Source: Dactylosporangium sp. AC04546
GTDB taxonomy: Bacteria; Actinomycetota; Actinomycetes; Mycobacteriales; Micromonosporaceae
Assembly (NCBI RefSeq): GCF_022095675.1
Contig: NZ_JAHYSG010000042.1
Span: 1 to 64,000 of the forward strand
Direction of reading: 5' to 3'
Length of the DNA: 64,000 nucleotides
The first letter of the stretch is position 1. Every line of letters begins with the position of its first letter. This document shows positions 1-64,000 of the stretch, one piece after another. The translations under genes were made by a program, and so were the position numbers. The notes below the pieces were generated by a model. It was not told the DNA's origin and searched no databases. It saw nothing but the letters and a program-made list of their open reading frames with translations.

Positions 1-21
1 GAGGGTAGATCGACCAACGTC
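1..21. repeat. dispersed 21-bp motif, copy 1
   Basis: The first 21 bases match, with one substitution (A for G at base 7), the right arm of the long inverted repeat at 29702-29722. They are followed by a small hairpin, CGTCTG-TG-CAGACG, at about 19-32. The partner arm, if there is one, lies left of the window. The site sits just downstream of korB, so a terminator-like or dispersed-repeat role is possible. Nothing else was seen in bases 22-90. Confidence 0.5.
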
Positions 22-90
22 TGTGCAGACGACCGCGCGCCCCGAGCCACAAGGGCCGGGGCGCGCGATGCAGTGCGAGCCAGGTGCGAG

Positions 91-1111
91 CTACAGGATC
101 GTCCAGGTGTCGCCGCTGTTCAGCAGCGCGCCCAACTCCTCCTCCGGAGTGCCCTTGACCTTCGCCTTGGCCGCCGTGAGCTGCTCGCGGACCAGGTCGT
201 CGTAGGCCGGGCGGTCAACCTTGCGGAACACGCCGATCGGGGTGTTGCGCAGGTCGAGGCCGGGCAGGCGGGACAGGGCGAACGCGTAGGCGGGCTCGGC
301 CACCGTCTCGTCGTGCACCACGATCTCGTCGGGCGACACCTCCGCCGTCGGCACGACCGACAGGCCGAAGCCGCCGGGCGGGTGGGTCACCGCCCACTCG
401 CCGTCCTTGCCGAACGTGATCGGCCGGCCGTGCTCGAGCCGGACGATGAAGTCGTCGCGGGTGCCCGGGTCCTTCAGCGCGTCGAAGGCGCCGTCGTTGA
501 AGATGTTGCAGTTCTGGTAGATCTCGACGAACGCCGAGCCGCGGTGCTCGGCCGCGGCGCGCAGCACCGACTGGAGGTGCTTGCGGTCGGAGTCGATCGT
601 GCGGGCGACGAACGAGGCCTCGGCGCCGAGGGCGAGCGAGATCGGGTTGAAGGGCGAGTCGGCCGAGCCGGCCGGCGTCGACTTCGTGATCTTGCCGATC
701 TCGGAGGTGGGTGAGTACTGCCCCTTGGTCAGGCCGTAGATCTTGTTGTTGAACAGCAGGATCTTCAGGTTGACATTGCGCCGCAGGGCGTGGATCAGGT
801 GGTTGCCGCCGATCGACAGGGCGTCGCCGTCGCCGGTGACGACCCAGACCGACAGGTCGGGGCGGGACACCGACAGGCCGCTCGCGATCGCCGGCGCGCG
901 GCCGTGGATCGAGTGCATGCCGTAGGTGTTCATGTAGTACGGGAACCGCGAGGAGCAGCCGATGCCGGACACGAACACGATCCGCTCACGCGGGATGTTG
1001 AGCTCCGGCATGAACGACTGGACCGCGGCCAGGATCGCGTAGTCCCCGCAGCCGGGGCACCAGCGGACCTCCTGGTCGGACTTGAAGTCCTTGGCCGTCA
1101 GCTTCAGCATC

Positions 1112-1119
<8 letters not shown>
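91..1119 (-). CDS. korB: 2-oxoacid:ferredoxin oxidoreductase, beta subunit
   Basis: 342 aa. This is the thiamine-diphosphate subunit of a two-subunit, CoA-dependent 2-oxoacid (probably 2-oxoglutarate) ferredoxin oxidoreductase of the cytoplasm, which can replace 2-oxoglutarate dehydrogenase in the TCA cycle. Visible motifs are CPGCG at residues 21-25, typical of this subunit, and the ThDP/Mg site starting GDGD at 96-99 and closing with NN at 124-125. The ATG is preceded by GAGGAAG on the minus strand. The start overlaps the end of korA by 8 bp, so the two genes are translationally coupled and form one operon. Length matches the family. Exact substrate (2-oxoglutarate or pyruvate) is inferred from the actinobacterial KorAB type. 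Confidence 0.93.
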
Positions 1120-2959
<1,840 letters not shown>

Positions 2960-3061
2960 GTGAGCTGACCTCCTGTTGAGCCGGCGGGGCGGGGTCGGGG
3001 CGACGACTTAGCGAAGCCTTACAAGCAGAGGGTACGTCGGCCGCGCCCCGCCGCCTGCGGC

Positions 3062-3098
3062 GCAGGTCTCACCTGAGGATCGAATCCTCCGGACCTGC
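3062..3098 (-). terminator. two-tier hairpin downstream of the secreted-protein gene
   Basis: GCAGGTC (3062-3068) pairs with GACCTGC (3092-3098). Inside it GAGGAT (3075-3080) pairs with ATCCTC (3084-3089) around a CGA loop. It lies just beyond the stop codon of the minus-strand gene ending at 3116, in the place expected for a terminator. There is no clear T-run. The inner loop faintly resembles a tRNA T-arm but there is no tRNA around it. Confidence 0.4.
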
Positions 3099-3115
3099 AC
3101 CGCAGGACCCGCCGA

Positions 3116-4594
3116 TCAGGACATTTCCGACGGATGATCGTCGGCGTCATCGCCCGAATCGCGGTACGGACTGTCCGAATGGCGGAACCTGGACCCGGCC
3201 ACCGGACCGGGCGGCAGCCGCGGCAGGGTGAGCGAGCGCGGGAACGCCGAGCGGGGCGGCGGCGGCGGCAGCTCGCCCGCCGACACCAGCACGACCTCCT
3301 CCACCTCGTCCTCGGCGAGCTCATCGTCGTCGTACCGGCCGGCGCCGCCCATGCGCCGCCGCAGCGAGAACACCACCAGGAGGCCCACGACCGCGACCAG
3401 CCCGACGATGCCGACGACGAACGGCCCGCTGGACAGCCGGTCACTGGACAGCAGGTTGCCGTCCCCGTCGCCCCGGTGTGCCGAGTCGGTACCGCCGACG
3501 AGCGGCACGGCGGCGGGCGAGGCCGGCGCGTCGGTCGGCAGGGGTGACTCGCCGGCGATCGGCGGCGCGGTGATCCGGTAGTCGGCGCGCGTCTCGACGG
3601 TCGACCGGCCGGCCGGCGTCAGGTAGCCGTGAACGGCCCCGCTCAGCGGCAGCTGCTCGCGCGCGGCCGCGCTGATCGTCAGCCCGAACGTCACCTGCAC
3701 TTCCCGTCCGGCGCTCAGGTCGCCCAGGTCGCAGCGGTCGCGGTCCTCGGCGATCTTGCGGCGCGACCGGCAGGCAGCCGGGAACGACACCAGGTCGACC
3801 CCGGGCGGGGTGACCAGCTCGACCGCCCCGTAGCCCCTGGCTGCGCCGGTGTTGCGCAGCTTGACCTGCAGCTGGGCGCCCTGCGTCTGCGGGGCGGCGA
3901 CGCCGGGCAGGTCGAGCTGCGAGGCGGACAGCGCGATGCCGGGCGTCGGCGGGGGGCTGGTGAACCGGATGGCGACGTCGCGCTTGCGGACGATGTCCCG
4001 CGCGTGCTCCTTGTCGCGGACGGACGCGGTGACCGAGCCGGAGCCGGAGACCTTCCAGGCGTTCTCGTCGACGTCGACCTTGACCACGACCCGGCCGACC
4101 CTGCCCTCGCCGAGCCGGCAGCCGAAGCTCAGCGCCTTGACGTCGGTGGCGACGCAGCCGTCGGTGCCGTACGCGCCGACCGGCTGCGCACCGCTCGGCA
4201 GCACGTAGAAGCCGTCGATCTGCTCGGTGCCGACGTAGCTGCCGATGTTCTGCACGGCGATGACCAGCTCGGCGGTGCCGTTGCCCTGCCAGTACGCGTC
4301 GCCGACCACGATGTCACTGGCCAGCAGCTTGATGTTGTGCACGGCCGGCGGCTTCGTCGGCGGCCGGGTGGTCGGGGGCGCGGTGGTGGTGGGGGGCGGC
4401 GATTCGGTCGTCGGTTCCGCGGTCGGTTCAGGCGGCTCCGACGTCGGTACCTCCACCGTGGGCGGATCCGATGGGCCCTCCTCCGGCTCGGCCTGCACCG
4501 GGGCGGCGAAGACCAGGGAGCACACGGTGGTCAACAGCATGAGGGAGCCGGAACGCAGCTGCCACCGGGTGTGGTGGGCCGCGGGTGCGTCCAT
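3116..4594 (-). CDS. secreted, C-terminally membrane-anchored surface protein, function unknown
   Basis: 492 aa. An N-terminal signal peptide (hydrophobic core about residues 17-32, AXA-type cleavage near VQAEP) is followed by a Pro/Thr/Glu-rich linker at ~38-85. A central region of ~300 residues looks like repeated beta-sandwich domains of the DUF11/adhesin kind, judged from its alternating pattern. A single transmembrane helix at about 390-412 is followed by RRR and a long acidic, proline-rich cytoplasmic tail of ~80 residues. There is no LPXTG motif, so anchoring is by the membrane helix. The ATG has AAAGGAC 9 nt upstream. It is divergent from nuoA. The tail could bind a cytoplasmic partner, but nothing in the sequence identifies one. 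Confidence 0.75.
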   Translation of the reverse strand: MDAPAAHHTRWQLRSGSLMLLTTVCSLVFAAPVQAEPEEGPSDPPTVEVPTSEPPEPTAEPTTESPPPTTTAPPTTRPPTKPPAVHNIKLLASDIVVGDAYWQGNGTAELVIAVQNIGSYVGTEQIDGFYVLPSGAQPVGAYGTDGCVATDVKALSFGCRLGEGRVGRVVVKVDVDENAWKVSGSGSVTASVRDKEHARDIVRKRDVAIRFTSPPPTPGIALSASQLDLPGVAAPQTQGAQLQVKLRNTGAARGYGAVELVTPPGVDLVSFPAACRSRRKIAEDRDRCDLGDLSAGREVQVTFGLTISAAAREQLPLSGAVHGYLTPAGRSTVETRADYRITAPPIAGESPLPTDAPASPAAVPLVGGTDSAHRGDGDGNLLSSDRLSSGPFVVGIVGLVAVVGLLVVFSLRRRMGGAGRYDDDELAEDEVEEVVLVSAGELPPPPPRSAFPRSLTLPRLPPGPVAGSRFRHSDSPYRDSGDDADDHPSEMS

Positions 4595-4733
4595 GAGGGG
4601 ATGTCCTTTTGGGGTCTACTCGGCGGCAGCCGGGGGGTGACTTGGTTGCACTCCGGCAAGGGGGCCCATTATCTAGAGAGTTTCGAGTTTTGTGCATGTC
4701 GGAGATCGTGACGATCCGGGTACGGTGCGTATC

Positions 4734-5123
4734 GTGAGTGGATATCTGGGCGGGTATGCAACGCTCGGCCTCCTGCTACTGGTCGGCGCGGGCGTTTTCG
4801 TGGCTGCTTTTACAGCCAATCGGCTGCTGGGTCCGCGCCGATCAACGGACAGCGCGGCCACGCAGAGTGGCAAGTACGAGACCTACGAGTGCGGGCTCGA
4901 CCCCGTCGGCGGCGACTGGGCGCAGGCCCAGATCCGCTACTACGTGTACGCCTACCTCTACGCGCTGTTCGCGGTGGAGAGCGTGTTCCTGTTCCCGTGG
5001 GCGGTGATCTTCGACCAGCCGGGCTACGGGGCCGCGGTCGTCGTCGAGATGGCGATCTTCGTCGCGGTGCTGGCGCTGGGCATCCTTTACGCGTGGCGCA
5101 AGAACATCCTGCGCTGGACGTAG
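4734..5123 (+). CDS. nuoA: NADH-quinone oxidoreductase subunit A (orphan copy)
   Basis: 129 aa with three transmembrane helices (about residues 6-28, 67-90 and 97-120). The conserved NuoA loop YECGLDPVG lies between helices 1 and 2, and AVESVFLFPWAV lies in helix 2. In complex I this subunit helps couple quinone reduction to proton pumping. I chose the GTG at 4734 because it directly precedes the hydrophobic helix; the frame is open back to a GTG at 4692, which would add 14 non-conserved residues. No nuoB-N genes follow: the next gene, folP2, is convergent. It is therefore an orphan copy. Whether it joins a complete complex encoded elsewhere cannot be seen here. Confidence 0.88.
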   Translation: MSGYLGGYATLGLLLLVGAGVFVAAFTANRLLGPRRSTDSAATQSGKYETYECGLDPVGGDWAQAQIRYYVYAYLYALFAVESVFLFPWAVIFDQPGYGAAVVVEMAIFVAVLALGILYAWRKNILRWT

Positions 5124-5155
5124 CTCCACGCCGTCCAACGCCGTTCTACGCGCTT

Positions 5156-6016
5156 TTACGCCAGGCCGCGCCGGGACACCGCGGGCTGGCGGTCGCCCCG
5201 GATGGCCGCCACCGTGTCCAGGACCCGGCGGGTCTCCCTGACCTGGTGCGCCCGGAACACGCGGGCGCCCAGCCAGGCCGAGACCGCGGTCGCCGCGAGC
5301 GTGCCCTCCAGCCGCTCCCCCACCGGCAGGTCGAGGGTCTCGCCGATGAAGTCCTTGTTCGACAGCGCGACCAGCACCGGCCAGCCGGTGGCGACCAGCT
5401 CGCCCAGCCGGTTGGTGATGGCGAGCGAATGCCGGGTGTTCTTGCCGAAGTCGTGCGCCGGGTCGATGAGGATGCCGTCGCGTCGCACCCCGAGCTCGAC
5501 GGCTCTTTCCGCCAGTGCGGTCACTGTCAGTACAACATCCTCCACCGGATCCGTGAACGCCACACGATGTGGGCGGGTGCGCGGGGTCAGCCCGCCGGCG
5601 TGGGAGCACACCAGCCCCGCGCCGGTCTCGGCCGCCACCGCGGCGAGCCCCGGATCGGCCCCGGCCCAGGTGTCGTTGATCAGGTCGGCCCCGGCGGCGA
5701 TCACCTCGCGGGCCACCTCGGCGCGCCAGGTGTCGATCGAGATCACCACGTCGGGGAAATTTTCCCGGACGGCGGCGACGGTCGGGATCGTGCGTCGCAG
5801 TTCTTCGGCGGCGTCAACGGTACTGCCGGGGCCGGCCTTCACCCCGCCGATGTCGATGATGTCGGCACCGTCGGTGACGGCTTTCTCCACGGCTCGTAGC
5901 GCCGCATCCTCGGCAAACGTGGCGCCCCGGTCGAAGAACGAGTCCGGGGTCCGGTTGACGATCGCCATCACCGCATAGTCGCCGTCGGCGAACCGCCGGT
6001 TGCCCAGCCGGAACAT
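5156..6016 (-). CDS. folP2: dihydropteroate synthase-like protein, FolP2 type
   Basis: 286 aa TIM-barrel of the dihydropteroate synthase family, which joins p-aminobenzoate to hydroxymethyl-dihydropterin diphosphate. The first signature reads AIVNRTPDSFFDRGATF instead of the canonical NVTPDSFSDGG. This Arg-containing variant marks the actinobacterial FolP2 paralogues; the mycobacterial member is reported not to replace true DHPS, so the activity is uncertain. The IDIGG loop, SIDTWR and a C-terminal FRAH segment are present. ATG at 6016 has GGAGG 7 nt upstream. It is divergent from the DivIVA-SRPBCC-tag genes, a neighbourhood seen in mycobacteria (Rv1207-Rv1210), although gpgS (Rv1208 there) is absent here. 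Confidence 0.85.
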   Translation of the reverse strand: MFRLGNRRFADGDYAVMAIVNRTPDSFFDRGATFAEDAALRAVEKAVTDGADIIDIGGVKAGPGSTVDAAEELRRTIPTVAAVRENFPDVVISIDTWRAEVAREVIAAGADLINDTWAGADPGLAAVAAETGAGLVCSHAGGLTPRTRPHRVAFTDPVEDVVLTVTALAERAVELGVRRDGILIDPAHDFGKNTRHSLAITNRLGELVATGWPVLVALSNKDFIGETLDLPVGERLEGTLAATAVSAWLGARVFRAHQVRETRRVLDTVAAIRGDRQPAVSRRGLA

Positions 6017-6092
6017 CGCATGGCCTCCGTGTTTGCTTCTTATAGGTGTGCCGGGGTCGCCCGAGCCTCCTCAGCGTGCCACGATTCCCCCT

Positions 6093-6593
6093 ATGGCTGA
6101 GTTCCTCCTCGTGTTGATCGCCGCTGTGGTCGTCGGGGCCATCGGGTTCGGCGTGTCGCTGTTGATCACCGGAGACGACCCGGGGATCGAAGGACATGAG
6201 CCCGACGGGCGCGCCGTGCCGCTGCCGTCGTCCCGCCCGCTCGTCGAGGGCGACGTGAACCAGCTGCGGTTCGACACGGTGGTCCGGGGTTACCGGATGG
6301 CCCAGGTCGACACCGCGCTGCGGCGGGCCGGATACGACATCGGCTACAAGGAAGAGCTGATCCACGTGCTCGAAGCCGAGATCAAGGCGCTGCGCGAGGG
6401 CCGGACCGAGGACGCCGACGCGCTGCGCGACGCGCGCGAGGCCGCGGTGTCCGGGGCGGGCGGCGCTTCGGCCGCTCCCACGGACTCGGATGCCGCCCCT
6501 GCCGAGGGCCCGGCTGCCGCCCCTTCCGAGGACTCGGCTTCCGACGACTCGGCCAAGGGCTGGGAGCTCTCGGCCTCGCCGGTGGTGAAGTGA
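6093..6593 (+). CDS. DivIVA-domain membrane-associated protein
   Basis: 166 aa. One N-terminal transmembrane helix (residues ~2-22) is followed by a short DivIVA-type motif at ~50-75 (LRFDTVVRGYRMAQVDTALR), a coiled-coil segment to ~110, and an Ala/Ser/Asp-rich low-complexity tail. DivIVA domains sense curved membranes and recruit cell-wall factors at poles and septa. The ATG at 6093 is preferred over an in-frame start at 6000, which would overlap folP2 and add non-conserved residues. Its stop overlaps the next gene's GTG by 4 bp. The position between folP2 and tag matches the mycobacterial Rv1209 location. Confidence 0.82.
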   Translation: MAEFLLVLIAAVVVGAIGFGVSLLITGDDPGIEGHEPDGRAVPLPSSRPLVEGDVNQLRFDTVVRGYRMAQVDTALRRAGYDIGYKEELIHVLEAEIKALREGRTEDADALRDAREAAVSGAGGASAAPTDSDAAPAEGPAAAPSEDSASDDSAKGWELSASPVVK

Positions 6594-7066
6594 CCTTCAG
6601 CGAGGCCGAACAGCCGGGTACCGGCGAGGTCACCGCCACGGTGATCGTCAACGCGCCGGCCGAGGTCGTCTTCGCCGCCCTGACCGACTGGCGACGGCAG
6701 GGCGACTGGATCCCGTTCACGACCGTGCGGGTGCTGTCGGGCGACGGCGGCGAGGGCAGCCAGATCGAGGCCATCACCCAGGTCGGCCCGGCGGCGCTGC
6801 GCGACCTCATGCGAGTGGTGAAGGTCGACCCGCCGTACGAGGTCCGCGTCGTCCACCACGGCAAGGTCCTGCGCGGCCCGGGCGTGCTGCGCTGCACCCC
6901 GCTGGGCGCCGACCGGACCCAGGTGGTGTGGCACGAGTGGTTCCACCTGCCGGCCGGCCCGGCCGGCAAGGTGGCGTGGCCGGTGCTCTGGCCGGGCTCG
7001 AAGGCCGGGCTGACCGCGGCCCTGCGCCGGTTCGCCCGGCTGGTGGAGGGCGGAAAACTGTCATAG
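6590..7066 (+). CDS. SRPBCC-family (polyketide cyclase/START-like) protein
   Basis: 158 aa. The pattern TATVIVNAPAEVVFAALTDWRRQGDWIPFT, then a long beta-strand region, then a C-terminal amphipathic helix (GLTAALRRFARLVE) is the helix-grip fold of the SRPBCC superfamily, whose members bind hydrophobic ligands in a deep pocket. The ligand cannot be told from the sequence. GTG start within a GTGA overlap with the upstream DivIVA-domain gene, so the two are almost certainly co-translated. The gene ends 20 bp before tag. Confidence 0.8.
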   Translation: MTFSEAEQPGTGEVTATVIVNAPAEVVFAALTDWRRQGDWIPFTTVRVLSGDGGEGSQIEAITQVGPAALRDLMRVVKVDPPYEVRVVHHGKVLRGPGVLRCTPLGADRTQVVWHEWFHLPAGPAGKVAWPVLWPGSKAGLTAALRRFARLVEGGKLS

Positions 7067-7086
7067 CCGCGAGGTAGGTTGCGGGC

Positions 7087-7665
7087 ATGACGGATGTGGT
7101 GGTGGGTGCGGACGGCCTGGCCAGGTGCGCCTGGGGTGGCTCGACGCCGGACTATCTCGACTATCACGACAACGAGTGGGGCCGGCCGATCCGCGACGAC
7201 AACGGGCTCTTCGAGCGGCTGACCCTCGAAGCGTTCCAGTCCGGCCTTTCGTGGATCACGATCCTGCGCAAACGGCCGGCGTTCCGCACGGCGTTCGCGG
7301 GATTCGAGATCGAAAAGGTGGCGGCATTCGGCGAGTCCGACGTCGACCGCCTGCTCGCCGACACGGGCATCGTCCGCAACCGTGCCAAAATCGAGGCGGC
7401 GATCGCCAACGCGCGTGCGGCCGCCGACTTACCCGAGGGCGTCGCCGCGCTCCTGTGGTCCTTCGCGCCCGACCCGCGCCCGGCCCGCCCGACCGACTCG
7501 GCGCAGGTCCCAGCCGTGACAGCGGAATCGCAGGCAATGGCAAAAGCCCTGAAGAAGCGCGGTTTTCGTTTCGTAGGCCCGACCACGGCCTATGCACTCA
7601 TGCAGGCGACCGGCATGGTCAATGATCACGTCGCCTCTTGTTTTGTGCAGCTCGACCAGCCATGA
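7087..7665 (+). CDS. tag: DNA-3-methyladenine glycosylase I
   Basis: 192 aa. It excises 3-methyladenine from alkylated DNA in base-excision repair. The N-terminus RCAWGG...DYHDNEWGRP carries Cys14 and His27. The C-terminal VNDHVASC carries the other His/Cys pair, so all four ligands of the Tag zinc snap appear present. Length and the EAFQSGLSWITILRKR helix match the family. ATG at 7087 lies 20 bp after the SRPBCC gene, in what is probably one transcription unit. Confidence 0.93.
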   Translation: MTDVVVGADGLARCAWGGSTPDYLDYHDNEWGRPIRDDNGLFERLTLEAFQSGLSWITILRKRPAFRTAFAGFEIEKVAAFGESDVDRLLADTGIVRNRAKIEAAIANARAAADLPEGVAALLWSFAPDPRPARPTDSAQVPAVTAESQAMAKALKKRGFRFVGPTTAYALMQATGMVNDHVASCFVQLDQP

Positions 7666-7731
7666 TCCCGACGAACGATCACCTGGCGTAGACCTGGCGA
7701 ACTGCCTGCGGGCAACTGGAGAGTGAGCGAG

Positions 7732-8295
7732 ATGACGGCCGAGTTCGCGGCGGATTTCGGCGGCCCGCTCGACCTGGTCGACTATGACCAGGGCTGGCCG
7801 GCCAAGTTCGCGTATTACCGCGACGAGCTGGCCGATGCCCTCGGCCCGGCGGCATTACGCATCGAGCACATCGGCTCCACGGCCGTGCCCGGCCTGGCCG
7901 CCAAGAACGTGATCGACATCCTGGTCATCGTCCCCGACGAGCACGACCAGGCTGCGTACCGTCCGGCCGTCGAGTCGACGGGCATGACCCTCGCCAACCG
8001 CGACCCGGCCGCCGCGTGGTCGTTCTACCGCCCGTCCGCCCCGCCCCGCACCCGCCACGTCCACGTGACGTCGCGTGGCTCGTCCCACGAGCGGGTGCAG
8101 CTCCTGTTCGTGGACTTCCTGCGCGCCCACGACCTGGCCGTGGACGCGTACGCCCAGGTGAAGCGCCGCCTGGCGATCCGCTTCGCCGACGACCGCGAGG
8201 GCTACACGCGGGCCAAGACGGACTTCATCTTCGACATGCTGGACCGTGCGGAGCAGTGGGCCGACCAGTGCGGCTGGTCCGTGGAGAGCCGCTAG
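7732..8295 (+). CDS. GrpB/UPF0157 family protein (nucleotidyltransferase fold)
   Basis: 187 aa. The signature RIEHIGSTAVPGLAAKNVIDILV is that of the GrpB (UPF0157) family, which has a minimal nucleotidyltransferase fold (GSTAVPG loop, then an acidic D-x-D-like strand IDI). The family's biological function is not settled. I chose ATG at 7732, since GGAGAG lies 8 nt upstream. A GTG at 7723 would add three residues. It follows tag by 66 bp on the same strand. Confidence 0.85.
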   Translation: MTAEFAADFGGPLDLVDYDQGWPAKFAYYRDELADALGPAALRIEHIGSTAVPGLAAKNVIDILVIVPDEHDQAAYRPAVESTGMTLANRDPAAAWSFYRPSAPPRTRHVHVTSRGSSHERVQLLFVDFLRAHDLAVDAYAQVKRRLAIRFADDREGYTRAKTDFIFDMLDRAEQWADQCGWSVESR

Positions 8296-8381
8296 CCGCT
8301 CCGCCGACTCGGCCCGCCGCCGGCTCGGAGCTGGACCGCCCGCGCAAGGAGCACCAGGGGCACGCACGCTCTGCCTTCTAT

Positions 8382-8408
8382 ACCTAGGCCTGCTACACCT
8401 AGGCCTGC
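8382..8408 (+). repeat. direct repeat ACCTAGGCCTGC
   Basis: Two exact copies of ACCTAGGCCTGC, at 8382-8393 and 8397-8408, with a 15-bp period. Each contains the 8-bp palindrome AGGCCT extended by CTAG. Confidence 0.7.
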
Positions 8409-8448
8409 CGCGCCCGCGCCCGCCGTGTCCTTTGACTGCACCGCGACG

Positions 8449-8744
8449 TTTCGGTCGATCGACCGACCGAACCACCGGCCCACGGATCAGATCACCCACC
8501 GCCGCGCTCTCGGCTCTGCCCGGCACACGGTCGGTCGACTGACCGAAACGGGCAGCCACCGAAATCGGACACCCACACGCCGCCGCCTGCACCTGCACCA
8601 CCGCCTGCACCCACCTCACCGCCTACCTGGCCCCGCACAGCTTTCGGTCGATCGACCGACCGAAAGCGCCAGCTCGCGGATCGGGTCACCCCACCACCGC
8701 GCCCTCCGACTGCACCAACGCGCTTCGGTCGATCGACCGACCGA
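8449..8744. repeat. family of four palindromic elements (core CGGTCGATCGACCG)
   Basis: Copies lie at 8449-8471, 8529-8549 (inverted, with CAGTCGAC instead of CGATCGAC), 8641-8666 and 8723-8744. Each contains CGGTCGATCGACCGACCG or its complement, flanked by TTT...AAA or TT...AA. Flanks are partly conserved: GACTGCACC(A/G) precedes copies 1 and 4, and CGGATC(A/G)G(A/G)TCACCC follows copies 1 and 3. The family is therefore a degenerate longer unit, not isolated 22-mers. Each copy can form a hairpin. They could be REP-like elements, binding sites or decayed mobile units. Confidence 0.75.
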
Positions 8745-9032
8745 CACGCCTGACGAGACGGGAGGCGCGGGTGACGGGGCGAGCGGCGGGCGCCGTCCCA
8801 GAGGGCGCGAGCCTGAGGGCGGCGGTCAGGTGACGCGGGAGCATGCGTGTGGGTGGCCAAAGCCGTCCGCTCGCCGATCCGGTCGACACGCAGCCGCCAA
8901 CGCGCCCTCGGGCCGACCGCTTCCCGGCATGATCGCGAACGCCTCTGGGTGCCGCACGCCTTCATGATCATGGGACAGGGCCGCCGGGCTGCCGTGAGTT
9001 AAGGCCTGCTTCGGGCGTGGTGGAATGTCTTC

Positions 9033-9551
9033 ATGGCGAAATGGACGGTCGTGGTCTCACCGGAGCAGTACGAGTCGGAGCGGTTGTACGGATCCGACAA
9101 GCTGGCTGTGCCGGGAGTTGGCGACTCGCTCAGCGCCGGGGATGAGGTCCTGCTTGTCGCCGCCATCGACGAACCCGTGGTGTTCGGGCTTGCCCGGGCC
9201 GACGGGCATGGCGGGCTGCAGTACACGGTCAATCTGCTCGAAGCGCCCCTGCCTGCGCCTGACTCGGTGAAAGCCGCAACGGAAGGCGTGCACGCTGTGG
9301 ACGAGCGGGCGTTTCTCGACATCCAGCGGCGGGTGCGGCCGCCTGACACCGTGCGGCGGACCTGGCTTGTCAGCGTGGACATGCCCATTGAGGCGGCCTC
9401 GCCGGGGGAAGCGGTCCGAGCCTTCTGGAACTACGTGCGCGAGCTCGGACCGGCCGAACTGCCGGCGTTCGTCTGGCCGTCCGGGAACGAGCTGGCCATG
9501 CAGGCGTTCGTGCTCGGGGCCGAGGCCAACCAGGACCCCGAAGAGGACTGA
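9033..9551 (+). CDS. conserved-looking hypothetical protein
   Basis: 172 aa, soluble, no signal peptide or membrane segment. I do not recognise the family. The N-terminal ~80 residues (WTVVVSPEQYESERLYG..., LSAGDEVLLVAAIDEPVVFGLARA) alternate in a beta-rich pattern like a small-molecule or RNA-binding PUA/EVE barrel, but this is only a resemblance. The C-terminal half has VSVDMPIEAASPGEAVRAFWNYVRELGP, predicted mixed alpha/beta. The acidic tail ends PEED. ATG at 9033 is the only reasonable start. Codon use is ordinary for the window. It has no operon partner: the repeat-rich interval lies upstream and the cyclase gene is convergent downstream. Confidence 0.65.
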   Translation: MAKWTVVVSPEQYESERLYGSDKLAVPGVGDSLSAGDEVLLVAAIDEPVVFGLARADGHGGLQYTVNLLEAPLPAPDSVKAATEGVHAVDERAFLDIQRRVRPPDTVRRTWLVSVDMPIEAASPGEAVRAFWNYVRELGPAELPAFVWPSGNELAMQAFVLGAEANQDPEED

Positions 9552-9704
9552 CCCGGATCCCGAAGCAACCAAAGGCCGAGGCGGTGCGTCTCATTGGGCA
9601 GTAACACGCTAGCCGGTTCGAGATGCCGGTGAGCCCTCCCTGAGGTGGGGTGGTGGGCGGTCCAGGGTAACCCCCGAAAAGGCCCGCCATCCCACTTGGG
9701 AGAG

Positions 9705-12371
9705 CTACTCGACCGCCGAGAAGCGGATCGAGCCCGCCACCAGGTCCGGGTGCTCTATGGTCAGCGCCGCCGCCACCGCTTCCTCCAGGCTCAGCGCGCC
9801 GCCCGCAGCGTAGGCCGCGTCGAAGTCCGCGTCGCCCATCGTGGCGCGGAGCTTGGCCTGCTGCTCCGTCCAGAACGAGCCGAAGCCGCCCGACGAGCAG
9901 CGCAGGCGGACGCGGGCGGCCTGGGCCGCGCCGAACAGGCGGGCGGCAGTCTCCAGGTCGGAGCCCATCGAGCAGCGGACGGCGATCGCGTTCAGGGTCT
10001 CGCAGACCCGGCGGTGGAAGCCGTACGTCATCCGGGAGCGCAGGGCCACGATCAGGTGGTCGTGGGCGGCCACCAGGTCGCCGCGGGACAGGGCGACCAT
10101 GCCCAGCATCATGTCGACCGTGCGGCGGCCGCGCTCCAGCGGGCGGCCGTTCTCCAGCGGGCGGGCGCCGGCCAGCAGGATGGCGGCCTCGTCCAGGTCG
10201 GCGCGGCGCCACAGGAGCTGGGCCAGGGCGTAGACCGCGAACAGGGCCTCGGACTCGACGCCCTGGTCTTCAGCCCACGCGATGACCTCGCGGCAGGTGC
10301 GCTCGGCCTCCTCGGTGCGCCCCATCTCCAGCAGCGGGGCGCCCCGGCCGGCCAGCACGCGGGCGATGAGGCCCGGGTCGCCGGCCCGCTTGGCGGCCGC
10401 TTCGGCGCGCTGGGAGAACCGCAGCTCCTCGACCGTCTCGCCGTCGGCGCCTGCGTGCAGGGAGTGCATGTGGTACGCCGCGGCCAGCTCGGCGTCGGGC
10501 ACCGGCTCGCCCGTCGCGCTGATCCGCTCGTACAGGCGGAACAGCCACATCCGGCCCTCGCGCACGAGGCCGCGCTCGCGCCACCACTGGTCGAGCGCGC
10601 CCGCGAGGGTCAGGCCCTGGCGGGCGCTGCCCCTGGTCACCGTCCAGTGCAGGGCGGCGCGGAGCTCGTCGGCCAAGGGGTCCAGTGTGTACAGCGAGAG
10701 CGTGACCGGCCGGCCGTCATCGTCAAGGTAGGCGTCGTGGGCGGCCTGGAGGCACCAGGCGACGTGCCGCTCGCGGGCCGACTCCTCCTCGCCGGACTCG
10801 AGCAGCATGCGGGCCGCGTACGCACGGATCGGGTCGAGCATGCGGTACGTCGCGTTCGCCGCGCCCGCCTCGGCCTGGAGCAGCGACTTGTCCACGAGCG
10901 TGGCCAGCGGGTCGAGCGGGTCGCCGTCGTGGAGCCACTCGATGGCCGGCAGGTCGACCGGGCTGGCGAAGACCGACAGCCAGCGCAGAAGCTGGGCCGC
11001 GCGGCGGTCGAGGGTGCGGTACGACCAGGAGACCGCCGCCTGCATCGTGCGGTGCCGGTCGGAGGCGTCGGCGTCAGCGCGCGACAGGCCGGCGTCGAGC
11101 GTGCCGAGGACGTCGTCGATGCGCTCCGCGAGCTGGGCGGCGGAGAGCAGCCGGAGGCGGGCCGCGGCCAGCTCGAGCGCCAGCGGCAGGCCTTCGAGAG
11201 CCTCGGCGACCCGGGTGAGCTGGGCGATGTCGCCGGGCTCGGCGGCGCGGCCGCCGCGGGCCGCCGCGGCGCGGTCGACGAGCAGGGCCACGGCGTCGCT
11301 GAAGCCACCGCCGCTGCTCGCCTCGACCGACAGCGGCGGGATGCGCCAGACGACCTCACCGGCCAGGCCGAGCGGCTCGCGGCTGGTGGCCAGGACGGTG
11401 ACCTCGGGGCCGGACGCGAGCAGCCGGGAGACCAGGCGGCGGGCGGCGGGCAGCTGCGCGTCGGAGGTGTCGAGGAAGATCAGGAATCGGCGGCCACGGG
11501 CGTGGTCGGCGATCGTCTGGATGACCGGGCGGCCGGGCTCGGGGCGCAGGCCCAGGGCGGCGGCGACGTTGACGTCGACGAGGTCGCCGGTCGGGACCGT
11601 GCTGAGGTCGACGAACCACACGCCGTCGCGGAACTGCTCGACGAGCTCGCCGGCGGCCTCGACGGCCAGCCGGGTCTTGCCGGCGCCGCCCGCGCCGACG
11701 ACGGTGACCAGGCGGTGCTGGTTGATCAGGTCGCGGACGGCGGCCCGCTCGGCGGCGCGGCCGATGAAGCGGGTGGTCTGCGTCGGCAGGTTGTGGGCCG
11801 GCGCGTCGATCGTGCGCGGGCGCGGGAACTGCCGGTCGAGGCCGGGGGCGACGAGCTGGAAGATCCGCTCGGAGCCGTCGAAGCCGCGCAGCCGGTGCAG
11901 GCCGAGGTCGAGCAGGCAGGCGTCACCGTGGAGCGGGCCGACGAGGGCGGCCGTGGCGGCGGAGCACAGGACCTGGCCGCCGTGCGCGGCGGCGGCGACG
12001 CGGGCCGCGCGGTGGACCTCGGGCGACGTGTACTCGCCGCCGTAGGGCTCGGCGAACCCGGTGTGCAGGCCCATCCGGACCTTGGGCCGGGCCTCGGGCG
12101 ACGGCCAGTCGTGGGCGGCGAGGGCCCGCTGCGCCTCGATGCAGGCGGTGAGTGCGGCGGCCGCGTCGTCGAACGCGACGAAGAGAGAGTCACCCTCGGT
12201 GAAGAGTTCCGCACCGTCCGCCCCGGCCAGGGCGCGGCGGATCACCTGCCGGTGCTCGTGGAGCACCGCGCGATATCCCGCACCGAGCATCTGGGCCAGT
12301 CGCGTCGAGCCCTCGATGTCGGTGAAGAGGAAAGTCACCAGCCCGCTGGGCAGGTGCGTCCGCCCCGACAC
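9705..12371 (-). CDS. class III nucleotide cyclase-STAND ATPase-TPR signalling protein
   Basis: 888 aa. Residues ~10-175 form a class III adenylate/guanylate cyclase catalytic domain: FLFTDIEGSTRL with metal Asp18, and GDSLFVAF with the second metal Asp61. A P-loop at 225-234 (VGAGGAGKTR) opens an NB-ARC/STAND ATPase domain to ~500 (LIFLDTSDAQ as Walker B, ATSREPLG sensor). The C-terminal ~350 residues are helical TPR-like repeats. There is no C-terminal LuxR HTH, so it is not a MalT-type regulator. GTG at 12371 has GGAGG 6 nt upstream on the minus strand. Longer in-frame starts reach 12584 but lack a site. The architecture suggests that a ligand sensed by the TPR/STAND part controls cyclase output, by analogy with mycobacterial relatives. 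Confidence 0.88.
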   Translation of the reverse strand: MSGRTHLPSGLVTFLFTDIEGSTRLAQMLGAGYRAVLHEHRQVIRRALAGADGAELFTEGDSLFVAFDDAAAALTACIEAQRALAAHDWPSPEARPKVRMGLHTGFAEPYGGEYTSPEVHRAARVAAAAHGGQVLCSAATAALVGPLHGDACLLDLGLHRLRGFDGSERIFQLVAPGLDRQFPRPRTIDAPAHNLPTQTTRFIGRAAERAAVRDLINQHRLVTVVGAGGAGKTRLAVEAAGELVEQFRDGVWFVDLSTVPTGDLVDVNVAAALGLRPEPGRPVIQTIADHARGRRFLIFLDTSDAQLPAARRLVSRLLASGPEVTVLATSREPLGLAGEVVWRIPPLSVEASSGGGFSDAVALLVDRAAAARGGRAAEPGDIAQLTRVAEALEGLPLALELAAARLRLLSAAQLAERIDDVLGTLDAGLSRADADASDRHRTMQAAVSWSYRTLDRRAAQLLRWLSVFASPVDLPAIEWLHDGDPLDPLATLVDKSLLQAEAGAANATYRMLDPIRAYAARMLLESGEEESARERHVAWCLQAAHDAYLDDDGRPVTLSLYTLDPLADELRAALHWTVTRGSARQGLTLAGALDQWWRERGLVREGRMWLFRLYERISATGEPVPDAELAAAYHMHSLHAGADGETVEELRFSQRAEAAAKRAGDPGLIARVLAGRGAPLLEMGRTEEAERTCREVIAWAEDQGVESEALFAVYALAQLLWRRADLDEAAILLAGARPLENGRPLERGRRTVDMMLGMVALSRGDLVAAHDHLIVALRSRMTYGFHRRVCETLNAIAVRCSMGSDLETAARLFGAAQAARVRLRCSSGGFGSFWTEQQAKLRATMGDADFDAAYAAGGALSLEEAVAAALTIEHPDLVAGSIRFSAVE

Positions 12372-12643
12372 GTGAAACCTCCGCCTCCCCTTTTCAGGCG
12401 TGTCCCATATTTCCCCACCCCGGGGGCACGCGCATCGTAGAAACGGCCCCCACCATCGACCCTCAAGGTCGATCCGCACCCGCCCCTTCGGGGGGTGTAT
12501 GCGCTGGTCAGCGGCGATGGAGGAAAAGCTTGAGTGGGTTTCGCGTGACGTAACGACAACGCGACGGCGACGGTTGTGGCACAACCGGCCACAACATCAA
12601 AACCGCATGGCCGGGGAATGCGAAACCCATTTGTAACAATGTT

Positions 12644-12859
12644 TCAGCAGCCGCACGCTCCGCCGCAGCAGCCACCGCCGCCGGCGGGCCTCGGCTGGGC
12701 CGCCGCAGCGGCGCCGCCACCCACAGCGACCGTCGAGAGCAGCTTCACGGTGTCGTCGTGACCTGCCGGACAGGCAGTCTTCACATTTGCTTCACGCATC
12801 GGACGCTGGACCTCGAAGGTCTCCCCACAGGCCCGGCAGCGGTACTCGTAACGAGGCAT
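12644..12859 (-). CDS. FmdB-family zinc-ribbon protein
   Basis: 71 aa. MPRYEYRCRACGETFEVQRPM is the FmdB/CxxC putative regulator signature. C-x2-C at ~8-11 and a second Cys/His set (TACPAGHDD) can bind zinc. The tail is Ala/Gly-rich and ends in a Cys cluster, CCGGACGC. Start at the ATG 12859 follows the family N-terminus; GTG at 12865 would add two residues. Divergent from the lytic transglycosylase gene. The role is unknown beyond metal-ribbon binding. Confidence 0.82.
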   Translation of the reverse strand: MPRYEYRCRACGETFEVQRPMREANVKTACPAGHDDTVKLLSTVAVGGGAAAAAQPRPAGGGGCCGGACGC

Positions 12860-12914
12860 CTCCACAGGTTATGCGACGGTGACACGCGAGCGGGAATTCG
12901 CAATACTCGACCAC

Positions 12915-13979
12915 GTGGCAAGCGACGACGACCGGGCACCAGACACGCGCGACGAATCCGCCGAGAAGGCCGGTCAACCGTCCACGATGGACACACTCTC
13001 CGTGACGGCGATCCGCCCACCGGCGCCGGGGGGTGGGCCCGACCTGAAGGTCCCCACCCAGCCGCACAAGCCGAAGCACGCCGCTGGGGAGTCGCCCGGT
13101 GACGTGCTGGAGTCGAAGCAGGGGCGGCTCGCCGAGCGGCGCGAGGCGGTACGGACCTGGGCCGGGCGGCCCGGCGGCCGGACCATGGTCGTCGGCGCGC
13201 TGATCCTGGTGATGCTCGCGCTGGCGTTCGTCGGCGGGAGGTACATCGTGCCCGCCACGGCCAAGCCCAACGCCGGCGCCTCGACGACCGCGATTCCGGA
13301 GGGCACCAACGGCGGCGGGGCCGGCCCGGAGACCGGCAACGCCCCGATCCCGCAGGTGCGGAGCGAGACCCCGTCCTACAGCCCGCCGCCCGGCACCAAG
13401 GAGCGCCCGGCCGACGTGCTCGCCGTCTGGGCCGCGCCGCGGGCGGTGAAGCTCGACATCCCGCCGGTGGCGATGCAGGCCTACGGCTACGCCGAGCTGA
13501 TCACCGCGCGGACCACCCCGAGGTGCAAGCTGACCTGGACCACGCTGGCCGGCATCGGCAAGATCGAGTCCAACCACGGCCGCTTCAACGGGGCGCTGCT
13601 CCAGGAAGACGGCAAGTCGGTGCCGACCATCGTCGGCCCGCCGCTCGACGGGCAGAGCGGCCGCCAGGCCATCCGCGACACCGACCAGGGCGCGCTCGAC
13701 ACCGACAAGACCTGGGACCGGGCCGTGGGCGCGATGCAGTTCCTGCCGTCCACCTGGAAGCAGTTCGGCATCGACGCGGACGGCGACGGTGTGATCGACA
13801 TCAACGACATCGACGACGCCGCCCTCACCGCCGCCGCGTACCTCTGCGCGGACGGCCGCGACCTTTCCACGATGGAGGGATGGAACGCGGCGATCCACGC
13901 CTACAACGTTCCCGAGGAGTACCGCGCCGCCGTCTTCAACGCCGCGAACGACTACGGCCGGCGGGACCGCACGGGGTAG
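12915..13979 (+). CDS. membrane-anchored lytic murein transglycosylase
   Basis: 354 aa. A cytoplasmic N-terminus of ~90 residues is followed by one transmembrane helix (~92-112), a Pro/Gly/Thr linker, and an MltB-like lysozyme-fold domain from ~170. The likely catalytic Glu218 lies in LAGIGKIESNHGRF. AVGAMQFLPSTWKQFG is the peptidoglycan-groove motif. Residues 287-298 (DADGDGVIDIND) form an EF-hand-like calcium loop typical of this actinobacterial group. The enzyme would cleave glycan strands outside the membrane during growth or division. Start GTG at 12915 (VASDDD) is chosen; a start at 12879 gives a non-conserved extension. Confidence 0.88.
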   Translation: MASDDDRAPDTRDESAEKAGQPSTMDTLSVTAIRPPAPGGGPDLKVPTQPHKPKHAAGESPGDVLESKQGRLAERREAVRTWAGRPGGRTMVVGALILVMLALAFVGGRYIVPATAKPNAGASTTAIPEGTNGGGAGPETGNAPIPQVRSETPSYSPPPGTKERPADVLAVWAAPRAVKLDIPPVAMQAYGYAELITARTTPRCKLTWTTLAGIGKIESNHGRFNGALLQEDGKSVPTIVGPPLDGQSGRQAIRDTDQGALDTDKTWDRAVGAMQFLPSTWKQFGIDADGDGVIDINDIDDAALTAAAYLCADGRDLSTMEGWNAAIHAYNVPEEYRAAVFNAANDYGRRDRTG

Positions 13980-14042
13980 ATCAATGCCACGCTCTGCGCT
14001 CTGGTACTTCCGCTCAGCCACAAAGGTGGGCAAGCTTATGGC

Positions 14043-15044
14043 GTGAGGGTGCGCGAGTGGGACCCGGCGACGGCGCCGAAGGACGAAATCGAAGCGGTGC
14101 TCCGTGCGCTGAACGAGATCGTCGCGGTCGACGTGCCCGAGGATCCACCCTGGCGCATCACCCGCTTCCGGGAGTACCTCGCCGTCACCATGCCGGGTGA
14201 ACGGCGCACTTCCTGGCTGGCGGAGAGCGACGGCGGCGAGATCCTCGGCCACGCGAGCCTGCTCGCCCTGGAGGAGATCGGCGTCCTGGAGCTGTCGGTG
14301 GTGCCCGCGGCCCGCCGCAGCCAGGTCGGCACGGCGCTGCTGGCCGCCGTGGCCAGACGGGCGGCCGAGGAGGGCTTCGAGTCGGTCGGCGTCGAGGTCA
14401 TCGGCGGCACGCCGGCCGTGAAGTTCTTCGAGACGCACGGCTTCGAGTGCGCGTTCATCGAGATGCGCAACCTGCTCGACCTGGGCGGCGTCGACTGGCT
14501 GCGGCTGGGCGAGATGGCCGCCGGCATCGGGGCCGGCTACCGGGTCGAGTACCACCCGGGAGGTCCGCCCGAGTCGCACTACGCGGCCTACGCGGCGGCC
14601 AAGGAGGCGGCCCGCGCGGCCGTGGTCGAGGACCTGGAACTGCGCCCGAGCTCGTACGACGCGGAGCGGCTGCGGGCGAGCCTGGGCACCCTGCACGCGC
14701 GCGGCCTCAAGCCGTACATCGTGCTCGCCGTTCACGAGGCGACCGACGAGATCGCCGGCCTGACCGAAGTGGTCGTGCCCGCGCAGCGCCCGACCCGCGC
14801 CGACCAGTACGACACGATCGAGGTCCCGATCCACCGCGGCTACGGCATCAGCCGGGCGATCAAGGCGCGCATGCTGTTCGAGCTGCGCGCGGCCGAGCCG
14901 CACCTGCTCGACGTGCAGACCTGGAACGCGCTGGAGAACGAGCCGCTGCTCCAGGTCAACGCCGAGCTGGGGTTCAAGCCCGACCGTGAGTGGCGCGAGT
15001 ACGAGGCGGACGTCGTCGACCTGCTGCGCCGGCTCAAGAGCTAG
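14043..15044 (+). CDS. tandem GNAT N-acetyltransferase
   Basis: 333 aa with two GNAT-like halves. The N-terminal half has the acetyl-CoA motif VVPAARRSQVGTALLAAVARRA, a slightly altered Q/RxxGxG/A loop, followed by GVEVIGGTPAVKFFETHGF. The C-terminal half (ITEIAGLTEVVVP-like strands, IHRGYGISRAIKARML, then NAELGFKPDREWREYE) is a second, more diverged GNAT fold. Such double-GNAT proteins occur in actinobacteria, some related to mycothiol synthase, but nothing here identifies the substrate. GTG start. Its 3' end overlaps the convergent DUF3152 gene by 11 bp. Confidence 0.82.
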   Translation: MRVREWDPATAPKDEIEAVLRALNEIVAVDVPEDPPWRITRFREYLAVTMPGERRTSWLAESDGGEILGHASLLALEEIGVLELSVVPAARRSQVGTALLAAVARRAAEEGFESVGVEVIGGTPAVKFFETHGFECAFIEMRNLLDLGGVDWLRLGEMAAGIGAGYRVEYHPGGPPESHYAAYAAAKEAARAAVVEDLELRPSSYDAERLRASLGTLHARGLKPYIVLAVHEATDEIAGLTEVVVPAQRPTRADQYDTIEVPIHRGYGISRAIKARMLFELRAAEPHLLDVQTWNALENEPLLQVNAELGFKPDREWREYEADVVDLLRRLKS

Positions 15045-15849
15045 CGAACGGGCCCTGCACGAACGTGCCCTGGGCCGTGAACGGCCAGTTGTTCAGCGTG
15101 CAGCCGTTCAAGCCGATGGTCTGTGTCTGCATGATCGGCGCCGGGCCGCTGCCGGGGCACTGCATGTGGTCGAAGCCCAGGAAGTGGCCCATCTCGTGGT
15201 TGACCGTGTTGGCGTGGAAGTCGGTCGACGCCGGCTGCCCGGGGATGCCTTTGAGCCAGCGGCGCAGGTTGAGCAGGATCGTGTCGCCGTAGCGGCAGGA
15301 GTAGACGCCCTCGGTGTCGATGCCGACCGCGCGGCAGAGCTTGTCGACGGTCTTCGGGGTGGCCAGCCGTAGCCGGACGTCGAAGCTGTCGCCGCTCACC
15401 CGCTGGAACCGCCAGCTCGCCCCGCTGATCTTGTTCGGCCCGTAGGTCACCGGGTGCTGGGCCGAGAACGTCCAGCCGCGCGGCGCGGCGATCACCCGGT
15501 CGACCTCGGCGGCGGTCTTCGCGGCCGTCCACACCGGGTTGCTCCCCCACGCGATGCCGTTCTCGACCTCCACCCGGTACCGCACGAGCTTCGCGCCACC
15601 TCCGACGACGCTTGTGCCGCCGGAGGCGACCGCGAAGGTGCCGTTGCCGCTCGCGGGGACGCCACCGGAGGAGTCAGCGCCGCCGCCCTCCTTGACCGGA
15701 GCCTTCGACGGTGTCGGTGAAGGCGGAGGGGGAGACGGAGGGGGAGGCTGAGCGATCACCGGAGGAGACGACGGCAGCGACTGCGCGAACGACGGCGACC
15801 CGCATCCGGCGAGGGTCATGGACACAACGACCAGAGCAAGGCGGCGCAC
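15034..15849 (-). CDS. secreted DUF3152 metzincin-like lipoprotein
   Basis: 271 aa. An N-terminal lipoprotein signal has lipobox LAGC with Cys16. A Pro/Ser-rich linker (~25-60) is followed by a DUF3152 domain. The zinc-protease motif HEMGHFLGFDH at residues 218-228 matches the metzincin consensus HExxHxxGxxH, so an extracellular metallopeptidase is plausible, though no substrate is known. GTG at 15849: TAGTCT ends 6 nt upstream, a spacing typical of leaderless transcripts. The start codon lies inside the hairpin annotated at 15843-15879. Convergent with the GNAT gene. Confidence 0.82.
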   Translation of the reverse strand: MRRLALVVVSMTLAGCGSPSFAQSLPSSPPVIAQPPPPSPPPPSPTPSKAPVKEGGGADSSGGVPASGNGTFAVASGGTSVVGGGAKLVRYRVEVENGIAWGSNPVWTAAKTAAEVDRVIAAPRGWTFSAQHPVTYGPNKISGASWRFQRVSGDSFDVRLRLATPKTVDKLCRAVGIDTEGVYSCRYGDTILLNLRRWLKGIPGQPASTDFHANTVNHEMGHFLGFDHMQCPGSGPAPIMQTQTIGLNGCTLNNWPFTAQGTFVQGPFASS

Positions 15850-15879
15850 CCCGGCAGACTAAGCATGCCGGGGTGCGCC
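15843..15879 (-). terminator. 14-bp perfect hairpin
   Basis: GGCGCACCCCGGCA (15843-15856) pairs perfectly with TGCCGGGGTGCGCC (15866-15879) around a 9-nt loop. It lies 53 bp beyond the ThuA gene on the same strand, as expected for its terminator, although no T-run follows. It also covers the GTG start of the next gene (15849). Confidence 0.6.
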
Positions 15880-15931
15880 AAAGTGCCTCTGAGCTGGGAT
15901 CTCGCCGAAACCCAACGGGATCCTCACAAAC

Positions 15932-16290
15932 CTAGGGCAGCGTCCACTTCTGGTTCGCCGCCCCGGCGATGCACGTCCACAGGTGCACCACCGTGCTGTC
16001 CGCCGAGTTGTTGCCGGACACGTCCAGGCACTTGCCCGACTGCGGGTTGCGCAGCGTCCCGTCCGACTGCGGAGCCCAGTTCTGCGCTCCGCTGCCGTTG
16101 CAGGTCCACAGCTGGATCTTCGTCCCGTCGGCCGACCCGCCGCCCGAGACGTCCAGGCACTTGCCGAGGGCCCGCAGCGTCTGCCCGTTGCGGGTCCAGG
16201 TCTGCGCCCCGCTGCCGTTGCAGGTGTACAGCTGGATCTGCGTCCCGTCGGCCGTCCCCGAGCCGCGCACGTCGAGACACTTGTTCGCCA
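15932..16290 (-). repeat. ricin-lectin coding repeat, copy A
   Basis: The 3' ~360 bp of this gene, which encode the beta-trefoil, are highly similar in DNA to the 3' end of the neighbouring gene (18093-18450). The first ~115 bp differ at only about two positions by eye. This is beyond what protein constraint needs and suggests recent duplication or gene conversion. Confidence 0.7.
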
Positions 16291-18022
16291 GCCCGCGAAT
16301 CGGCCCGACGCCGGACGAGGGAGTCTTGACGAAGGTGAAGTCGTCGACGTCGAACAGCCCGGTGCCGGTGCCCGTGAAGGTCAGGAACACGTTGGCCGTT
16401 CCGCTCGGCACATTGGCCAACGGGGCCGTCACGTTCGCGAACGTCTCCCACCCACCGGTGTTCGGCACCGTGACCGTGCCCAGGATCGGCCCCGTGGCCG
16501 AGCCGGTGCGGACCTGGATCTGGCCGCCTGGCCCGCCGGACACGACCCGCGCCCGGAACGAGGTGGCACCGCCGACGTTGACGCCGTTGTAGCCCGCCCA
16601 GTCACCCGGTTCGATGTAGCCGAGGGTCTGGCCGTTGTTGGCGCCGGGCTTGGTGAAGGGCTGCGCGCCGTTGACCGAGCTGTACGACTCGGCCTGCACG
16701 GTCACATCGCCGCCGGCGACCGTCCCCTCCTTGATCCGGATGTTGCGGAAGGCCACCGTGTCGCCGGCGCCGTGGTTCTGGATGCCGATGTACCCGTCGA
16801 GGTTGCGGTTCGGGTCGGTGTTGGTGAAGTCGTTGATCAGCGAGCCGTTGAGGTACACCCGGATCCGCTGGCCCTCGACGAGCAGCTCGTAGGTGTTCCA
16901 CTCGCCCGGCGGGTTGAGGGCGGCGTCCCGCGCCGCGATGTCGGCGGACTTGAACGTGTAGATCGCGCCCGTGGTGCGGTCGGCGGCGTCGGTGGCGTCG
17001 ATCTGGATCTCGTACCCCTGGTTGACCGCCACCCACGGGTCGGTTCCCGGGTTCGGGAAGCCGACGAAGATCCCGGAGTTGCTGTCGCCGGTCATCCGCC
17101 AGTCGGCCTTGAGCGAGTACGAGGTGAACTGCTTCCCGGAGTACCAGAGCAGCCCCATGCCCCCGACGGAGGTCAGGGTGGCGTCCGAGTTGGTGAAGCT
17201 GCCGGGCCCGGCCTGCGACCATCCGGTCGTCGAGCCGTTGAAGAGGGTGGTGTACCCCGACTCCGGCCGGCAGTCGGCCTTCGCCCGCTTGGCCGCGTAG
17301 CGGATGCCGCCGAGCAGTTGGCCGCGGAAGTTGCTGTCGGCGTAGGACTCCTGGGTGTGCCCGAAGCCGGTGTAGAACGACCGTCCACTGTCGATGGTCT
17401 TGCACCAGGTGATCGGGTGGTCGGCGCCCATCGAGCCGCCCGAGTAGGTCGACTCGTCGAGCGTGGCGAGCACGCGGGCCGTCGAGCGCGGGTTGGTCTG
17501 GTAGTTGTACAGCTCGTCGGTGCGGACCCAGCTCTGCGGCAGGTGCGCCGTCGCCGGGTGGGCCCGGTTCTCGGTGCGCGACGTGACCTGCTGGATCGCC
17601 GGGTGGGACGCGAAGTACGCGCCGACGAGTTGGCCGTAGAAGGCCCACGAGTACTCGGTGTCGGCGGCGGCGTGGACGCCCACGTAGCCGCCCCCGCCGC
17701 GGATGTACGACTCGAAGGCCGTCTGCTGCGTGTCGTTGAGCACGTCACCGGTGGTGCTGAGGAAAACGACCGCCTCGTACTGCGCGAGGTTGCCGGTCGT
17801 GAACGCGGCGGCGTCCTCGGTGGCGGTGACCGTGAAGTTGTTCGCCGCGCCCAGCTGCTGGATCGCGGTGATGCCGGCCGGGATCGAGTCGTGCCGGAAC
17901 CCGGCGGTCTTGGAGAATACGAGCACGTCGTAGGGCGCGTCGGCGGCCTGGGCCGCCGTCGAGTAGAGGGTGCAGGCGGCGAGGGCGACGACGGTGCCCG
18001 CAACGGCCAGCAGTTTGCGCAT
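15932..18022 (-). CDS. secreted ThuA + 3-keto-disaccharide hydrolase-like + CBM6 + ricin lectin protein
   Basis: 696 aa. A signal peptide is followed by a ThuA domain (~30-260, starting YDVLVFSKTAGFRHDSI; related to trehalose-utilisation and class I amidotransferase-like folds). Next is a DUF1080/3-keto-disaccharide hydrolase domain (~270-437, FNGSTTGW...GIFVGFPNPG...YEIQIDA), a CBM6 module (438-566, IEPGDWAGYNGVNV) and a ricin-type beta-trefoil (573-696, three QxW-like repeats, each GKCLDVSG-type). It probably acts outside the cell on 3-keto-glycosides or similar oxidised glycans bound by the lectin modules. ATG at 18022 has GGGAG 7 nt upstream. It lies 70 bp downstream of the sugar dehydrogenase gene on the same strand, so an operon is likely. 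Confidence 0.85.
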   Translation of the reverse strand: MRKLLAVAGTVVALAACTLYSTAAQAADAPYDVLVFSKTAGFRHDSIPAGITAIQQLGAANNFTVTATEDAAAFTTGNLAQYEAVVFLSTTGDVLNDTQQTAFESYIRGGGGYVGVHAAADTEYSWAFYGQLVGAYFASHPAIQQVTSRTENRAHPATAHLPQSWVRTDELYNYQTNPRSTARVLATLDESTYSGGSMGADHPITWCKTIDSGRSFYTGFGHTQESYADSNFRGQLLGGIRYAAKRAKADCRPESGYTTLFNGSTTGWSQAGPGSFTNSDATLTSVGGMGLLWYSGKQFTSYSLKADWRMTGDSNSGIFVGFPNPGTDPWVAVNQGYEIQIDATDAADRTTGAIYTFKSADIAARDAALNPPGEWNTYELLVEGQRIRVYLNGSLINDFTNTDPNRNLDGYIGIQNHGAGDTVAFRNIRIKEGTVAGGDVTVQAESYSSVNGAQPFTKPGANNGQTLGYIEPGDWAGYNGVNVGGATSFRARVVSGGPGGQIQVRTGSATGPILGTVTVPNTGGWETFANVTAPLANVPSGTANVFLTFTGTGTGLFDVDDFTFVKTPSSGVGPIRGLANKCLDVRGSGTADGTQIQLYTCNGSGAQTWTRNGQTLRALGKCLDVSGGGSADGTKIQLWTCNGSGAQNWAPQSDGTLRNPQSGKCLDVSGNNSADSTVVHLWTCIAGAANQKWTLP

Positions 18023-18092
18023 GGTCACTCCCTTCAACGAGTGAACCAGGGTGGGCGCCCGCGTGGCGGCGCGAGCGCCCACGCTCGGGTGA

Positions 18093-18450
18093 TTACGGCA
18101 TCGACCACTTCTGGTTCGCCGCACCGGCGATGCACGTCCACAGGTGCACCACCGTGCTGTCCGCCGAGTTGTTGCCGGACACGTCCAGGCACTTACCCGA
18201 CTGCGGGTTGCGCAGCGTGCCGTCGGCGTTGGGCACCCAGTTCTGCGCGCCCGTGCCGTTGCACGTCCACAGCTGGACCTTCGTTCCGTCGGCGGTGCCG
18301 CCGCCGGAGATGTCCAGGCACTTGCCGAGGGCCCGGAACGTCTGGCCGTTGCGGGTCCAGACCTGCGCCCCGGTGCCGTTGCAGGTGTACAGCTGGATCT
18401 GCGTCCCGTCGGCCGTGGCCGCGCCACGTACGTCGAGGCACTTCCCGGCC
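18093..18450 (-). repeat. ricin-lectin coding repeat, copy B
   Basis: Partner of 15932-16290. It encodes the C-terminal beta-trefoil of the sugar dehydrogenase, with near-identical nucleotide sequence at the extreme 3' end and increasing divergence further 5'. Confidence 0.7.
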
Positions 18451-20927
18451 AGCCCCTTCACCGGCCCGACCCCGGTGCCACCCGGGCCGGTCGTGAACGT
18501 CCACGAGTCCAGGTCGAACAGCGCAGCCGTCGTGGCGCCGGAGAAGGTGAGGTACAGCGAGGTCGTCCCGGCCGGCGCGTTGCTGATCGAGCCGGTGACG
18601 GTCGTGAACGTCTCCCACGAGCCGGTCACCGGGACGGTCGCCGAGCCGATGATCGTGCCCGTCGGCGAGCCGGTGCGCAGCTGCAGCGTGCCGCCCGTAC
18701 CGCCCGACGAGACCCGGGCGCTGAACGAGGTCGCGTTGTTCACCTTGTACGGGTCGAACTGAATCCAGTCGCCGTTGTGGATGTCGCCGACGGTCTTACC
18801 GCCCTCCGCCGTGGTCTTGGCGAACGTGTTGATGCCGGAGGACGTCTTGAAGTGCTCGGCCTGGCGGTGCCGGGGCTGCAGGATGTTCTGGGCGTGCGTG
18901 GTGAGCCCGCCCTTGTCGGTGTACGACGCGTCGAAGATCGGGAAGATGTTCGCAGCGTCGTCGTGCTCACCGTCGACCGGGATGTTGATCGTGCCCGAGC
19001 AGCCCGCCTGGGACGTGATCTGGTGGGCGTGCTGGTCGTGGCCGAGCACGTAGGTCATGGTGACCTTCGTGCAGTCGATCGCCCCGTCCTCGGGGTCGGT
19101 CACCGTGACGCTCCACGGCACCGCGTCGCCGAACGACACCAGCTGCCCGGACGACGGCCCGTGGATGGTGATCGTCGGCGCGGTGTTGCCCACGCTGATG
19201 AGCACGCTCGCCGAGCCGGTCGCGCCCTGCGGGTCGCGCACGGTCAGGGTGGCCGAGTAGTTGCCGTTGGTGGAGTACGTCTTCGTCGGGTTCGCGGCGG
19301 TCGACGTGGTGCCGTCGCCGAACGCCCACGAGTAGGTGAGCGCACCGCCCTCGGGGTCGGACGAGCCGGCCGACGAGAACGTCACGGCGAGCGGGGCCGC
19401 GCCCGACGTGCGGTTGGCGCTCGCGACGGCCGTCGGGGCCCGGTTGCCGCCGGCGACGTAGTCGTAGCGGTAGAGCGCCGAGTTGGCGTCGCCGTTGAAG
19501 TAGCCGGTGCCGTAGTCGAGGACGTACAGCGAGCCGTCGGGGCCGAAGGCCATGTCCATGACCTGCTTGCCGTTCCACGGGAACGTGTCGATCGCGCCCG
19601 GCGAGCCGTCGGCGTTGAGCTTGATCGGCTTGATCCAGCCGCGGCCGAACTCGCCGGCGAAGAACATATTGTCCAGCGCCTGCGGGAACTTCGTGGCCGA
19701 CGGGTTGGCCGCGTCGTAGTGGTAGACCGGACCGGCCATCGGCGACTCGGAGCCTCCGCCGAACTCCGGCGGGGTACCGGCGTCGCCGCCGTAGCGGATC
19801 CAGGACGGCTTGGCGGCGGGCAGGGTGGTCAGGCCCGTGTTCCGGAACGAGTTGTTCGTCGGGCCGCCGGTGCAGTTGTACTTCGCGGCGCCGGTGTTGG
19901 TGGCGAAGTCCCACTCGTTGTAGGTCTCGTTGGCGGTGTTCGTGCCGGTGCAGTACGGCCAGCCGAAGTTGCCGGGCGCGGTGATCCGGTTGAACTCGAC
20001 CTGGCCCGACGGGCCGCGGGTGGCGCTGGTGGTGCCGGCGTCGGGGCCGTAGTCGCCGACGTAGACCACGCCGGTCGCCTTGTCGACGCTCATGCGGTAC
20101 GGGTTGCGGAAGCCCATCGCATAGATCTCGGGCCGGGTGTTCGCCGTGCCGGGCGTGAACAGGTTCCCCGACGGGATCGAGTAGGTGCCGTTGGCGTTCA
20201 CCTTGATCCGCAGGATCTTGCCGCGCAGGTCGTTGGTGTTGCCGGCGCTGCGCTGCGCGTCGTAGGCGGGGTTGCGGTTGGTCCGCTCGTCGATCGGCGA
20301 GTAGCCGGCCGAGTCGAACGGGTTGGAGTCGTCGCCGGTCGACAGGTAGAGGTTGCCGGCCGCGTCGAAGTCGATGTCGCCGCCGACGTGGCAGCAGATG
20401 CCGCGGTTGGCCGGCACGTCCAGGACGGTGACCTGGCTGGCCATGTTGACCGTGAAGTCGGCGTTGAGTGTGAACCGGGACAGGCGGTTGACCCCGGTCC
20501 AGGTGGCCCAGTCGGTGGCGGTACCGGTGGCCGGCGCGTCGCCCGCGGGGGTGCTCAGCGGGGGCGCGTAGTAGAGGTAGATGTACCGGTTGGTGGCGAA
20601 GTTCGGGTCTGCGGCGACGCCCTGCAGACCCTCCTCGTCGTGGGTGTACACGGGAATGTTGGCGATGACGGTCGTGGTGCCGCCGGCGTCGGTGCGCCGG
20701 AGCGTGCCGTTGCGGGCGGTGTGCAGGACCGAGCGGTCGGGCAGCACCGAGATGGCGAGCGGCTCGCCCACCTCGGGTTCGCCCTTGGCCAGGGTGACCT
20801 GCTGGAAGTCGGCGGCATTGATGGCCGCCGCCGCGGGGGACGCGGGGCCGGCGAGGACGCCTAACCCGCTGGAGACGAGCAGAACGGCGACGGCTGACGA
20901 CCGCCACCTCGAGGGCTGATGGTTCAC
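18093..20927 (-). CDS. secreted PQQ-type sugar dehydrogenase + PKD + CBM6 + ricin lectin protein
   Basis: 944 aa. A signal peptide (cleavage near PAAAAINAA) is followed by a soluble glucose/sorbosone dehydrogenase-type six-bladed propeller (~35-470: EPLAISVLPDRSVLHTARNGTLRR, HDEEGLQGVAADPNF, GDYGPDAG). This family uses PQQ to oxidise sugars outside the cell. A PKD domain follows (~480-570, YSWAFGDGTTSTAANPTKTYS), then a CBM6-like module (~690-815) and a ricin beta-trefoil (821-944). GTG at 20927 has GGAAGGGA upstream. It precedes the ThuA protein gene, with which it shares its C-terminal lectin architecture and probably a transcript. Cofactor and substrate are family-based inferences. Confidence 0.85.
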   Translation of the reverse strand: MNHQPSRWRSSAVAVLLVSSGLGVLAGPASPAAAAINAADFQQVTLAKGEPEVGEPLAISVLPDRSVLHTARNGTLRRTDAGGTTTVIANIPVYTHDEEGLQGVAADPNFATNRYIYLYYAPPLSTPAGDAPATGTATDWATWTGVNRLSRFTLNADFTVNMASQVTVLDVPANRGICCHVGGDIDFDAAGNLYLSTGDDSNPFDSAGYSPIDERTNRNPAYDAQRSAGNTNDLRGKILRIKVNANGTYSIPSGNLFTPGTANTRPEIYAMGFRNPYRMSVDKATGVVYVGDYGPDAGTTSATRGPSGQVEFNRITAPGNFGWPYCTGTNTANETYNEWDFATNTGAAKYNCTGGPTNNSFRNTGLTTLPAAKPSWIRYGGDAGTPPEFGGGSESPMAGPVYHYDAANPSATKFPQALDNMFFAGEFGRGWIKPIKLNADGSPGAIDTFPWNGKQVMDMAFGPDGSLYVLDYGTGYFNGDANSALYRYDYVAGGNRAPTAVASANRTSGAAPLAVTFSSAGSSDPEGGALTYSWAFGDGTTSTAANPTKTYSTNGNYSATLTVRDPQGATGSASVLISVGNTAPTITIHGPSSGQLVSFGDAVPWSVTVTDPEDGAIDCTKVTMTYVLGHDQHAHQITSQAGCSGTINIPVDGEHDDAANIFPIFDASYTDKGGLTTHAQNILQPRHRQAEHFKTSSGINTFAKTTAEGGKTVGDIHNGDWIQFDPYKVNNATSFSARVSSGGTGGTLQLRTGSPTGTIIGSATVPVTGSWETFTTVTGSISNAPAGTTSLYLTFSGATTAALFDLDSWTFTTGPGGTGVGPVKGLAGKCLDVRGAATADGTQIQLYTCNGTGAQVWTRNGQTFRALGKCLDISGGGTADGTKVQLWTCNGTGAQNWVPNADGTLRNPQSGKCLDVSGNNSADSTVVHLWTCIAGAANQKWSMP

Positions 20928-21162
20928 GGGTGTCCCTTCCTGACTACAGGTGCCAGGCAGGGCGCGCGCCGCCGCGCCGGAGCCGATACGGCATTCACGT
21001 CCTGTAACCGCGCCGAACGGATACATTGATGACGCACTCTGAGTGCCGTGGGGGACACACTAGGGGTTTCGGCTCAGACTGTCCATACTTTTCGATGTCT
21101 GCTCGAAAGTTCGGTTTGGACGATCGAAAGCCGCCCCGAAACGGGTGCCTATGCTGGGTGCC

Positions 21163-21807
21163 ATGGGGGTGGGGTTGCGAGCCGACGCCGAGCGCAACCG
21201 GCGGCAGCTGATGGACACGGCCCGGGTCGTGTTCGCCGAGCGTGGGCTGGACGCGCCGCTCGACGAGATCGCCCGGCGCGCGGGCGTGGGCAACGCGACG
21301 CTCTACCGGCGGTTCCCGACGCGCGGCGAGCTGGTCACGGCGGTGTTCCGCGACGCGCTGCGGGAGCTCGTCGCCGCCACCGAGCGGGCGCTGCAGGTCG
21401 CCGACCCCTGGCACGCCTTCGCCGGGCACGTCACGTTCCTGTGCCGGTTGCAGGCGGAAGACCGGGCCTTCGCCGACCTGCTCACGGCGTCCCTGTCCGG
21501 GGTCCCGGAGCTGGAGCGGCTGCGCGGGCAGGCCCTGGCCGGCCTGGCCGAGCTGGTGGACCGGGCGAAGGCGAGCGGCAACCTGCGGGCCGACCTGCAG
21601 CACGAGGACGTCGTGCTGATGCTCATGGCCAACGCCGGGCTGGCCGAGCGCACCGGCCGGTTGGTCCCGGCGGCCTGGCGGCGGCAGCTGAGCTTCCTGC
21701 TCGACGGCCTGCGGGCGTCGAGCGCGACGCGCCCGGCCCCGTCGGTCGGCAGCGACGCGGTGCAGCAGGTGATGCAGTCGATCGCCAAGCGGGGCGGCCT
21801 CGGCTGA
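21163..21807 (+). CDS. TetR/AcrR-family transcriptional regulator
   Basis: 214 aa. The N-terminal helix-turn-helix (NRRQLMDTARVVFAERGLDAPLDEIARRAGVGNATLYRRFPTRGELV, written here only to show the TetR pattern in parts: ARRAGVGNATLYRRF is the recognition helix region) is followed by an alpha-helical ligand-binding C-terminal domain. ATG at 21163 is preferred: TATGCT ends 7 nt upstream, a spacing suited to leaderless transcription. GTG at 21145 in frame would add six residues. It faces the GH114 gene tail to tail and lies divergently beside the sugar dehydrogenase gene, which is a candidate target. No operator was identified. Confidence 0.87.
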   Translation: MGVGLRADAERNRRQLMDTARVVFAERGLDAPLDEIARRAGVGNATLYRRFPTRGELVTAVFRDALRELVAATERALQVADPWHAFAGHVTFLCRLQAEDRAFADLLTASLSGVPELERLRGQALAGLAELVDRAKASGNLRADLQHEDVVLMLMANAGLAERTGRLVPAAWRRQLSFLLDGLRASSATRPAPSVGSDAVQQVMQSIAKRGGLG

Positions 21808-21811
21808 CGGC

Positions 21812-22726
21812 TCAGCAGGTCTCGCGCCAGGCGTCCAGGTCGAGCTTCTTCTTCATCGACGAGAACCGCAGCGCCTTGACCTTCGGGCAGAACGAGCCGG
21901 TCGAGCCGTCGTACTCGACGTGGAAGACCGGCTTGCCGGCGTCGACGAAGACCTTGAGCGTGTCGCACTCGTCGTACCGCGCGCACTCCTCGTTGACCGC
22001 GAAGTCGAACGCCGGGGCCAGCTCGCGGGCCTGCTCGACGTCGTTCTTGAGCCCCACGGCCAGGCCGTGGCGGTGGGCCAGGTCGGCGACCCGGCGGTTG
22101 AATGTGAGCTGGTCGGCGGCGGTGAGCGGGAAGCCGCTGCTGTTGCTGTAGCCGTCGACGTTGTCCGGCTCGACCGCGTCGAACCCCTTGTCCCTGCAGG
22201 TCTTGAAGCGGGCGGACAGCAGCGGCTCCAGCACGTCCCAGCGCCGCACGTCGAGCCACTTCTCCCCCGGCCAGCCGTCGAGGCCCTTGCCCTGCACCGA
22301 CTCGGGGAAGTTCCTGGCGTCGGCCCGGAAGTCCTCGTGCGCGCCGACGTTGACGTAGCAGATGACCCGCCGGCCCTTGCCCTTCAGCGCCGCCACGTCG
22401 GCCTTCGAGGTGTTCTCGCCGTCGACGTCGTACACCTCGGCCTCGACGTTCTTGTCGAGCGTGCCGGTGAGTTGCCACTGCCAGGTCATGCCGACGGCCG
22501 GTCTCCACCAGCCGCCGGCCGCCGGCGGCGGTCCCGATGTGCTCGGTGCGGCCGGGGCCGATCCCAGACCATCCACTCCGGACGGTCCGACGCCGGCGGT
22601 GTGCGGGGCCTGGCGCGACGGGTCGGGCACCGTCCGGCCGTCGCCGCCGCCGGTGCACGCCGCCGCGTAGCCGGCCACGACCAGCATCAGCGCGCAGAGG
22701 ACGATCCGCAGGCCGCGGTCGGTCAT
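21812..22726 (-). CDS. lipoprotein GH114 endo-alpha-1,4-polygalactosaminidase
   Basis: 304 aa. A lipoprotein signal (AAAC, Cys24) and Pro/Ser linker (~30-72) are followed by a GH114 TIM-barrel: WQWQLTG at 82-88, VICYVNVGAHEDFR at 121-134, the catalytic-site strand GFDAVEPDNVDGY at 181-193, and NEEC at 245-248. GH114 enzymes cut alpha-1,4-linked (N-acetyl)galactosamine polymers; the fungal counterpart is Ega3. The protein should sit on the outer face of the membrane. ATG at 22726 overlaps the stop of the spherulin-4 gene (ATGA), so they are coupled. It is the last gene of the galactosaminoglycan locus and may release, trim or recycle the polymer. Confidence 0.87.
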   Translation of the reverse strand: MTDRGLRIVLCALMLVVAGYAAACTGGGDGRTVPDPSRQAPHTAGVGPSGVDGLGSAPAAPSTSGPPPAAGGWWRPAVGMTWQWQLTGTLDKNVEAEVYDVDGENTSKADVAALKGKGRRVICYVNVGAHEDFRADARNFPESVQGKGLDGWPGEKWLDVRRWDVLEPLLSARFKTCRDKGFDAVEPDNVDGYSNSSGFPLTAADQLTFNRRVADLAHRHGLAVGLKNDVEQARELAPAFDFAVNEECARYDECDTLKVFVDAGKPVFHVEYDGSTGSFCPKVKALRFSSMKKKLDLDAWRETC

Positions 22727-23349
22727 CTGGCGGCCGCCCGTTCCCGCAGCGACGAGGGCAGCCCGTGGTACGGCAGCGGCGCCTGCAGATCGGTCACCAG
22801 GCCGTGCGGGGCGCGCGAGAGCAGCAGCGCGGTCGCCGTGCCGAGCTGCTCGGCCGGCACGCCGTAGACCAGGTGCGCCGCGTTGGGCCAGTCGCGCCCG
22901 CCCGGAGCCTCCACGTAGGACTCCCATGGTCCCTCGAAGGTACACACCACGTCGGCCAGCGCCGCGTACCCGGGCAGCGGGCGGGTGCCGGGGTTGAGCA
23001 CCACCGAGCCGCGGACGGCCCGCACGACCTGGGTGACGTACCGCAGCCCGGCCGCGTCCGACGGCACCTGGTCGAAGAAGATCCCGCCGACCGGGTACTG
23101 CGCCCAGCCGACCATGTCGCACCAGACCTCGCCGTTGGCCCGGTTGCCGTAGTCGAGGTCGACGTAGCCGAGCATGCGCACGCCGAACCGCTGCAGGCGC
23201 GCGGTCGCCACGGCGTACACCTCGTCGCGCCCGGCGCCGGGCCCGTCGTGGATGTTGACGATCGCCGTCGGGCGCTCGGCGGTGCGGCACAGGGCGTCCC
23301 ACGCGTCGGGGTCGACGAGCGGGTGGACGTACATCGGCAGGAGCATCAT
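22723..23349 (-). CDS. spherulin-4 family (GH135-like) glycoside hydrolase
   Basis: 208 aa without a signal peptide. It is a compact TIM-barrel of the spherulation-specific family 4: MYVHPLVDPDAWDAL, VNIHDGPGAG (32-40), GYVDLDYGNR (61-70), GIFFDQVPSD (89-98), CTFEGPWESY (136-145). Fungal Sph3 of this family (GH135) is an endo-alpha-1,4-N-acetylgalactosaminidase needed for galactosaminogalactan synthesis. Residue 94 is Gln where, as I recall, Sph3-type enzymes have the second residue of an Asp-Glu pair, so activity may be altered. The first Met codons overlap the upstream membrane-protein stop (ATGA), and the 3' end overlaps the GH114 start. Without a signal peptide it may act in the cytoplasm, or on the polymer at the synthase. 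Confidence 0.82.
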   Translation of the reverse strand: MMLLPMYVHPLVDPDAWDALCRTAERPTAIVNIHDGPGAGRDEVYAVATARLQRFGVRMLGYVDLDYGNRANGEVWCDMVGWAQYPVGGIFFDQVPSDAAGLRYVTQVVRAVRGSVVLNPGTRPLPGYAALADVVCTFEGPWESYVEAPGGRDWPNAAHLVYGVPAEQLGTATALLLSRAPHGLVTDLQAPLPYHGLPSSLRERAAAR

Positions 23350-24782
23350 CGGTAACTCTCCGGATCACGCAGGACCAGCGCCGCGACGGCGAGGCCGGGC
23401 AGGGCCGCCCCGAGCAGGGTCGCGACGGCGAGGGTTTCGGCGAAGGCGGGCGCCACCTGCACCAGGGCCGGCGCCCAGTGCCCGACGCCCGCGACGAGCA
23501 GGGTCGGCCACCACACGACGATCGCCGCGGTGCCGGCCCGGCCGTGCGCGGCGAGCACGAGGCACAGCGCGTACACGCCGGTGAGCAGCACCGCCGCGGC
23601 GAACGCCTGGCCGCCGGGCGGGTGCGCGCCGAGCCACACCGCGCCGGCGACCAGCGCGCCGGCGACGACGGGCAGGCTGAGCACGGCGACGGTGCCGGCG
23701 CTGATGCCGCCCAGCCGGCGGTCAAAGGCGAACCGGTCGGCCAGCGACGCGCGCGCGTGCGCGATCCGGCGCCGGTGCCACACCAGGGTGAGCTCGATCA
23801 GCGGTACCCCGAGCAGCAGCGGCACCGCCTCGACCGGCAGCCGGTGCGGCGCGATGCCGTCGAGGGCGACCGTGCGCAGCAGGGCGGCCTGCCCGGTGCC
23901 GACCAGGCCGTACAGCAGCGCGTACCCGACGTCGTAGCGCCACGACCGCCAGCGCCGGCGGCCCCTGCGCGTCGGGTCGCGGCGCACGACCGGCAGGTAG
24001 GCGACCAGGAGCACGATGGCCACGCCGACGAGGAGGCCCACCACGGCCGGCCGCCCCCACCCCGCGGCGATCCCGGCGGCGGCCAGCCAGCACGGCACGG
24101 CCGCCGCGAGCACCGGCCGCTCCCGGTTGGTGACCAGCGCGACCGACGCGACCGCGAACAGGGCGAGCTGGACGGCGGCGACCAGGTACGCCCGGGCCCC
24201 GGTGCCGAGCAGCACCGGCGACCACAGCGCGGCCAGGCCGGCGAAGCCCATGCCGAGCAGCCGGGCGGCGGCCGTGGTGCCGTGCTCGGAGAGGGCGCGG
24301 TAGCCGAGGTACGACAGCGCCTGCCCGCCGCCCCAGCCCAGCAGCAGGGTGCCGGTCGTGGCCAGCGCGGGTACGCCGTCCACCTGGGCCGACGCGCCGA
24401 GGCCGATGGCGAGCGGGGTGAGGTAGATGAACGCGCGCACGAGCGTGTCGACGACGACGGTCCGCACCCGCGGGCCCTCGGCCGGGAACACCGGATAGGT
24501 GAGCGTCTCGGCGTTGTCGTACGTGCGGGCGACGACCCGGCCGGCCAGCGCGAACACGGACGGCAGGCCGTACTCGCGGTCGGCCACGCGGTCGTTGATC
24601 CCGTTGGCCTCCAGGATGGCGGCGATCTCGTCGACGTCGACGGCGCCGACGCAGTCGTCGCGCATCCGGTCGGCGAGGGCGGACACGGGGTCGGTGCTGA
24701 CCCGCCCGACGAAGCGCAGCGACTCGCCGCTCAGCGGCGGCTTGCGCTGCGCCGGGACGACGATCAGCGAGTCGGCGCTCAC
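23346..24782 (-). CDS. 12-TM membrane protein, candidate PelG-like exporter/synthase partner
   Basis: 478 aa. A cytoplasmic N-terminal region of ~100 residues (including VDEIAAILEANGINDRVADREYG) is followed by about 12 transmembrane helices between ~108 and 472, with a large basic cytoplasmic loop near 258-272 (RRDPTRRGRRRWRSWRYD). I do not recognise it from sequence motifs as classical PelG; its N-terminus differs. It sits directly after pelF and has the same helix number as PelG/MOP transporters, so a role in exporting the chain made by PelF is inferred. GTG start, and no clear ribosome site. The 169-bp gap before it is filled by the GATGCATC array. The stop is coupled to the spherulin-4 start. 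Confidence 0.7.
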   Translation of the reverse strand: MSADSLIVVPAQRKPPLSGESLRFVGRVSTDPVSALADRMRDDCVGAVDVDEIAAILEANGINDRVADREYGLPSVFALAGRVVARTYDNAETLTYPVFPAEGPRVRTVVVDTLVRAFIYLTPLAIGLGASAQVDGVPALATTGTLLLGWGGGQALSYLGYRALSEHGTTAAARLLGMGFAGLAALWSPVLLGTGARAYLVAAVQLALFAVASVALVTNRERPVLAAAVPCWLAAAGIAAGWGRPAVVGLLVGVAIVLLVAYLPVVRRDPTRRGRRRWRSWRYDVGYALLYGLVGTGQAALLRTVALDGIAPHRLPVEAVPLLLGVPLIELTLVWHRRRIAHARASLADRFAFDRRLGGISAGTVAVLSLPVVAGALVAGAVWLGAHPPGGQAFAAAVLLTGVYALCLVLAAHGRAGTAAIVVWWPTLLVAGVGHWAPALVQVAPAFAETLAVATLLGAALPGLAVAALVLRDPESYR

Positions 24783-24795
24783 GCGACGGCCCGCA

Positions 24796-24943
24796 CTCGC
24801 ATCGGTCCTGCTACATCAGGCTTGATACATCCGCCGTGATGCATCGCGAATGATGCATCAAAACCGATGCATCTGTCTTGATCCATCGTGTGTGATGCAT
24901 CCAAACCGATGCATCCGAGTTGATGCATCAGGGCTGATGTGGG
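24796..24943. repeat. 14-bp-period array with palindromic core GATGCATC
   Basis: The core recurs exactly every 14 bp, starting at 24824, 24838, 24852, 24866, 24880, 24894, 24908 and 24922. Six of the eight are perfect GATGCATC; the others are GATACATC (24824) and GATCCATC (24880). Degenerate units flank it at 24796 (CTCGCATC), 24810 (GCTACATC) and 24936 (GATGTGGG). The 6-bp spacers vary (CGCGAAT-type, AAAACC, TGTCTT, CAAACC and others). The array fills the pelF to membrane-protein gap, overlaps neither coding region, and is markedly less GC-rich than its surroundings. A 14-bp period gives one repeat of the pattern in protein every 42 bp, but the reading is not gene-like. Confidence 0.9.
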
Positions 24944-24951
24944 CGGTGCGC

Positions 24952-26385
24952 TCATGCGGGCACCAACTCCGGCGCCGGGGCCGCGGCGGTGAGGGCTGTG
25001 TAGCGGTCGCGGTACGCGGTCAGGCAGCGGTCGAGGGTGTGCTCCGCCAGCGCCCGCTCGCGGCCCCGCCGGCCGGTCGCCGCGCGCAGCTCCGGCGAGG
25101 TGAGCAGCGACACGCACGCCTCGGCGAACCCCCGCGGGTCGCGTGGCGGCACCACCAGGCCGGCGTCGCCGACCGCCTCGGCCACGCCGCCGACGTCGGT
25201 GCTCACCGTCGGGCGGCCGCACATCATGGCCTCCAGGACGGTGTACGGCATGCCCTCCGAGATGCTGGACAGCGCCGCCACCTGGCCGGCCGCGAACGCG
25301 TCGCGGCTCGACGCGCACGGGCCGGCCCAGGTGACCGCGTCCTGCACACCCAGCTCACGGGCGACGGCCCGGCAGGTCGCCGCGTACTCCTCGTTCCCAG
25401 CCGGCACCGGACCGGCCAGGTGCAGGCGCGCCCCGGGCACCTCGGCGCGGACCAGGGCGAGCGCGCGGATCAGCGTCTCCAGGTCCTTGAGCGGGTCGAT
25501 CCGCCCGACCCAGGAGATGACCGGCTCGGGCGGCTCGTCGGCGAGCGGCGCGAAGCGGGCCGGATCGACGCCGTTGCCGATCACCTGGATCTTCGCCGGG
25601 TCGGCGCCGTGGCGGGTGGCCCACCGCGAGTTGAAGCCGCTCACCGGTGTGATGAGGTCGGCCTCCCAGTACGCGAGCCGGGCCAGCGCGCGGTGGAAGC
25701 GCAGCAGGGCGGTCTTGACACCGGCCGGCTGCGGGCCGGCGGCGAGGTAGCGCTCCCGGAGGTACACCCCGTGCTCGGTCATCATGAAGGGCACCCCGAG
25801 TCGCCATTTGGCGGCCAGCGCGACCATCGCCGACAGCCCGTTGGCGTTGGCGTGGACCAGGTCGGCGTCCGCCGGCAGGGCTGCGGCGAGCGGCCGGAGT
25901 GCGTGCTCCAGCAGTACCGCCGAATCGTCCGCGTCCCGCAGGGTCATCCGCGGCAGGGACAGGCCCTCGAACCGGGCCCGCGCCCAGGCGTCCAGGAGGA
26001 TGTCGGCGAGCGGCGTGCCGGCCAGTGGATGCCGGCCGGACGCACGCAGGAACCGTTTCTCGGTGGCGATCGCCGCCAGCTCACGCAGGCCCTCGCCGAA
26101 GACGACCAGGTCGGCCGCGGTGTCGCCGAGCATGCCCCGGCACAGGCGCGCGGCGGCCCGGTGCGGCCGGCCGCGCGCCGGGCGGGCCGGGCCCCAGACC
26201 GGCACCGCGGAGAGCGACCGGACGTTGCCGGGCAGTTCCATCGCGGGCCGGTCGGGCTCGGTGCCGACGATGGCCACCAGGTCCCACTCCACATCGGACA
26301 GTCCGCCCACCAGCTGGTCGCACCAGGTGCTGACCCCGCCGGTGACGTACGGGTAGGTGCCTTCGTTGACGAGGACGACGCGCAC
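24952..26385 (-). CDS. pelF: GT4-family glycosyltransferase PelF
   Basis: 477 aa. The N-terminal signature VNEGTYPYVTGGVSTW (residues 6-21) is diagnostic of PelF. The C-terminal half has the GT-B donor-site pattern (WVGRIDPLKDLETLIRA, then SSISEGMPYTVLEAMMCGRPTVSTDVGG). PelF is a soluble cytoplasmic glycosyltransferase that polymerises a galactosamine-containing polymer, in Pel from UDP-GalNAc. The upstream galE can supply UDP-galactose/GalNAc. GTG at 26385 follows the deacetylase stop by 10 bp, with GAGGA about 8 nt upstream. Unlike Gram-negative loci, no pelB, pelC, pelD or pelE is nearby. In the fungal pathway the corresponding GT domain is part of Gtb3. Confidence 0.92.
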   Translation of the reverse strand: MRVVLVNEGTYPYVTGGVSTWCDQLVGGLSDVEWDLVAIVGTEPDRPAMELPGNVRSLSAVPVWGPARPARGRPHRAAARLCRGMLGDTAADLVVFGEGLRELAAIATEKRFLRASGRHPLAGTPLADILLDAWARARFEGLSLPRMTLRDADDSAVLLEHALRPLAAALPADADLVHANANGLSAMVALAAKWRLGVPFMMTEHGVYLRERYLAAGPQPAGVKTALLRFHRALARLAYWEADLITPVSGFNSRWATRHGADPAKIQVIGNGVDPARFAPLADEPPEPVISWVGRIDPLKDLETLIRALALVRAEVPGARLHLAGPVPAGNEEYAATCRAVARELGVQDAVTWAGPCASSRDAFAAGQVAALSSISEGMPYTVLEAMMCGRPTVSTDVGGVAEAVGDAGLVVPPRDPRGFAEACVSLLTSPELRAATGRRGRERALAEHTLDRCLTAYRDRYTALTAAAPAPELVPA

Positions 26386-26395
26386 GGCCGAATCC

Positions 26396-28405
26396 TCAGC
26401 TCGGCAGGCGCAGCAGCTGCTGACCGTTGCGCGGGACGGACCGCCAGGCCGAGCGCTCGCCGCCGTAGGCGTCGCCGAACGCACCGCCGCCGACCTCCAG
26501 GCCCAGCAGCGAGAGCGTCACCAACTTGGTGCCGTTGGGCGTGGTGAGCGGCACGTCGACCGTCGCGCCCTTGTTGACGATCGTCACGCGGCCGTCCAGC
26601 GTGTACGCCTCGATGCTGCCGTTCTGCACCGCGGCGCGCCAGGCCGCGACCCGCGCGTTCTGCTGCGCGGTCTCGGCGAACTTCGGGTTCACGACCGGGG
26701 TCGCCGCGGTGTAGGTCGCGCGGTAGCGGGCCAGGATCGCGTCGAGCACCGGGTAGAGGACCCGGTCCTCGGCCAGGTTCGACTGGTGCGCGTAGTGCGG
26801 CGCCGGGTTGCCCGAGACGACGTGGTCGTAGGCGATGCGCGCCTCCGTCGGCACGATGTACTCCCGGAAGCCGCTCGCGTCGAGCGGGTCGATGCAGGTG
26901 GAGGTCGCGGGGTTGGCCTCACAGATCCCGCTGCCCCCGTCGGCGCGGCTGGTGTAGATCCAGTTGTACTCGTCGACCTCTTCGGCGACGGTCGCGACGT
27001 TGTAGTAGATGTTCATCGGGAAGCGCGGCACGGTCGTGGCGTTGCCGACCGCCCGGGCCGCCTGCTCGCGGGAGGCGTCCGAGGCGATGTACCTGATCCC
27101 GGTCGCGTTCAGCGCCGGCGCGAGGTTCGGGTTGTCGGCCGGCATCTGCGGGAGCGTCCTCAGGCCCGAGTGCTCGCCGGTGACCAGCTCGGCCGCGTCG
27201 ATCGCGATGCCCCTGCCCCGGGCCCAGTCGGCGTTGTTCCTGATCTGGGCTGTGATGTCGGCCTGCGACACCCACTGGGTGGTGCACCGCCACGGGGTGA
27301 CGCTGAAGTCCTGCACGCAGCCGAGGTACGGGTGCTCGTAGGTGTGGTTGATCCAGCGAAACTGGGCCTTGTTGGTGAGGTATGCGCTGGTCAGCGGGTC
27401 ACCGGCGCCCGCCTCGACGCTGCCGCCGCCGTTGAAGACCATGTCCAGCTTCACGCCATTGGCCCGCTGCCACGCGATGGCCGCCCGGACGTCGTCGGGC
27501 GTCATGCGGATGGTGGTGTTGTACGGCAGCACCGCCGGGTCCCGCTGGGGGTTGCAGTCGTCGCCGACCGTGCAGTTGTGCACGGTGTCCCAGCGGTCGT
27601 CAGGCAGGAAGACGTCATCGATGTGCACGCTGAAGAAGTTGCGCGTGATGCCGAGGTGCACGCCTCGGGTGAGCCAGGTGACGAGGCCGTGGCCGAGCTC
27701 CATGGCGTGGGTCTGGTTGCGGTTGGCGGCGAGGGTGACGACCAGCTCCTCGCGTCCGTCGTGCTCGTAGACGCCGAGCAGCGAGCCGTTCGCGCCCCGG
27801 GTCGCGCCGGTGACCAGCGGGGTGAAGGTGGCACCGGCGGCCGGCTTGCCCAGATATCCGTAGGACTCGATCACCTGGGGATCACGGTCGTCGATGCGGA
27901 CCGTGCCGGCCAGGTAGCCGAAGCCGGCCGCTTTGCCGGCGTCCGTCACCGTCATGGCGGCGCCGTCGAGGGTGCCGCTCCACGCGAGGTCCAGGCCCAC
28001 GGCCGGGTTCGCCCAGGTGTACGCGTCGATCTGGCGGATCTTGAACTCGCGCTCGAAGTCGGCCAGGGCGGTTGCCTCGGCGCCCGCGACGGCGCTCTCG
28101 TTGGGGACGACGACGCCCTGGAACTTGGCGCGGCGGGTGCCGCTGACGCTGTCGGCGAGGTACGCGGCGGTGATCTGCGGGCGCCCCTCGGTGCCGAGCG
28201 CGACCGTCGTGGAGGGGACGCCCTCGCGGTCGAGCTGGGCGCGGAGCATGTCGATGCCGGTGCTGCCGTCGTCGAGGACCAGGACGCGGAGGTCGATGCG
28301 CTGCTTGGGGGCGGCCGCGAGGGCCGGTTGGGCGAGGGCGATACCGGCGGCGCCGACGAGGGCCAGCGCCCCGGCGACGATCCGGCGGCGGACGCGGAAC
28401 TTCAA
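26396..28405 (-). CDS. secreted polysaccharide deacetylase, PelA/Agd3-like
   Basis: 669 aa. A signal peptide (about 1-31) is followed by an N-terminal beta-rich region (~38-250, possibly carbohydrate-binding). The deacetylase domain starts at NFFSVHIDDVFLPDD (257-271). Asp263/264 fit the catalytic base and metal Asp, and HTYEH (354-358) supplies the H-x3-H metal pair. The multi-domain size and motif order fit exopolysaccharide N-acetylgalactosamine deacetylases such as fungal Agd3, better than small CE4 enzymes; this is judged from memory of the family. Two Cys pairs (278/284 region, ~363/375) suggest disulfides. TTG start at 28405 with GAAGGAG upstream. It lies between galE (26-bp gap) and pelF. 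Confidence 0.85.
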   Translation of the reverse strand: MKFRVRRRIVAGALALVGAAGIALAQPALAAAPKQRIDLRVLVLDDGSTGIDMLRAQLDREGVPSTTVALGTEGRPQITAAYLADSVSGTRRAKFQGVVVPNESAVAGAEATALADFEREFKIRQIDAYTWANPAVGLDLAWSGTLDGAAMTVTDAGKAAGFGYLAGTVRIDDRDPQVIESYGYLGKPAAGATFTPLVTGATRGANGSLLGVYEHDGREELVVTLAANRNQTHAMELGHGLVTWLTRGVHLGITRNFFSVHIDDVFLPDDRWDTVHNCTVGDDCNPQRDPAVLPYNTTIRMTPDDVRAAIAWQRANGVKLDMVFNGGGSVEAGAGDPLTSAYLTNKAQFRWINHTYEHPYLGCVQDFSVTPWRCTTQWVSQADITAQIRNNADWARGRGIAIDAAELVTGEHSGLRTLPQMPADNPNLAPALNATGIRYIASDASREQAARAVGNATTVPRFPMNIYYNVATVAEEVDEYNWIYTSRADGGSGICEANPATSTCIDPLDASGFREYIVPTEARIAYDHVVSGNPAPHYAHQSNLAEDRVLYPVLDAILARYRATYTAATPVVNPKFAETAQQNARVAAWRAAVQNGSIEAYTLDGRVTIVNKGATVDVPLTTPNGTKLVTLSLLGLEVGGGAFGDAYGGERSAWRSVPRNGQQLLRLPS

Positions 28406-28431
28406 CGTGCTTGCTCCTTCGACGGGGATTG

Positions 28432-29406
28432 TCAGGCGGCTTGCGCGACTGCTTCCTGGGAGTCGCCCGCGGCGCTGCGCACGATGGCGTCGAGGCCGTG
28501 GCGGGCGCGCCAGCCGAGGCAGGCGAGGATGCGGGCGGGGCTGGCCACGACGGCGGCGGGGTCACCGGGCCTTCTCGGGGCGGCGTCGTACGGCAGGCTG
28601 CGGCCGAGCGCCCGGGACACGGCCGCGATCATCTGCAGTACCGAGGCGCCCTCACCCCGGCCGATGTTGAGGACCTCGTCGCGCAGCTCGCCGCGGTGCA
28701 GGGCGAGCGCGGCCCGCACGTGGGCGTCGGCGATGTCGGCGACGTGGACGTAGTCGCGCACGGCGGTACCGTCGAGCGTCGGGTAGTCGGTGCCGTAGAC
28801 GGTCGCCGGGATGCCGAGCGCGGCGGCCCGCAGCAGGCGGGGCACGAGGTTGGTGCCACCGTGGTCGCGCAGGTGCGGCTTGGCGGCGCCGGCGACGTTG
28901 AAGTACCGCAGCGCGGCCCACCGGAACCCGCCGCTCGCGGCCGCGTCCCGCAGCATCCACTCGCCGACGAGCTTCGTCCGCCCGTACGCGTTCTCGGGCG
29001 CGGTCGGGTCCTGCTCCCGGACCGGCGACCGGCGCGGTGTGCCGTAGACGGCGGCGCTGGACGAGAACAGCACCGACCTGGTACCACTGCCGGCCGCCGC
29101 GTCGAGCACGGCGCGCAGCCCGTCGAGGTTGTCCTGGTAGTACCGCAGCGGGTAGGCGTTGGACTCGGCGACGTCCTTGCGGGCGGCGAGGTGGATCACG
29201 CCGTGCGGCTGGTGCCGCCGGAAGATCTCCCGCATCGTGACCCCGTCGCGGACGTCGGCCCGCACGAGCGGCACTCCGAGCGGCAACCGGTTGGCGCGCC
29301 CGGTCGACAGATTGTCGACGACGATCGATTCGATGCCCGACGCCCCGAGGGCGTTGACGATGTGCGCGCCGATGTAGCCGGCGCCTCCGGTGACGAGCCA
29401 TCTCAC
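28432..29406 (-). CDS. galE: UDP-glucose/UDP-GlcNAc 4-epimerase
   Basis: 324 aa SDR enzyme. NAD-binding GGAGYIG at residues 7-13, DNLSTG at 31-36, the SSSAAVYG serine strand, and the catalytic YGRTK (Y-x3-K) are all present. GalE interconverts UDP-glucose and UDP-galactose and often UDP-GlcNAc and UDP-GalNAc. As first gene of the galactosaminoglycan locus it would supply UDP-GalNAc to PelF, as uge3 does in the fungal pathway. GTG at 29406 with no obvious ribosome site, so it may be leaderless. The promoter should lie in the inverted-repeat-rich gap upstream. Confidence 0.92.
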   Translation of the reverse strand: MRWLVTGGAGYIGAHIVNALGASGIESIVVDNLSTGRANRLPLGVPLVRADVRDGVTMREIFRRHQPHGVIHLAARKDVAESNAYPLRYYQDNLDGLRAVLDAAAGSGTRSVLFSSSAAVYGTPRRSPVREQDPTAPENAYGRTKLVGEWMLRDAAASGGFRWAALRYFNVAGAAKPHLRDHGGTNLVPRLLRAAALGIPATVYGTDYPTLDGTAVRDYVHVADIADAHVRAALALHRGELRDEVLNIGRGEGASVLQMIAAVSRALGRSLPYDAAPRRPGDPAAVVASPARILACLGWRARHGLDAIVRSAAGDSQEAVAQAA

Positions 29407-29660
29407 GATGGGGGCAACGAGGACCTACATCAGCGAATCGGACAACTGTCGTGTTCCTGACAGTCGCCTCAACCGAAAGTTTCCCCCGATGGGTCCCGTA
29501 ACCCACGCTTGACCAGCAGAAACCATTCTGTGCGGCCGGGCTGACTGCCGCGTTGAGACACGCCGGAATTGCCCGATTTATCCGCCTCTGAGGTCCGCCT
29601 CACGCCGCGACGACCAGGCGGGGTGGCGGGGCGGTCGCGGCCGTTGCGCTCGACTGCGTA

Positions 29661-29722
29661 GACGTTGGTCGATCCACCCTCATGGCAATCCCCCAGCGGC
29701 CGAGGGTGGATCGACCAACGTC
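29661..29722. repeat. perfect 21-bp inverted repeat
   Basis: The arms at 29661-29681 (starts GACGTTGGTCGATCC) and 29702-29722 (ends GGATCGACCAACGTC) are perfectly complementary over 21 bp around a 20-nt loop. The right arm recurs with one change at 1-21 of the window. The arm is unusually rich in GATC/ACGT compared with the surroundings. Confidence 0.9.
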
Positions 29723-29739
29723 GAGGCACGTCGGCCAGC

Positions 29740-29801
29740 GGCCATGATCAATGGAAGGATTTGGCTGCCATAACAACCAGAACTCTCCATCGATCATGGC
29801 C
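29740..29801. repeat. 16-bp inverted repeat with one mismatch
   Basis: GGCCATGATCAATGGA (29740-29755) pairs with TCCATCGATCATGGCC (29786-29801) with one mismatch, around a 30-nt AT-richer loop (AGGATTTGGCTGCCATAACA...). It lies 17 bp from the 21-bp inverted repeat, and CATGATC-containing pieces also occur at 8927-8972. Confidence 0.85.
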
Positions 29802-29974
29802 CGGCCCAGAATTCCGCGGGCCGCGGCCCGGAACCACGCGTGGCCCGCGCCCAGAGCCACGCCCGGCCCGCACCCACGCGCGGCCCGAAACCCCGTGCGG
29901 CTCACACCAGGCCCAAACACGCGTGCCTGCCGACCCGGTTGACGTCGGCAGGCACGCGCGCAGGCTGAGCGGAA

Positions 29975-30955
29975 CTACATGTTGCGCAGGAGGCGAGCCG
30001 CGTCACTCGCCCAGTACGTCAGGATGAGCTGGGCGCCGGCCCGGCGGATCGACGTGAGCGTCTCCAGGATGACCCGCTCGCGGTCGAGCCAGCCGTTGGC
30101 GACGGCGGCCTCGACCATCGCGTACTCGCCGGAGACCTGGTAGGCGGCGACCGGGACGTCGGTCATCTCGACCACCCGCGCGAGCACGTCGAGGTACGGC
30201 AGCGCGGGCTTGACCATGACCATGTCGGCGCCCTCCTCGATGTCGAGGGCCACCTCGCGCAGCGCCTCCCGCAGGTTCGCGGGGTCCTGCTGGTACGACT
30301 TGCGGTCGCCGACCAGCGCCGACTCGACGGCCTCGCGGAACGGGCCGTAGAAGGCGCTGGCGTACTTCACGGCGTAGGCGAGCAGGGACACGTCGGTGTA
30401 GCCGGCGTGGTCGAGCGCCCGGCGGACCACGCCGACCTGGCCGTCCATCATCCCGGACGGGCCGAGCACGTGGGCGCCGGCCTCCGCTTGGGCGAGGGCC
30501 ATCAGCTCGTACTGCCGCAGCGTCGCGTCGTTGTCGACCGACCCGTCGGCCGCCAGCACGCCGCAGTGCCCGTGCGAGGTGAACTCGTCGAGACACAGGT
30601 CGGCCATGACCACCGTGTCGTCGCCGACCTCGGCGATCACGTCGCGGATCGCGACGTTGAGGATGCCGCCGGGGTCGACGCCGCCTGAGCCCGTCTCGTC
30701 GCGGGTCTCCGGCACGCCGAAGAGCATGATGCCGCCGACGCCCTCGCTGACCGCCTCGGCGGCGGCCTTGCGCAGCGACTCGCGGGAGTGCTGGACCACG
30801 CCCGGCAGGGAGCTGATCGGCCGTGGCTCGGTCAGCCCCTCCTTGACAAACACGGGCAGGATCAGGTTCGACGGCTGGACGTGCGTCTCCGACACGAGGC
30901 GGCGCATGGCCGCGGTGCGCCGGAGACGGCGCGGACGGACGTCAGGGAACCCCAT
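29975..30955 (-). CDS. hemB: delta-aminolevulinic acid dehydratase (porphobilinogen synthase)
   Basis: 326 aa. It condenses two 5-aminolevulinates to porphobilinogen. The Schiff-base lysines lie in [15 protein letters not shown] and [11 protein letters not shown]. The metal loop reads [14 protein letters not shown]: one cysteine of the E. coli zinc triad is replaced by Asp, which points to a Mg-leaning site. ATG at 30955 has AGGGGG upstream. It starts 12 bp after the hemD stop and closes the rex-hemACDB operon. Confidence 0.95.
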
Positions 30956-30967
30956 GGGACGAACCCC

Positions 30968-32551
30968 CTAGCGGAACCGCAGGGCGGTTGGGCCCTGCAC
31001 CTTGGAGCCGCGGCGCTGTTTCGCGGGCATCGCGGCCAGCTTCTCGCGCAGCTCGACCGCGTAGCCGGCGAGCGCCTCGACCAGGTCTGACACCGAGGCG
31101 TGCGCGGGCTGCACGTCGACCCGCAGGCCGAACTCGACGGCAGTGTCGGCCGTCTTCGGCCCGATGACCGCGACGACCGTGCGGGCGTGCGGTTTGCCGG
31201 CGATGCCGACCAGGTTGCGGACGGTGGAGGACGACGTGAAGAGGACCGCGTCGAAGCCCCCGGACTTGATGGCGTCACGGATGTCGGCGGGCGGCGGCGC
31301 GGCGCGGACCGTGCGGTACGCGGTCACGTCGTCGACCTCCCAGCCGAGCTCGGTCAGGCCGGCGGCCAGCGTCTCGGTCGCGATGTCGGCCCGGGGCAGC
31401 AGCACCCGGCCGACCGGGTCGAGCAGCTCGTCGTGCGGCGAGAACTCGGCCAGCAGGCCCTCGGAGGACTGCTCGCCGGTCGGGATCAGCTCGGGCGAGA
31501 TGCCGAAGCCGCGCACGGCCTCGGCGGTGGCCTCGCCGATGCAGGCGACCTTGACCCCGCCGAAGTGGCGCGCGTCGAGGCCGTGCTCGGCGAACTTCTC
31601 CCAGACCGCCCGGACGGCGTTGACCGACGTGAAGACGGTCCATGCGTACCGCCCGTCGACCAGGCCCTTGATGGCCCGCTCCATCTGCGCCGGGGTGCGC
31701 GGCGGCTCGACCGCGATGGTCGGCACCTCGCACGGGATGGCGCCGTAGGCGCGCAGCCGCTCGCTCATCGCGCCGGCCTGCTCCTTGGTCCGCGGGACCA
31801 GGACCTTCCAGCCGTACAGCGGGCGGTTCTCCCACCAGCCGAGCTTCTCGCGCTGAGCGACGCCGGCACCGAGGCAGAGCACGACCCGGCCGGCGAAGCC
31901 GAGGGCGGCGGCCACCATGCTGTCGACGGTGGAGGCCGAGCTGTACTGCGTCTCGCCCGTGCCGTCGCCGGTGATGGACACCGGGGTGGCGGGGTCGATG
32001 CCGGCGGCCAGCAGGCCGTCGCGGACGGTGGCCAGGTCGCCCGCGTCGACGGCGAGCGCCGAGGAGCCGCGCGCCACGGCGGTGGCGACGGATTCGAAGT
32101 CCACGGACTGCACGTCGTCGACGTCGGCGGTGACGCGGACGCCGGGCAGCGGCACGCCGGCGTAGGTGGCGACGCCCGCGGCCTGGCTGATGCCGGGCAC
32201 CACCTCGAACGGCACCGCGGTGCGGGCGACGGCCTGCACCTCCTTGAGCACCGTGTCGTGCGCGAGCGGGTCGCCGCCGACCAGGTGGATGGCGCGCAGG
32301 CCGGAGCGGGCGGCGGACAGCAGCACCTTGGCCACGTCGCCGGGCGCACCCTCGGCCGGGCTGAACTGCGTCTCCGCGTCCGCCTCGGCGCGGATCACGG
32401 CGAGCAGCGTCTCAGGAACGTTGCGGTCGTAGACGATGTGGTCGGCGGTTACCAGCGCCTCGTGGGCGCGACGCGTCAGCAGGCCTGGATCGCCGGGGCC
32501 GGCCCCGACGAAGGCGATCCGGCCGGTGCTGCCCTTACGGGTGCGGGTCAT
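30968..32551 (-). CDS. hemD: fused uroporphyrinogen-III methyltransferase / uroporphyrinogen-III synthase
   Basis: 527 aa bifunctional protein. Residues ~12-250 are a SAM-dependent tetrapyrrole methylase (GAGPGDPGLLTRRAHEAL, then LVGGDPLAHDT and GVTISQAAG-like segments), giving precorrin-2. Residues ~270-500 are uroporphyrinogen-III synthase (GWKVLVPRTKEQAGAMSERLRAYGA, VLFTSSSTVRNLVG). The fusion is usual in actinobacteria and joins haem, sirohaem and cobalamin branches at uroporphyrinogen III. ATG at 32551 lies inside the end of hemC (17-bp overlap). It is followed 12 bp later by hemB. Confidence 0.93.
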   Translation of the reverse strand: MTRTRKGSTGRIAFVGAGPGDPGLLTRRAHEALVTADHIVYDRNVPETLLAVIRAEADAETQFSPAEGAPGDVAKVLLSAARSGLRAIHLVGGDPLAHDTVLKEVQAVARTAVPFEVVPGISQAAGVATYAGVPLPGVRVTADVDDVQSVDFESVATAVARGSSALAVDAGDLATVRDGLLAAGIDPATPVSITGDGTGETQYSSASTVDSMVAAALGFAGRVVLCLGAGVAQREKLGWWENRPLYGWKVLVPRTKEQAGAMSERLRAYGAIPCEVPTIAVEPPRTPAQMERAIKGLVDGRYAWTVFTSVNAVRAVWEKFAEHGLDARHFGGVKVACIGEATAEAVRGFGISPELIPTGEQSSEGLLAEFSPHDELLDPVGRVLLPRADIATETLAAGLTELGWEVDDVTAYRTVRAAPPPADIRDAIKSGGFDAVLFTSSSTVRNLVGIAGKPHARTVVAVIGPKTADTAVEFGLRVDVQPAHASVSDLVEALAGYAVELREKLAAMPAKQRRGSKVQGPTALRFR

Positions 32552-33464
32552 GCTGCACTCCCAGTGCGTTGTCGGCGCCTTCTTCGCGCAGGTCGCGGGC
32601 CAGGGCTCGGCCCACCTCCGCGGCGTCGGCGAGCGTTCCGGTGCGCGAGAGCCGGAGGGCGAAGCCGCCGTCCGGGCTGAACACCGCACCGCGCAGATAA
32701 ATCTCCGGCCCCTCGTCGCCCTCGGCGACCTCGGCCAGCGCCGCGATCGGGGCGGAGCATCCCGCCTCGAGCTCGGCCAACAGCGCCCGCTCGGCGGTGA
32801 CCGCCGCGCGGGTGTACTCGTCGTCGAGCGCGGCCAGCAGCTCACGCAGCTCGACATCGTCCTCACGGCACTCGACCGCCAGTGCGCCCTGCGCCGGGGC
32901 GGGCAGCATCAGCAGCGGGTCGAGCACCTCGGTGGCCTCCCCGGCGCGGCCGAGACGGGCCAGGCCGGCGCGGGCCAGCACGATGGCGTCGAACTCACCG
33001 TCGGCCAGCTTGCGCAGCCGGGTGTCCACATTCCCTCGCACCGGCATCGGTTCCAGCCGTCGACCGAGCGCGTTGAGCTGGGCGATGCGCCGCAGCGCCC
33101 CGGTGCCGATGCGTGCACCCTCGGGCAGCTCGGCGAGCGTCAGGCCGTCACGGGCGACGAGTGCGTCGCGGGGATCCTGACGCTGCGGCACCGCAGCGAT
33201 GACCAACCCGTCGGCGGCCGCGGTCGGCAGATCTTTATACGAGTGTACGGCGAAGTCGATTTCCTTCGCCAACAGCGCGTCGCGCAGCGCCGACACGAAG
33301 ACGCCGACGCCGAGCTGCTGGATGGGCGCGCTCGACCGGTCGCCCGGCGTCACGATCTCCACGAGCTGGACGTCGCGGCCGGTCCGCTCGCGCACGGCCT
33401 CGGCGACGGTGGTCGACTGCGCCAGCGCGAGCGCGCTGCCCCTGGTGCCGAGCCTGAGCGTCAC
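32535..33464 (-). CDS. hemC: hydroxymethylbilane synthase (porphobilinogen deaminase)
   Basis: 309 aa. It polymerises four porphobilinogens to hydroxymethylbilane. Cys236 in ELEAGCSAPI is the attachment point of the dipyrromethane cofactor. RLGTRGSALALAQ at the N-terminus and FAVHSYKDLPT at 71-81 are family signatures. GTG at 33464 overlaps the hemA stop (GTGA), and its 3' end overlaps hemD by 17 bp, so translation of the three genes is coupled. Confidence 0.95.
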   Translation of the reverse strand: MTLRLGTRGSALALAQSTTVAEAVRERTGRDVQLVEIVTPGDRSSAPIQQLGVGVFVSALRDALLAKEIDFAVHSYKDLPTAAADGLVIAAVPQRQDPRDALVARDGLTLAELPEGARIGTGALRRIAQLNALGRRLEPMPVRGNVDTRLRKLADGEFDAIVLARAGLARLGRAGEATEVLDPLLMLPAPAQGALAVECREDDVELRELLAALDDEYTRAAVTAERALLAELEAGCSAPIAALAEVAEGDEGPEIYLRGAVFSPDGGFALRLSRTGTLADAAEVGRALARDLREEGADNALGVQHDPHP

Positions 33465-34744
33465 GGATGCACCTCACCAGCGGCCGCGGGATTGATCTCG
33501 GAAGGAATGTGCAGGTCGAAGAGCTCCCGCAGCGCCTGAGCATAAGCCTCGCCGCCGGGTGCGGAGGCGAGCTGGCGCACGCGGACCGTCGGCTGGTGCA
33601 GCAGTCGCTGCACGATCCGGTGGATGCTGTGGGCCACCTCGGAGCGCACGTCGTCGCCCATCTCCGGGCACCGCTGGGCCAGCCGGCGCAGCTCGGCCTC
33701 GACGACCTCGTCGGCGCGGGCGCGCAGGGCGGCCACGGTCGGGGCCACGTCGGCACCGCGCAGCCAGGTCAGGAACGACTCGACCTCGGTGGCGACAATG
33801 TCCTCGGCCGCGCGCTCCTCGGCGTCGGCGGTGGTGGACAGCGACTCGCTCAGCAGCTCGATGTCGACGAGCGTGACGCCGGGCAGCTCACCGACGCCGG
33901 GCGCGACGTCGCGCGGCAGCGCGAGGTCGATCACCAGCAGCGGGCGGCCGGCCCCGGCGACGAGCGGGGCGTCGAGCACCGGCTCCGTCGAGGCGGTCGC
34001 GCTGACCACGACGTCGACCCGCTCCAGCAGCGTCGGAAGCTCCGCGAACGGCACCGCGGTCGCCCCGTGCAGCTCGGCGAGCCGCTCGGCCCGGGCGAGG
34101 CTGCGGTTGGTCACGAACAGCGGCCCGGCCCCGGCCCGCTTCAGCGTGGCGAGCGACAGCGCGCCCATCGCGCCGGCCCCGACGACCAGCGCCGGGCGGT
34201 GCTCGACCGGCCCGGTGGCGCCCTGACCGTAGGCGAGGGCGGCGCTGACCACGCTCTGCCCGGCCCGGTCGATCTCGGTCTCGGCGTGCACGCGCTTGCC
34301 GACCCGCAGGGCCTGCTGCATGAGCTCGTGCAGCATCCGCCCGGCGGCGGCCTGCTCACCGGAAACGCCGTAGGCGTCGCGGAGCTGGCCGAGGATCTGC
34401 GCCTCACCGACGACCATCGAGTCGAGCCCGGCCGCCACCCGGAACGCGTGACGGACGGCGTCGACCTCGTAGTGGACGTACATCTGCGACGCCAGGTCGC
34501 CGACCGGCAGGCCGGCCCGGCGCGCGAGCACCCCGCCGATGTCGGCGAGACCGCCGTGGAAGGCGGTCACCGCCGCGTAGACCTCGACGCGGTTGCAGGT
34601 CGAGAGCACGACAGCTTCGTCGACATACGGCAGGCCGACCAGTTCGGCGAGCGCCGCCTGGGCCTCGCCGCCGTTCATCGCGAGCCGCTCCAGGACGGGC
34701 ACCGCTGCCGTGCGGTGCGACATCCCGACGACCAGCAGATTCAC
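33461..34744 (-). CDS. hemA: glutamyl-tRNA reductase
   Basis: 427 aa. The first committed enzyme of C5-pathway haem synthesis; it reduces glutamyl-tRNA to glutamate-1-semialdehyde with NADPH. The catalytic Cys50 lies in VVLSTCNRVEVYAAV. The NADPH fold begins ALVVGAGAMGALSL, and the dimerisation helix is C-terminal. The start overlaps the rex stop by 4 bp, which couples it to the redox regulator. The first gene of haem synthesis is therefore under Rex control, as known for Streptomyces rex-hemACD. Confidence 0.95.
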   Translation of the reverse strand: MNLLVVGMSHRTAAVPVLERLAMNGGEAQAALAELVGLPYVDEAVVLSTCNRVEVYAAVTAFHGGLADIGGVLARRAGLPVGDLASQMYVHYEVDAVRHAFRVAAGLDSMVVGEAQILGQLRDAYGVSGEQAAAGRMLHELMQQALRVGKRVHAETEIDRAGQSVVSAALAYGQGATGPVEHRPALVVGAGAMGALSLATLKRAGAGPLFVTNRSLARAERLAELHGATAVPFAELPTLLERVDVVVSATASTEPVLDAPLVAGAGRPLLVIDLALPRDVAPGVGELPGVTLVDIELLSESLSTTADAEERAAEDIVATEVESFLTWLRGADVAPTVAALRARADEVVEAELRRLAQRCPEMGDDVRSEVAHSIHRIVQRLLHQPTVRVRQLASAPGGEAYAQALRELFDLHIPSEINPAAAGEVHP

Positions 34745-35481
34745 GATCCCACCGCCTCCGCACCGAGCCGATTGGCCCGTTGGAGATCCTGGCCGGCCCG
34801 CCCCGGCAGCGCTGTCAGCGCCGACTTGCGGTGCTCGTGGAAGGACAGGATCTGCAATTCAATAGCCAGGTCGACCTTACGCACGTCGACGCCCTCAGGG
34901 ACGTTCAAGACGCACGGTGCAAAGTTCAGGACACTCGTCACGCCGGCGGCCACCAGGCGATCGGCCACGTTCTGTGCGGCGTGCGCGGGAGTCGCGATCA
35001 CCGCGATGGAGATCGACTCCTCCTCGACCACCTCGGGCAGGTCGTCGATGTGCCGCACGACCAGGCCGTTGATGTGCTCACCCACCCGGCCGTGGTCGGC
35101 GTCGAAGAGGGCGGCGATGCGGAATCCGCGGCTGCCGAACCCGGCGTAGCCCGCGAGGGCGTGACCGAGATTACCCACGCCGACGAGCGCGACGGCCCGG
35201 CGATGGGTGAGGCCCAGCACCTGCTCGATCTGGTCGATGAGCAGGGTGACGTCGTAGCCGACGCCCCGGGTGCCGGTGCGGCCCAGGTGGGACAGGTCCT
35301 TGCGGAGCTTGGCGGAGTTGACGCCCGCGGCCGCGGCCAGACCCTCCGAGGAAACCGTGTCGTGCCCTTCCTCGGCGAGGTGATGCAGGGCACGCAGGTA
35401 CTCCGGAAGCCTGGCGACGGTCGCCTCCGGCAGGTCCGGAAAGTCCGGTCCGTCCGTGGGGCCGGTGCGCTGCTGGCTCAT
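34741..35481 (-). CDS. rex: redox-sensing transcriptional repressor Rex
   Basis: 246 aa. The N-terminal winged helix (residues ~18-85: VARLPEYLRALHHLAEEG..., AGVNSAKLRKDLSHLGRTGTRGVGY) is followed by a Rossmann NAD(H)-binding domain with VALVGVGNLGHALA. Rex binds its operator when NADH/NAD+ is low and leaves it as NADH rises. ATG at 35481 is chosen; the open frame extends 66 codons further but without family similarity. The gene heads the rex-hemACDB operon and carries a near-perfect Rex operator in its own promoter. Confidence 0.95.
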   Translation of the reverse strand: MSQQRTGPTDGPDFPDLPEATVARLPEYLRALHHLAEEGHDTVSSEGLAAAAGVNSAKLRKDLSHLGRTGTRGVGYDVTLLIDQIEQVLGLTHRRAVALVGVGNLGHALAGYAGFGSRGFRIAALFDADHGRVGEHINGLVVRHIDDLPEVVEEESISIAVIATPAHAAQNVADRLVAAGVTSVLNFAPCVLNVPEGVDVRKVDLAIELQILSFHEHRKSALTALPGRAGQDLQRANRLGAEAVGS

Positions 35482-35865
35482 GAGTCTCCGTGACGACGAC
35501 GGTAAGCGAGGCCGCTCGCGACGGCGATGTCCGCCTGTGCTAGCGGGGTTCGTCGTTGCTACAGAGTAGGCGCTTGTGAAGCCGTGCACAAATCGCGATC
35601 TTGAAGCATCGGCGCTCACCACATAGAGGTCAGCGCCCGCCCGCGCGGACCACGCACGCGAGAATTGCCCCCGCGGCACCTGGTGCCCCCCTTCCCGGTC
35701 GCGGCCGACAACGGGCGAGCGCTGTGGCTATTATCGCCACAATTGCGACATCCCACCTCGTCAACACGCCATGTTTCATCCGACCGGTAGCCACACTACA
35801 CGTTTCCAGTAGGGTTGCCCCTACCATCAAGTGGCCGGGCGACGGGATGGGATGCGGGGGGCCGG
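35482..35865. other. divergent regulatory region between rex and the histidine kinase
   Basis: 384 bp, less GC-rich than the average for the window, without a gene. Besides the rex promoter/operator (35563-35591) it holds an inverted repeat TGTGGC-N7-GCCACA (35723-35741) with an AT-rich centre (TATTATC), and a GTAGGG-TTGC-CCCTAC hairpin about 50 bp before the kinase start. Either may regulate the kinase gene; no named consensus was recognised. Confidence 0.55.
35563..35591 (-). promoter_or_regulatory. rex promoter with Rex operator
   Basis: The 18-bp site 35574-35591, TTGTGAAGCCGTGCACAA, matches the Rex operator TTGTGAA-N4-TTCACAA with one change in the right arm. On the minus strand TTGTGC (35586-35591), 17 bp, then TACTCT (35563-35568) form a plausible -35/-10 pair. 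The operator covers the -35 and part of the spacer, an ideal place for repression. It lies about 80-110 bp before the rex start codon. Confidence 0.82.
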
Positions 35866-37188
35866 ATGAATAGCGTCGATGACATGACGACGACCATCAC
35901 CCCGATGCTCGGCCACGGCCGAATCTCTCGCGTTTTCCGCCAGCTCGGCGTCGACACGCAGTACGTCCTCCTCGGTTTCCCGCTGGGCCTCATCACGGTG
36001 ACGCTCTTCCTCACCGGCTTCGCCCTCGGCGTCGGGCTGTTCGTCACGGTCGTCGGCTTCCCGCTCCTGACCATCACGGTCATGCAGGCGCGCGGCTTCG
36101 CGACCGTGGAGCGCGCCCGGGTCGGGCCGGTGCTGCGCACCCGGCTGCCACACCCCTATTACCGCAAGGCGAAACCCGGGGCCGGCTTCTGGCGGCGCAC
36201 GTTCGAGCCGCTGGCCGACGGCCAGTCGTGGCTCGACCTGGTGCACGGCATCTTCCGGTTCATCCCGAGCACGATCGCCTTCGCGTTCGTGGTGACCTGG
36301 TGGGCGGGCACCCTCGGCGGCCTCACCACCGTGCTGTGGGACTGGTCGATCCCGCGCCCGCCGGACAACACCGACCTGCCCGAGCTCATCGGCCTCGGGT
36401 CGGGCACCGGAGTGCGGGTCCTCCTCTATACCGGCATCGGCGTCTTCTTCGCGCTCACCCTGTTCCCGGTCGTGCGGGCCGCCGCGCTCATGGAGGCGAT
36501 GTTCGCCCGCGCCCTGCTCAGCGGCGTCGCCGAGCTGCGCGAGCGGGTCGCCGCGGCGGAGGCGAGCCGCGACGTGGCCCGCGCCCAGACGGTGGCGGCG
36601 GTGTCGGCCGAGGCGACCGCCCTGCGCCGGCTGGAGCGCGACATCCACGACGGCCCGCAGCAGCGGCTGGTCCGGCTGGCGATGGACCTGGGCCGCGCCG
36701 ACCTCCAGTTCGAGACCGACCCGGCGGCGGCCCGCGCCACGGTCGCCGAGGCACTCAGCCAGACCCGCGAGACGCTGGAGGAGCTGCGCGCGCTGTCCCG
36801 CGGCATCGCCCCGCCGATCCTGGTCGACCGCGGCCTGCGCGCCGCCCTGACCGCGCTGGCCGGCCGCTCGCTGATCCCGGTCGACCTGGAGCTGCCCGAG
36901 CTGGACCGGCTCGCCGAGAACGTGGAGACGACGGCGTACTTCGTGGTCGCCGAGTCGCTGACGAACGTCGCCAAGCACAGCCACGCGAGCGAGGCGAAGG
37001 TCACCCTCCAGCGCTCCGCCTACGGGATGCTGGTGACCGTCGAGGACGACGGCGTCGGCGGGGCGAGCCTGGCCAAGGGTCACGGCCTGCGCGGACTGGC
37101 CGACCGGGTCAAGGCGTCCGGCGGCGAGCTGACCGTGACCAGCCCGGCCGAGGGCGGCACCCGCGTAACGGCCATCCTGCCGATCTGA
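35866..37188 (+). CDS. NarL/DesK-type sensor histidine kinase
   Basis: 440 aa. Two membrane blocks, about residues 27-70 (two helices) and 140-230 (two or three helices), are followed by a coiled-coil linker and a HisKA_3 dimerisation domain whose phospho-acceptor lies in RRLERDIHDGPQQRLVRLAMD. The HATPase domain has ESLTNVAKHSHASEAKV and VEDDGVGGA boxes. ATG at 35866 is chosen, with GGGGGG 5 nt upstream; ATG at 35884 is an alternative. The cognate LuxR-type regulator starts 35 bp after its stop. The stimulus is unknown. Confidence 0.88.
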   Translation: MNSVDDMTTTITPMLGHGRISRVFRQLGVDTQYVLLGFPLGLITVTLFLTGFALGVGLFVTVVGFPLLTITVMQARGFATVERARVGPVLRTRLPHPYYRKAKPGAGFWRRTFEPLADGQSWLDLVHGIFRFIPSTIAFAFVVTWWAGTLGGLTTVLWDWSIPRPPDNTDLPELIGLGSGTGVRVLLYTGIGVFFALTLFPVVRAAALMEAMFARALLSGVAELRERVAAAEASRDVARAQTVAAVSAEATALRRLERDIHDGPQQRLVRLAMDLGRADLQFETDPAAARATVAEALSQTRETLEELRALSRGIAPPILVDRGLRAALTALAGRSLIPVDLELPELDRLAENVETTAYFVVAESLTNVAKHSHASEAKVTLQRSAYGMLVTVEDDGVGGASLAKGHGLRGLADRVKASGGELTVTSPAEGGTRVTAILPI

Positions 37189-37223
37189 CATCACCCACCG
37201 CGACCCGCATAGGATGCCTATCC

Positions 37224-37868
37224 GTGCGGGTTGTCGTGGCGGATGATGCGGTACTGCTCCGAGAAGGTCTGGTGCGGCTGCTCGAGGAGAGCGGCCACAC
37301 CGTCGTCGCGGCGGTCGGTGACGGGCCGAGCCTGGTCGCGGCCGTGGTCGAACACCGGCCCGACGTCGCCATCGTCGACGTGCGGATGCCGCCCTCCCAC
37401 ACCGACGAGGGCCTGCGTGCGGCGGTCGCCGCCCGGCAGCAGGTGCCGGCGACGCCGATCCTGGTCCTGTCGCAGTACGTCGAGGTCTCCTACGCCGACG
37501 ACCTGCTCGCCGACCGGGCAGGGGCGGTCGGCTACCTGCTCAAGGACCGCGTCTCCGAGGTCGCCGAGTTCCTCGACGGGATGCGCCGGGTCGCCGCCGG
37601 CGCCACCGTGCTCGACCCCGAGGTCGTCGCCCAACTGCTGGTCCGGCGCCGGCGCGACGATCCGCTGCGCAGCCTGACCCCGCGCGAGCGGGAGGTGCTC
37701 GGGCTGATGGCGGAGGGCCGGTCGAACACGGCGATCGCCCGCAAGCTGGTGGTCACCGACGGCGCCGTCGAGAAGCACGTCAAGAACATCTTCACCAAGC
37801 TCGACCTGCAGCCGGACGACGAGCAGCACCGCCGCGTGCTCGCCGTCCTGACTTATCTACAGGGCTAG
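37224..37868 (+). CDS. LuxR/NarL-family response regulator
   Basis: 214 aa. A receiver domain (VRVVVADDAVLLREGLVRLLEE; phospho-Asp in VAIVDVRMPP; conserved Lys in YLLKDRV) and a C-terminal LuxR-type HTH (SLTPREREVLGLMAEGRSNTAIARKL...VEKHVKNIFTKL). GTG at 37224 lies after TAGGAT, 8 nt away, so leaderless expression is possible. It forms an operon with the preceding sensor kinase. Its 3' end overlaps the convergent HAD gene by 12 bp. Confidence 0.9.
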   Translation: MRVVVADDAVLLREGLVRLLEESGHTVVAAVGDGPSLVAAVVEHRPDVAIVDVRMPPSHTDEGLRAAVAARQQVPATPILVLSQYVEVSYADDLLADRAGAVGYLLKDRVSEVAEFLDGMRRVAAGATVLDPEVVAQLLVRRRRDDPLRSLTPREREVLGLMAEGRSNTAIARKLVVTDGAVEKHVKNIFTKLDLQPDDEQHRRVLAVLTYLQG

Positions 37869-38486
37869 AGAAACAGCGTCCACGAGCGAGTGCGCGACCG
37901 GAAGGCCGGTCGCCTCCAGCAGCCGCACGTCGGTGAAGCCGCCCGCGTAGAGCACGCAGGACGCACCGACCGCGCGGGCCGCGTCGCCGTCGTCGACCGA
38001 GTCGCCGATCAGCACCACGTCGGCTGGGTCCACGGCCAGCGCCGCCAGGTGCCGCTCCAGATAGGCGGCCTTGAGGTGCCCGCCGACCGTGCCCGGCAGC
38101 CCGTCGACCCGCACCAGGCGCGTGGTGAGCCCGTGCCGCTCCACCTCGACCAGCAGCTCGTCGTGGAAGAACATCGAGAGCAGCGACTGGGTGCCCGGCC
38201 ACTCGGCCATCGCGTCCAGCGCGTCGGGCACGAGCCGGACGGTCGGCATCCCCAGCCGGTAGGCGTCGTGGAAGGCGTCGTCGAGCAGCTGGAACTCGAC
38301 CTGGTCGACGGGCCGCTGGAGCACGTACGCGTAGTAGTCGAGGATCGGCCGGCGGAAGTCGCGGCGGTGCTCCTCCGCGGTGATCACCGGCCCGCCCACG
38401 GTGGCCAGGCAGACGTTGGTGGCGTCGACGACCAGCTTCAGGTCATCGAGGAGGGTCCCGTTCCAGTCCCAAACCAGGTGCTTCAC
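37857..38486 (-). CDS. HAD-family phosphatase
   Basis: 209 aa. HAD motif I DWNGTLLDD (DxNxT, catalytic Asp in the first strand) and motif IV VVLIGDSVDDGDAA, with a helical cap between. Substrate unknown; phosphoglycolate-phosphatase-like by layout. GTG at 38486 overlaps the glutaredoxin stop (GTGA). It is the third gene of a coupled acyl-CoA synthetase-glutaredoxin-HAD set. Confidence 0.85.
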   Translation of the reverse strand: MKHLVWDWNGTLLDDLKLVVDATNVCLATVGGPVITAEEHRRDFRRPILDYYAYVLQRPVDQVEFQLLDDAFHDAYRLGMPTVRLVPDALDAMAEWPGTQSLLSMFFHDELLVEVERHGLTTRLVRVDGLPGTVGGHLKAAYLERHLAALAVDPADVVLIGDSVDDGDAARAVGASCVLYAGGFTDVRLLEATGLPVAHSLVDAVSLAL

Positions 38487-38728
38487 CCGGGTGAGGATAG
38501 CCGCAGGTCCCGCAGGAGGCGTTCCTCCTCGACCCGCCAGTAGCCGTGCTCCTTGCCGTCGAGGAGCACGACCGGGATGCGGAAGCCGTACTCCTCCTCG
38601 AGCTGCTCGTCGCCGGTGATGTCGACCTCGGTCCACTCTTCGCCGGTCGCCGCGGCGACGCGGGCCATGATCTCCTTGGCGTCGTCGCACAGGTGGCAAC
38701 CGGGCCGGGTGATCAGGGTGAGTCTCAT
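38483..38728 (-). CDS. glutaredoxin-like thiol-disulfide protein
   Basis: 81 aa thioredoxin-fold protein with the active-site motif PGCHLC (Cys at ~11 and 14), then the cis-Pro strand RIPVVLLDGKEHGYW. It is one of the small DUF836/glutaredoxin-like proteins common beside hem or bldN regions in actinobacteria (compare Rv0508, from memory). ATG at 38728 overlaps the upstream synthetase stop (ATGA), and its own stop overlaps the next start, so all three genes are translationally coupled. Confidence 0.88.
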   Translation of the reverse strand: MRLTLITRPGCHLCDDAKEIMARVAAATGEEWTEVDITGDEQLEEEYGFRIPVVLLDGKEHGYWRVEEERLLRDLRLSSPG

Positions 38729-40245
38729 CGCAGGGCCGCCTTCCGGATCTTGCCGGTCGCCGAGTGTGGCAGCTCGGTCACGAACTCGACGGCCGTGGGG
38801 CACTTGAACCGGGCGAGGTTGCGCTCGCAGTGCGCGATCAGCTCCTCGGCCGTGACCTGGGAGCCGGGCCGGCGCACGACGACCGCCTTCACAGTTTGCC
38901 CGGTGTACGGATGCGGCACGCCGAGCGCCGCCGCCTCCAGCACCGCCTCGTGTGCGTTGAGCACCATCTCGACCTCATGGGGGTACACGTTGAATCCGCT
39001 CACCAGGATCAGCTCCCCCAGCCGGTCCACAATGAACAAATCGCCGTCCTCGTCCGCGTAGGCGACGTCGCCGGTCGCCCACCAGCCGTCCGGGTCCGGG
39101 CCGCCGCTCGCGTCCGGCCAGTACCCCAGGAAGAGGTTCCGGCCCCGCGCCACGATCTCGCCGGGGTCGGTGCGGACCTCGTCGTCCTCGTCGAGGAGCA
39201 CCTCGTTGCCGGCCGCGTCCACCAACTTGATCTCGACGCCCGGGATGGGCTGCCCGATCGAGCCCGGCTTCACGACGCCGCCGGCCAGCGTGCTGGTGAG
39301 CACGGGTGCGGTCTCGGTCAGCCCGTACCCCTGGTGCACCGTCTTCCCGGTCGTCTCCGCGAATCGCCGCTCCGCCGCCGGGTCCAGCGGGGAGGCGCCG
39401 CACACGGCCAGCCGGACGCCGGCCCAGGCGCGGGCCAGCGGCTCGCCCATCAGCGACCATGCGATGTACATCGGCGGCACCCCGACCACGCCGGTCACCC
39501 CGTGCCGCTCGATCGTGTCGAGGGCGTCGGCCGGGTCGAAGCGCTCGACGAGCACCCCGCACGCGCCGTGGTAGGCCACGGCGCCCAGGCCGGAGTTCAG
39601 CCCGTAGGCGTGGAAGAGCGGCACGGCGAGCAGCAGCACGTCGTCGCTCGTGACCGGCGCCGGGTCGATCCGGGCCAGCTGCTCGTGGTTGGCCAGCAGC
39701 GCGCGGTGCGGCAGCATCGCGCCCTTCGGCGCGCCGCCGGTGCCCGAGGTGTAGATGAGCACCGCGAGGTCGTCGTCACCCTGGTCACCCTGGTCACCCG
39801 TCGGAGTCTTGCCGCTTTTGAGCAGATCCGGGAGGTTATCGCCCAATCTGTACTGCCGAGAAGGCGCGTTCGACGCCTGCACCGAGCGGGTCGCGACGAG
39901 CACCGCCGCGCCGGAGTCGGCGAACACGTGCTCCAGCTCGCGGGCGGTATAGGCGGGGTTGACCGGCACCGCGACGAGGCCGGCACGCAGCACGCCGAAG
40001 AAGACGGCAGCGAACTCGGGGACGTTGGGCAGCGCGATCGCGACGCGGGCCGGGCCGTGCTCGTCGGCGGGCAGGTCGAGCGCGGCGAGGTTGGCGGCCA
40101 CCGCGTCCACCTGGCGGTCGAGCTCCGCCCAGGTCACGACCGTGTCGTGCGATCGCAGGGCCGGTCGGGCGCCGTTTGCGGCGGCGGCGCGCCGGACCAG
40201 ATCAGCGAAGTTGGAGACGTCCTGCACGGTCGCTGAGTCTGACAC
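38725..40245 (-). CDS. AMP-dependent (acyl-CoA) synthetase/ligase
   Basis: 506 aa. ANL-superfamily enzyme that activates a carboxylic acid, probably a fatty acid, as acyl-AMP then acyl-CoA. The phosphate loop YTSGTGGAPKGAML, the QGYGLTETAPVL motif, the DGWWATGDVAYADEDGDLFIVDR hinge region (listed in parts) and a C-terminal lysine in SATGKIRKAALR are all present. GTG at 40245 (VSDSATV) is taken as start; the frame is open 16 codons further. An exact 12-bp-arm inverted repeat lies immediately upstream (40260-40300). Confidence 0.88.
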   Translation of the reverse strand: MSDSATVQDVSNFADLVRRAAAANGARPALRSHDTVVTWAELDRQVDAVAANLAALDLPADEHGPARVAIALPNVPEFAAVFFGVLRAGLVAVPVNPAYTARELEHVFADSGAAVLVATRSVQASNAPSRQYRLGDNLPDLLKSGKTPTGDQGDQGDDDLAVLIYTSGTGGAPKGAMLPHRALLANHEQLARIDPAPVTSDDVLLLAVPLFHAYGLNSGLGAVAYHGACGVLVERFDPADALDTIERHGVTGVVGVPPMYIAWSLMGEPLARAWAGVRLAVCGASPLDPAAERRFAETTGKTVHQGYGLTETAPVLTSTLAGGVVKPGSIGQPIPGVEIKLVDAAGNEVLLDEDDEVRTDPGEIVARGRNLFLGYWPDASGGPDPDGWWATGDVAYADEDGDLFIVDRLGELILVSGFNVYPHEVEMVLNAHEAVLEAAALGVPHPYTGQTVKAVVVRRPGSQVTAEELIAHCERNLARFKCPTAVEFVTELPHSATGKIRKAALR

Positions 40246-40644
40246 ACCCCTGTCCGTCAGTGACGGGTGATGGTAGGCCGACGGAGAGATCACCCGTCAC
40301 CAATCACCCTGTCCCATGGCATGGTCCCTAACGCAGTCGAGCAGGGCGTCAGACCGGCGACACGCCGACTGAGTAATTGTCCACCCGTTCGTGTGCAGTG
40401 CGCGTGTCGTAGGTCAGTAGTCGGAGCAGGTTTTCGTCCCGTTTCGCCGTTTTCACGGCGTGTCGCACGGCGTGTCGTCGAGTAGTGACGGACAGCATGT
40501 GCGCCGGGCGGACACCGATCCGTGGAAAGAATGTCCCCTCACGACAAGAGCCGCCCACATGCGGGTGACGCCGGTCCTATCATCAGCGAAGTCAACTCAC
40601 CCCATTTATAGCGAGTTGATACCCCTCACCCCGAGGAGGCCCAA
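40246..40644. other. divergent regulatory region upstream of bldN
   Basis: About 400 bp without a conventional gene, between the acyl-CoA synthetase operon and bldN. It contains the operator-like repeat at 40260-40300 and a second inverted repeat, TCAACTC (40592-40598) with GAGTTGA (40613-40619), around an AT-rich 14-nt centre that ends 14 bp before the GAGGAGG of the small leader ORF. BldD boxes are expected by analogy with Streptomyces, but I could not identify one with confidence. Confidence 0.5.
40260..40300. promoter_or_regulatory. 12-bp perfect inverted repeat, candidate operator
   Basis: GTGACGGGTGAT (40260-40271) and ATCACCCGTCAC (40289-40300) are perfect complements with a 17-nt spacer, centred ~35 bp upstream of the acyl-CoA synthetase start. 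TACCAT on the minus strand within the spacer edge (about 40269-40274) could be a -10 box. This is a typical layout for a dimeric repressor site. Confidence 0.6.
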
Positions 40645-40695
40645 GTGCCCGTGATCGCGCCGAATGAGCCGTCTTGCCTGGCTTACGAAGCATGA
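40645..40695 (+). CDS. candidate 16-residue leader peptide coupled to bldN
   Basis: GTG at 40645 is preceded by a strong ribosome site GAGGAGG (40633-40639, 5-nt spacing). It encodes VPVIAPNEPSCLAYEA and stops with a TGA at 40693-40695 that overlaps the bldN ATG (40692-40694) as ATGA. bldN itself has no other good ribosome site, so its translation probably depends on reinitiation from this ORF. No repeated codon typical of classical attenuation is seen. It is too short to judge coding potential. Confidence 0.5.
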   Translation: MPVIAPNEPSCLAYEA

Positions 40696-41606
40696 GCGGT
40701 TACCAGCACGTGTTCGACGACGAACACGGACTCGCCGGTGGGCTGTGGATGCTGCGCGACTCGATGCGCGACATGTTCAGCACGGTGATTCGCGGCGAAG
40801 GCGGCAGTGTGCCGCGGACGCGCGGGCGCCCACACACCAACGAGGCGCCGACCCGCCCCGGACCGGCCCCGAACGCCCGGCCCAATGCCGGGATGAACGG
40901 CAAGCCGTCCGGCAACGGCGCCGGAGCGGGCCTGCTCGGCGAGGAGACCGTGCCGATCCCGACCAACGTGGTCGCCGGGACGACGCTCGTCGACACCGTC
41001 CCGGAGCCGAGCCCGCCGCCGGCTCGGCCCGACCGGGGCGACCCGGCCTCCGAGGTCTGGGCGCTCATCGAGCGGGCCCAGGCCGGCGACGGTGCGGCAT
41101 TCGGACTCCTCTACGACCGGTACTTCGACACGGTCTTCCGGTTCGTGTACTTCCGGGTCGGCAACCGCCAGCTGGCCGAGGACCTGACCGCCGACACCTT
41201 CCTGCGGGCGCTCAAGCGCATCGGCAGCTTCACCTGGCAGGGCCGCGACCTGGGGGCCTGGCTGGTCACCATCGCGCGCAACCTGGTGGCCGACCACTTC
41301 AAGTCCGGGCGGTACCGGCTCGAGGTGACGACGGGCGACGTGCTCGACGCCGACCGGCCGGACCGGGGCCCCGAGGGCAGCCCCGAAGCCGCGGTCATCG
41401 ACCACATCACCAACGTCGACCTGCTCAAGGCCGTGAAGCAGCTCAACCCCGAGCAGCAGGAGTGCATCGTGCTGCGGTTCCTGCACGGCTTCTCCGTCGC
41501 GGAGACCGCGCAGGCCATGAACAAGAACGAGGGAGCCATCAAAGCGTTGCAGTACCGAGCGGTGCGTGCACTCGCCCGGCTCCTGCCCGACGGATTCCAA
41601 CCGTGA
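40692..41606 (+). CDS. bldN: ECF-family developmental sigma factor BldN (pro-sigma)
   Basis: 304 aa. A Pro/Gly-rich N-terminal extension of ~120 residues is followed by sigma region 2 (EVWALIERAQAGDGAAFGLLYDRYF...RVGNRQLAEDLTADTFLRALKRI), then region 4 (LLKAVKQLNPEQQECIVLRFLHGFSVAETAQAMNKNEGAIKALQYRAVRAL); both are quoted only in part. TWQGRDLGAWLVTIARNL and YRLEVTTGDVLDA match Streptomyces BldN closely. There BldN is made as a pro-protein with an N-terminal extension that is removed, and it drives aerial-hyphae genes; the long extension here fits that. ATG at 40692 overlaps the leader-ORF stop. The putative anti-sigma gene rsbN lies downstream. Confidence 0.92.
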   Translation: MSGYQHVFDDEHGLAGGLWMLRDSMRDMFSTVIRGEGGSVPRTRGRPHTNEAPTRPGPAPNARPNAGMNGKPSGNGAGAGLLGEETVPIPTNVVAGTTLVDTVPEPSPPPARPDRGDPASEVWALIERAQAGDGAAFGLLYDRYFDTVFRFVYFRVGNRQLAEDLTADTFLRALKRIGSFTWQGRDLGAWLVTIARNLVADHFKSGRYRLEVTTGDVLDADRPDRGPEGSPEAAVIDHITNVDLLKAVKQLNPEQQECIVLRFLHGFSVAETAQAMNKNEGAIKALQYRAVRALARLLPDGFQP

Positions 41607-41775
41607 TCGCTGTCACCTTCAGTTACAGTGCCCCCGGTGGCGCCGTAACCAGCCTCCGCTCTGCGGCGTTGGTCCTGATGCGACCGTCGGCATGGCGCAC
41701 GGCGGACGCGGTGGCCCACCATCCCGCTGCCCTGCCGCGCCTGATTGACGCGATCACGGAAGGGGGGTGCCTCAG

Positions 41776-42861
41776 GTGATTGGCTCCGTCTTCCATCGTC
41801 GACGGGCTGAGCGGTTCGCCCAGCTCATGGACGAGGCCACGGGGGCCCGACGGCACCGCATAAGGTCAACGCTCGACGACTCCCTGGCCGACCTCGTGCA
41901 TGTCGGCCAGCGACTCTCCGAAATGCCCGTCAAGGTGGAGGGACAGCAGGAGTTCCGGGACGGCCTGCGGGCCATGCTCCTGGCCACGGCCGAGCGCGAG
42001 GGCATCGGTGCCACCGCGAAGGAGCCGGAGCCGACGTCCCGGGCGACCCTGCGGTCGCTGCGCCGACCGGCGGGCAGCCGTCCGGCCGTGAGCCGGCGGA
42101 CCCGCACCCGGGGCGCGATCGTCGTCGGCCTGGCCGCCGGCACCCTCGCACTGTCGGGCATGTCGGCCGCGAGCGGCGACGCGATCCCGGGCGACGCGCT
42201 GTACTCGGTCAAGCGCTCCACCGAGAAGGCCCAGCTCGCACTGGCCGGGTCGGACATCAGCCGGGGCCAGCTGTACCTCGAGTTCGCCCGCACCCGGCTC
42301 GATGAGGCCCAGGCGGTCAAGGACCCGGCCGGCCTCAGCGGGGTCCTGGACGACATGGACAACGAGACCCTTCAGGGTGTCCGGCTGTTGACCACCACGG
42401 CGGTGGCCCGCAAGGACACGGCGGCGCTCGACGCGATCGACACGTTCGCGTCGACCCAGCGCGCCGCGGCCGAGAAGCTCCGCGCGTCGGCCACCGGCGA
42501 CGCCCGCACCCGGGCGACGAAATCGGTGACCCTGCTGGAGGAGATCCGGCGCCGCTCGCAGGCGCTGCGCCCGCTGCTCAAGTGCGGCGCGAACGCCACG
42601 TCGGCCGCCGACACCCTCGGCCCCGTGCCGAACGGCTCGGCCTGCAAGACCACGGGCGGCCAGAAGAACGGCCAGCAGCCCGGCGCACCGTCCCAGAACC
42701 ACCCCGGTCAGACCGGCACGGTCACCGGCGCACGCCCTTCCCCCAGCACCAGCGGTTCCGTGAGCGAGTCGGCGCCCGCCGTGTCGACGCCCGCGCCGGA
42801 GCCGTCCCCCAGCAAATCGGACAAGCAGGGCGCCGGCCTCCTGGACTGGTTGTTCGGCTGA
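41776..42861 (+). CDS. rsbN: DUF5667 membrane protein, RsbN-type anti-sigma factor of BldN
   Basis: 361 aa. A cytoplasmic N-terminal region of ~110 residues (likely sigma-binding), one transmembrane helix (~112-132), then an extracellular DUF5667 domain (GDALYSVKRSTEKAQLALAGSD...RLDEAQAVKD) and a Pro/Ser/Gly-rich C-terminal tail. In Streptomyces the gene after bldN encodes RsbN, a membrane anti-sigma factor that holds BldN, and position and topology agree. GTG at 41776 has GGAAGGGGGG 8 nt upstream; the GTG at 41767 lies within that site. A strong terminator follows. Confidence 0.85.
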   Translation: MIGSVFHRRRAERFAQLMDEATGARRHRIRSTLDDSLADLVHVGQRLSEMPVKVEGQQEFRDGLRAMLLATAEREGIGATAKEPEPTSRATLRSLRRPAGSRPAVSRRTRTRGAIVVGLAAGTLALSGMSAASGDAIPGDALYSVKRSTEKAQLALAGSDISRGQLYLEFARTRLDEAQAVKDPAGLSGVLDDMDNETLQGVRLLTTTAVARKDTAALDAIDTFASTQRAAAEKLRASATGDARTRATKSVTLLEEIRRRSQALRPLLKCGANATSAADTLGPVPNGSACKTTGGQKNGQQPGAPSQNHPGQTGTVTGARPSPSTSGSVSESAPAVSTPAPEPSPSKSDKQGAGLLDWLFG

Positions 42862-42892
42862 TTTGTTCACTTGAACACTTCGCTTGGACACG

Positions 42893-42923
42893 ACAGGGCC
42901 CGGTGCAGTCCACCGGGCCCTGT
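42893..42923 (+). terminator. terminator after rsbN
   Basis: A perfect 13-bp stem, ACAGGGCCCGGTG (42893-42905) with CACCGGGCCCTGT (42911-42923), 5-nt loop, followed by TGCTATT. It lies 32 bp past the rsbN stop and isolates the bldN-rsbN unit from the HAD gene. Confidence 0.85.
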
Positions 42924-42993
42924 TGCTATTCCGGACCGGTACCGTTGGTCCGTCGAGTGAGACGGCCGGGGGACAGACACAGGGAGCAGACGC

Positions 42994-43911
42994 ATGGCGT
43001 TCCGACCTTCCGCGCTGCGACGCAAGCGGCCCCGGGGCCGCATCGTGGCGTCCTCGGCGGGCTGGGCGGCGGCTGAGGTGGAGGCGGCGCTGGAGGTGCC
43101 CGCCGACCCGGGCGCTGCGGCGTTCTTCGACGTCGACAACACGATGATGCAGGGCGCGTCGATCTACTACTTCGCCCGCGGCCTGGCCAAGCGCAAGTAC
43201 TTCACCAGCACCGACCTGCTGCGCTTCGCCTACCAGCAGGCCCGCTTCCGGCTGCTGGCGTCCGAACACGCCGGCACCGTCTCCAACGCCAAGTCCACCG
43301 CCCTGGCGTTCATCGCCGGCTGGAAGGTCGAGGACATGGAGCGGCTCTGCGAGGAGATCTTCGACGAGTTGATGGCCGACCGGATCTGGTCCGGCACGCT
43401 CGCCCTCGCACAGCTGCACCTCGACGCCGGCCAGCGGGTCTGGCTGGTCACCGCGGCCCCGGTCGAGCTGGGCCGGATCATCGCCGCCCGCCTCGGCCTG
43501 ACCGGCGCGATCGGCACCGTCGCGGAGATCATCGACGGCGTCTACACCGGCCGCCTGGTCGGCGACCTCATGCACGGCCCGGAGAAGGCCTCGGCGATCA
43601 CCGCGCTGGCGCTGGCGGAAGGCCTCGACCTGGCCCGCTGCGCCGCCTACTCCGACTCGGTGAACGACACCCCGATGCTCTCCACGGTGGGCTACGCGGT
43701 GGCGGTCAACCCGGACCCGGCCCTGCGCCGCGAGGCCCGCAAGCGGGGCTGGGAGATCCGCGACTTCCGCACGGGTCGCAAGGCGGCGAAGATCGCGGTG
43801 CCGGCCGCCCTGGCCACGGGCATCGTCATCGGCGGCGTGGCCACGGCGACGGCCATGCGCAGGCGCCGGCGCCGGCCCCCGGCCCAGCCGGGGCCGTCCC
43901 CGCAGAGCTGA
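42994..43911 (+). CDS. HAD-IB family hydrolase (SerB-like), membrane-tailed
   Basis: 305 aa. HAD-IB motif [14 protein letters not shown] (residues 45-57), then [12 protein letters not shown] (motif II region) and [11 protein letters not shown] (motif III). The cap resembles phosphoserine phosphatase SerB1-type proteins next to acyltransferases in actinobacteria. A hydrophobic C-terminal helix (~272-292) followed by a basic RRRRRR tail suggests membrane association, so the substrate may be a lipid phosphate; this is inference from tail and neighbour. ATG with GGGAG upstream. Convergent with the acyltransferase (1-bp gap). Confidence 0.85.
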
Positions 43912-43912
43912 C

Positions 43913-44791
43913 TCAGGCGGAGAAGGCGTCCGGACGGCGGTCCAGCAGCTTGTAGAGCGTCTGCTGGATCGTCTCGCGGACCTGGTCCGAGAGGTTGAAG
44001 ACCACCATGGGGTCGTCGGCCGCGTCCACGTACTCGTCCGTGGGGATCTGCTCGCCGAACTCGATCATCCACTTGCTCGGCAACGGCACCAGGCCCAGCG
44101 GGCCCAGCCACGGGAACGTCGGGGTCACCGGGAAGTACGGCGCGCCGAGCAGGCGGGCCAGCGGGCGGATGTTGCCGATCATCGGGTAGATCTCCTCGGC
44201 CCCCACGATCGAGACCGGGACGATCGGGGTGCCCGTGCGCAGCGCCGCGGAGACGAAGCCGCCGCGGCCGAAGCGCTGGAGCTTGTAGCGCTCGGCGAAG
44301 GGCTTGCCGACGCCCTTGAAGCCCTCCGGGAACACGCCGACGAGCTCCCCCTCCGCCAGCAGGCGCTCGGCGTCGGGGTTGCAGGCCAGGGTCGCGCCCG
44401 ACTTGCGGGCCAGCTCCGACACCACCGGCATGCGGAAGACCAGGTCGGCGCCGAGCAGGCGGAGGTGGCGGCGGGCGGCGGTCTCGTCGTGGACGGCGAC
44501 CGAGAGCATCATCGCGTCGAGCGCCAGGGTGCCGGAGTGGTTGGCCACGACCAGCGCGGCGCCCTCCTTCGGCAGGTGCTCGATGCCGAAGACCTCGGTG
44601 CGGAACCATTGCTTGTACAACGGGCGCAGCAACGGCAGGAAGACGCCGTCGGTCAGGTGCCGGTCGAAGCCGAACCCGTCCACCTCGTAGTCACCGGTGA
44701 GCCGCTCGCGCAGGAACGCGAGCGCGCCGGCGACCCGGTCGTCCCACTGGTCCGGGAGTGGAGGACCAGGATCGGTCCCGGGGTCAGTCAC
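43913..44791 (-). CDS. lysophospholipid (1-acylglycerol-3-phosphate-type) acyltransferase
   Basis: 292 aa. The acyltransferase motif NHSGTLALD (H-x4-D) near residue 92, FPEGFKGVGKPF as the second block, and PIVPVSIVGAEE as the third are diagnostic of PlsC-like enzymes, which acylate lysophospholipids at the membrane. GTG at 44791 (VTDPG) overlaps the epimerase stop by 8 bp, so the two genes are coupled. The pair epimerase-acyltransferase is conserved in actinobacteria (compare Rv0501-Rv0502, from memory). Confidence 0.88.
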   Translation of the reverse strand: MTDPGTDPGPPLPDQWDDRVAGALAFLRERLTGDYEVDGFGFDRHLTDGVFLPLLRPLYKQWFRTEVFGIEHLPKEGAALVVANHSGTLALDAMMLSVAVHDETAARRHLRLLGADLVFRMPVVSELARKSGATLACNPDAERLLAEGELVGVFPEGFKGVGKPFAERYKLQRFGRGGFVSAALRTGTPIVPVSIVGAEEIYPMIGNIRPLARLLGAPYFPVTPTFPWLGPLGLVPLPSKWMIEFGEQIPTDEYVDAADDPMVVFNLSDQVRETIQQTLYKLLDRRPDAFSA

Positions 44792-45851
44792 TGCCAGCCT
44801 CCAACGCGGCGCGGGCCGCACGGGTCCGGCGGAACCCGTCGAGCAGCGCCTGCTCGACGGAGCGAATCGTATCCGCGGGCAGGATCTCGCCCGCGCTGCG
44901 GCTGCGGACGAACTCCTCGAACGCCTCGGCGGTCGTGCGGGGTGTGTAGCCGAACTCCTTGATCAGGCGCGCGGTGTCGACGACCCGGCCGTGGACGAAC
45001 AGGTCCAGCTGGTCCAGCGACACTCCGGCGCGGCCGAGGCCGGCCAGGGCGTTGAGCCCGGGCTCCAGCACCGGCATGGTGACGCGACCGGCGCGCCGCA
45101 CCGCCTGGGAGAGGGTCAGCGTGCCGGCCCCGGCCACGTTGTACGTGCCCGGGTGCGACTCGACGACCGAGCGGTGCAGCACCTCGAACGCGTCGTCGAC
45201 GTGCAGGAACTGCAGCCGGGGGTCGCGACCGAAGACGGTCGGGACGACCGGCTGCGCGAAGTAGCGGGTCAGCCGCGTGTCCACGGTCGAGCCGATGAAC
45301 GGCGCGAACCGCAGGACCGTGGCCGGCACGTCGGGGCGACGCCGGCGGAAGCCGCGGACGTAACCCTCGATGTCCAGCACGTCCTTGGCGAAGCCGCCGC
45401 GCGGGACCTCCCGCGGTTCGGTGTCCTCGGTGAAGATCGCGGGGTCGCGGAACGAGGCACCGTAGGCCGCCGTGGAGGAGCGCACCACCAGCTTCGTCAG
45501 CCGCGTCGCCTGCTGGCAGGCGGCGAGCAGCTGCATCGTGCCGATGACGTTGAGCTCCTTCATCGCCGCCCGGCCGCCCTGCTGGTCGGCCGCCGTGGCC
45601 ACGGCGAGATGCGCGACCGCCTCGACGCGGGCGTCGACCATCACCCGCAGCACCCCGGGGGTGCGCAGGTCGACCTGGTGGACCTCGACGCCGTCGAGAA
45701 CCTCGGCCAGCTCACCGGACGGCGCGGCGCCGTCGATGCCGATCACCCGTTCGATGCGGCGGTCGGCGGCGAGCCGGGCAGCCAGCCGCGCGCCGAGGTA
45801 GCGGCCCACCCCGGTCACCAGAACGACCCGTGGTGCTGACGGCGTGGTCAC
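44784..45851 (-). CDS. NAD-dependent epimerase/dehydratase (SDR)
   Basis: 355 aa. The Rossmann motif is slightly unusual: VTGVGRYLGARLA in place of GGxGxxG. SSTAAYGAS provides the Ser, and the expected Y-x3-K is not obvious at the usual place (KDVLDIEGYVRGFRRR), so catalytic competence is uncertain. Family members in this position are annotated galE-like. GTG at 45851 is chosen; another GTG at 45878 would add nine residues. Located between the bS22 gene and the coupled acyltransferase. Confidence 0.82.
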   Translation of the reverse strand: MTTPSAPRVVLVTGVGRYLGARLAARLAADRRIERVIGIDGAAPSGELAEVLDGVEVHQVDLRTPGVLRVMVDARVEAVAHLAVATAADQQGGRAAMKELNVIGTMQLLAACQQATRLTKLVVRSSTAAYGASFRDPAIFTEDTEPREVPRGGFAKDVLDIEGYVRGFRRRRPDVPATVLRFAPFIGSTVDTRLTRYFAQPVVPTVFGRDPRLQFLHVDDAFEVLHRSVVESHPGTYNVAGAGTLTLSQAVRRAGRVTMPVLEPGLNALAGLGRAGVSLDQLDLFVHGRVVDTARLIKEFGYTPRTTAEAFEEFVRSRSAGEILPADTIRSVEQALLDGFRRTRAARAALEAGSD

Positions 45852-45923
45852 GCGGCCCCGATCCAAAGGGAGATCCACGCGGGCCGCCCCTGGACTGGGC
45901 CGGGGCGGTCCGGCGAGGCGCTA

Positions 45924-46025
45924 CTACTTGCCGAGACGACGACGCTGGACGCGGGTCTTGCGCAGCAGCTTGCGGTGCTTCTTCTTTGCCATACGCTTGC
46001 GGCGCTTCTTGACCACCGAGCCCAT
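45924..46025 (-). CDS. small ribosomal protein bS22-like (AURKAIP1/COX24 domain), 33 aa
   Basis: 33 aa, extremely basic: [18 protein letters not shown] then [15 protein letters not shown]. It is the actinobacterial AURKAIP1/COX24-type mini-protein, which in mycobacterial ribosome structures has been assigned as bS22 in the small subunit. ATG at 46025 has GAGGAG 7 nt upstream. It lies between the excisionase-type HTH gene and the epimerase, the same order as Rv0500A-Rv0500B-Rv0501 in M. tuberculosis (recalled). Confidence 0.92.
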
Positions 46026-46133
46026 GCGGGTTTCTCCTCGATACAGCGGAACGCGTGCCATCGCTGGCACGCAAAAGACATGGTTAGCGGCTCAAGGGTA
46101 GCCGCACCGCCGCTTGATCGGAAAACGACCCCG

Positions 46134-46349
46134 CTATGCCGTCTCACGGAACGCTTCGCGAAGGTATTGGTCGACCGCGTGCTCGGGCACCCGGAACGAC
46201 CGACCGACGCGGACCGCAGTGAGATCACCGGCGTGCACCAGGCGGTAAACGGTCATCTTCGACACCCGCATCAGGGTGGCCACCTCAGCCACGGTGAGGA
46301 ACCTGACCTCGCCCAGCCGGCCTTCGGTGGTGTGTGGCGTACTCGACAT
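46134..46349 (-). CDS. excisionase-family (MerR-like) HTH DNA-binding protein
   Basis: 71 aa. A single winged HTH: RFLTVAEVATLMRVSKMTVYRLVHAGDLTAVRVGRSFRVPEHAVDQYL, quoted in parts (VAEVATLMRVSKMTVYRLV is the HTH). It is a chromosomally conserved relative of BldC/excisionase proteins, not a phage gene: no integrase or phage gene is near. ATG at 46349 has GGAGG 5-6 nt upstream. Upstream of the bS22 gene on the same strand. Confidence 0.9.
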   Translation of the reverse strand: MSSTPHTTEGRLGEVRFLTVAEVATLMRVSKMTVYRLVHAGDLTAVRVGRSFRVPEHAVDQYLREAFRETA

Positions 46350-46479
46350 CGCTACCTCCGACCAGCGTCTCGCCGTGAACCGCGGCACTCACAATCAGCG
46401 TGCTATCAGTACGGTAACGGTACTGCTGTGACTTGCGCCCTGGGTTCGTCGGAATCTTTCCTCGCCAACATCAACTGGC

Positions 46480-47664
46480 TTACTCGGTCCGCAGCGCGAC
46501 GACCGGGTCGAGGCGGCCGGCACGCTGGGCCGGGACCACGCCGAAGACGATTCCGACGGCCGCCGACACGCCGAAGGCGAGCGTGAGCGACCACCACGTG
46601 ATCGCGGCCGGCACGGGTGACAGGGCGGCCACGATGAGCGACGCCGCGATACCCAGGGCCATCCCGGCAAATCCGCCCAAGGTGGTCAGCAGGACGGCCT
46701 CCAGCAGGAACTGTAGGCCGATGTCGCGCGGCCGTGCACCGACCGCCTTGCGCAGCCCGATCTCCTTCGTTCTCTCGCGGACCGACACGAGCATGATGTT
46801 GGAGACGCCGACCCCGCCGACCAGCAGCGAGATCCCGGCGATCGCGGCCAGCACGCCGGTGAGCACGCCCAGGATGTCGCCCAGCACGCCGAGGATCTGC
46901 TCCTGCGTGACCGCGCTGAACTCGGTGCCGGGGTGCCGGCGGGAGAGCTCGGCGATGATCCGGGCGCCGAGGTCGTCGATCTCGTCGCGGTTCGGGGCCT
47001 TGACCGCGATGCCGTCGACCCGGTTGGTGCCGAGCAGGCGCTGGGCGGTCGTGATCGGCACGTGGACCTCGTTGTCGCGGTCGATGCCGAGGCTCTGGCC
47101 GAGCTGCTCGAACACGCCGATCACTCGGAACCGCACGCCGGCGATGGTGACCTGCTGGCCCACCGCGTCGCGGTCGGCGAACAGCGCATGGGCCACGCTC
47201 CAGCCGAGCACGGCGACGCGCCGCTGGGTGTCGACGTCGGAGCGGCTGAGGTACGTGCCGCGGGCCAGGTGACGCACGAACACCTGCGGCGTCGTCTCGA
47301 TGACGCCGTTGATCGTGGCGAAGGTGTCGGCCGCCCCGGCGGCGACGGTCTCGCCGGACGCCACGGTCACCGCCACCCGGCTGCGGTCACCGACGATCTT
47401 GGAGACGGCGTCGACGTCGGAGAGGTCCAGCCGGGACACGGACGGCGCCGAGCCGATGTTGACCTGGCCCGGCACGACGATGAGCAGGTTGGAGCCGAGG
47501 CCCTCGACCTGCTGCTCGATCTTCTGCTTGGTGCCGGTGCCGATCGCGACCAGGACCACGACCGCGGCGACGCCGATGATCACCCCGAGCATGGTGAGCA
47601 TGCTCCGCAGGCGGTTCGCCTGGAGCGCGTCGATCGCGACCCGCCACGCCTCCGCCAGCCTCAT
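46480..47664 (-). CDS. MacB/FtsX-type ABC transporter permease
   Basis: 394 aa. One N-terminal transmembrane helix (~22-42, TMLGVIIGVAAVVVLVAIG) is followed by a large extracytoplasmic MacB-PCD domain (~50-270) and three C-terminal helices (~285-385). This is the MacB topology, used to move substrates with a membrane-fusion partner rather than by a classical pore. It lies 16 bp after the ATPase gene, in an MFP-ATPase-permease operon. Confidence 0.9.
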   Translation of the reverse strand: MRLAEAWRVAIDALQANRLRSMLTMLGVIIGVAAVVVLVAIGTGTKQKIEQQVEGLGSNLLIVVPGQVNIGSAPSVSRLDLSDVDAVSKIVGDRSRVAVTVASGETVAAGAADTFATINGVIETTPQVFVRHLARGTYLSRSDVDTQRRVAVLGWSVAHALFADRDAVGQQVTIAGVRFRVIGVFEQLGQSLGIDRDNEVHVPITTAQRLLGTNRVDGIAVKAPNRDEIDDLGARIIAELSRRHPGTEFSAVTQEQILGVLGDILGVLTGVLAAIAGISLLVGGVGVSNIMLVSVRERTKEIGLRKAVGARPRDIGLQFLLEAVLLTTLGGFAGMALGIAASLIVAALSPVPAAITWWSLTLAFGVSAAVGIVFGVVPAQRAGRLDPVVALRTE

Positions 47665-47680
47665 GCGGCCTCCGCTTCGC

Positions 47681-48354
<674 letters not shown>

Positions 48355-48358
<4 letters not shown>

Positions 48359-49692
48359 TTCAGCAGGTCCATGCCTGATTTGACCTTGTCGGTGCCGCGC
48401 ACGACGATCCGGTCGCCGTCGGACACCCCGCCGAGGACCTGCACCCGGTCCTGGCCCGAAACGCCGATCGTGACCGGTGTCTGGACCGCCTTGCCGTCGC
48501 GGACCAGCCACACCACGTCCTTGCCGCCGACGTTGAACACGGCCGCTGCCGGCACCGTCACCGCGTCGCGGATCGAACGCACCTCCAGGTGGGCGACCGC
48601 GTTCATGCCAGGCCGTGGCGTCGGGGCGGCCCGGCCGTCGTCGAACTTCCCGGCGCCCAGCGTGAGGCGCGTGCGGTACGAGACACCGCCGCGCGCCGAG
48701 GTCGTCGGCAGCACGTCGGCCGACAACACGGTGGCCTCGTAGGCGGCGCCGGGCGCCGCGTCGAGCTCCACCCGCGCGGTCACTCCCGGCTGCACCAGCA
48801 GGATGTCGGTCTCGTCGATCTCGGCCATGAGACCCAGCTGCGAGACGTCGACCACGGTGAGGATGGCGGCGCCGGCGGAGACCTGCCCACCGACCGGCAC
48901 GGCCGGGTCGATGCCGGGGCCGGTCTGCTGCGGGGTCTCGACGGGGAGGCTGCCGGCGCCGAGCAGGTCGGTGATCGACGGGGCCGAGCCGGCCGAGGTG
49001 CCGCCCAGCTGGACCACCCCCGCCACGGGCGCCCGCAGGGTGAGCGCGTCGACCGTCGACCTCGCCAGGTCGTACGCGCTCTGCGCCTGGGCCCGCTGCG
49101 CCGCCGTGAGCGCCGACATCGCCTGGTTGACGCTCGCCAGGCCGCGCTGGACCGACGCGATCAATGCCCGCGCCGAGGCCGCCGCCTCCTGATACGTCTT
49201 CTCGGCGAGATCGATCTGGTTCAGCAGCACCTGCCGTACCGCCGGATCCGCCACCTTCTCCGCGGCCCTGCGGGCGTCATCGAACGCCTTCGCCGCCGCG
49301 TCATCGGTCTTCTTCTGGGTCGCCGAGAGGTTCTTGACGCTGCCGCCGCCTCCCCCGGCACCCTTCAGGGCGTCGAGGGCCTGGCCGGCCGCCGCCAGCC
49401 GCTGCTGGGCCGACGGCGAGTCGATCACCGCGAGCACCTGGCCGGCGGCGACGGTGTCACCCGGCTTGACCGCGAGCGTGGCGAGCGTGCCGTCGGCGGC
49501 CGCGGTGAGCGTGGCGGCGGCCCGGGCGGTGACGGTCGCGGGGGCATCGACCATCTCGACGACGTCGCCGCGCCCGGCACTGCCGAGCCCGATGTCGTTG
49601 TCCTCGCCGCCGCAGGAGGCCGCGGTCAGCGAGACGATGCTGAGCAGGCCGACGAAGACGGTGAGCTGGACGCGCGGGGGAACGCGATGCAC
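48355..49692 (-). CDS. membrane-fusion (HlyD/MacA-like) adaptor protein
   Basis: 445 aa. The N-terminal signal (residues 8-27) ends in TAASC, a weak lipobox with Cys27. Biotinyl-lipoyl-like strands (LAVKPGDTVAAGQVLAVID), a helical coiled-coil hairpin (~90-215), the second lipoyl half with an inserted Gly/Ser region, and a beta-barrel domain follow. It is the adaptor that works with the MacB-like ABC pair downstream, here without an outer membrane. Substrate unknown. ATG/GTG at 49692 region; the next gene upstream ends 10 bp away. Confidence 0.88.
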
Positions 49693-49702
49693 GCCCCCGA
49701 GT

Positions 49703-51124
49703 CTAGATACGGCTCTTGATGTTCTTCACACAGTCGGCGGCCACGTCGTCCCAGCCGATACCGAAGGCCTTCGATGCCGCCTCGTCGAGGGCGACGCCCT
49801 GCCGCGCGGCGAGATCGAAGAACTGGAGCATGCGCTCCTCGCCGAACCGGTCGGCGAGCCGCTGCACGGACAGGTACGCGATGCCGTAGCGGCCGCTCAC
49901 GTCGGCCGTCGACGTCCCCTCCGGCGGGTCGTCCATCGCGATCTCGGTGTTCTTCCAGCGACCGCTGCGGACGAACGTGCGCACCTCGCCCATCGCGTCG
50001 AACGGCTTGCCGGTGCCCTTCACCCGCACGTACTCGGCGATGCCCTCGACGAGCCACCACGTGTTGTCGTAGGCACGGTCGACGTGCGCGAGCGTCACGA
50101 CGTGCGTGAACTCGTGGCGCAGCACGTCGAGGGTCGCCTTGGTGTCGACCCGCGCGGCGTTGAGCACGATCTCGGTGGCGTCGGCGGTGAGCGGCAGCGC
50201 GAAGCCGGCCACCCAGTTCTCCTGCTTCATGCCGTACCAGGACGCCCACTCGTCCGGCCCGGCCAGGTAGACGACGTACCGCGACGGCGGCGGGCCCCAC
50301 TTGGCGTACCGGTCGGCCAGCGTGGCGGCCCGCTCCGCCGCGCTCAGCATCGACTGGAGACGGCCGGCGTACTTCGGGGTGGTCGACAGCACCACCCGGT
50401 CGCCGACGGCGGTGCGCAGCTCGCTGGCCTCCCACGGGCGCGGCCCGAGGTCCTCGCTCGTGCCGAAGTCGAGCAGCGTGACGGTCTTGCCGGCCACCTT
50501 CCAGCGGGTGGCGGCCTGCAGGTTCATGCGGTCGCAGGTGGTGACGACGTAGCAGTACTGCACGAAGACCGTGGCCGAGGCGGTGCCGTCGGGCGCGGTG
50601 TCGACCTTGCCGACGAGGGCCGGGTCCCAGACCTTGACCTGCAGCTGCCGGAGCGAGGCGTAGCGCTGGGCCAGGCGAGCGCGCAGCTGGGGTACCGACG
50701 GATCCACCGCGGAGAGGAAACCGTCCTGGTCGCCGGCGAGGAGGCTCGCGCCCTGCTCGGTCAGTGCCAGGCGGACCCGGCCGTCGAGCGTGGTCGGTGC
50801 CGGGCCCTTGGTGGCGCCCGGCGTGGCCTTGGGGCCGGTGCCGTCCGACCGGCCGGGCCCCCGCCCGCCGGTCGTGATGGCCCCCTGGCCGACGAGCGTG
50901 GTGGCGCGGTCCTGCCGGGCGGTCTCGAACGCGATCGCGGCCGGCGGCGCGACGAGCAGCACGGCCAGGGCGGCGAGCAGCGCGATCCGCACCACCCCGA
51001 CCCGGGACGGCTGGGCCGGCGTGGGCTGCGGTGCGAAGTGGTAGTGGGCGGGGCGCTGGTGCGGCAGCGGCGGTTGGCGCAGGTCTTGCGCGTATCCCGT
51101 CGCGTCCGGCCGCTCCCCTTCCAT
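49703..51124 (-). CDS. membrane-anchored gluzincin-like metalloprotease, function unknown
   Basis: 473 aa. A Pro-rich cytoplasmic N-terminus (~1-42), one transmembrane helix (~46-66), a Gly/Pro linker and an extracytoplasmic domain. HEFTH at 337-341 followed 20 residues later by Glu in WWLVEGIAEY is the gluzincin HExxH...E arrangement, so a zinc peptidase is likely. A Cys pair (about 191 and 197) could form a disulfide. The C-terminus (RYGIAYLSVQRLADRFGEERMLQFF) resembles other peptidase-MA domains. ATG at 51124. Upstream of the MFP-ABC operon on the same strand; the relationship is unclear. Confidence 0.8.
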   Translation of the reverse strand: MEGERPDATGYAQDLRQPPLPHQRPAHYHFAPQPTPAQPSRVGVVRIALLAALAVLLVAPPAAIAFETARQDRATTLVGQGAITTGGRGPGRSDGTGPKATPGATKGPAPTTLDGRVRLALTEQGASLLAGDQDGFLSAVDPSVPQLRARLAQRYASLRQLQVKVWDPALVGKVDTAPDGTASATVFVQYCYVVTTCDRMNLQAATRWKVAGKTVTLLDFGTSEDLGPRPWEASELRTAVGDRVVLSTTPKYAGRLQSMLSAAERAATLADRYAKWGPPPSRYVVYLAGPDEWASWYGMKQENWVAGFALPLTADATEIVLNAARVDTKATLDVLRHEFTHVVTLAHVDRAYDNTWWLVEGIAEYVRVKGTGKPFDAMGEVRTFVRSGRWKNTEIAMDDPPEGTSTADVSGRYGIAYLSVQRLADRFGEERMLQFFDLAARQGVALDEAASKAFGIGWDDVAADCVKNIKSRI

Positions 51125-51187
51125 CACTGCCGGACCGTACGCGACCCGGTCAAGTGATCGCGTCGCCCGTATGGACGAGATGTCGCA

Positions 51188-52108
51188 TTAGCCCTTCGAG
51201 CGCAATGCTCGGGCGAAAAATGCCAGGTTGGCGGGCCGTTCGGCCAGGCGTCGCATCATGTACGCATACCACTGCGTGCCGTAGGGGAGATAGACCCGGA
51301 CGGTGTACCCCAGCTCGGCCAGCCTGCGCTGCTCGTCGGGGCGCACGCCGTACAGCATCTGGAACTCGAACTCGTCCGGCGTGCGGTCGAACCACTTGGC
51401 ACGGTCCTCGCCGATGGCCACCAGGCGGGGGTCGTGCGTGGCGATCATCGGGTAACCGGTGCCGGACATCAGCACGTTGAGGCAGCGCACGTAGGACCTG
51501 TCGACGTCGAGCCGGCGCTGGTACGCGACCGACTCGGGCTCCTTGTAGGCGCCCTTGCAGAGCCGGACCCGGGAGCCGCTGATCGCCAGCTCGCGGCAGT
51601 CGGCCTCGGTGCGCCGCAGGTAGGACTGCACGACCGCGCCCGTCGTCGGGAAGTCGGCGCGCAGCCGGGCCAGCACGTCCAGCGTCGAGTCGGTGGTGGT
51701 GTGGTCCTCGGCGTCGAGCGTGACGGTGGTGCCGGCCTCGGTCGCCTTGGCGCAGATCGCGCGGGCGTGCTCGTAGGCGACCTTCTCGTCGAAGACCTGG
51801 CCGAGGGCGGACAGCTTCAGGCTGACCTCGGCGGCGGGGGTGAGCTCGGCGGCCTGCAGGGCGTCGAGCAGCTTGAGGTACTCGTCGCGGGTCGCTTCGG
51901 CCTGCTGGGGGTTGGTGGTGTCCTCGCCCAGGAAGTCGATCGTGACCGCCAGCCCGTCGGCGACGAGGTCACGGGTGCATGCCAGGGCGTCGTCCACGTG
52001 CTCACCAGCGATGAAGCGACGCACGATGGACCGACTGACCGGGGCGGATTCAACGAGCCGCTCGACCCTGTTTGAGCGGGCGGCGGCGAGGATTGCCGAT
52101 CTGAGCAT
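51188..52108 (-). CDS. proline dehydrogenase
   Basis: 306 aa FAD-dependent TIM-barrel that oxidises proline to pyrroline-5-carboxylate. Signatures are VTLDAEDHTTTDSTLD, GSRVRLCKGAYKEPESVAYQ, FEFQMLYGVRPDEQRRLAELG and VRVYLPYGTQWYAYMMRRLAERP. It is the monofunctional form; no P5C dehydrogenase gene is adjacent in the window. ATG at 52108. Divergent from the CGNR gene. The end is only 63 bp from the metalloprotease start. Confidence 0.93.
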   Translation of the reverse strand: MLRSAILAAARSNRVERLVESAPVSRSIVRRFIAGEHVDDALACTRDLVADGLAVTIDFLGEDTTNPQQAEATRDEYLKLLDALQAAELTPAAEVSLKLSALGQVFDEKVAYEHARAICAKATEAGTTVTLDAEDHTTTDSTLDVLARLRADFPTTGAVVQSYLRRTEADCRELAISGSRVRLCKGAYKEPESVAYQRRLDVDRSYVRCLNVLMSGTGYPMIATHDPRLVAIGEDRAKWFDRTPDEFEFQMLYGVRPDEQRRLAELGYTVRVYLPYGTQWYAYMMRRLAERPANLAFFARALRSKG

Positions 52109-52186
52109 GTGCCGAGCGTAAACAGATCGGACCGGGTCCGGTGACGCCTGGTCGCCAGTGTGGCATTTCTTGACTACCTTGGTCGG

Positions 52187-52774
52187 GTGGACTTCGACGC
52201 GTATGCGCGGACCGCCGTCGACATCGTCAACGCGCCGCTCGAAAGCATGCAAGATCTCTCGGCACTGTTCGGCGAGGACAGTTGGCAGACCGCCGAGGCG
52301 ACGGAGCGTGACCTCGTCGCCCTCCGGCGCGCTCGCAAGCGGCTCCGGGAGGTGTTCGAGCACGGCTCCTCGGGCCGGGACGTCGCGGCCGTCGCCGAGC
52401 TCAACGCGCTCCTCGAGGCGTATCCGATGCAGCCGCGGATCTCCGGCCACGACACCCACGACTGGCACATGCACGTGACCGGCCGGGGCTCGTCGGTGAG
52501 CTCGGAGCTGCTGGCCGGCGCCGCCTGGGGCCTGGCCGTCTGGCTGTGCGAGCACGGCAGTGCCCGGTTCGGCGTGTGCGCCGACGAGCGCTGCGGCAAC
52601 GTGTACCTGGACACCTCCTCGAACTGCTGCCGGCGGTTCTGCTCGGAGCGGTGCGCGACGCGCTCCCACGTCGCCGCCCACCGCGCCCGCAAGCGCGCCG
52701 CCGAAACCGGCGCCACGCTGGCTCCGGTGCAGGTCGCCACGGGCGAGGCCGATCGGGCGGTTGTCACGGCGTAA
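52187..52774 (+). CDS. CGNR zinc-finger / ABATE-domain protein
   Basis: 195 aa. An N-terminal helical ABATE-type domain (FDAYARTAVDIVNAPL...ERDLVALRRARKRLREVFE) is followed by the CGNR zinc finger at the C-terminus: CADERCGNVYLDTSSNCCRRFCSERCATRSHVAAHRARKR, of which the metal-binding part is C-x4-C and C-x3-C. These are putative stress-related transcription factors. GTG at 52187 (VDFDAYARTA) follows the family N-terminus; GTG at 52160 adds nine residues. Divergent from proline dehydrogenase. Confidence 0.85.
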   Translation: MDFDAYARTAVDIVNAPLESMQDLSALFGEDSWQTAEATERDLVALRRARKRLREVFEHGSSGRDVAAVAELNALLEAYPMQPRISGHDTHDWHMHVTGRGSSVSSELLAGAAWGLAVWLCEHGSARFGVCADERCGNVYLDTSSNCCRRFCSERCATRSHVAAHRARKRAAETGATLAPVQVATGEADRAVVTA

Positions 52775-52881
52775 GGGCGGGTCCAGAGCCGACAGGCCCC
52801 GACCGAAAAAAGCGCTGAGAAGCCGAAAGTGGCCACACCGCCGCCCGCTTGGGCATATCTTGCGTGATGTGGTTCGCTTTA

Positions 52882-52909
52882 CCGCCTGTCCGATTTGTCG
52901 GACAGGCGG
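52882..52909 (+). other. 12-bp perfect hairpin upstream of cspA
   Basis: CCGCCTGTCCGA (52882-52893), loop TTTG, TCGGACAGGCGG (52898-52909). It lies 108 bp after the CGNR stop and 95 bp before the cspA start, without a T-run. It may end the CGNR transcript or form part of a structured cspA leader. Confidence 0.6.
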
Positions 52910-53004
52910 GGATGGGCGATGCGGGGACGCTTCGAGCTTTTGGCGACCCCAGACACCGGGTAACACGCCGGATCACAACGCCCTACGAAGGAGAAAACAG
53001 CACC

Positions 53005-53205
53005 ATGGCCCAGGGAACCGTGAAGTGGTTCAACGCTGAGAAGGGCTTCGGCTTCATCAGCGTGGACGGCGGCAACGACGTCTTCGTCCACTTCTCCGCG
53101 ATCGTCTCGGAGGGCTATCGCAGCCTCGACGAGAACCAGCGCGTCGAATTCGAGATCAAGCAGGGCCCCAAGGGCCCCCAGGCCGAGTCCGTCCGCAAGA
53201 TCTGA
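53005..53205 (+). CDS. cspA: cold-shock domain protein (CspA family)
   Basis: 66 aa. [18 protein letters not shown] contains RNP1 (KGFGFI), and DVFVHFSAI is RNP2. It is a single cold-shock domain that binds single-stranded nucleic acid and acts as an RNA chaperone. ATG at 53005 has GAAGGAG about 11 nt upstream; the long in-frame extension to 52849 is not family sequence. A leader of ~100 nt or more is typical for these genes. A strong terminator follows. Confidence 0.96.
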
Positions 53206-53221
53206 CCCACCCACGACTTGC

Positions 53222-53251
53222 CCCCCGGCGCTCTTGCCGCAGCGCCGGGGG
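53222..53251. terminator. bidirectional terminator between cspA and the isomerase gene
   Basis: CCCCCGGCGCT (53222-53232) pairs perfectly with AGCGCCGGGGG (53241-53251) around an 8-nt loop, 16 bp past the cspA stop and 15 bp before the stop of the convergent gene. Confidence 0.82.
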
Positions 53252-53266
53252 CGTCGTCGCGTGTGC

Positions 53267-54070
53267 TCAGGCCACCGGGGACGGCGTGGCCAGGTGCTGG
53301 CGGGCGAAGCGGAGCGACTCGGCCAGGTCGGCCTCGCGGTCGGCGCGGCTGCGGGCCTTCCGGGTGCCTACCTCGACCGCGACCGAGCCGGTGAAGCCGC
53401 GGGAGTCCAGGGACGCCAGCAGCTCGGCGCAGGGCTGGGTGCCGCGGCCCGGGACCAGGTGCTCGTCGCGGCCCTTGCCGGTGCCGTCGCCCAGGTGGAC
53501 GTGGGCCAGGCTGCCGCGCATCGTGTCGGCCAGCTGGATGGCGTCGGTCCGCGATGCGGCGCAGTGCGACAGGTCCAGCGTGTAGGCGTCGAAGCCGATC
53601 AGCGTCGGATCCCAGCCCGGTGCATACGGGACGAACTCCCGGCCGACGCCCCGCAGCGGGAACATGTTCTCCACGGCGAAGCGGATTCCGGGGTACTGCC
53701 GACCGAGCCGGAGCAGGCCGGACTGGAACGTCCGGGCGTAGTCGCGCTGCCACGCGAACGGCGGGTGCACCACGACGACGTCCGCGCCCAGCGTGTCGGC
53801 GAGCTCGGCGGCGCGCCGCAGCCGCTCCCACGGATCTGGGCTCCACACCCGCTGGGTGACCATGAGACAAGGGGCGTGCACGGACCGTACCGGCACGCCG
53901 TAGTGCTTCGACAGCCCGACAAGCGCCCCCGCGTCCTGGCTCACCGCGTCGGACCAGACCATGACCTCGATCCCGTCGTAGCCGAGCGAGGCGGCTACCT
54001 CGAAGCCGGCCGCGGTCGGCTCCGGGAAGACGGAGGAGGTGGACAACAGGACCGGAACTTGACGACTCAC
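53267..54070 (-). CDS. sugar phosphate isomerase/epimerase (xylose isomerase-like TIM barrel)
   Basis: 267 aa. VLLSTSSVFPEPTAAGFEVAASLGYDGIEVMVW at the start, VHAPCLM, VVVHPPF, AVENMF and HVHLGDGTGKGRDEHLVPGRG mark metal-ligand strands of the AP-endonuclease-2 TIM-barrel family. It is probably a sugar or cyclitol isomerase of unknown substrate. GTG at 54070. Upstream of it, 40 bp away, is the ppx gene on the same strand; the pair is conserved (compare Rv0496 and Rv0498, recalled). Confidence 0.87.
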   Translation of the reverse strand: MSRQVPVLLSTSSVFPEPTAAGFEVAASLGYDGIEVMVWSDAVSQDAGALVGLSKHYGVPVRSVHAPCLMVTQRVWSPDPWERLRRAAELADTLGADVVVVHPPFAWQRDYARTFQSGLLRLGRQYPGIRFAVENMFPLRGVGREFVPYAPGWDPTLIGFDAYTLDLSHCAASRTDAIQLADTMRGSLAHVHLGDGTGKGRDEHLVPGRGTQPCAELLASLDSRGFTGSVAVEVGTRKARSRADREADLAESLRFARQHLATPSPVA

Positions 54071-54110
54071 AACACCAGGCTAGCCCGACCGGGGTAGCGC
54101 TTCTTGTCGA

Positions 54111-55040
54111 TCAACTCGACTCCAGCACTTCCAGCCGGCGAAGAATCACTCCTTCGCGCAGTGCCCACGGGCAGATCTCGACCTCGTCGATGCCCAGGCT
54201 GCGCATCGCGACCTCGGCCACGACCGCGCCGGCCAGGATCTGGTGCGCGCGGCCCGGGCTGACGCCGTCGATCTCGGCCAATGCCCCCGACGGGATCCGG
54301 CGGATGAAGGACAGCACCTGGTGCAGGCCGACGCGGGTGAGGCGGCGGGGCACGCGCGGCCCGGCGCTCGACGGGGCGGCCCCGGCGAGGCGGGCCAGCG
54401 TGCGGAACGTCTTCGAGGTGGCGACCGGGCGGTCCCAGCCGCTGCCGGTGAGCTTCTCCACCGCCCTGGCGACCTCGGCCTCCGCGTACTCGAACAGGGC
54501 GTCGAGCGACGCCGGCGACGGCGGGTCGCCGTGGAGGCGCTCGCGGGTGAGCCGGCCGGCGCCGAGCGGCACCGACATCGCCACGTCGGGCTCCTCGTCG
54601 ATGCCGGCCGCGAGCTCGAGCGAGCCGCCGCCGATGTCCATGACCAGCAGCCGGCCGGCCGACCAGCCGAACCAGCGGCGCACGGCCAGGAAGGTCATGA
54701 TCGCCTCGGCCTCGCCGGAGAGCACCTGGAGGTCGACCCCGGTCTCCTCGCGCACCCGCTTGAGCACGCGGGCGGAGTTCCGCGCGTCGCGCACGGCCGA
54801 TGTCGCGAACGCCAGCAGGTCGTCGGTCTCCAGCCCGGCGGCGGCGTCGCGCGCCTCGGCCACGGCCGCGACGAGACTGTCGGCGCCGGCCTTGGTCAGC
54901 TCGCCGTTGTTGCCGATCCGCTCGGCCAGGCGCAGCTCGGCCTTCTGCGAGTGCGCCGGCCATGGGTGTGCGCCGTGGTGGGCATCGACGACCAGGAGGT
55001 GGACCGTGTTGGAGCCCACATCGAGCACACCGAGACGCAT
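54111..55040 (-). CDS. ppx: Ppx/GppA-family exopolyphosphatase
   Basis: 309 aa. ASKHA-fold protein with phosphate loops [15 protein letters not shown] (residues 5-19) and [12 protein letters not shown], and catalytic-region [11 protein letters not shown] and GEAEAIMTF. The short form matches mycobacterial Ppx1, which degrades short-chain polyphosphate and can affect (p)ppGpp. ATG at 55040. Divergent from the Cys-rich protein gene. Confidence 0.93.
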
Positions 55041-55101
55041 CGCTTCACCGTAGTCGCGTCAGGTTGCGGCAGTACGCGCAGGACGGCGTACGCTTCGTCG
55101 A

Positions 55102-55926
55102 ATGGACATCCACGTCGAGGTGCTCGACCCGGCCGACCCGCGTGCCCTTGAGGTCGACCTCGACTTCCCGCGCGAGTGGCTGGAGTTCACCGACCCGGCC
55201 GACGCCGACCACCTCATCCGGGCCGACCTGACCTGGCTGCTGTCCAACTGGACTTGTGTGTACGGCAACGGTTGCCACGGGATCGTCGAGGGCGCGCCCG
55301 AGCAGGGCTGCTGCTCGCACGGGGCGTTCTTCACCGACAACGACGACCAGAAGCGGGTCCGGGCCGCGGCCAAGCGCCTCACGCCGCAGACCTGGCAGCA
55401 CTACCGCAAGGGCTTCAAGAACTACACCGAGATGGACACCATCGACGGTGAGAACCCGGCTCTGCGCACCGCCACCCGGCCGGGCGGCGGGTGCGTGTTC
55501 CAGAACGACGCCGACTTCCCCGGTGGCTGGGGATGCGCGCTGCACGCGCAGGCCCTCCGCGACGGGGTGCACCCGCTGGAGTACAAGCCCGATGTGTGCT
55601 GGCAGCTGCCGGTGCGGCGGGATCAGGACTGGCGCAAGCGCGCTGACGGCACCAAGGTGCTCGTCTCCACGCTCGGCGAGTTCGACCGGCGCGGCTGGGG
55701 CGAGGGCGGCCACGACCTGCACTGGTGGTGCACGTCGTCGCCTGAGGCGCACGTCGGCGCCAAGCGGCTCTACCAGGAGTACGAGCCGGAGCTCACCGCG
55801 CTCATCGGCAAGGCGGCCTACGTGAAGCTCGCCGAGCTGTGTGCGGCCCGGGCCGAGCAGGGCATGATCGCGCCGCACCCGGCCACCGAGTCCGCCCGGA
55901 AGCTAATCCCCCTCCGCCCCGTCTGA
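55102..55926 (+). CDS. Cys-rich conserved protein (DUF3109/YkgJ-like metal-binding)
   Basis: 274 aa, soluble. Cysteines cluster in [38 protein letters not shown] and DVCWQLP, the order seen in YkgJ/DUF3109-type putative Zn/Fe-chelating domains. Conserved aromatic/His residues (LHWWC) lie near the C-terminus. The function is not known. ATG at 55102. Its 3' end overlaps the convergent small membrane-protein gene by 24 bp. Confidence 0.8.
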
Positions 55927-56127
55927 GCTCTCGCTCGCCTGCCGCTGCCGCCGGGCACGCGACACGAGGGAGTAGCCCACGGCCACCAGCGCCAGGCCGA
56001 TGAAGATGCTCGGCAGGGACTCGAGCCAGGTCGCGGGACCGACGGCCGTCCACGCCGAGCTGGCGGCCAGCAGCAGGCCGACCAGCATCATGAGCATGCC
56101 GGCGGGGCCGGTGTTGAAATCACGCAC
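55903..56127 (-). CDS. small two-helix membrane protein
   Basis: 74 aa. Two transmembrane helices (~10-28 and ~38-56) and a basic then acidic C-terminal tail ([18 protein letters not shown]). GTG at 56127 ([10 protein letters not shown]) is chosen; the open frame goes further but without hydrophobic or conserved content. No family recognised. Its stop lies within the 3' end of the convergent Cys-rich gene, and its start is 76 bp from the divergent acyltransferase gene. Confidence 0.6.
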
Positions 56128-56203
56128 GAGAGCCGACGGTACGGCGAGGGTGGTGTCCGGTGTGCGACAACCGGCGAACCCGCTGCCCCGATAGGTTCGA
56201 ACC

Positions 56204-56851
56204 GTGAGTGAAGAGATCTTTCCGGGAGTACAGCTCGGCGAGGGCACCGTCGTGGAGCCGGGCGCCCGGATCGGCGTGCCGCCACGGGGCCGCGAGCCGG
56301 GCGAGCTGCCCACCGTCATCGGGCCGAACAGCCGGATCCGCTCCGGCACGGTGATCTACGCCGGCACGGTCATCGGCGAGCGGTTCAACTCCGGGCACGG
56401 CGCCATGATCCGCGAGAACAACGTCATCGGTGACGGCTGCTCCGTCGGCACCAACGCCGTGCTCGAGCCGGGCAACCGGATCGGCGACGGCAGCCGGGTG
56501 CACTCGCACTGCTTCCTGGAGAACGTGACCCTCGGCCGCCGGGTCTTCCTCGGCCCGGGCGTCGTGTTCACCGACGACCCGCACCCGCCGTGCCCGCGCT
56601 ACGACGAGTGCGTCGGCGGCGCGACGGTCGACGACGACGCCTCGATCGGCGGGAACGCGACGATCCTCCCCGGTGTCCGGATCGGCGCCCGCGCGCTCGT
56701 CGGCGCCGGCTCGGTGGTCACCCGGGACGTCCCGTCCGACACGGTCGTCGCCGGCAGCCCCGCCCGGGAGAAGCGCAAGATCGACGAGTTGGTGTGCGCG
56801 CCGGGCCACTTCGCCAAGCCGTACGAGTGGCGCGCGGCACTCGACTCCTGA
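56204..56851 (+). CDS. left-handed beta-helix acyltransferase (WbpD/VioB-like)
   Basis: 215 aa. Hexapeptide repeats run from ~12 to 185 (LGEGTVVEPGARIG, VIGPNSRIRSGTVIY, IGDGCSVGTNAVLEPGNRIGDG, IGGNATILPGVRIGARALVGAGSVVTRDVP; each quoted in part). The long loop at 120-140 (FTDDPHPPCPRYDEC) carries conserved Cys/His as in sugar N-acetyltransferases. It likely acetylates an amino sugar nucleotide. GTG at 56204. The acceptor is unknown; no sugar cluster is adjacent. Confidence 0.85.
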   Translation: MSEEIFPGVQLGEGTVVEPGARIGVPPRGREPGELPTVIGPNSRIRSGTVIYAGTVIGERFNSGHGAMIRENNVIGDGCSVGTNAVLEPGNRIGDGSRVHSHCFLENVTLGRRVFLGPGVVFTDDPHPPCPRYDECVGGATVDDDASIGGNATILPGVRIGARALVGAGSVVTRDVPSDTVVAGSPAREKRKIDELVCAPGHFAKPYEWRAALDS

Positions 56852-56898
56852 TCACCGGTCTTTCTCAAGTCCGCTGAGCGGGGGCCGAAGGTTGGGGC

Positions 56899-57531
56899 GT
56901 GACCAGCCTCCCCGCGATCAACTGTCTGGTCGACGTGGTGCTGATGGACGGCGAGACCTATCAGTCCCGCGTCGAGGACGTGACCGACCGCCGCCTGACC
57001 GTCGCCGCGCCGTACGGCATCCACGCGGCCGACATGCCCAAGATCGGCTCTTCCATGGAGCTGGCATGGGTGGCGGGCGACCGGCGCGTGGCGGTCGACG
57101 TGCGGCTGACGGCACTGAGCCGGGAGCAGCCGCCGCGGTGGTCGCTGGAGACGGTCGGCTCGATCCGGCTGCAGACCCGCCGCAACTACGTGCGCGGCGG
57201 GGGCGGCGAGTCGGTCGAGGTGTGCGCGGGCGGCGCCTCGTACGAGGGCAAGGTGATCGACCTGTCGGAGGGCGGCATCCGCTGCCGGCTGACGGAGGAC
57301 AGGTTCGACCGCGACGACCGGGTCGAGGTGCGGATCGCGCTGGAGAACGAGACGATCCCGCTGCGGGGGACTGTGCTGTTCGTGCGGCGCGACTACGAGA
57401 ACGCCACCTTCGACGTCATCATCACCTACGAGACGACCGAGCTCGTGGGGCGCGCCATCCGCGGCTATGTGCTGCGCCGCGAGATGGAGGAGCGCCGCCG
57501 CACCCGCGAGTCGGTGGCCAACGCCGGCTGA
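56899..57531 (+). CDS. PilZ-domain c-di-GMP-binding protein
   Basis: 210 aa. An N-terminal YcgR-like flavodoxin-sized beta domain (~1-88) is followed by a PilZ domain. RRNYVR (94-99) and DLSEGG (121-126) are the two c-di-GMP-binding motifs, both intact, so ligand binding is likely. Start GTG at 56899, 47 bp after the acyltransferase stop, same strand. It is the only c-di-GMP-related gene in the window. There is no visible partner, and no flagellar or pilus gene nearby. Confidence 0.9.
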   Translation: MTSLPAINCLVDVVLMDGETYQSRVEDVTDRRLTVAAPYGIHAADMPKIGSSMELAWVAGDRRVAVDVRLTALSREQPPRWSLETVGSIRLQTRRNYVRGGGGESVEVCAGGASYEGKVIDLSEGGIRCRLTEDRFDRDDRVEVRIALENETIPLRGTVLFVRRDYENATFDVIITYETTELVGRAIRGYVLRREMEERRRTRESVANAG

Positions 57532-57577
57532 TCCGGCCGGCTCCACACCTCCGGGGAGCCGGCCGTTTCGGCGGTCT

Positions 57578-58261
57578 TTACGGCTCGAACTTGTAGCCCA
57601 GGCCGCGGACCGTGACGATGAAGCGCGGCGCGGAGGGCTCGGGCTCGATCTTGGAGCGGAGGCGCTTCACGTGCACGTCCAGGGTCTTCGTGTCGCCGAC
57701 GTAGTCGGCGCCCCAGACGCGGTCGATCAGCTGACCGCGGGTCAGGACCCGGCCCGCGTTGCGCAGCAGGAGCTCCAGGAGCTCGAACTCCTTCAGCGGC
57801 AGCTGGACCGCGTCGCCGGCCACCGTCACCACGTGGCGGTCGACGTCCATCCGGACCGGGCCGGCCGACAGGGTCGGCGGGGCCAGCTCGCCGACGGCGT
57901 CGACCTGGCGGCGGAGCACGGCGCGGATGCGGGCAACCAGCTCGCGCGGCGAGTAGGGCTTGGTGACGTAGTCGTCGGCGCCGATCTCCAGGCCGACGAC
58001 CTTGTCGATCTCGCTGTCCCGCGCCGTGATCATGATGATCGGCACGTTGGACTTCTGCCGCATCTGCCGGCACACCTCGGTGCCGGACATCTCGGGAAGC
58101 ATCAGGTCGAGCAGGACGATGTCCGCGCCGGTGCGGTCGAACTCGGTCAGGGCCTCGGTGCCGGTCGCGGCGATGGAGACCTCGAAGCCCTCGCGACGGA
58201 GCATGTACGACAAGGGGTCAGAGATCGACTCTTCGTCCTCGACCACGAGTACGCGCGCCAA
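57578..58261 (-). CDS. regX3: OmpR/PhoB-type response regulator RegX3
   Basis: 227 aa. A receiver domain (ARVLVVEDEESISDPLSYMLR; phospho-Asp in VLLDLMLPEMSG; DDYVTKPYSPREL with the conserved Lys) and a winged-helix DNA-binding domain (PLKEFELLELLLRNAGRVLTR...KTLDVHVKRLRSKIE). In actinobacteria SenX3-RegX3 or PhoR-PhoP control phosphate starvation genes. TTG at 58261 has AAAGGAC upstream; an ATG at 58342 in frame would add 27 residues that are not family-like. Downstream of senX3, divergent from phoU. Confidence 0.93.
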   Translation of the reverse strand: MARVLVVEDEESISDPLSYMLRREGFEVSIAATGTEALTEFDRTGADIVLLDLMLPEMSGTEVCRQMRQKSNVPIIMITARDSEIDKVVGLEIGADDYVTKPYSPRELVARIRAVLRRQVDAVGELAPPTLSAGPVRMDVDRHVVTVAGDAVQLPLKEFELLELLLRNAGRVLTRGQLIDRVWGADYVGDTKTLDVHVKRLRSKIEPEPSAPRFIVTVRGLGYKFEP

Positions 58262-58338
58262 CGTGCTGTCCTTTCGTAGCTGCCGGGGAACCGCACTGCG
58301 CTGCGAACCGCGGAACTCAGATTGCTGTTGCATAACGA

Positions 58339-59388
58339 TCATGGGGCCCCTCCGATCTCAACTGACGGCGGTAGCGCCAACGCGGCGTCCGCCGGACGCG
58401 AAGGCAGCCACAGGGTGAACGTCGAACCAACTCCGACGGTGCTCTCCACCGTCACCCGGCCGCCGTGGTTGGTCGAGATGTGCTTGACGATCGCCAGGCC
58501 CAGCCCCGTGCCGCCGGTGGCTCGGGAGCGGGCGCGATCAGCCCGGTAGAAGCGCTCGAAGATGCGGTCGAGGTCGCGCGGCTCGATGCCGATGCCCTGG
58601 TCGGCGACCGCGATCTCGACGTAGCCGTCACCGTTGGCGGAGGTGGTGACCGTGACCTTGGTGGACTCCGGCGAGTACGCGATCGCGTTCTCCACCAGGT
58701 TGACCACGGCGGTGACGAGCTGGTTCTCGTTGCCGTAGACGGTCAGGCCGCGGACGCCCTGGAAGACGACCTGCATCTCCTTGGCGGAGGCGGGCGTCTT
58801 GGTGCGGTCGAGGACCTCGGCCGTGATCTTGTCGACGTCGACCGGCTCCGGCTCCGGCAGGGGCTCCGCGCCCTGGAGCCGGGAGAGCTCGAGCAGCTCC
58901 GAGACGAGCCGGCCGAGCCGGGACGACTCGTGCTTGATCCGCTCCGCGAACCGGATGGCGGCGGCGGGGTCCTTGTCGGTGGCGTCCAGCAGCGCCTCGG
59001 CGAGCAGCTGGAGCGCGCCGACGGGGGTCTTCAGCTCGTGGCTGACGTTGGCGACGAAGTCTCGGCGCACGCGCGCGACCCGGTGGGCCTCGGTCACGTC
59101 GGCGGCCTCGATCGCCACCCGGCCGTTGTCGAGGGGCACGGCTCGCACGTTGACCCCGAGCGGTTCGCCGTAGGTCAGCCGCGGCAGGTCGAGCTCGACG
59201 ACCCGGGTGACCCCGTTGCGACGGACCTGGCCGGCCAGGGTGCGCACGATCGTGTGCGCCTCCTCGGGGCCGCCCGCCCGCTGTCGCACGAGACCCATCT
59301 CCCGGGCCGCCGCGTTGGCCAGCACGGGATGATCGGACGCGTCGAGGACCAGTACCCCGACCTGCAGTGCGTCAAGGACGTCGGTCAT
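58339..59388 (-). CDS. senX3: SenX3-like sensor histidine kinase, without transmembrane segments
   Basis: 349 aa. A PAS-like region (~1-105) is followed by the H-box RRDFVANVSHELKTPVG with His117, then N, G1 and G2 boxes (ENAIAYSPE, DQGIGIEP, GTGLGLAIVKH). The catalytic half is close to mycobacterial SenX3. The two N-terminal transmembrane helices of that protein are missing: the frame is closed by a stop shortly above 59430, and the region before the PAS holds no hydrophobic helix. ATG at 59388 has GAGGGG 6 nt upstream. It pairs with regX3, 77 bp downstream. Confidence 0.88.
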   Translation of the reverse strand: MTDVLDALQVGVLVLDASDHPVLANAAAREMGLVRQRAGGPEEAHTIVRTLAGQVRRNGVTRVVELDLPRLTYGEPLGVNVRAVPLDNGRVAIEAADVTEAHRVARVRRDFVANVSHELKTPVGALQLLAEALLDATDKDPAAAIRFAERIKHESSRLGRLVSELLELSRLQGAEPLPEPEPVDVDKITAEVLDRTKTPASAKEMQVVFQGVRGLTVYGNENQLVTAVVNLVENAIAYSPESTKVTVTTSANGDGYVEIAVADQGIGIEPRDLDRIFERFYRADRARSRATGGTGLGLAIVKHISTNHGGRVTVESTVGVGSTFTLWLPSRPADAALALPPSVEIGGAP

Positions 59389-59502
59389 CGCCGGCCCCTC
59401 AGACTTTGCCTGCCGGAACTTCCACTCCACGGCTTGATGGTAGGAGGTCCCTTACCCGACCGACGGCTCGCAGGGGCACGAAACGGGCTCACGTGGTCCA
59501 GT

Positions 59503-59535
59503 GTTCACCCTGGTGGAAGGGGATGTTCATGTGCG
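59503..59535 (+). promoter_or_regulatory. candidate Pho box (PhoP/RegX3 site)
   Basis: Three consecutive 11-bp units: GTTCACCCTGG (59503-59513), TGGAAGGGGAT (59514-59524) and GTTCATGTGCG (59525-59535). Units 1 and 3 match the GTTCAyy direct-repeat pattern of actinobacterial Pho boxes, in phase at 22 bp. It lies between senX3 and phoU, where auto-regulation by RegX3 is expected. Confidence 0.6.
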
Positions 59536-59582
59536 GCGCAGCAGTGCCGCCATACCGTGAGGTTCGACACGATAGGAGCAGT

Positions 59583-60239
59583 ATGCGCGACGAATACCGT
59601 GCGGATCTTGTGCAGGTCAATCGGCTGCTGGTCTGGATGGCCGACGCCGTCCGCAGCGCCATGAGCCGGGCCACGAACGCTCTGCTGAAAGCGGACCAGA
59701 CCGACGCCGAGGAGGTCATCGCCCGCGACGCGGAGGTCAACGCGCTCTACCGGCTCGTCGAGGACAAGGTGTACGACCTCTGCGCCCGCCAGGCGCCGGT
59801 GGCGTCGGACCTGCGACTCGTGCTGACCGCCCTGCACCTGGCAGCCGACCTGGAGCGCATGGGCGACCTCGCCGAGCACGTGGCCAAGACGGCGCTGCGC
59901 CGCCACCCCAACGTGGCCGTGCCGGAGCCGCTGGTCGCGACGTTCGAGCAGATGGGCACCGTGGCCGACCGCATCGCCGGGAAGATCTCCCGGGCGATCT
60001 CCACCTCCGACGTCGTGGCCGCCGGCCAGCTCGACCGCGACGACGACGAGATGGACCGGCTGCACACCAGCCTGTTCACCACGATGTTCGGGCCCGGCTG
60101 GTCGGAGGGCACCGAGGCCGCCGTCGACTCCGCGCTGCTCGGGCGCTACTACGAGCGTTACGCCGACCACGCGGTCAACGCCGGCCGGCACGTGGTGTTC
60201 CTGGTCACGGGCGAGGCGCTGGACAACCGCCCCGAGTGA
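59583..60239 (+). CDS. phoU: phosphate transport system regulator PhoU
   Basis: 218 aa, all-helical tandem PhoU domains. MRDEYRADLVQVNRLLVWMADAVRSAM begins the first, and acidic metal motifs of the E/DxxxD type lie in DLERMGDLAEHV (first) and RYYERYADHAVNAGRHVV (second). PhoU links Pst phosphate uptake to the SenX3/PhoR sensor and represses the Pho regulon in high phosphate. ATG at 59583 has AGGAG upstream; the open frame to 59367 is not family-like. Divergent from senX3; no pst genes follow. Confidence 0.94.
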   Translation: MRDEYRADLVQVNRLLVWMADAVRSAMSRATNALLKADQTDAEEVIARDAEVNALYRLVEDKVYDLCARQAPVASDLRLVLTALHLAADLERMGDLAEHVAKTALRRHPNVAVPEPLVATFEQMGTVADRIAGKISRAISTSDVVAAGQLDRDDDEMDRLHTSLFTTMFGPGWSEGTEAAVDSALLGRYYERYADHAVNAGRHVVFLVTGEALDNRPE

Positions 60240-60245
60240 CGAAAC

Positions 60246-60281
60246 AGCGAAGGGGGAGGGCCGTGGCCCTCCCCCTTCGCT
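60246..60281. terminator. long bidirectional terminator between phoU and gpmA
   Basis: A perfect 17-bp complementarity: 60246-60262 (AGCGAAGGGGGAGGGCC) with 60265-60281, separated only by GT, so the real loop is about 4 nt. It lies 6 bp past phoU and 8 bp before the convergent gpmA stop, ending both transcripts. Confidence 0.88.
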
Positions 60282-60288
60282 ATGCGCG

Positions 60289-61041
60289 TCAGCGGCCCTG
60301 GTTCGCCACCGCGGCCGCGGCCTCGGCCGCCGCCTCCGGGTCCAGGTAGGTGCCGCCGGTCGTGATCGGCTTGAGCGACGCGTCGAGGTCGTAGCGCAGC
60401 GGGATGCCGGTCGGGATGTTGAGCTTGGCGATCGCCTCGTCGGAGATGCCGTCGAGGTGCTTCACCAGCGCGCGCAGCGAGTTGCCGTGCGCGGCGACCA
60501 GGACGGTCTTGCCGTCGAACAGCTGCGGGACGATCTGGTCGTACCAGTACGGCAGCATCCGGGCGACGACGTCCTTCAGGCACTCCGTGCGGGGCCGCAG
60601 CTCCGGCGGCAGGCTCGCGTACCGCGGGTCGTCGACCTGCGACCACTCGTCGTCATCGGCGATGGGCGGCGGCGGCACGTCGTAAGAGCGGCGCCAGAGC
60701 ATGAACTGCTCCTCGCCGAACTCCTCCAGCGTCTGCTTCTTGTTCTTGCCCTGGAGGGCACCGTAGTGCCGCTCGTTGAGCCGCCAGTTGCGCTGGACCG
60801 GGATCCAGTGCCGGTCGGCGGCGTGCAGGGCGATCTCGCTGGTGCGGATGGCACGGCGCAGCACTGACGTGTGCACCACATCCGGCAGGAGACCGGACTC
60901 ACGGATCAGCTCGCCGCCCCGACGGGCCTCAGCCTCTCCTTTGGCGCTGAGGTCCACGTCGACCCAGCCGGTGAACAGGTTCTTGGCGTTCCACTCGCTC
61001 TCACCGTGCCGCAAGAGCACCAGTGTCCCGACTTCGCTCAT
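60289..61041 (-). CDS. gpmA: 2,3-bisphosphoglycerate-dependent phosphoglycerate mutase
   Basis: 250 aa. It interconverts 3- and 2-phosphoglycerate in glycolysis. [12 protein letters not shown] holds the catalytic His, [21 protein letters not shown] the second His, and [13 protein letters not shown] the acid/base Glu region. Length fits the dPGM type. ATG at 61041 has GGGAGG upstream. It neighbours senX3-regX3 as in M. tuberculosis gpm1, though here phoU separates them. Confidence 0.95.
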
Positions 61042-61105
61042 GGATCCATCCTCCCGCACATAACCTTTCGACACCGCAGGGGTCCGGATGTAAGGATGCC
61101 GAATC

Positions 61106-62329
61106 GTGCCGGTCATTACGGGGAAACAGCCGCTGCCCGCCCAGTTCTGGGCCGTGTGGACGGCCACACTGATCAACCGCGCCGGCGGTTTCGTGATCAT
61201 CTTCCTCGCGATCTACCTCACTTCCCAGCGCGGCTTCTCCGAGACGACGGCCGGCCTCGTCATCGGCCTCTACGGGCTGGGTGGCGCGATCGGCGTCACG
61301 GCGGGCGGCCACCTGACCGACCGCTGGGGCCGGCGGCCCACCGCGCTGCTCGCGCTCGGCTCGGCGTCGGCCCTGATGATCGTGCTGGGGCTGGTGCGCG
61401 GCGAGATCGCCATCATGGTCGCCGCGGGGCTGCTGGGCCTGGCCGCCGAGGCCGCGCGGCCCGCGCTCGGCGCGATGATCACCGACATCGTGCCCGACGC
61501 CGACCGCATGCGGGCCTTCAACATCTACTTCTGGGCGATCAACCTCGGCTTCGCCGTCGCCGCGGTACTGGCCGGCTTCGCCTCCTCGGCCGGCTACTTC
61601 TGGCTGTTCGCCGCCGACGCCGCCACCACGGCGTTCGCGGCCGTCCTGATCGCGGTCAAGACGCGCGAGACGCGCCCGGCGCACCTCGAAGCGAAGCACG
61701 AGGGCGGCTCCCTGGCGGCCGTCGCGAAGGACCGGGTCTTCCTCGGCTTCATCGCCTGCAACCTGCTGATCGCGCTGGTCCTCCTCCAGCACATGTCGAT
61801 GCTCCCGCTGGCCATGGTCGACGACGAGCTGCCGCCGAGCACCTTCGGCGTCGTCATCGCGCTGAACGGCATCCTGATCGTCGTGGGGCAGCTCGGGCTG
61901 ACCCGGCTGCTGATCCGCCGCCGCCCGGCCTACATCCTGCCGGTGTCGGCCGCGGTCATCGGGCTCGGTTTCGGCCTCACCGCGTTCGCGCACACCCCGG
62001 TCTGGTACGGCGCGACGGTGCTCGTCTGGACCCTCGGCGAGATGCTCAACGCCCCGGCGAACTCCGCCCTGCTCGCCGGTCTCTCCCCCGTCGCCATGCG
62101 CGGCCGCTACCAGGGCGGCTACTCACTGTCCTGGCAGCTGGCATCGTTCCTGGCCCCGACGCTGGGCGGCGCCGTGCGCGACCACGCCGACAACACCACG
62201 CTGTGGCTCGGCTGCCTCGGGCTCGGCGTGGCGGCGGGCGTCTGGAGCCTGCTGTCCGCGCCCGCCCGCGAGCGCCGCGTCGAGGCCCTGGCCGCCGAAG
62301 AGCGCGAAGCCGGTCTCGTTAAGATCTGA
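61106..62329 (+). CDS. MFS transporter, first tandem copy
   Basis: 407 aa, 12 transmembrane helices. MFS motif [17 protein letters not shown] lies after helix 2. It is clearly paralogous to the next gene: both begin WxxLINRxGGF...LYLTSxRG and share DRWGRRPT and [18 protein letters not shown] motifs. GTG at 61106. The efflux or uptake substrate is unknown. Divergent from gpmA (64 bp). Confidence 0.9.
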
Positions 62330-62359
62330 CTGTAAGGCTTCCTAATAGAAGAGGGCAGA

Positions 62360-63571
62360 GTGCGCGTCTTCGGCGGTCTCCCCCGGATGTACTGGTACCT
62401 CTGGACCGGCATGCTGATCAACCGCGTCGGCGGCTTCGTCGCGCTGGTCCTCTCGCTGTACCTCACCTCCGACCGCGGCCTCTCCCCCAGCGTCGCCGGC
62501 CTGGTCGTCGGCGGGTACGGCATCGGCGGCATCGCCGGCGTCCTGCTCGGCGGGGTGCTCGCCGACCGCTGGGGCCGCCGCCCGACGCTGCTCGTGGCGC
62601 ACTTCGGCGCCGTGGTCCTGCTGGCCGGCCTGGCCCTCACCGACCGGATCGCCGCCATCGCCGTGCTGGCCGCCCTGCTCGGCGTCATGCACTCGATGCC
62701 CGGCCCGGCGTTCGTGGCGGCGATCGTCGACGTGACCCCGGCCGACGACCGCAGCCGCGCGTTCAACCTGCAGTTCTGGGCGTTCAACCTGGGCATGGCG
62801 GTCGCGTCGCTGATCGCCGGCGCGCTCGCCGAGGTCAGCTTCACGCTGCTCTTCAGCGTCGACGCCGCGGGCACGCTGATCACGGCGCTGCTCATCCTGT
62901 GGAAGGTGCGCGAGACCAGGCCCCGGCAGCACCGGGCCGAGCGGGCGCCGGGCGGCCTGCACACCGCGCTCACCGACCCGGCGTTCATGCTCTTCGTCGG
63001 CCTGTCGCTGCTGCTGTCCGTGGTGACGCTCCAGACGTCGACCATCCTGCCGCTGGCCATCGACGCCGACGGGCTGCGGCCGTCGGCGTACGGGTCGGTG
63101 GTCGCCTACGCCGGGCTGCTCATCGTGATCGGGCAGCTGTTCGTGCCGAGGCTGATCGGGGGCTGGCGCAAGGGCACCGCGCTCGCCGTGGCCAACGTGT
63201 TCCTCGGGCTCGGCTTCGCCTACGTCGCGCTGGCCGACAACCTCTACGGCTACCTCATCGCCGCGAGCATCTGGACGGTCGGCTCGATGATCGCCGCGCC
63301 GCCGAACGCCGCGATCATCGCCGAGCTGTCCCCCGAGGCGCTGCGTGGGCGGTACCAGAGCGTCTTCTATCTGGTCTTCCCGGCCGCGAGCTTCATCGCG
63401 CCGGCGGCCGGCGGCGCCAGCCTGGAGCACCTCGGCAACTGGCACTGGGCGATCTGCGGCGCGCTCGGGCTCACGGCGGCCGCCGGTCACCTGCTGGTCC
63501 AGCCGGCCCGGGAGCGCCGGGTGGCGAAACAGCGTGAAGCCGAACGGTTTGAGGTGCCGATCGCCGGGTAG
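62360..63571 (+). CDS. MFS transporter, second tandem copy
   Basis: 403 aa, 12 transmembrane helices, motif [17 protein letters not shown]. It lies 30 bp after the first MFS gene, in one operon. About one third to one half identity by eye over the aligned N-terminal halves indicates an old tandem duplication. GTG at 62360 with AAGAGGG upstream. Substrate unknown. The two could function as separate carriers; nothing suggests a heterodimer. Confidence 0.9.
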   Translation: MRVFGGLPRMYWYLWTGMLINRVGGFVALVLSLYLTSDRGLSPSVAGLVVGGYGIGGIAGVLLGGVLADRWGRRPTLLVAHFGAVVLLAGLALTDRIAAIAVLAALLGVMHSMPGPAFVAAIVDVTPADDRSRAFNLQFWAFNLGMAVASLIAGALAEVSFTLLFSVDAAGTLITALLILWKVRETRPRQHRAERAPGGLHTALTDPAFMLFVGLSLLLSVVTLQTSTILPLAIDADGLRPSAYGSVVAYAGLLIVIGQLFVPRLIGGWRKGTALAVANVFLGLGFAYVALADNLYGYLIAASIWTVGSMIAAPPNAAIIAELSPEALRGRYQSVFYLVFPAASFIAPAAGGASLEHLGNWHWAICGALGLTAAAGHLLVQPARERRVAKQREAERFEVPIAG

Positions 63572-63605
63572 TGGCTGCCCTCCACAAGACGGGCGGGGGG
63601 CGACT

Positions 63606-63920
63606 TTGGACGGGCTGTCGGCAACGCTGGAGGCCAAGCAGGCGGGCACGGTCGTGATCCGCCTGGCGGGCGAGCTCGACCTGGCGACCCGCGAGCAGGT
63701 GGTGCTGGCGGTCCGGGCGGTGCTGCCCGCGTTCGAGCCCGGCGAGCTGGTCCTCGACCTCGAAGCGGTGACGGTGCTCGACTCGGCCGGGATCGGGGCG
63801 CTGGTGAGCTGCTGGAAGCTGGCGAACGGCGCGGGGTGCACGCTGTCGCTGCGCAACCCGCGGCCGCTCGCCTACGCCCAGCTGGAGCTGACCGGCCTCC
63901 TCGACGTGTTCGCGCTCTAG
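63606..63920 (+). CDS. STAS-domain anti-sigma factor antagonist
   Basis: 104 aa STAS domain: VVIRLAGELDLATREQV, then VLDLEAVTVLDSAGIGALVSCWKLA, where the Ser of DSAGIGAL is the phosphorylation site of SpoIIAA-like antagonists. These release a sigma factor from its anti-sigma kinase. TTG at 63606 has GGCGGGGGGCG upstream; no better start exists in frame nearby. It follows the MFS pair by 34 bp on the same strand, with no anti-sigma gene visible inside the window. Confidence 0.85.
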   Translation: MDGLSATLEAKQAGTVVIRLAGELDLATREQVVLAVRAVLPAFEPGELVLDLEAVTVLDSAGIGALVSCWKLANGAGCTLSLRNPRPLAYAQLELTGLLDVFAL

Positions 63921-63922
63921 GG

Positions 63923-64000
63923 CTACAGCGTTCCGTCGTACCTGGCCGCGCCGCTCACCGTCGCGTCCCCGCGCAGCCGGGACTTCGCCGGGCCGTCGCC
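63923..64000 (-). CDS. 3' end of a minus-strand gene (partial)
   Basis: Open minus-strand frame entering from the right edge, reading ...DGPAKSRLRGDATVSGAARYDGTL then TAG at 63923-63925. Only 25 codons are visible, so no family can be named. Convergent with the STAS gene. Codon choice (G/C in third positions) favours a real gene end. Confidence 0.4.
   Translation of the reverse strand, partial: GDGPAKSRLRGDATVSGAARYDGTL

Follow-up and report, generated by a model that had tools for sequence, protein, structure and literature searches.

A six-gene Dactylosporangium operon that parallels the GAG cluster of Aspergillus

The galactosaminogalactan (GAG) cluster of Aspergillus fumigatus (uge3, gtb3, agd3, sph3, ega3) brings together an epimerase, a CE18 deacetylase, a GH135 and a GH114 enzyme, and a glycosyltransferase with membrane helices, Gtb3, which the available portion of Lee et al. 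2016 (PMC4817252) calls a putative transmembrane glycosyltransferase. Agd3 homologues are also present in bacteria: Bamford et al. 2020 (PMC7229062) described them in 45 bacterial species, 35 of which appear in their tree, and 30 of these 35 are located within or close to operons that encode predicted carbohydrate-active enzymes. All of those operons encode a cytoplasmic glycosyltransferase and a multispanning membrane protein, GH114 is highly consistent, spherulin-4 belongs to the operons of some Actinobacteria, and a transfer from bacteria to fungi is seen as supported. The accessible part of that paper leaves the membrane protein unclassified and the location of GH135 without comment; it cites a polysaccharide containing galactosamine, present at low levels in the walls of Streptomyces, and an S. 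griseus endo-alpha-1,4-galactosaminidase.

Two further systems are close. According to the available sections of Whitfield et al. 2020 (PMC7112168), the Gram-positive pelDEADAFG operon has PelF, a membrane exporter, a deacetylase and sometimes galE and a hydrolase, and the Pel biofilm of B. cereus needs both PelD and PelE. Within the Micromonosporaceae, Actinoplanes missouriensis has a sporangium matrix polysaccharide that, in the excerpts of two papers (PMC12691653, PMC13390465), requires the imp, wps-1 and gsf clusters together with dedicated hydrolases, GimA/GimB; its routes are of the Wzx/Wzy or GtrA type, its hydrolases are GH5 enzymes, and neither paper mentions PelF or GH114.

Here we analyse an operon of Dactylosporangium sp. 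AC04546 that lies in a window of 64,000 nucleotides (the whole stretch of DNA under study). Its six genes very probably make a sticky, partly positively charged polymer like the hyphal glue of Aspergillus. A preliminary description had drawn the parallel to the fungal cluster and left its novelty open. The parallel is right, and stronger than could then be shown, but its central idea is already in print, since Bamford et al. 2020 reported such bacterial operons, some of them actinobacterial. New points are the exporter (a 12-TM protein of MOP fold), the conserved gene order, proteins that combine PelF with the 12-TM part in a single chain, and the location of GH135; the rest is mostly in the 2020 paper.

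Gene layout, epimerase and deacetylase

The features are as follows.

galE: 28432..29406, minus strand, UDP-glucose 4-epimerase family (TIGR01179)
Agd3-like deacetylase gene: 26396..28405, minus strand, CE18/Agd3-like polysaccharide de-N-acetylase with a CBM87-like N-terminal domain and, by reading, an N-terminal signal
pelF: 24952..26385, minus strand, GT4 family glycosyltransferase, the polymerase subunit (NF038011, PF11997)
GATGCATC array: 24812..24939, no strand, palindromic units with a 14-bp period in the pelF/12TM gap
12-TM gene: 23346..24782, minus strand, MOP-fold membrane protein with a conserved N-terminal helical domain, the proposed polymer translocase
GH135 (spherulin-4) gene: 22723..23349, minus strand, glycosidase homologue without signal peptide (PF12138)
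GH114 gene: 21812..22726, minus strand, homologue of endo-alpha-1,4-galactosaminidases whose hydrophobic N-terminus has a Cys after it (PF03537)

All six genes were found on the minus strand where the preliminary description had placed them, running from 29406 to 21812 in the order galE, Agd3-like deacetylase, pelF, 12TM, GH135, GH114. By coordinates, the successive junctions are gaps of 26, 10 and 169 bp (the last between pelF and 12TM) and then two 4-bp overlaps (12TM/GH135 and GH135/GH114). The coupled starts claimed earlier are thus real for the two overlaps and not for the three gaps. The start of pelF, corrected from an earlier placement, is most likely at 26385. Large lectin-bearing enzymes are encoded close by, at 15932-21026, and clustering of the neighbouring genes returned just chromosomal neighbours and antisense frames. 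The closest named homologues of the deacetylase and of the 12-TM protein come from D. sucinum (91%) and D. roseum (83%).

Family profile searches back the proposed identities of GalE, PelF, spherulin-4 and GH114, and the quoted motifs are in place: EGTYPYVTGGVS in PelF, HIDD (D263/D264) and HTYEH (H354/H358) in the deacetylase. GalE, the proposed source of UDP-GalNAc/UDP-Gal, reaches 319 bits on the TIGR01179 equivalog (NCBIfam profile search; cut-off 262.3). Read from the alignments, Val occupies the position that we take to match the gatekeeper Tyr299 of E. coli.

The deacetylase scores 22.0 bits on Agd3_CE, under the Pfam curated cut-off of 27.6, so its membership in CE18/Agd3 rests on fold and residues. 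It matches the three-domain fold of Agd3, and D263, D264, H354, H358, R461 and H540 are invariant in 40/40 sequences, a set (A2) made from the window protein and the best 120 of 2788 matches. These positions equal the CM1-CM4 catalytic residues, CM2 being matched by motif and CM3 and CM4 being placed by alignment rows that are weak by score. At E<=0.01, members of A2 match PF25115 (25/40), CBM87 (20/40) and HSNSD-CE (4/40). A hydrophobic N-terminal window was scored in 10/80 deacetylases, a test that is uninformative here because the matched region already takes in the signal region. We read the protein as a probable CE18/Agd3-type deacetylase, predicted to act on alpha-1,4-GalNAc.

PelF and its 12-TM partner

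PelF is clearly recognised, both by the NF038011 equivalog (177.1 bits, cut-off 100) and by PF11997 DUF3492 (137.8 bits, cut-off 23.3, E 7.9e-40). Its 12-TM partner matched no Pfam or NCBIfam family; fold searches list the 12-TM MOP fold (MOP superfamily) among their hits. The Pfam model of PelG, PF16933, had no match at E<=1 in the 12-TM protein, in the 45 members of A1 (drawn from 73 12-TM sequences, that is, the window and 72 matches, one of them the window's own) or in the whole genome, and the 12-TM profile found no match at E<=1 among PDB sequences. The partner is a MOP-fold protein that fails the PelG family model.

A more distant relation to PelG is hinted at by profile-profile comparison (hhalign), with PelG and MurJ profiles built from 11 and 14 sequences. 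Directly compared, the 12-TM family gives insignificant scores with PelG (prob 0.2, E 0.35) and with the MurJ control (prob 4.0, E 0.01), the latter slightly better. It aligns very well, at prob 99.7 and E 3.5e-26, with the membrane part of proteins in which PelF is fused to such a part, and this fused part in turn aligns with PelG (prob 82.9, E 9.3e-6, 366 columns) and poorly with the MurJ control (prob 0.3, E 0.19). The 12-TM protein is thus joined to PelG via intermediates and not directly. One homologue (G352) reaches 20.6 bits on the PelG model, whose cut-off is 29.

The fused proteins are database entries. A search for long proteins gave 133 matches, and at least 45 among the 120 listed consist of PelF followed by a 12-TM-like part in one chain, defined by more than 20 bits on the 12-TM profile and over 380 residues between that point and the C-terminus. 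We used 44 of the 45, leaving out P0199, whose C-terminal half looks frame-shifted; a further set (A3) holds 22 of the 120. Examples are P0205 (E 7.8e-44) and P0265, named Caldilineaceae and lying on a 14.3-Mb contig. No protein with a fungal name stands among the 120 listed of 133 matches, most of which are nameless. Two apparent fusions from a phylum search with the fusion alignment (G496, G476) were rejected, their DNA holding two abutting genes with an in-frame TAG between them, so the single-chain claim rests on the database proteins, read as protein entries. The preliminary description had taken the PelF and 12-TM pair as the equivalent of Gtb3, and proteins with both in one chain bear this out: their layout is like the one ascribed to Gtb3.

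The GATGCATC array lies in the 169-bp pelF/12TM gap. This array is a dispersed repeat and no conserved part of the operon: such arrays are scattered over 21 contigs of the genome, and GATGCATC is absent from the surroundings of the 12-TM gene in 6/6 congener stretches (L010-L015), so that we dropped it as an operon control element. Of these six, L011 and L012 alone show pelF directly next to 12TM; L033 and L035 have gaps too, of roughly 90 and 140 bp between called frames.

The two glycosidases

GH114 is close to its fungal counterpart. It scores 282.2 bits on PF03537 (cut-off 27), meets the Ega3 structure 6oj1 at E 2.8e-56 and is 43.6% identical to the Ega3 entry 6ojb over 225 aligned residues, Ega3 being described as an endo-alpha-1,4-galactosaminidase. 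A GH114 of F. solani is 33% identical to Ega3 in the accessible text of PMC12054363, and the greater nearness of the bacterial protein would fit the transfer idea. By reading, GH114 is exported and possibly a lipoprotein; a strict lipobox pattern fits 32/57 GH114 proteins, the window's own being one that it does not fit.

GH135 scores 104.4 bits on PF12138 Spherulin4 (cut-off 30.2) and meets the Sph3 structure 5c5g at E 8e-10. Its catalytic D93 and E139 are invariant in 65/65 sequences (the window and 64 loci), and 64 of the 65 have Gln right after the nucleophile Asp, where Glu stands in Sph3. The catalytic pair of Sph3 is printed as Asp196/Glu222 in the available part of PMC12054363, and D166A is named inactive in PMC8546845; counting along the alignment, we take D166 as the matching Asp.

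The likeness breaks down over location. A hydrophobic N-terminal window was found in 0/64 GH135 loci (score >60, with 70 residues upstream included), and a similar test with longer reach (90 residues upstream) was positive in 50/57 GH114; in the window's own GH135, the reading frame offers no start codon farther upstream. Sph3 is membrane-bound and probably cuts the chain as it exits Gtb3 on the outside, as the available text of PMC12054363 has it. Each function of the Aspergillus set does have a counterpart in the operon, as had been proposed, but with no export signal on GH135 the parallel to extracellular Sph3 does not hold at this gene. We predict that the bacterial GH135 stays in the cytosol, where it would act before export. 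This location could mean another role for the enzyme, and we know of no precedent for a cytosolic GH135.

Conservation and probable product

A gene-neighbourhood survey, suggested with the preliminary description, confirmed that the genes do occur together elsewhere. The 12-TM protein was matched in 17/61 relatives searched and in 7/7 Dactylosporangium genomes (the window's among them). With one genome scanned per species, relatives of the deacetylase were confirmed in 533 stretches. We counted gene order on the best 80, all actinobacterial by title and mostly Streptomyces, so the count describes near relatives (identity >=48%); 67 of these loci had at least 7 kb downstream, and the 13 shorter ones left out include one (L048) with all five genes. 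The order Agd3-PelF-12TM-GH135-GH114 is complete in 53/67 loci, in several genera and in all six named Dactylosporangium loci, with galE in front in 9/67 at the threshold used. The remaining 14 comprise nine without GH114 at threshold, three without GH135, one with GH135 only beside Agd3 and one with Agd3 alone; the Agd3-PelF-12TM core is present in 65/67.

Co-occurrence gives the same picture. Among 296 genomes of the class, chosen without regard to deacetylase or spherulin-4 and apparently the same for both counts, 18 (7/115 genera) have the deacetylase, 23 have Spherulin4 and 17 have both, that is, 17/18 deacetylase genomes (Fisher p ~1e-21, the genomes not being phylogenetically independent). 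Spherulin4 lies within 8 kb of the deacetylase at 20 of 23 places (24 matches, with two in G068 merged), with a distance of some 3 kb at 10 places, some 6 kb at 7 and less at 3. The gene set is thus found together beyond chance. In L045, a locus of the longer-distance type, 12TM and GH135 are separated by genes that we read as an SDR, a nucleotidyltransferase and another SDR, and some relatives might therefore use a monomer other than GalNAc.

We consider it likely that the operon is a synthase-dependent exopolysaccharide system of the GAG/Pel type. The family matches, the Agd3 fold with its six catalytic positions, the identity to Ega3, the conserved Asp/Glu pair of GH135, the MOP fold, the one-chain proteins, the conserved order with spherulin-4 near most deacetylase places, and the published galactosamine polysaccharide and galactosaminidase of Streptomyces all argue for this reading, and the Agd3_CE score below cut-off, the slightly better though insignificant score of MurJ than of PelG, the L045 genes, a GH135 predicted to be cytosolic and the lack of PelD/PelE, none being seen between or directly beside the six genes in a neighbour scan at the locus, speak against it. 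A Pel operon proper was not adopted, the PelG model being unmatched and PelD/PelE unseen at the locus: compared with the available account of pelDEADAFG (PMC7112168), CE18 substitutes for PelADA and GH114/GH135 for PelAH in the window's operon, and the 12-TM protein fails the PelG model. Compared with Aspergillus, glycosyltransferase and membrane part are two genes.

The machinery might work in the following way. GalE would supply UDP-GalNAc (and UDP-Gal), from which PelF, at the cytoplasmic face, would polymerise alpha-1,4-linked N-acetylgalactosamine, perhaps with galactose. The MOP-fold protein and PelF would form one unit that moves the growing chain through the membrane. Outside, the CE18 deacetylase would strip some of the acetyl groups, and we propose that this makes the polymer cationic so that it adheres to the hypha; we infer a role in hyphal aggregation or attachment. 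Exported GH114 would cut deacetylated stretches, for remodelling or release, and cytosolic GH135 would cleave chains that are still fully acetylated, at the synthase or behind it, to remove those that have stalled or to keep chain length in check. No such trimming or clearing of acetylated chains on the inner side is known to us in Pel or GAG. The fuller picture, in which a GAG-type synthase has a cytosolic GH135 editor, PelF and its MOP partner are one synthase/translocase and fungal GAG derives from it by transfer and fusion, is speculative, and we hold it to be doubtful as a whole.

The same machinery could instead make another amino-sugar or mixed polymer, with GH114 and GH135 adapted to it. 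The extra L045 genes point this way, as do a weak GalE-like match at the 12TM/GH135 interval in L081 and L099, G009, where a weak Agd3 homologue, PelF and 12TM precede one gene that looks, by eye, like a nucleotidyltransferase and two with a weak likeness to GalE, and the small share of loci with galE in front. However, the closeness of GH114 to Ega3 and the conserved GH135 residues favour GalNAc/GalN, and galE is present in the window's own operon, which makes a different monomer unlikely here. That the locus only remodels or degrades the GAG/Pel of other microbes is highly improbable: two hydrolases, a deacetylase and the lectin-bearing enzymes nearby would suit it, but PelF and a membrane protein of MOP fold are signs of a biosynthetic locus, the core is kept in nearly all loci, and GH135 has no export signal.

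A role in the sporangium matrix of Dactylosporangium, with GH114 as the releasing hydrolase, would be compatible with the GAG/Pel-type reading. The polysaccharide matrix of the related A. missouriensis speaks for it, as does the presence of the 12-TM gene throughout the genus and of the full set in the six named loci; GimA/GimB homologues were not found in Dactylosporangium, according to the available excerpt of PMC12691653. On the other side, the Actinoplanes clusters follow Wzx/Wzy or GtrA routes in the accessible text of PMC13390465. Streptomyces, which are not known to form sporangia, make up the majority of the 80 relatives, and with so many operons in that genus a general hyphal role is likelier, so that we regard the sporangium role as rather improbable.

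Among the best-ranked matches in the open-access literature, we recognised no work on polymer chemistry or on mutants of an actinobacterial operon of this kind. Streptomyces and their relatives rank among the foremost producers of antibiotics, and fermentation suffers when they clump in liquid culture. An operon for a cationic galactosamine polymer, if this reading is true, would offer a handle on pellet formation beside the known poly-GlcNAc of MatAB (PMC5972031). It would also open GAG-type machinery to study in non-pathogenic bacteria and allow the published proposal of a bacterial origin of the fungal cluster to be put to a concrete test.

A palindromic array between pelF and the 12-TM gene

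The gap between pelF and the gene for the 12-TM protein is occupied by a repeat array:

24812-24939, array of the palindrome GATGCATC, mostly with a 14-bp period and with variable 6-bp spacers

This array is a dispersed repeat. In fact, when the whole assembly containing the window was searched by pattern, we found 46 adjacent pairs of GATGCATC palindromes spread over 21 contigs, while the reversed control pattern gave no adjacent pairs in the same search, and by reading we recognized the same array design in 12 more stretches. In a congener, the neighbourhood of the 12-TM gene shows a different duplicated stretch close to this pelF/12-TM junction, and thus the gap may be an insertion hotspot.

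Surroundings of the operon

Two large enzymes lie beside the operon, on the far side of a TetR gene:

15932-21026, two large enzymes, one with ThuA and 3-keto-disaccharide hydrolase domains, the other a glucose/sorbosone dehydrogenase, both carrying CBM6 and ricin-B lectin domains

We compared the flanks of the operon in 80 loci, the best of 533 confirmed stretches that encode relatives of the deacetylase; most of these 80 come from Streptomyces. The same gene families recur on the upstream side in as many as 63 of them and on the downstream side in as many as 52. Judged by eye, these flanks look like one aminopeptidase/lipoamide dehydrogenase side and one cobalamin side.

Distant pairs and paired deacetylase places

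Other partners accompany the PelF/12-TM pair in two distant actinobacterial loci, L151 (genome G496) and L152 (genome G352), where partner proteins of 711 and 714 aa have no Pfam match. A HEAT-repeat protein is also among the neighbours in L152, and in L151 PelF adjoins the 12-TM protein with a single in-frame TAG separating them.

The window's own assembly holds a second Spherulin4 match beyond the operon (G000:C92:100-702).

Across a 296-genome class sample searched for the deacetylase and Spherulin4, three genomes (G115, G200 and G239) each have a pair of deacetylase places that differ in their distance to Spherulin4, ~3 kb in one case and ~6 kb in the other. We envision that these may be two operon forms within one organism.
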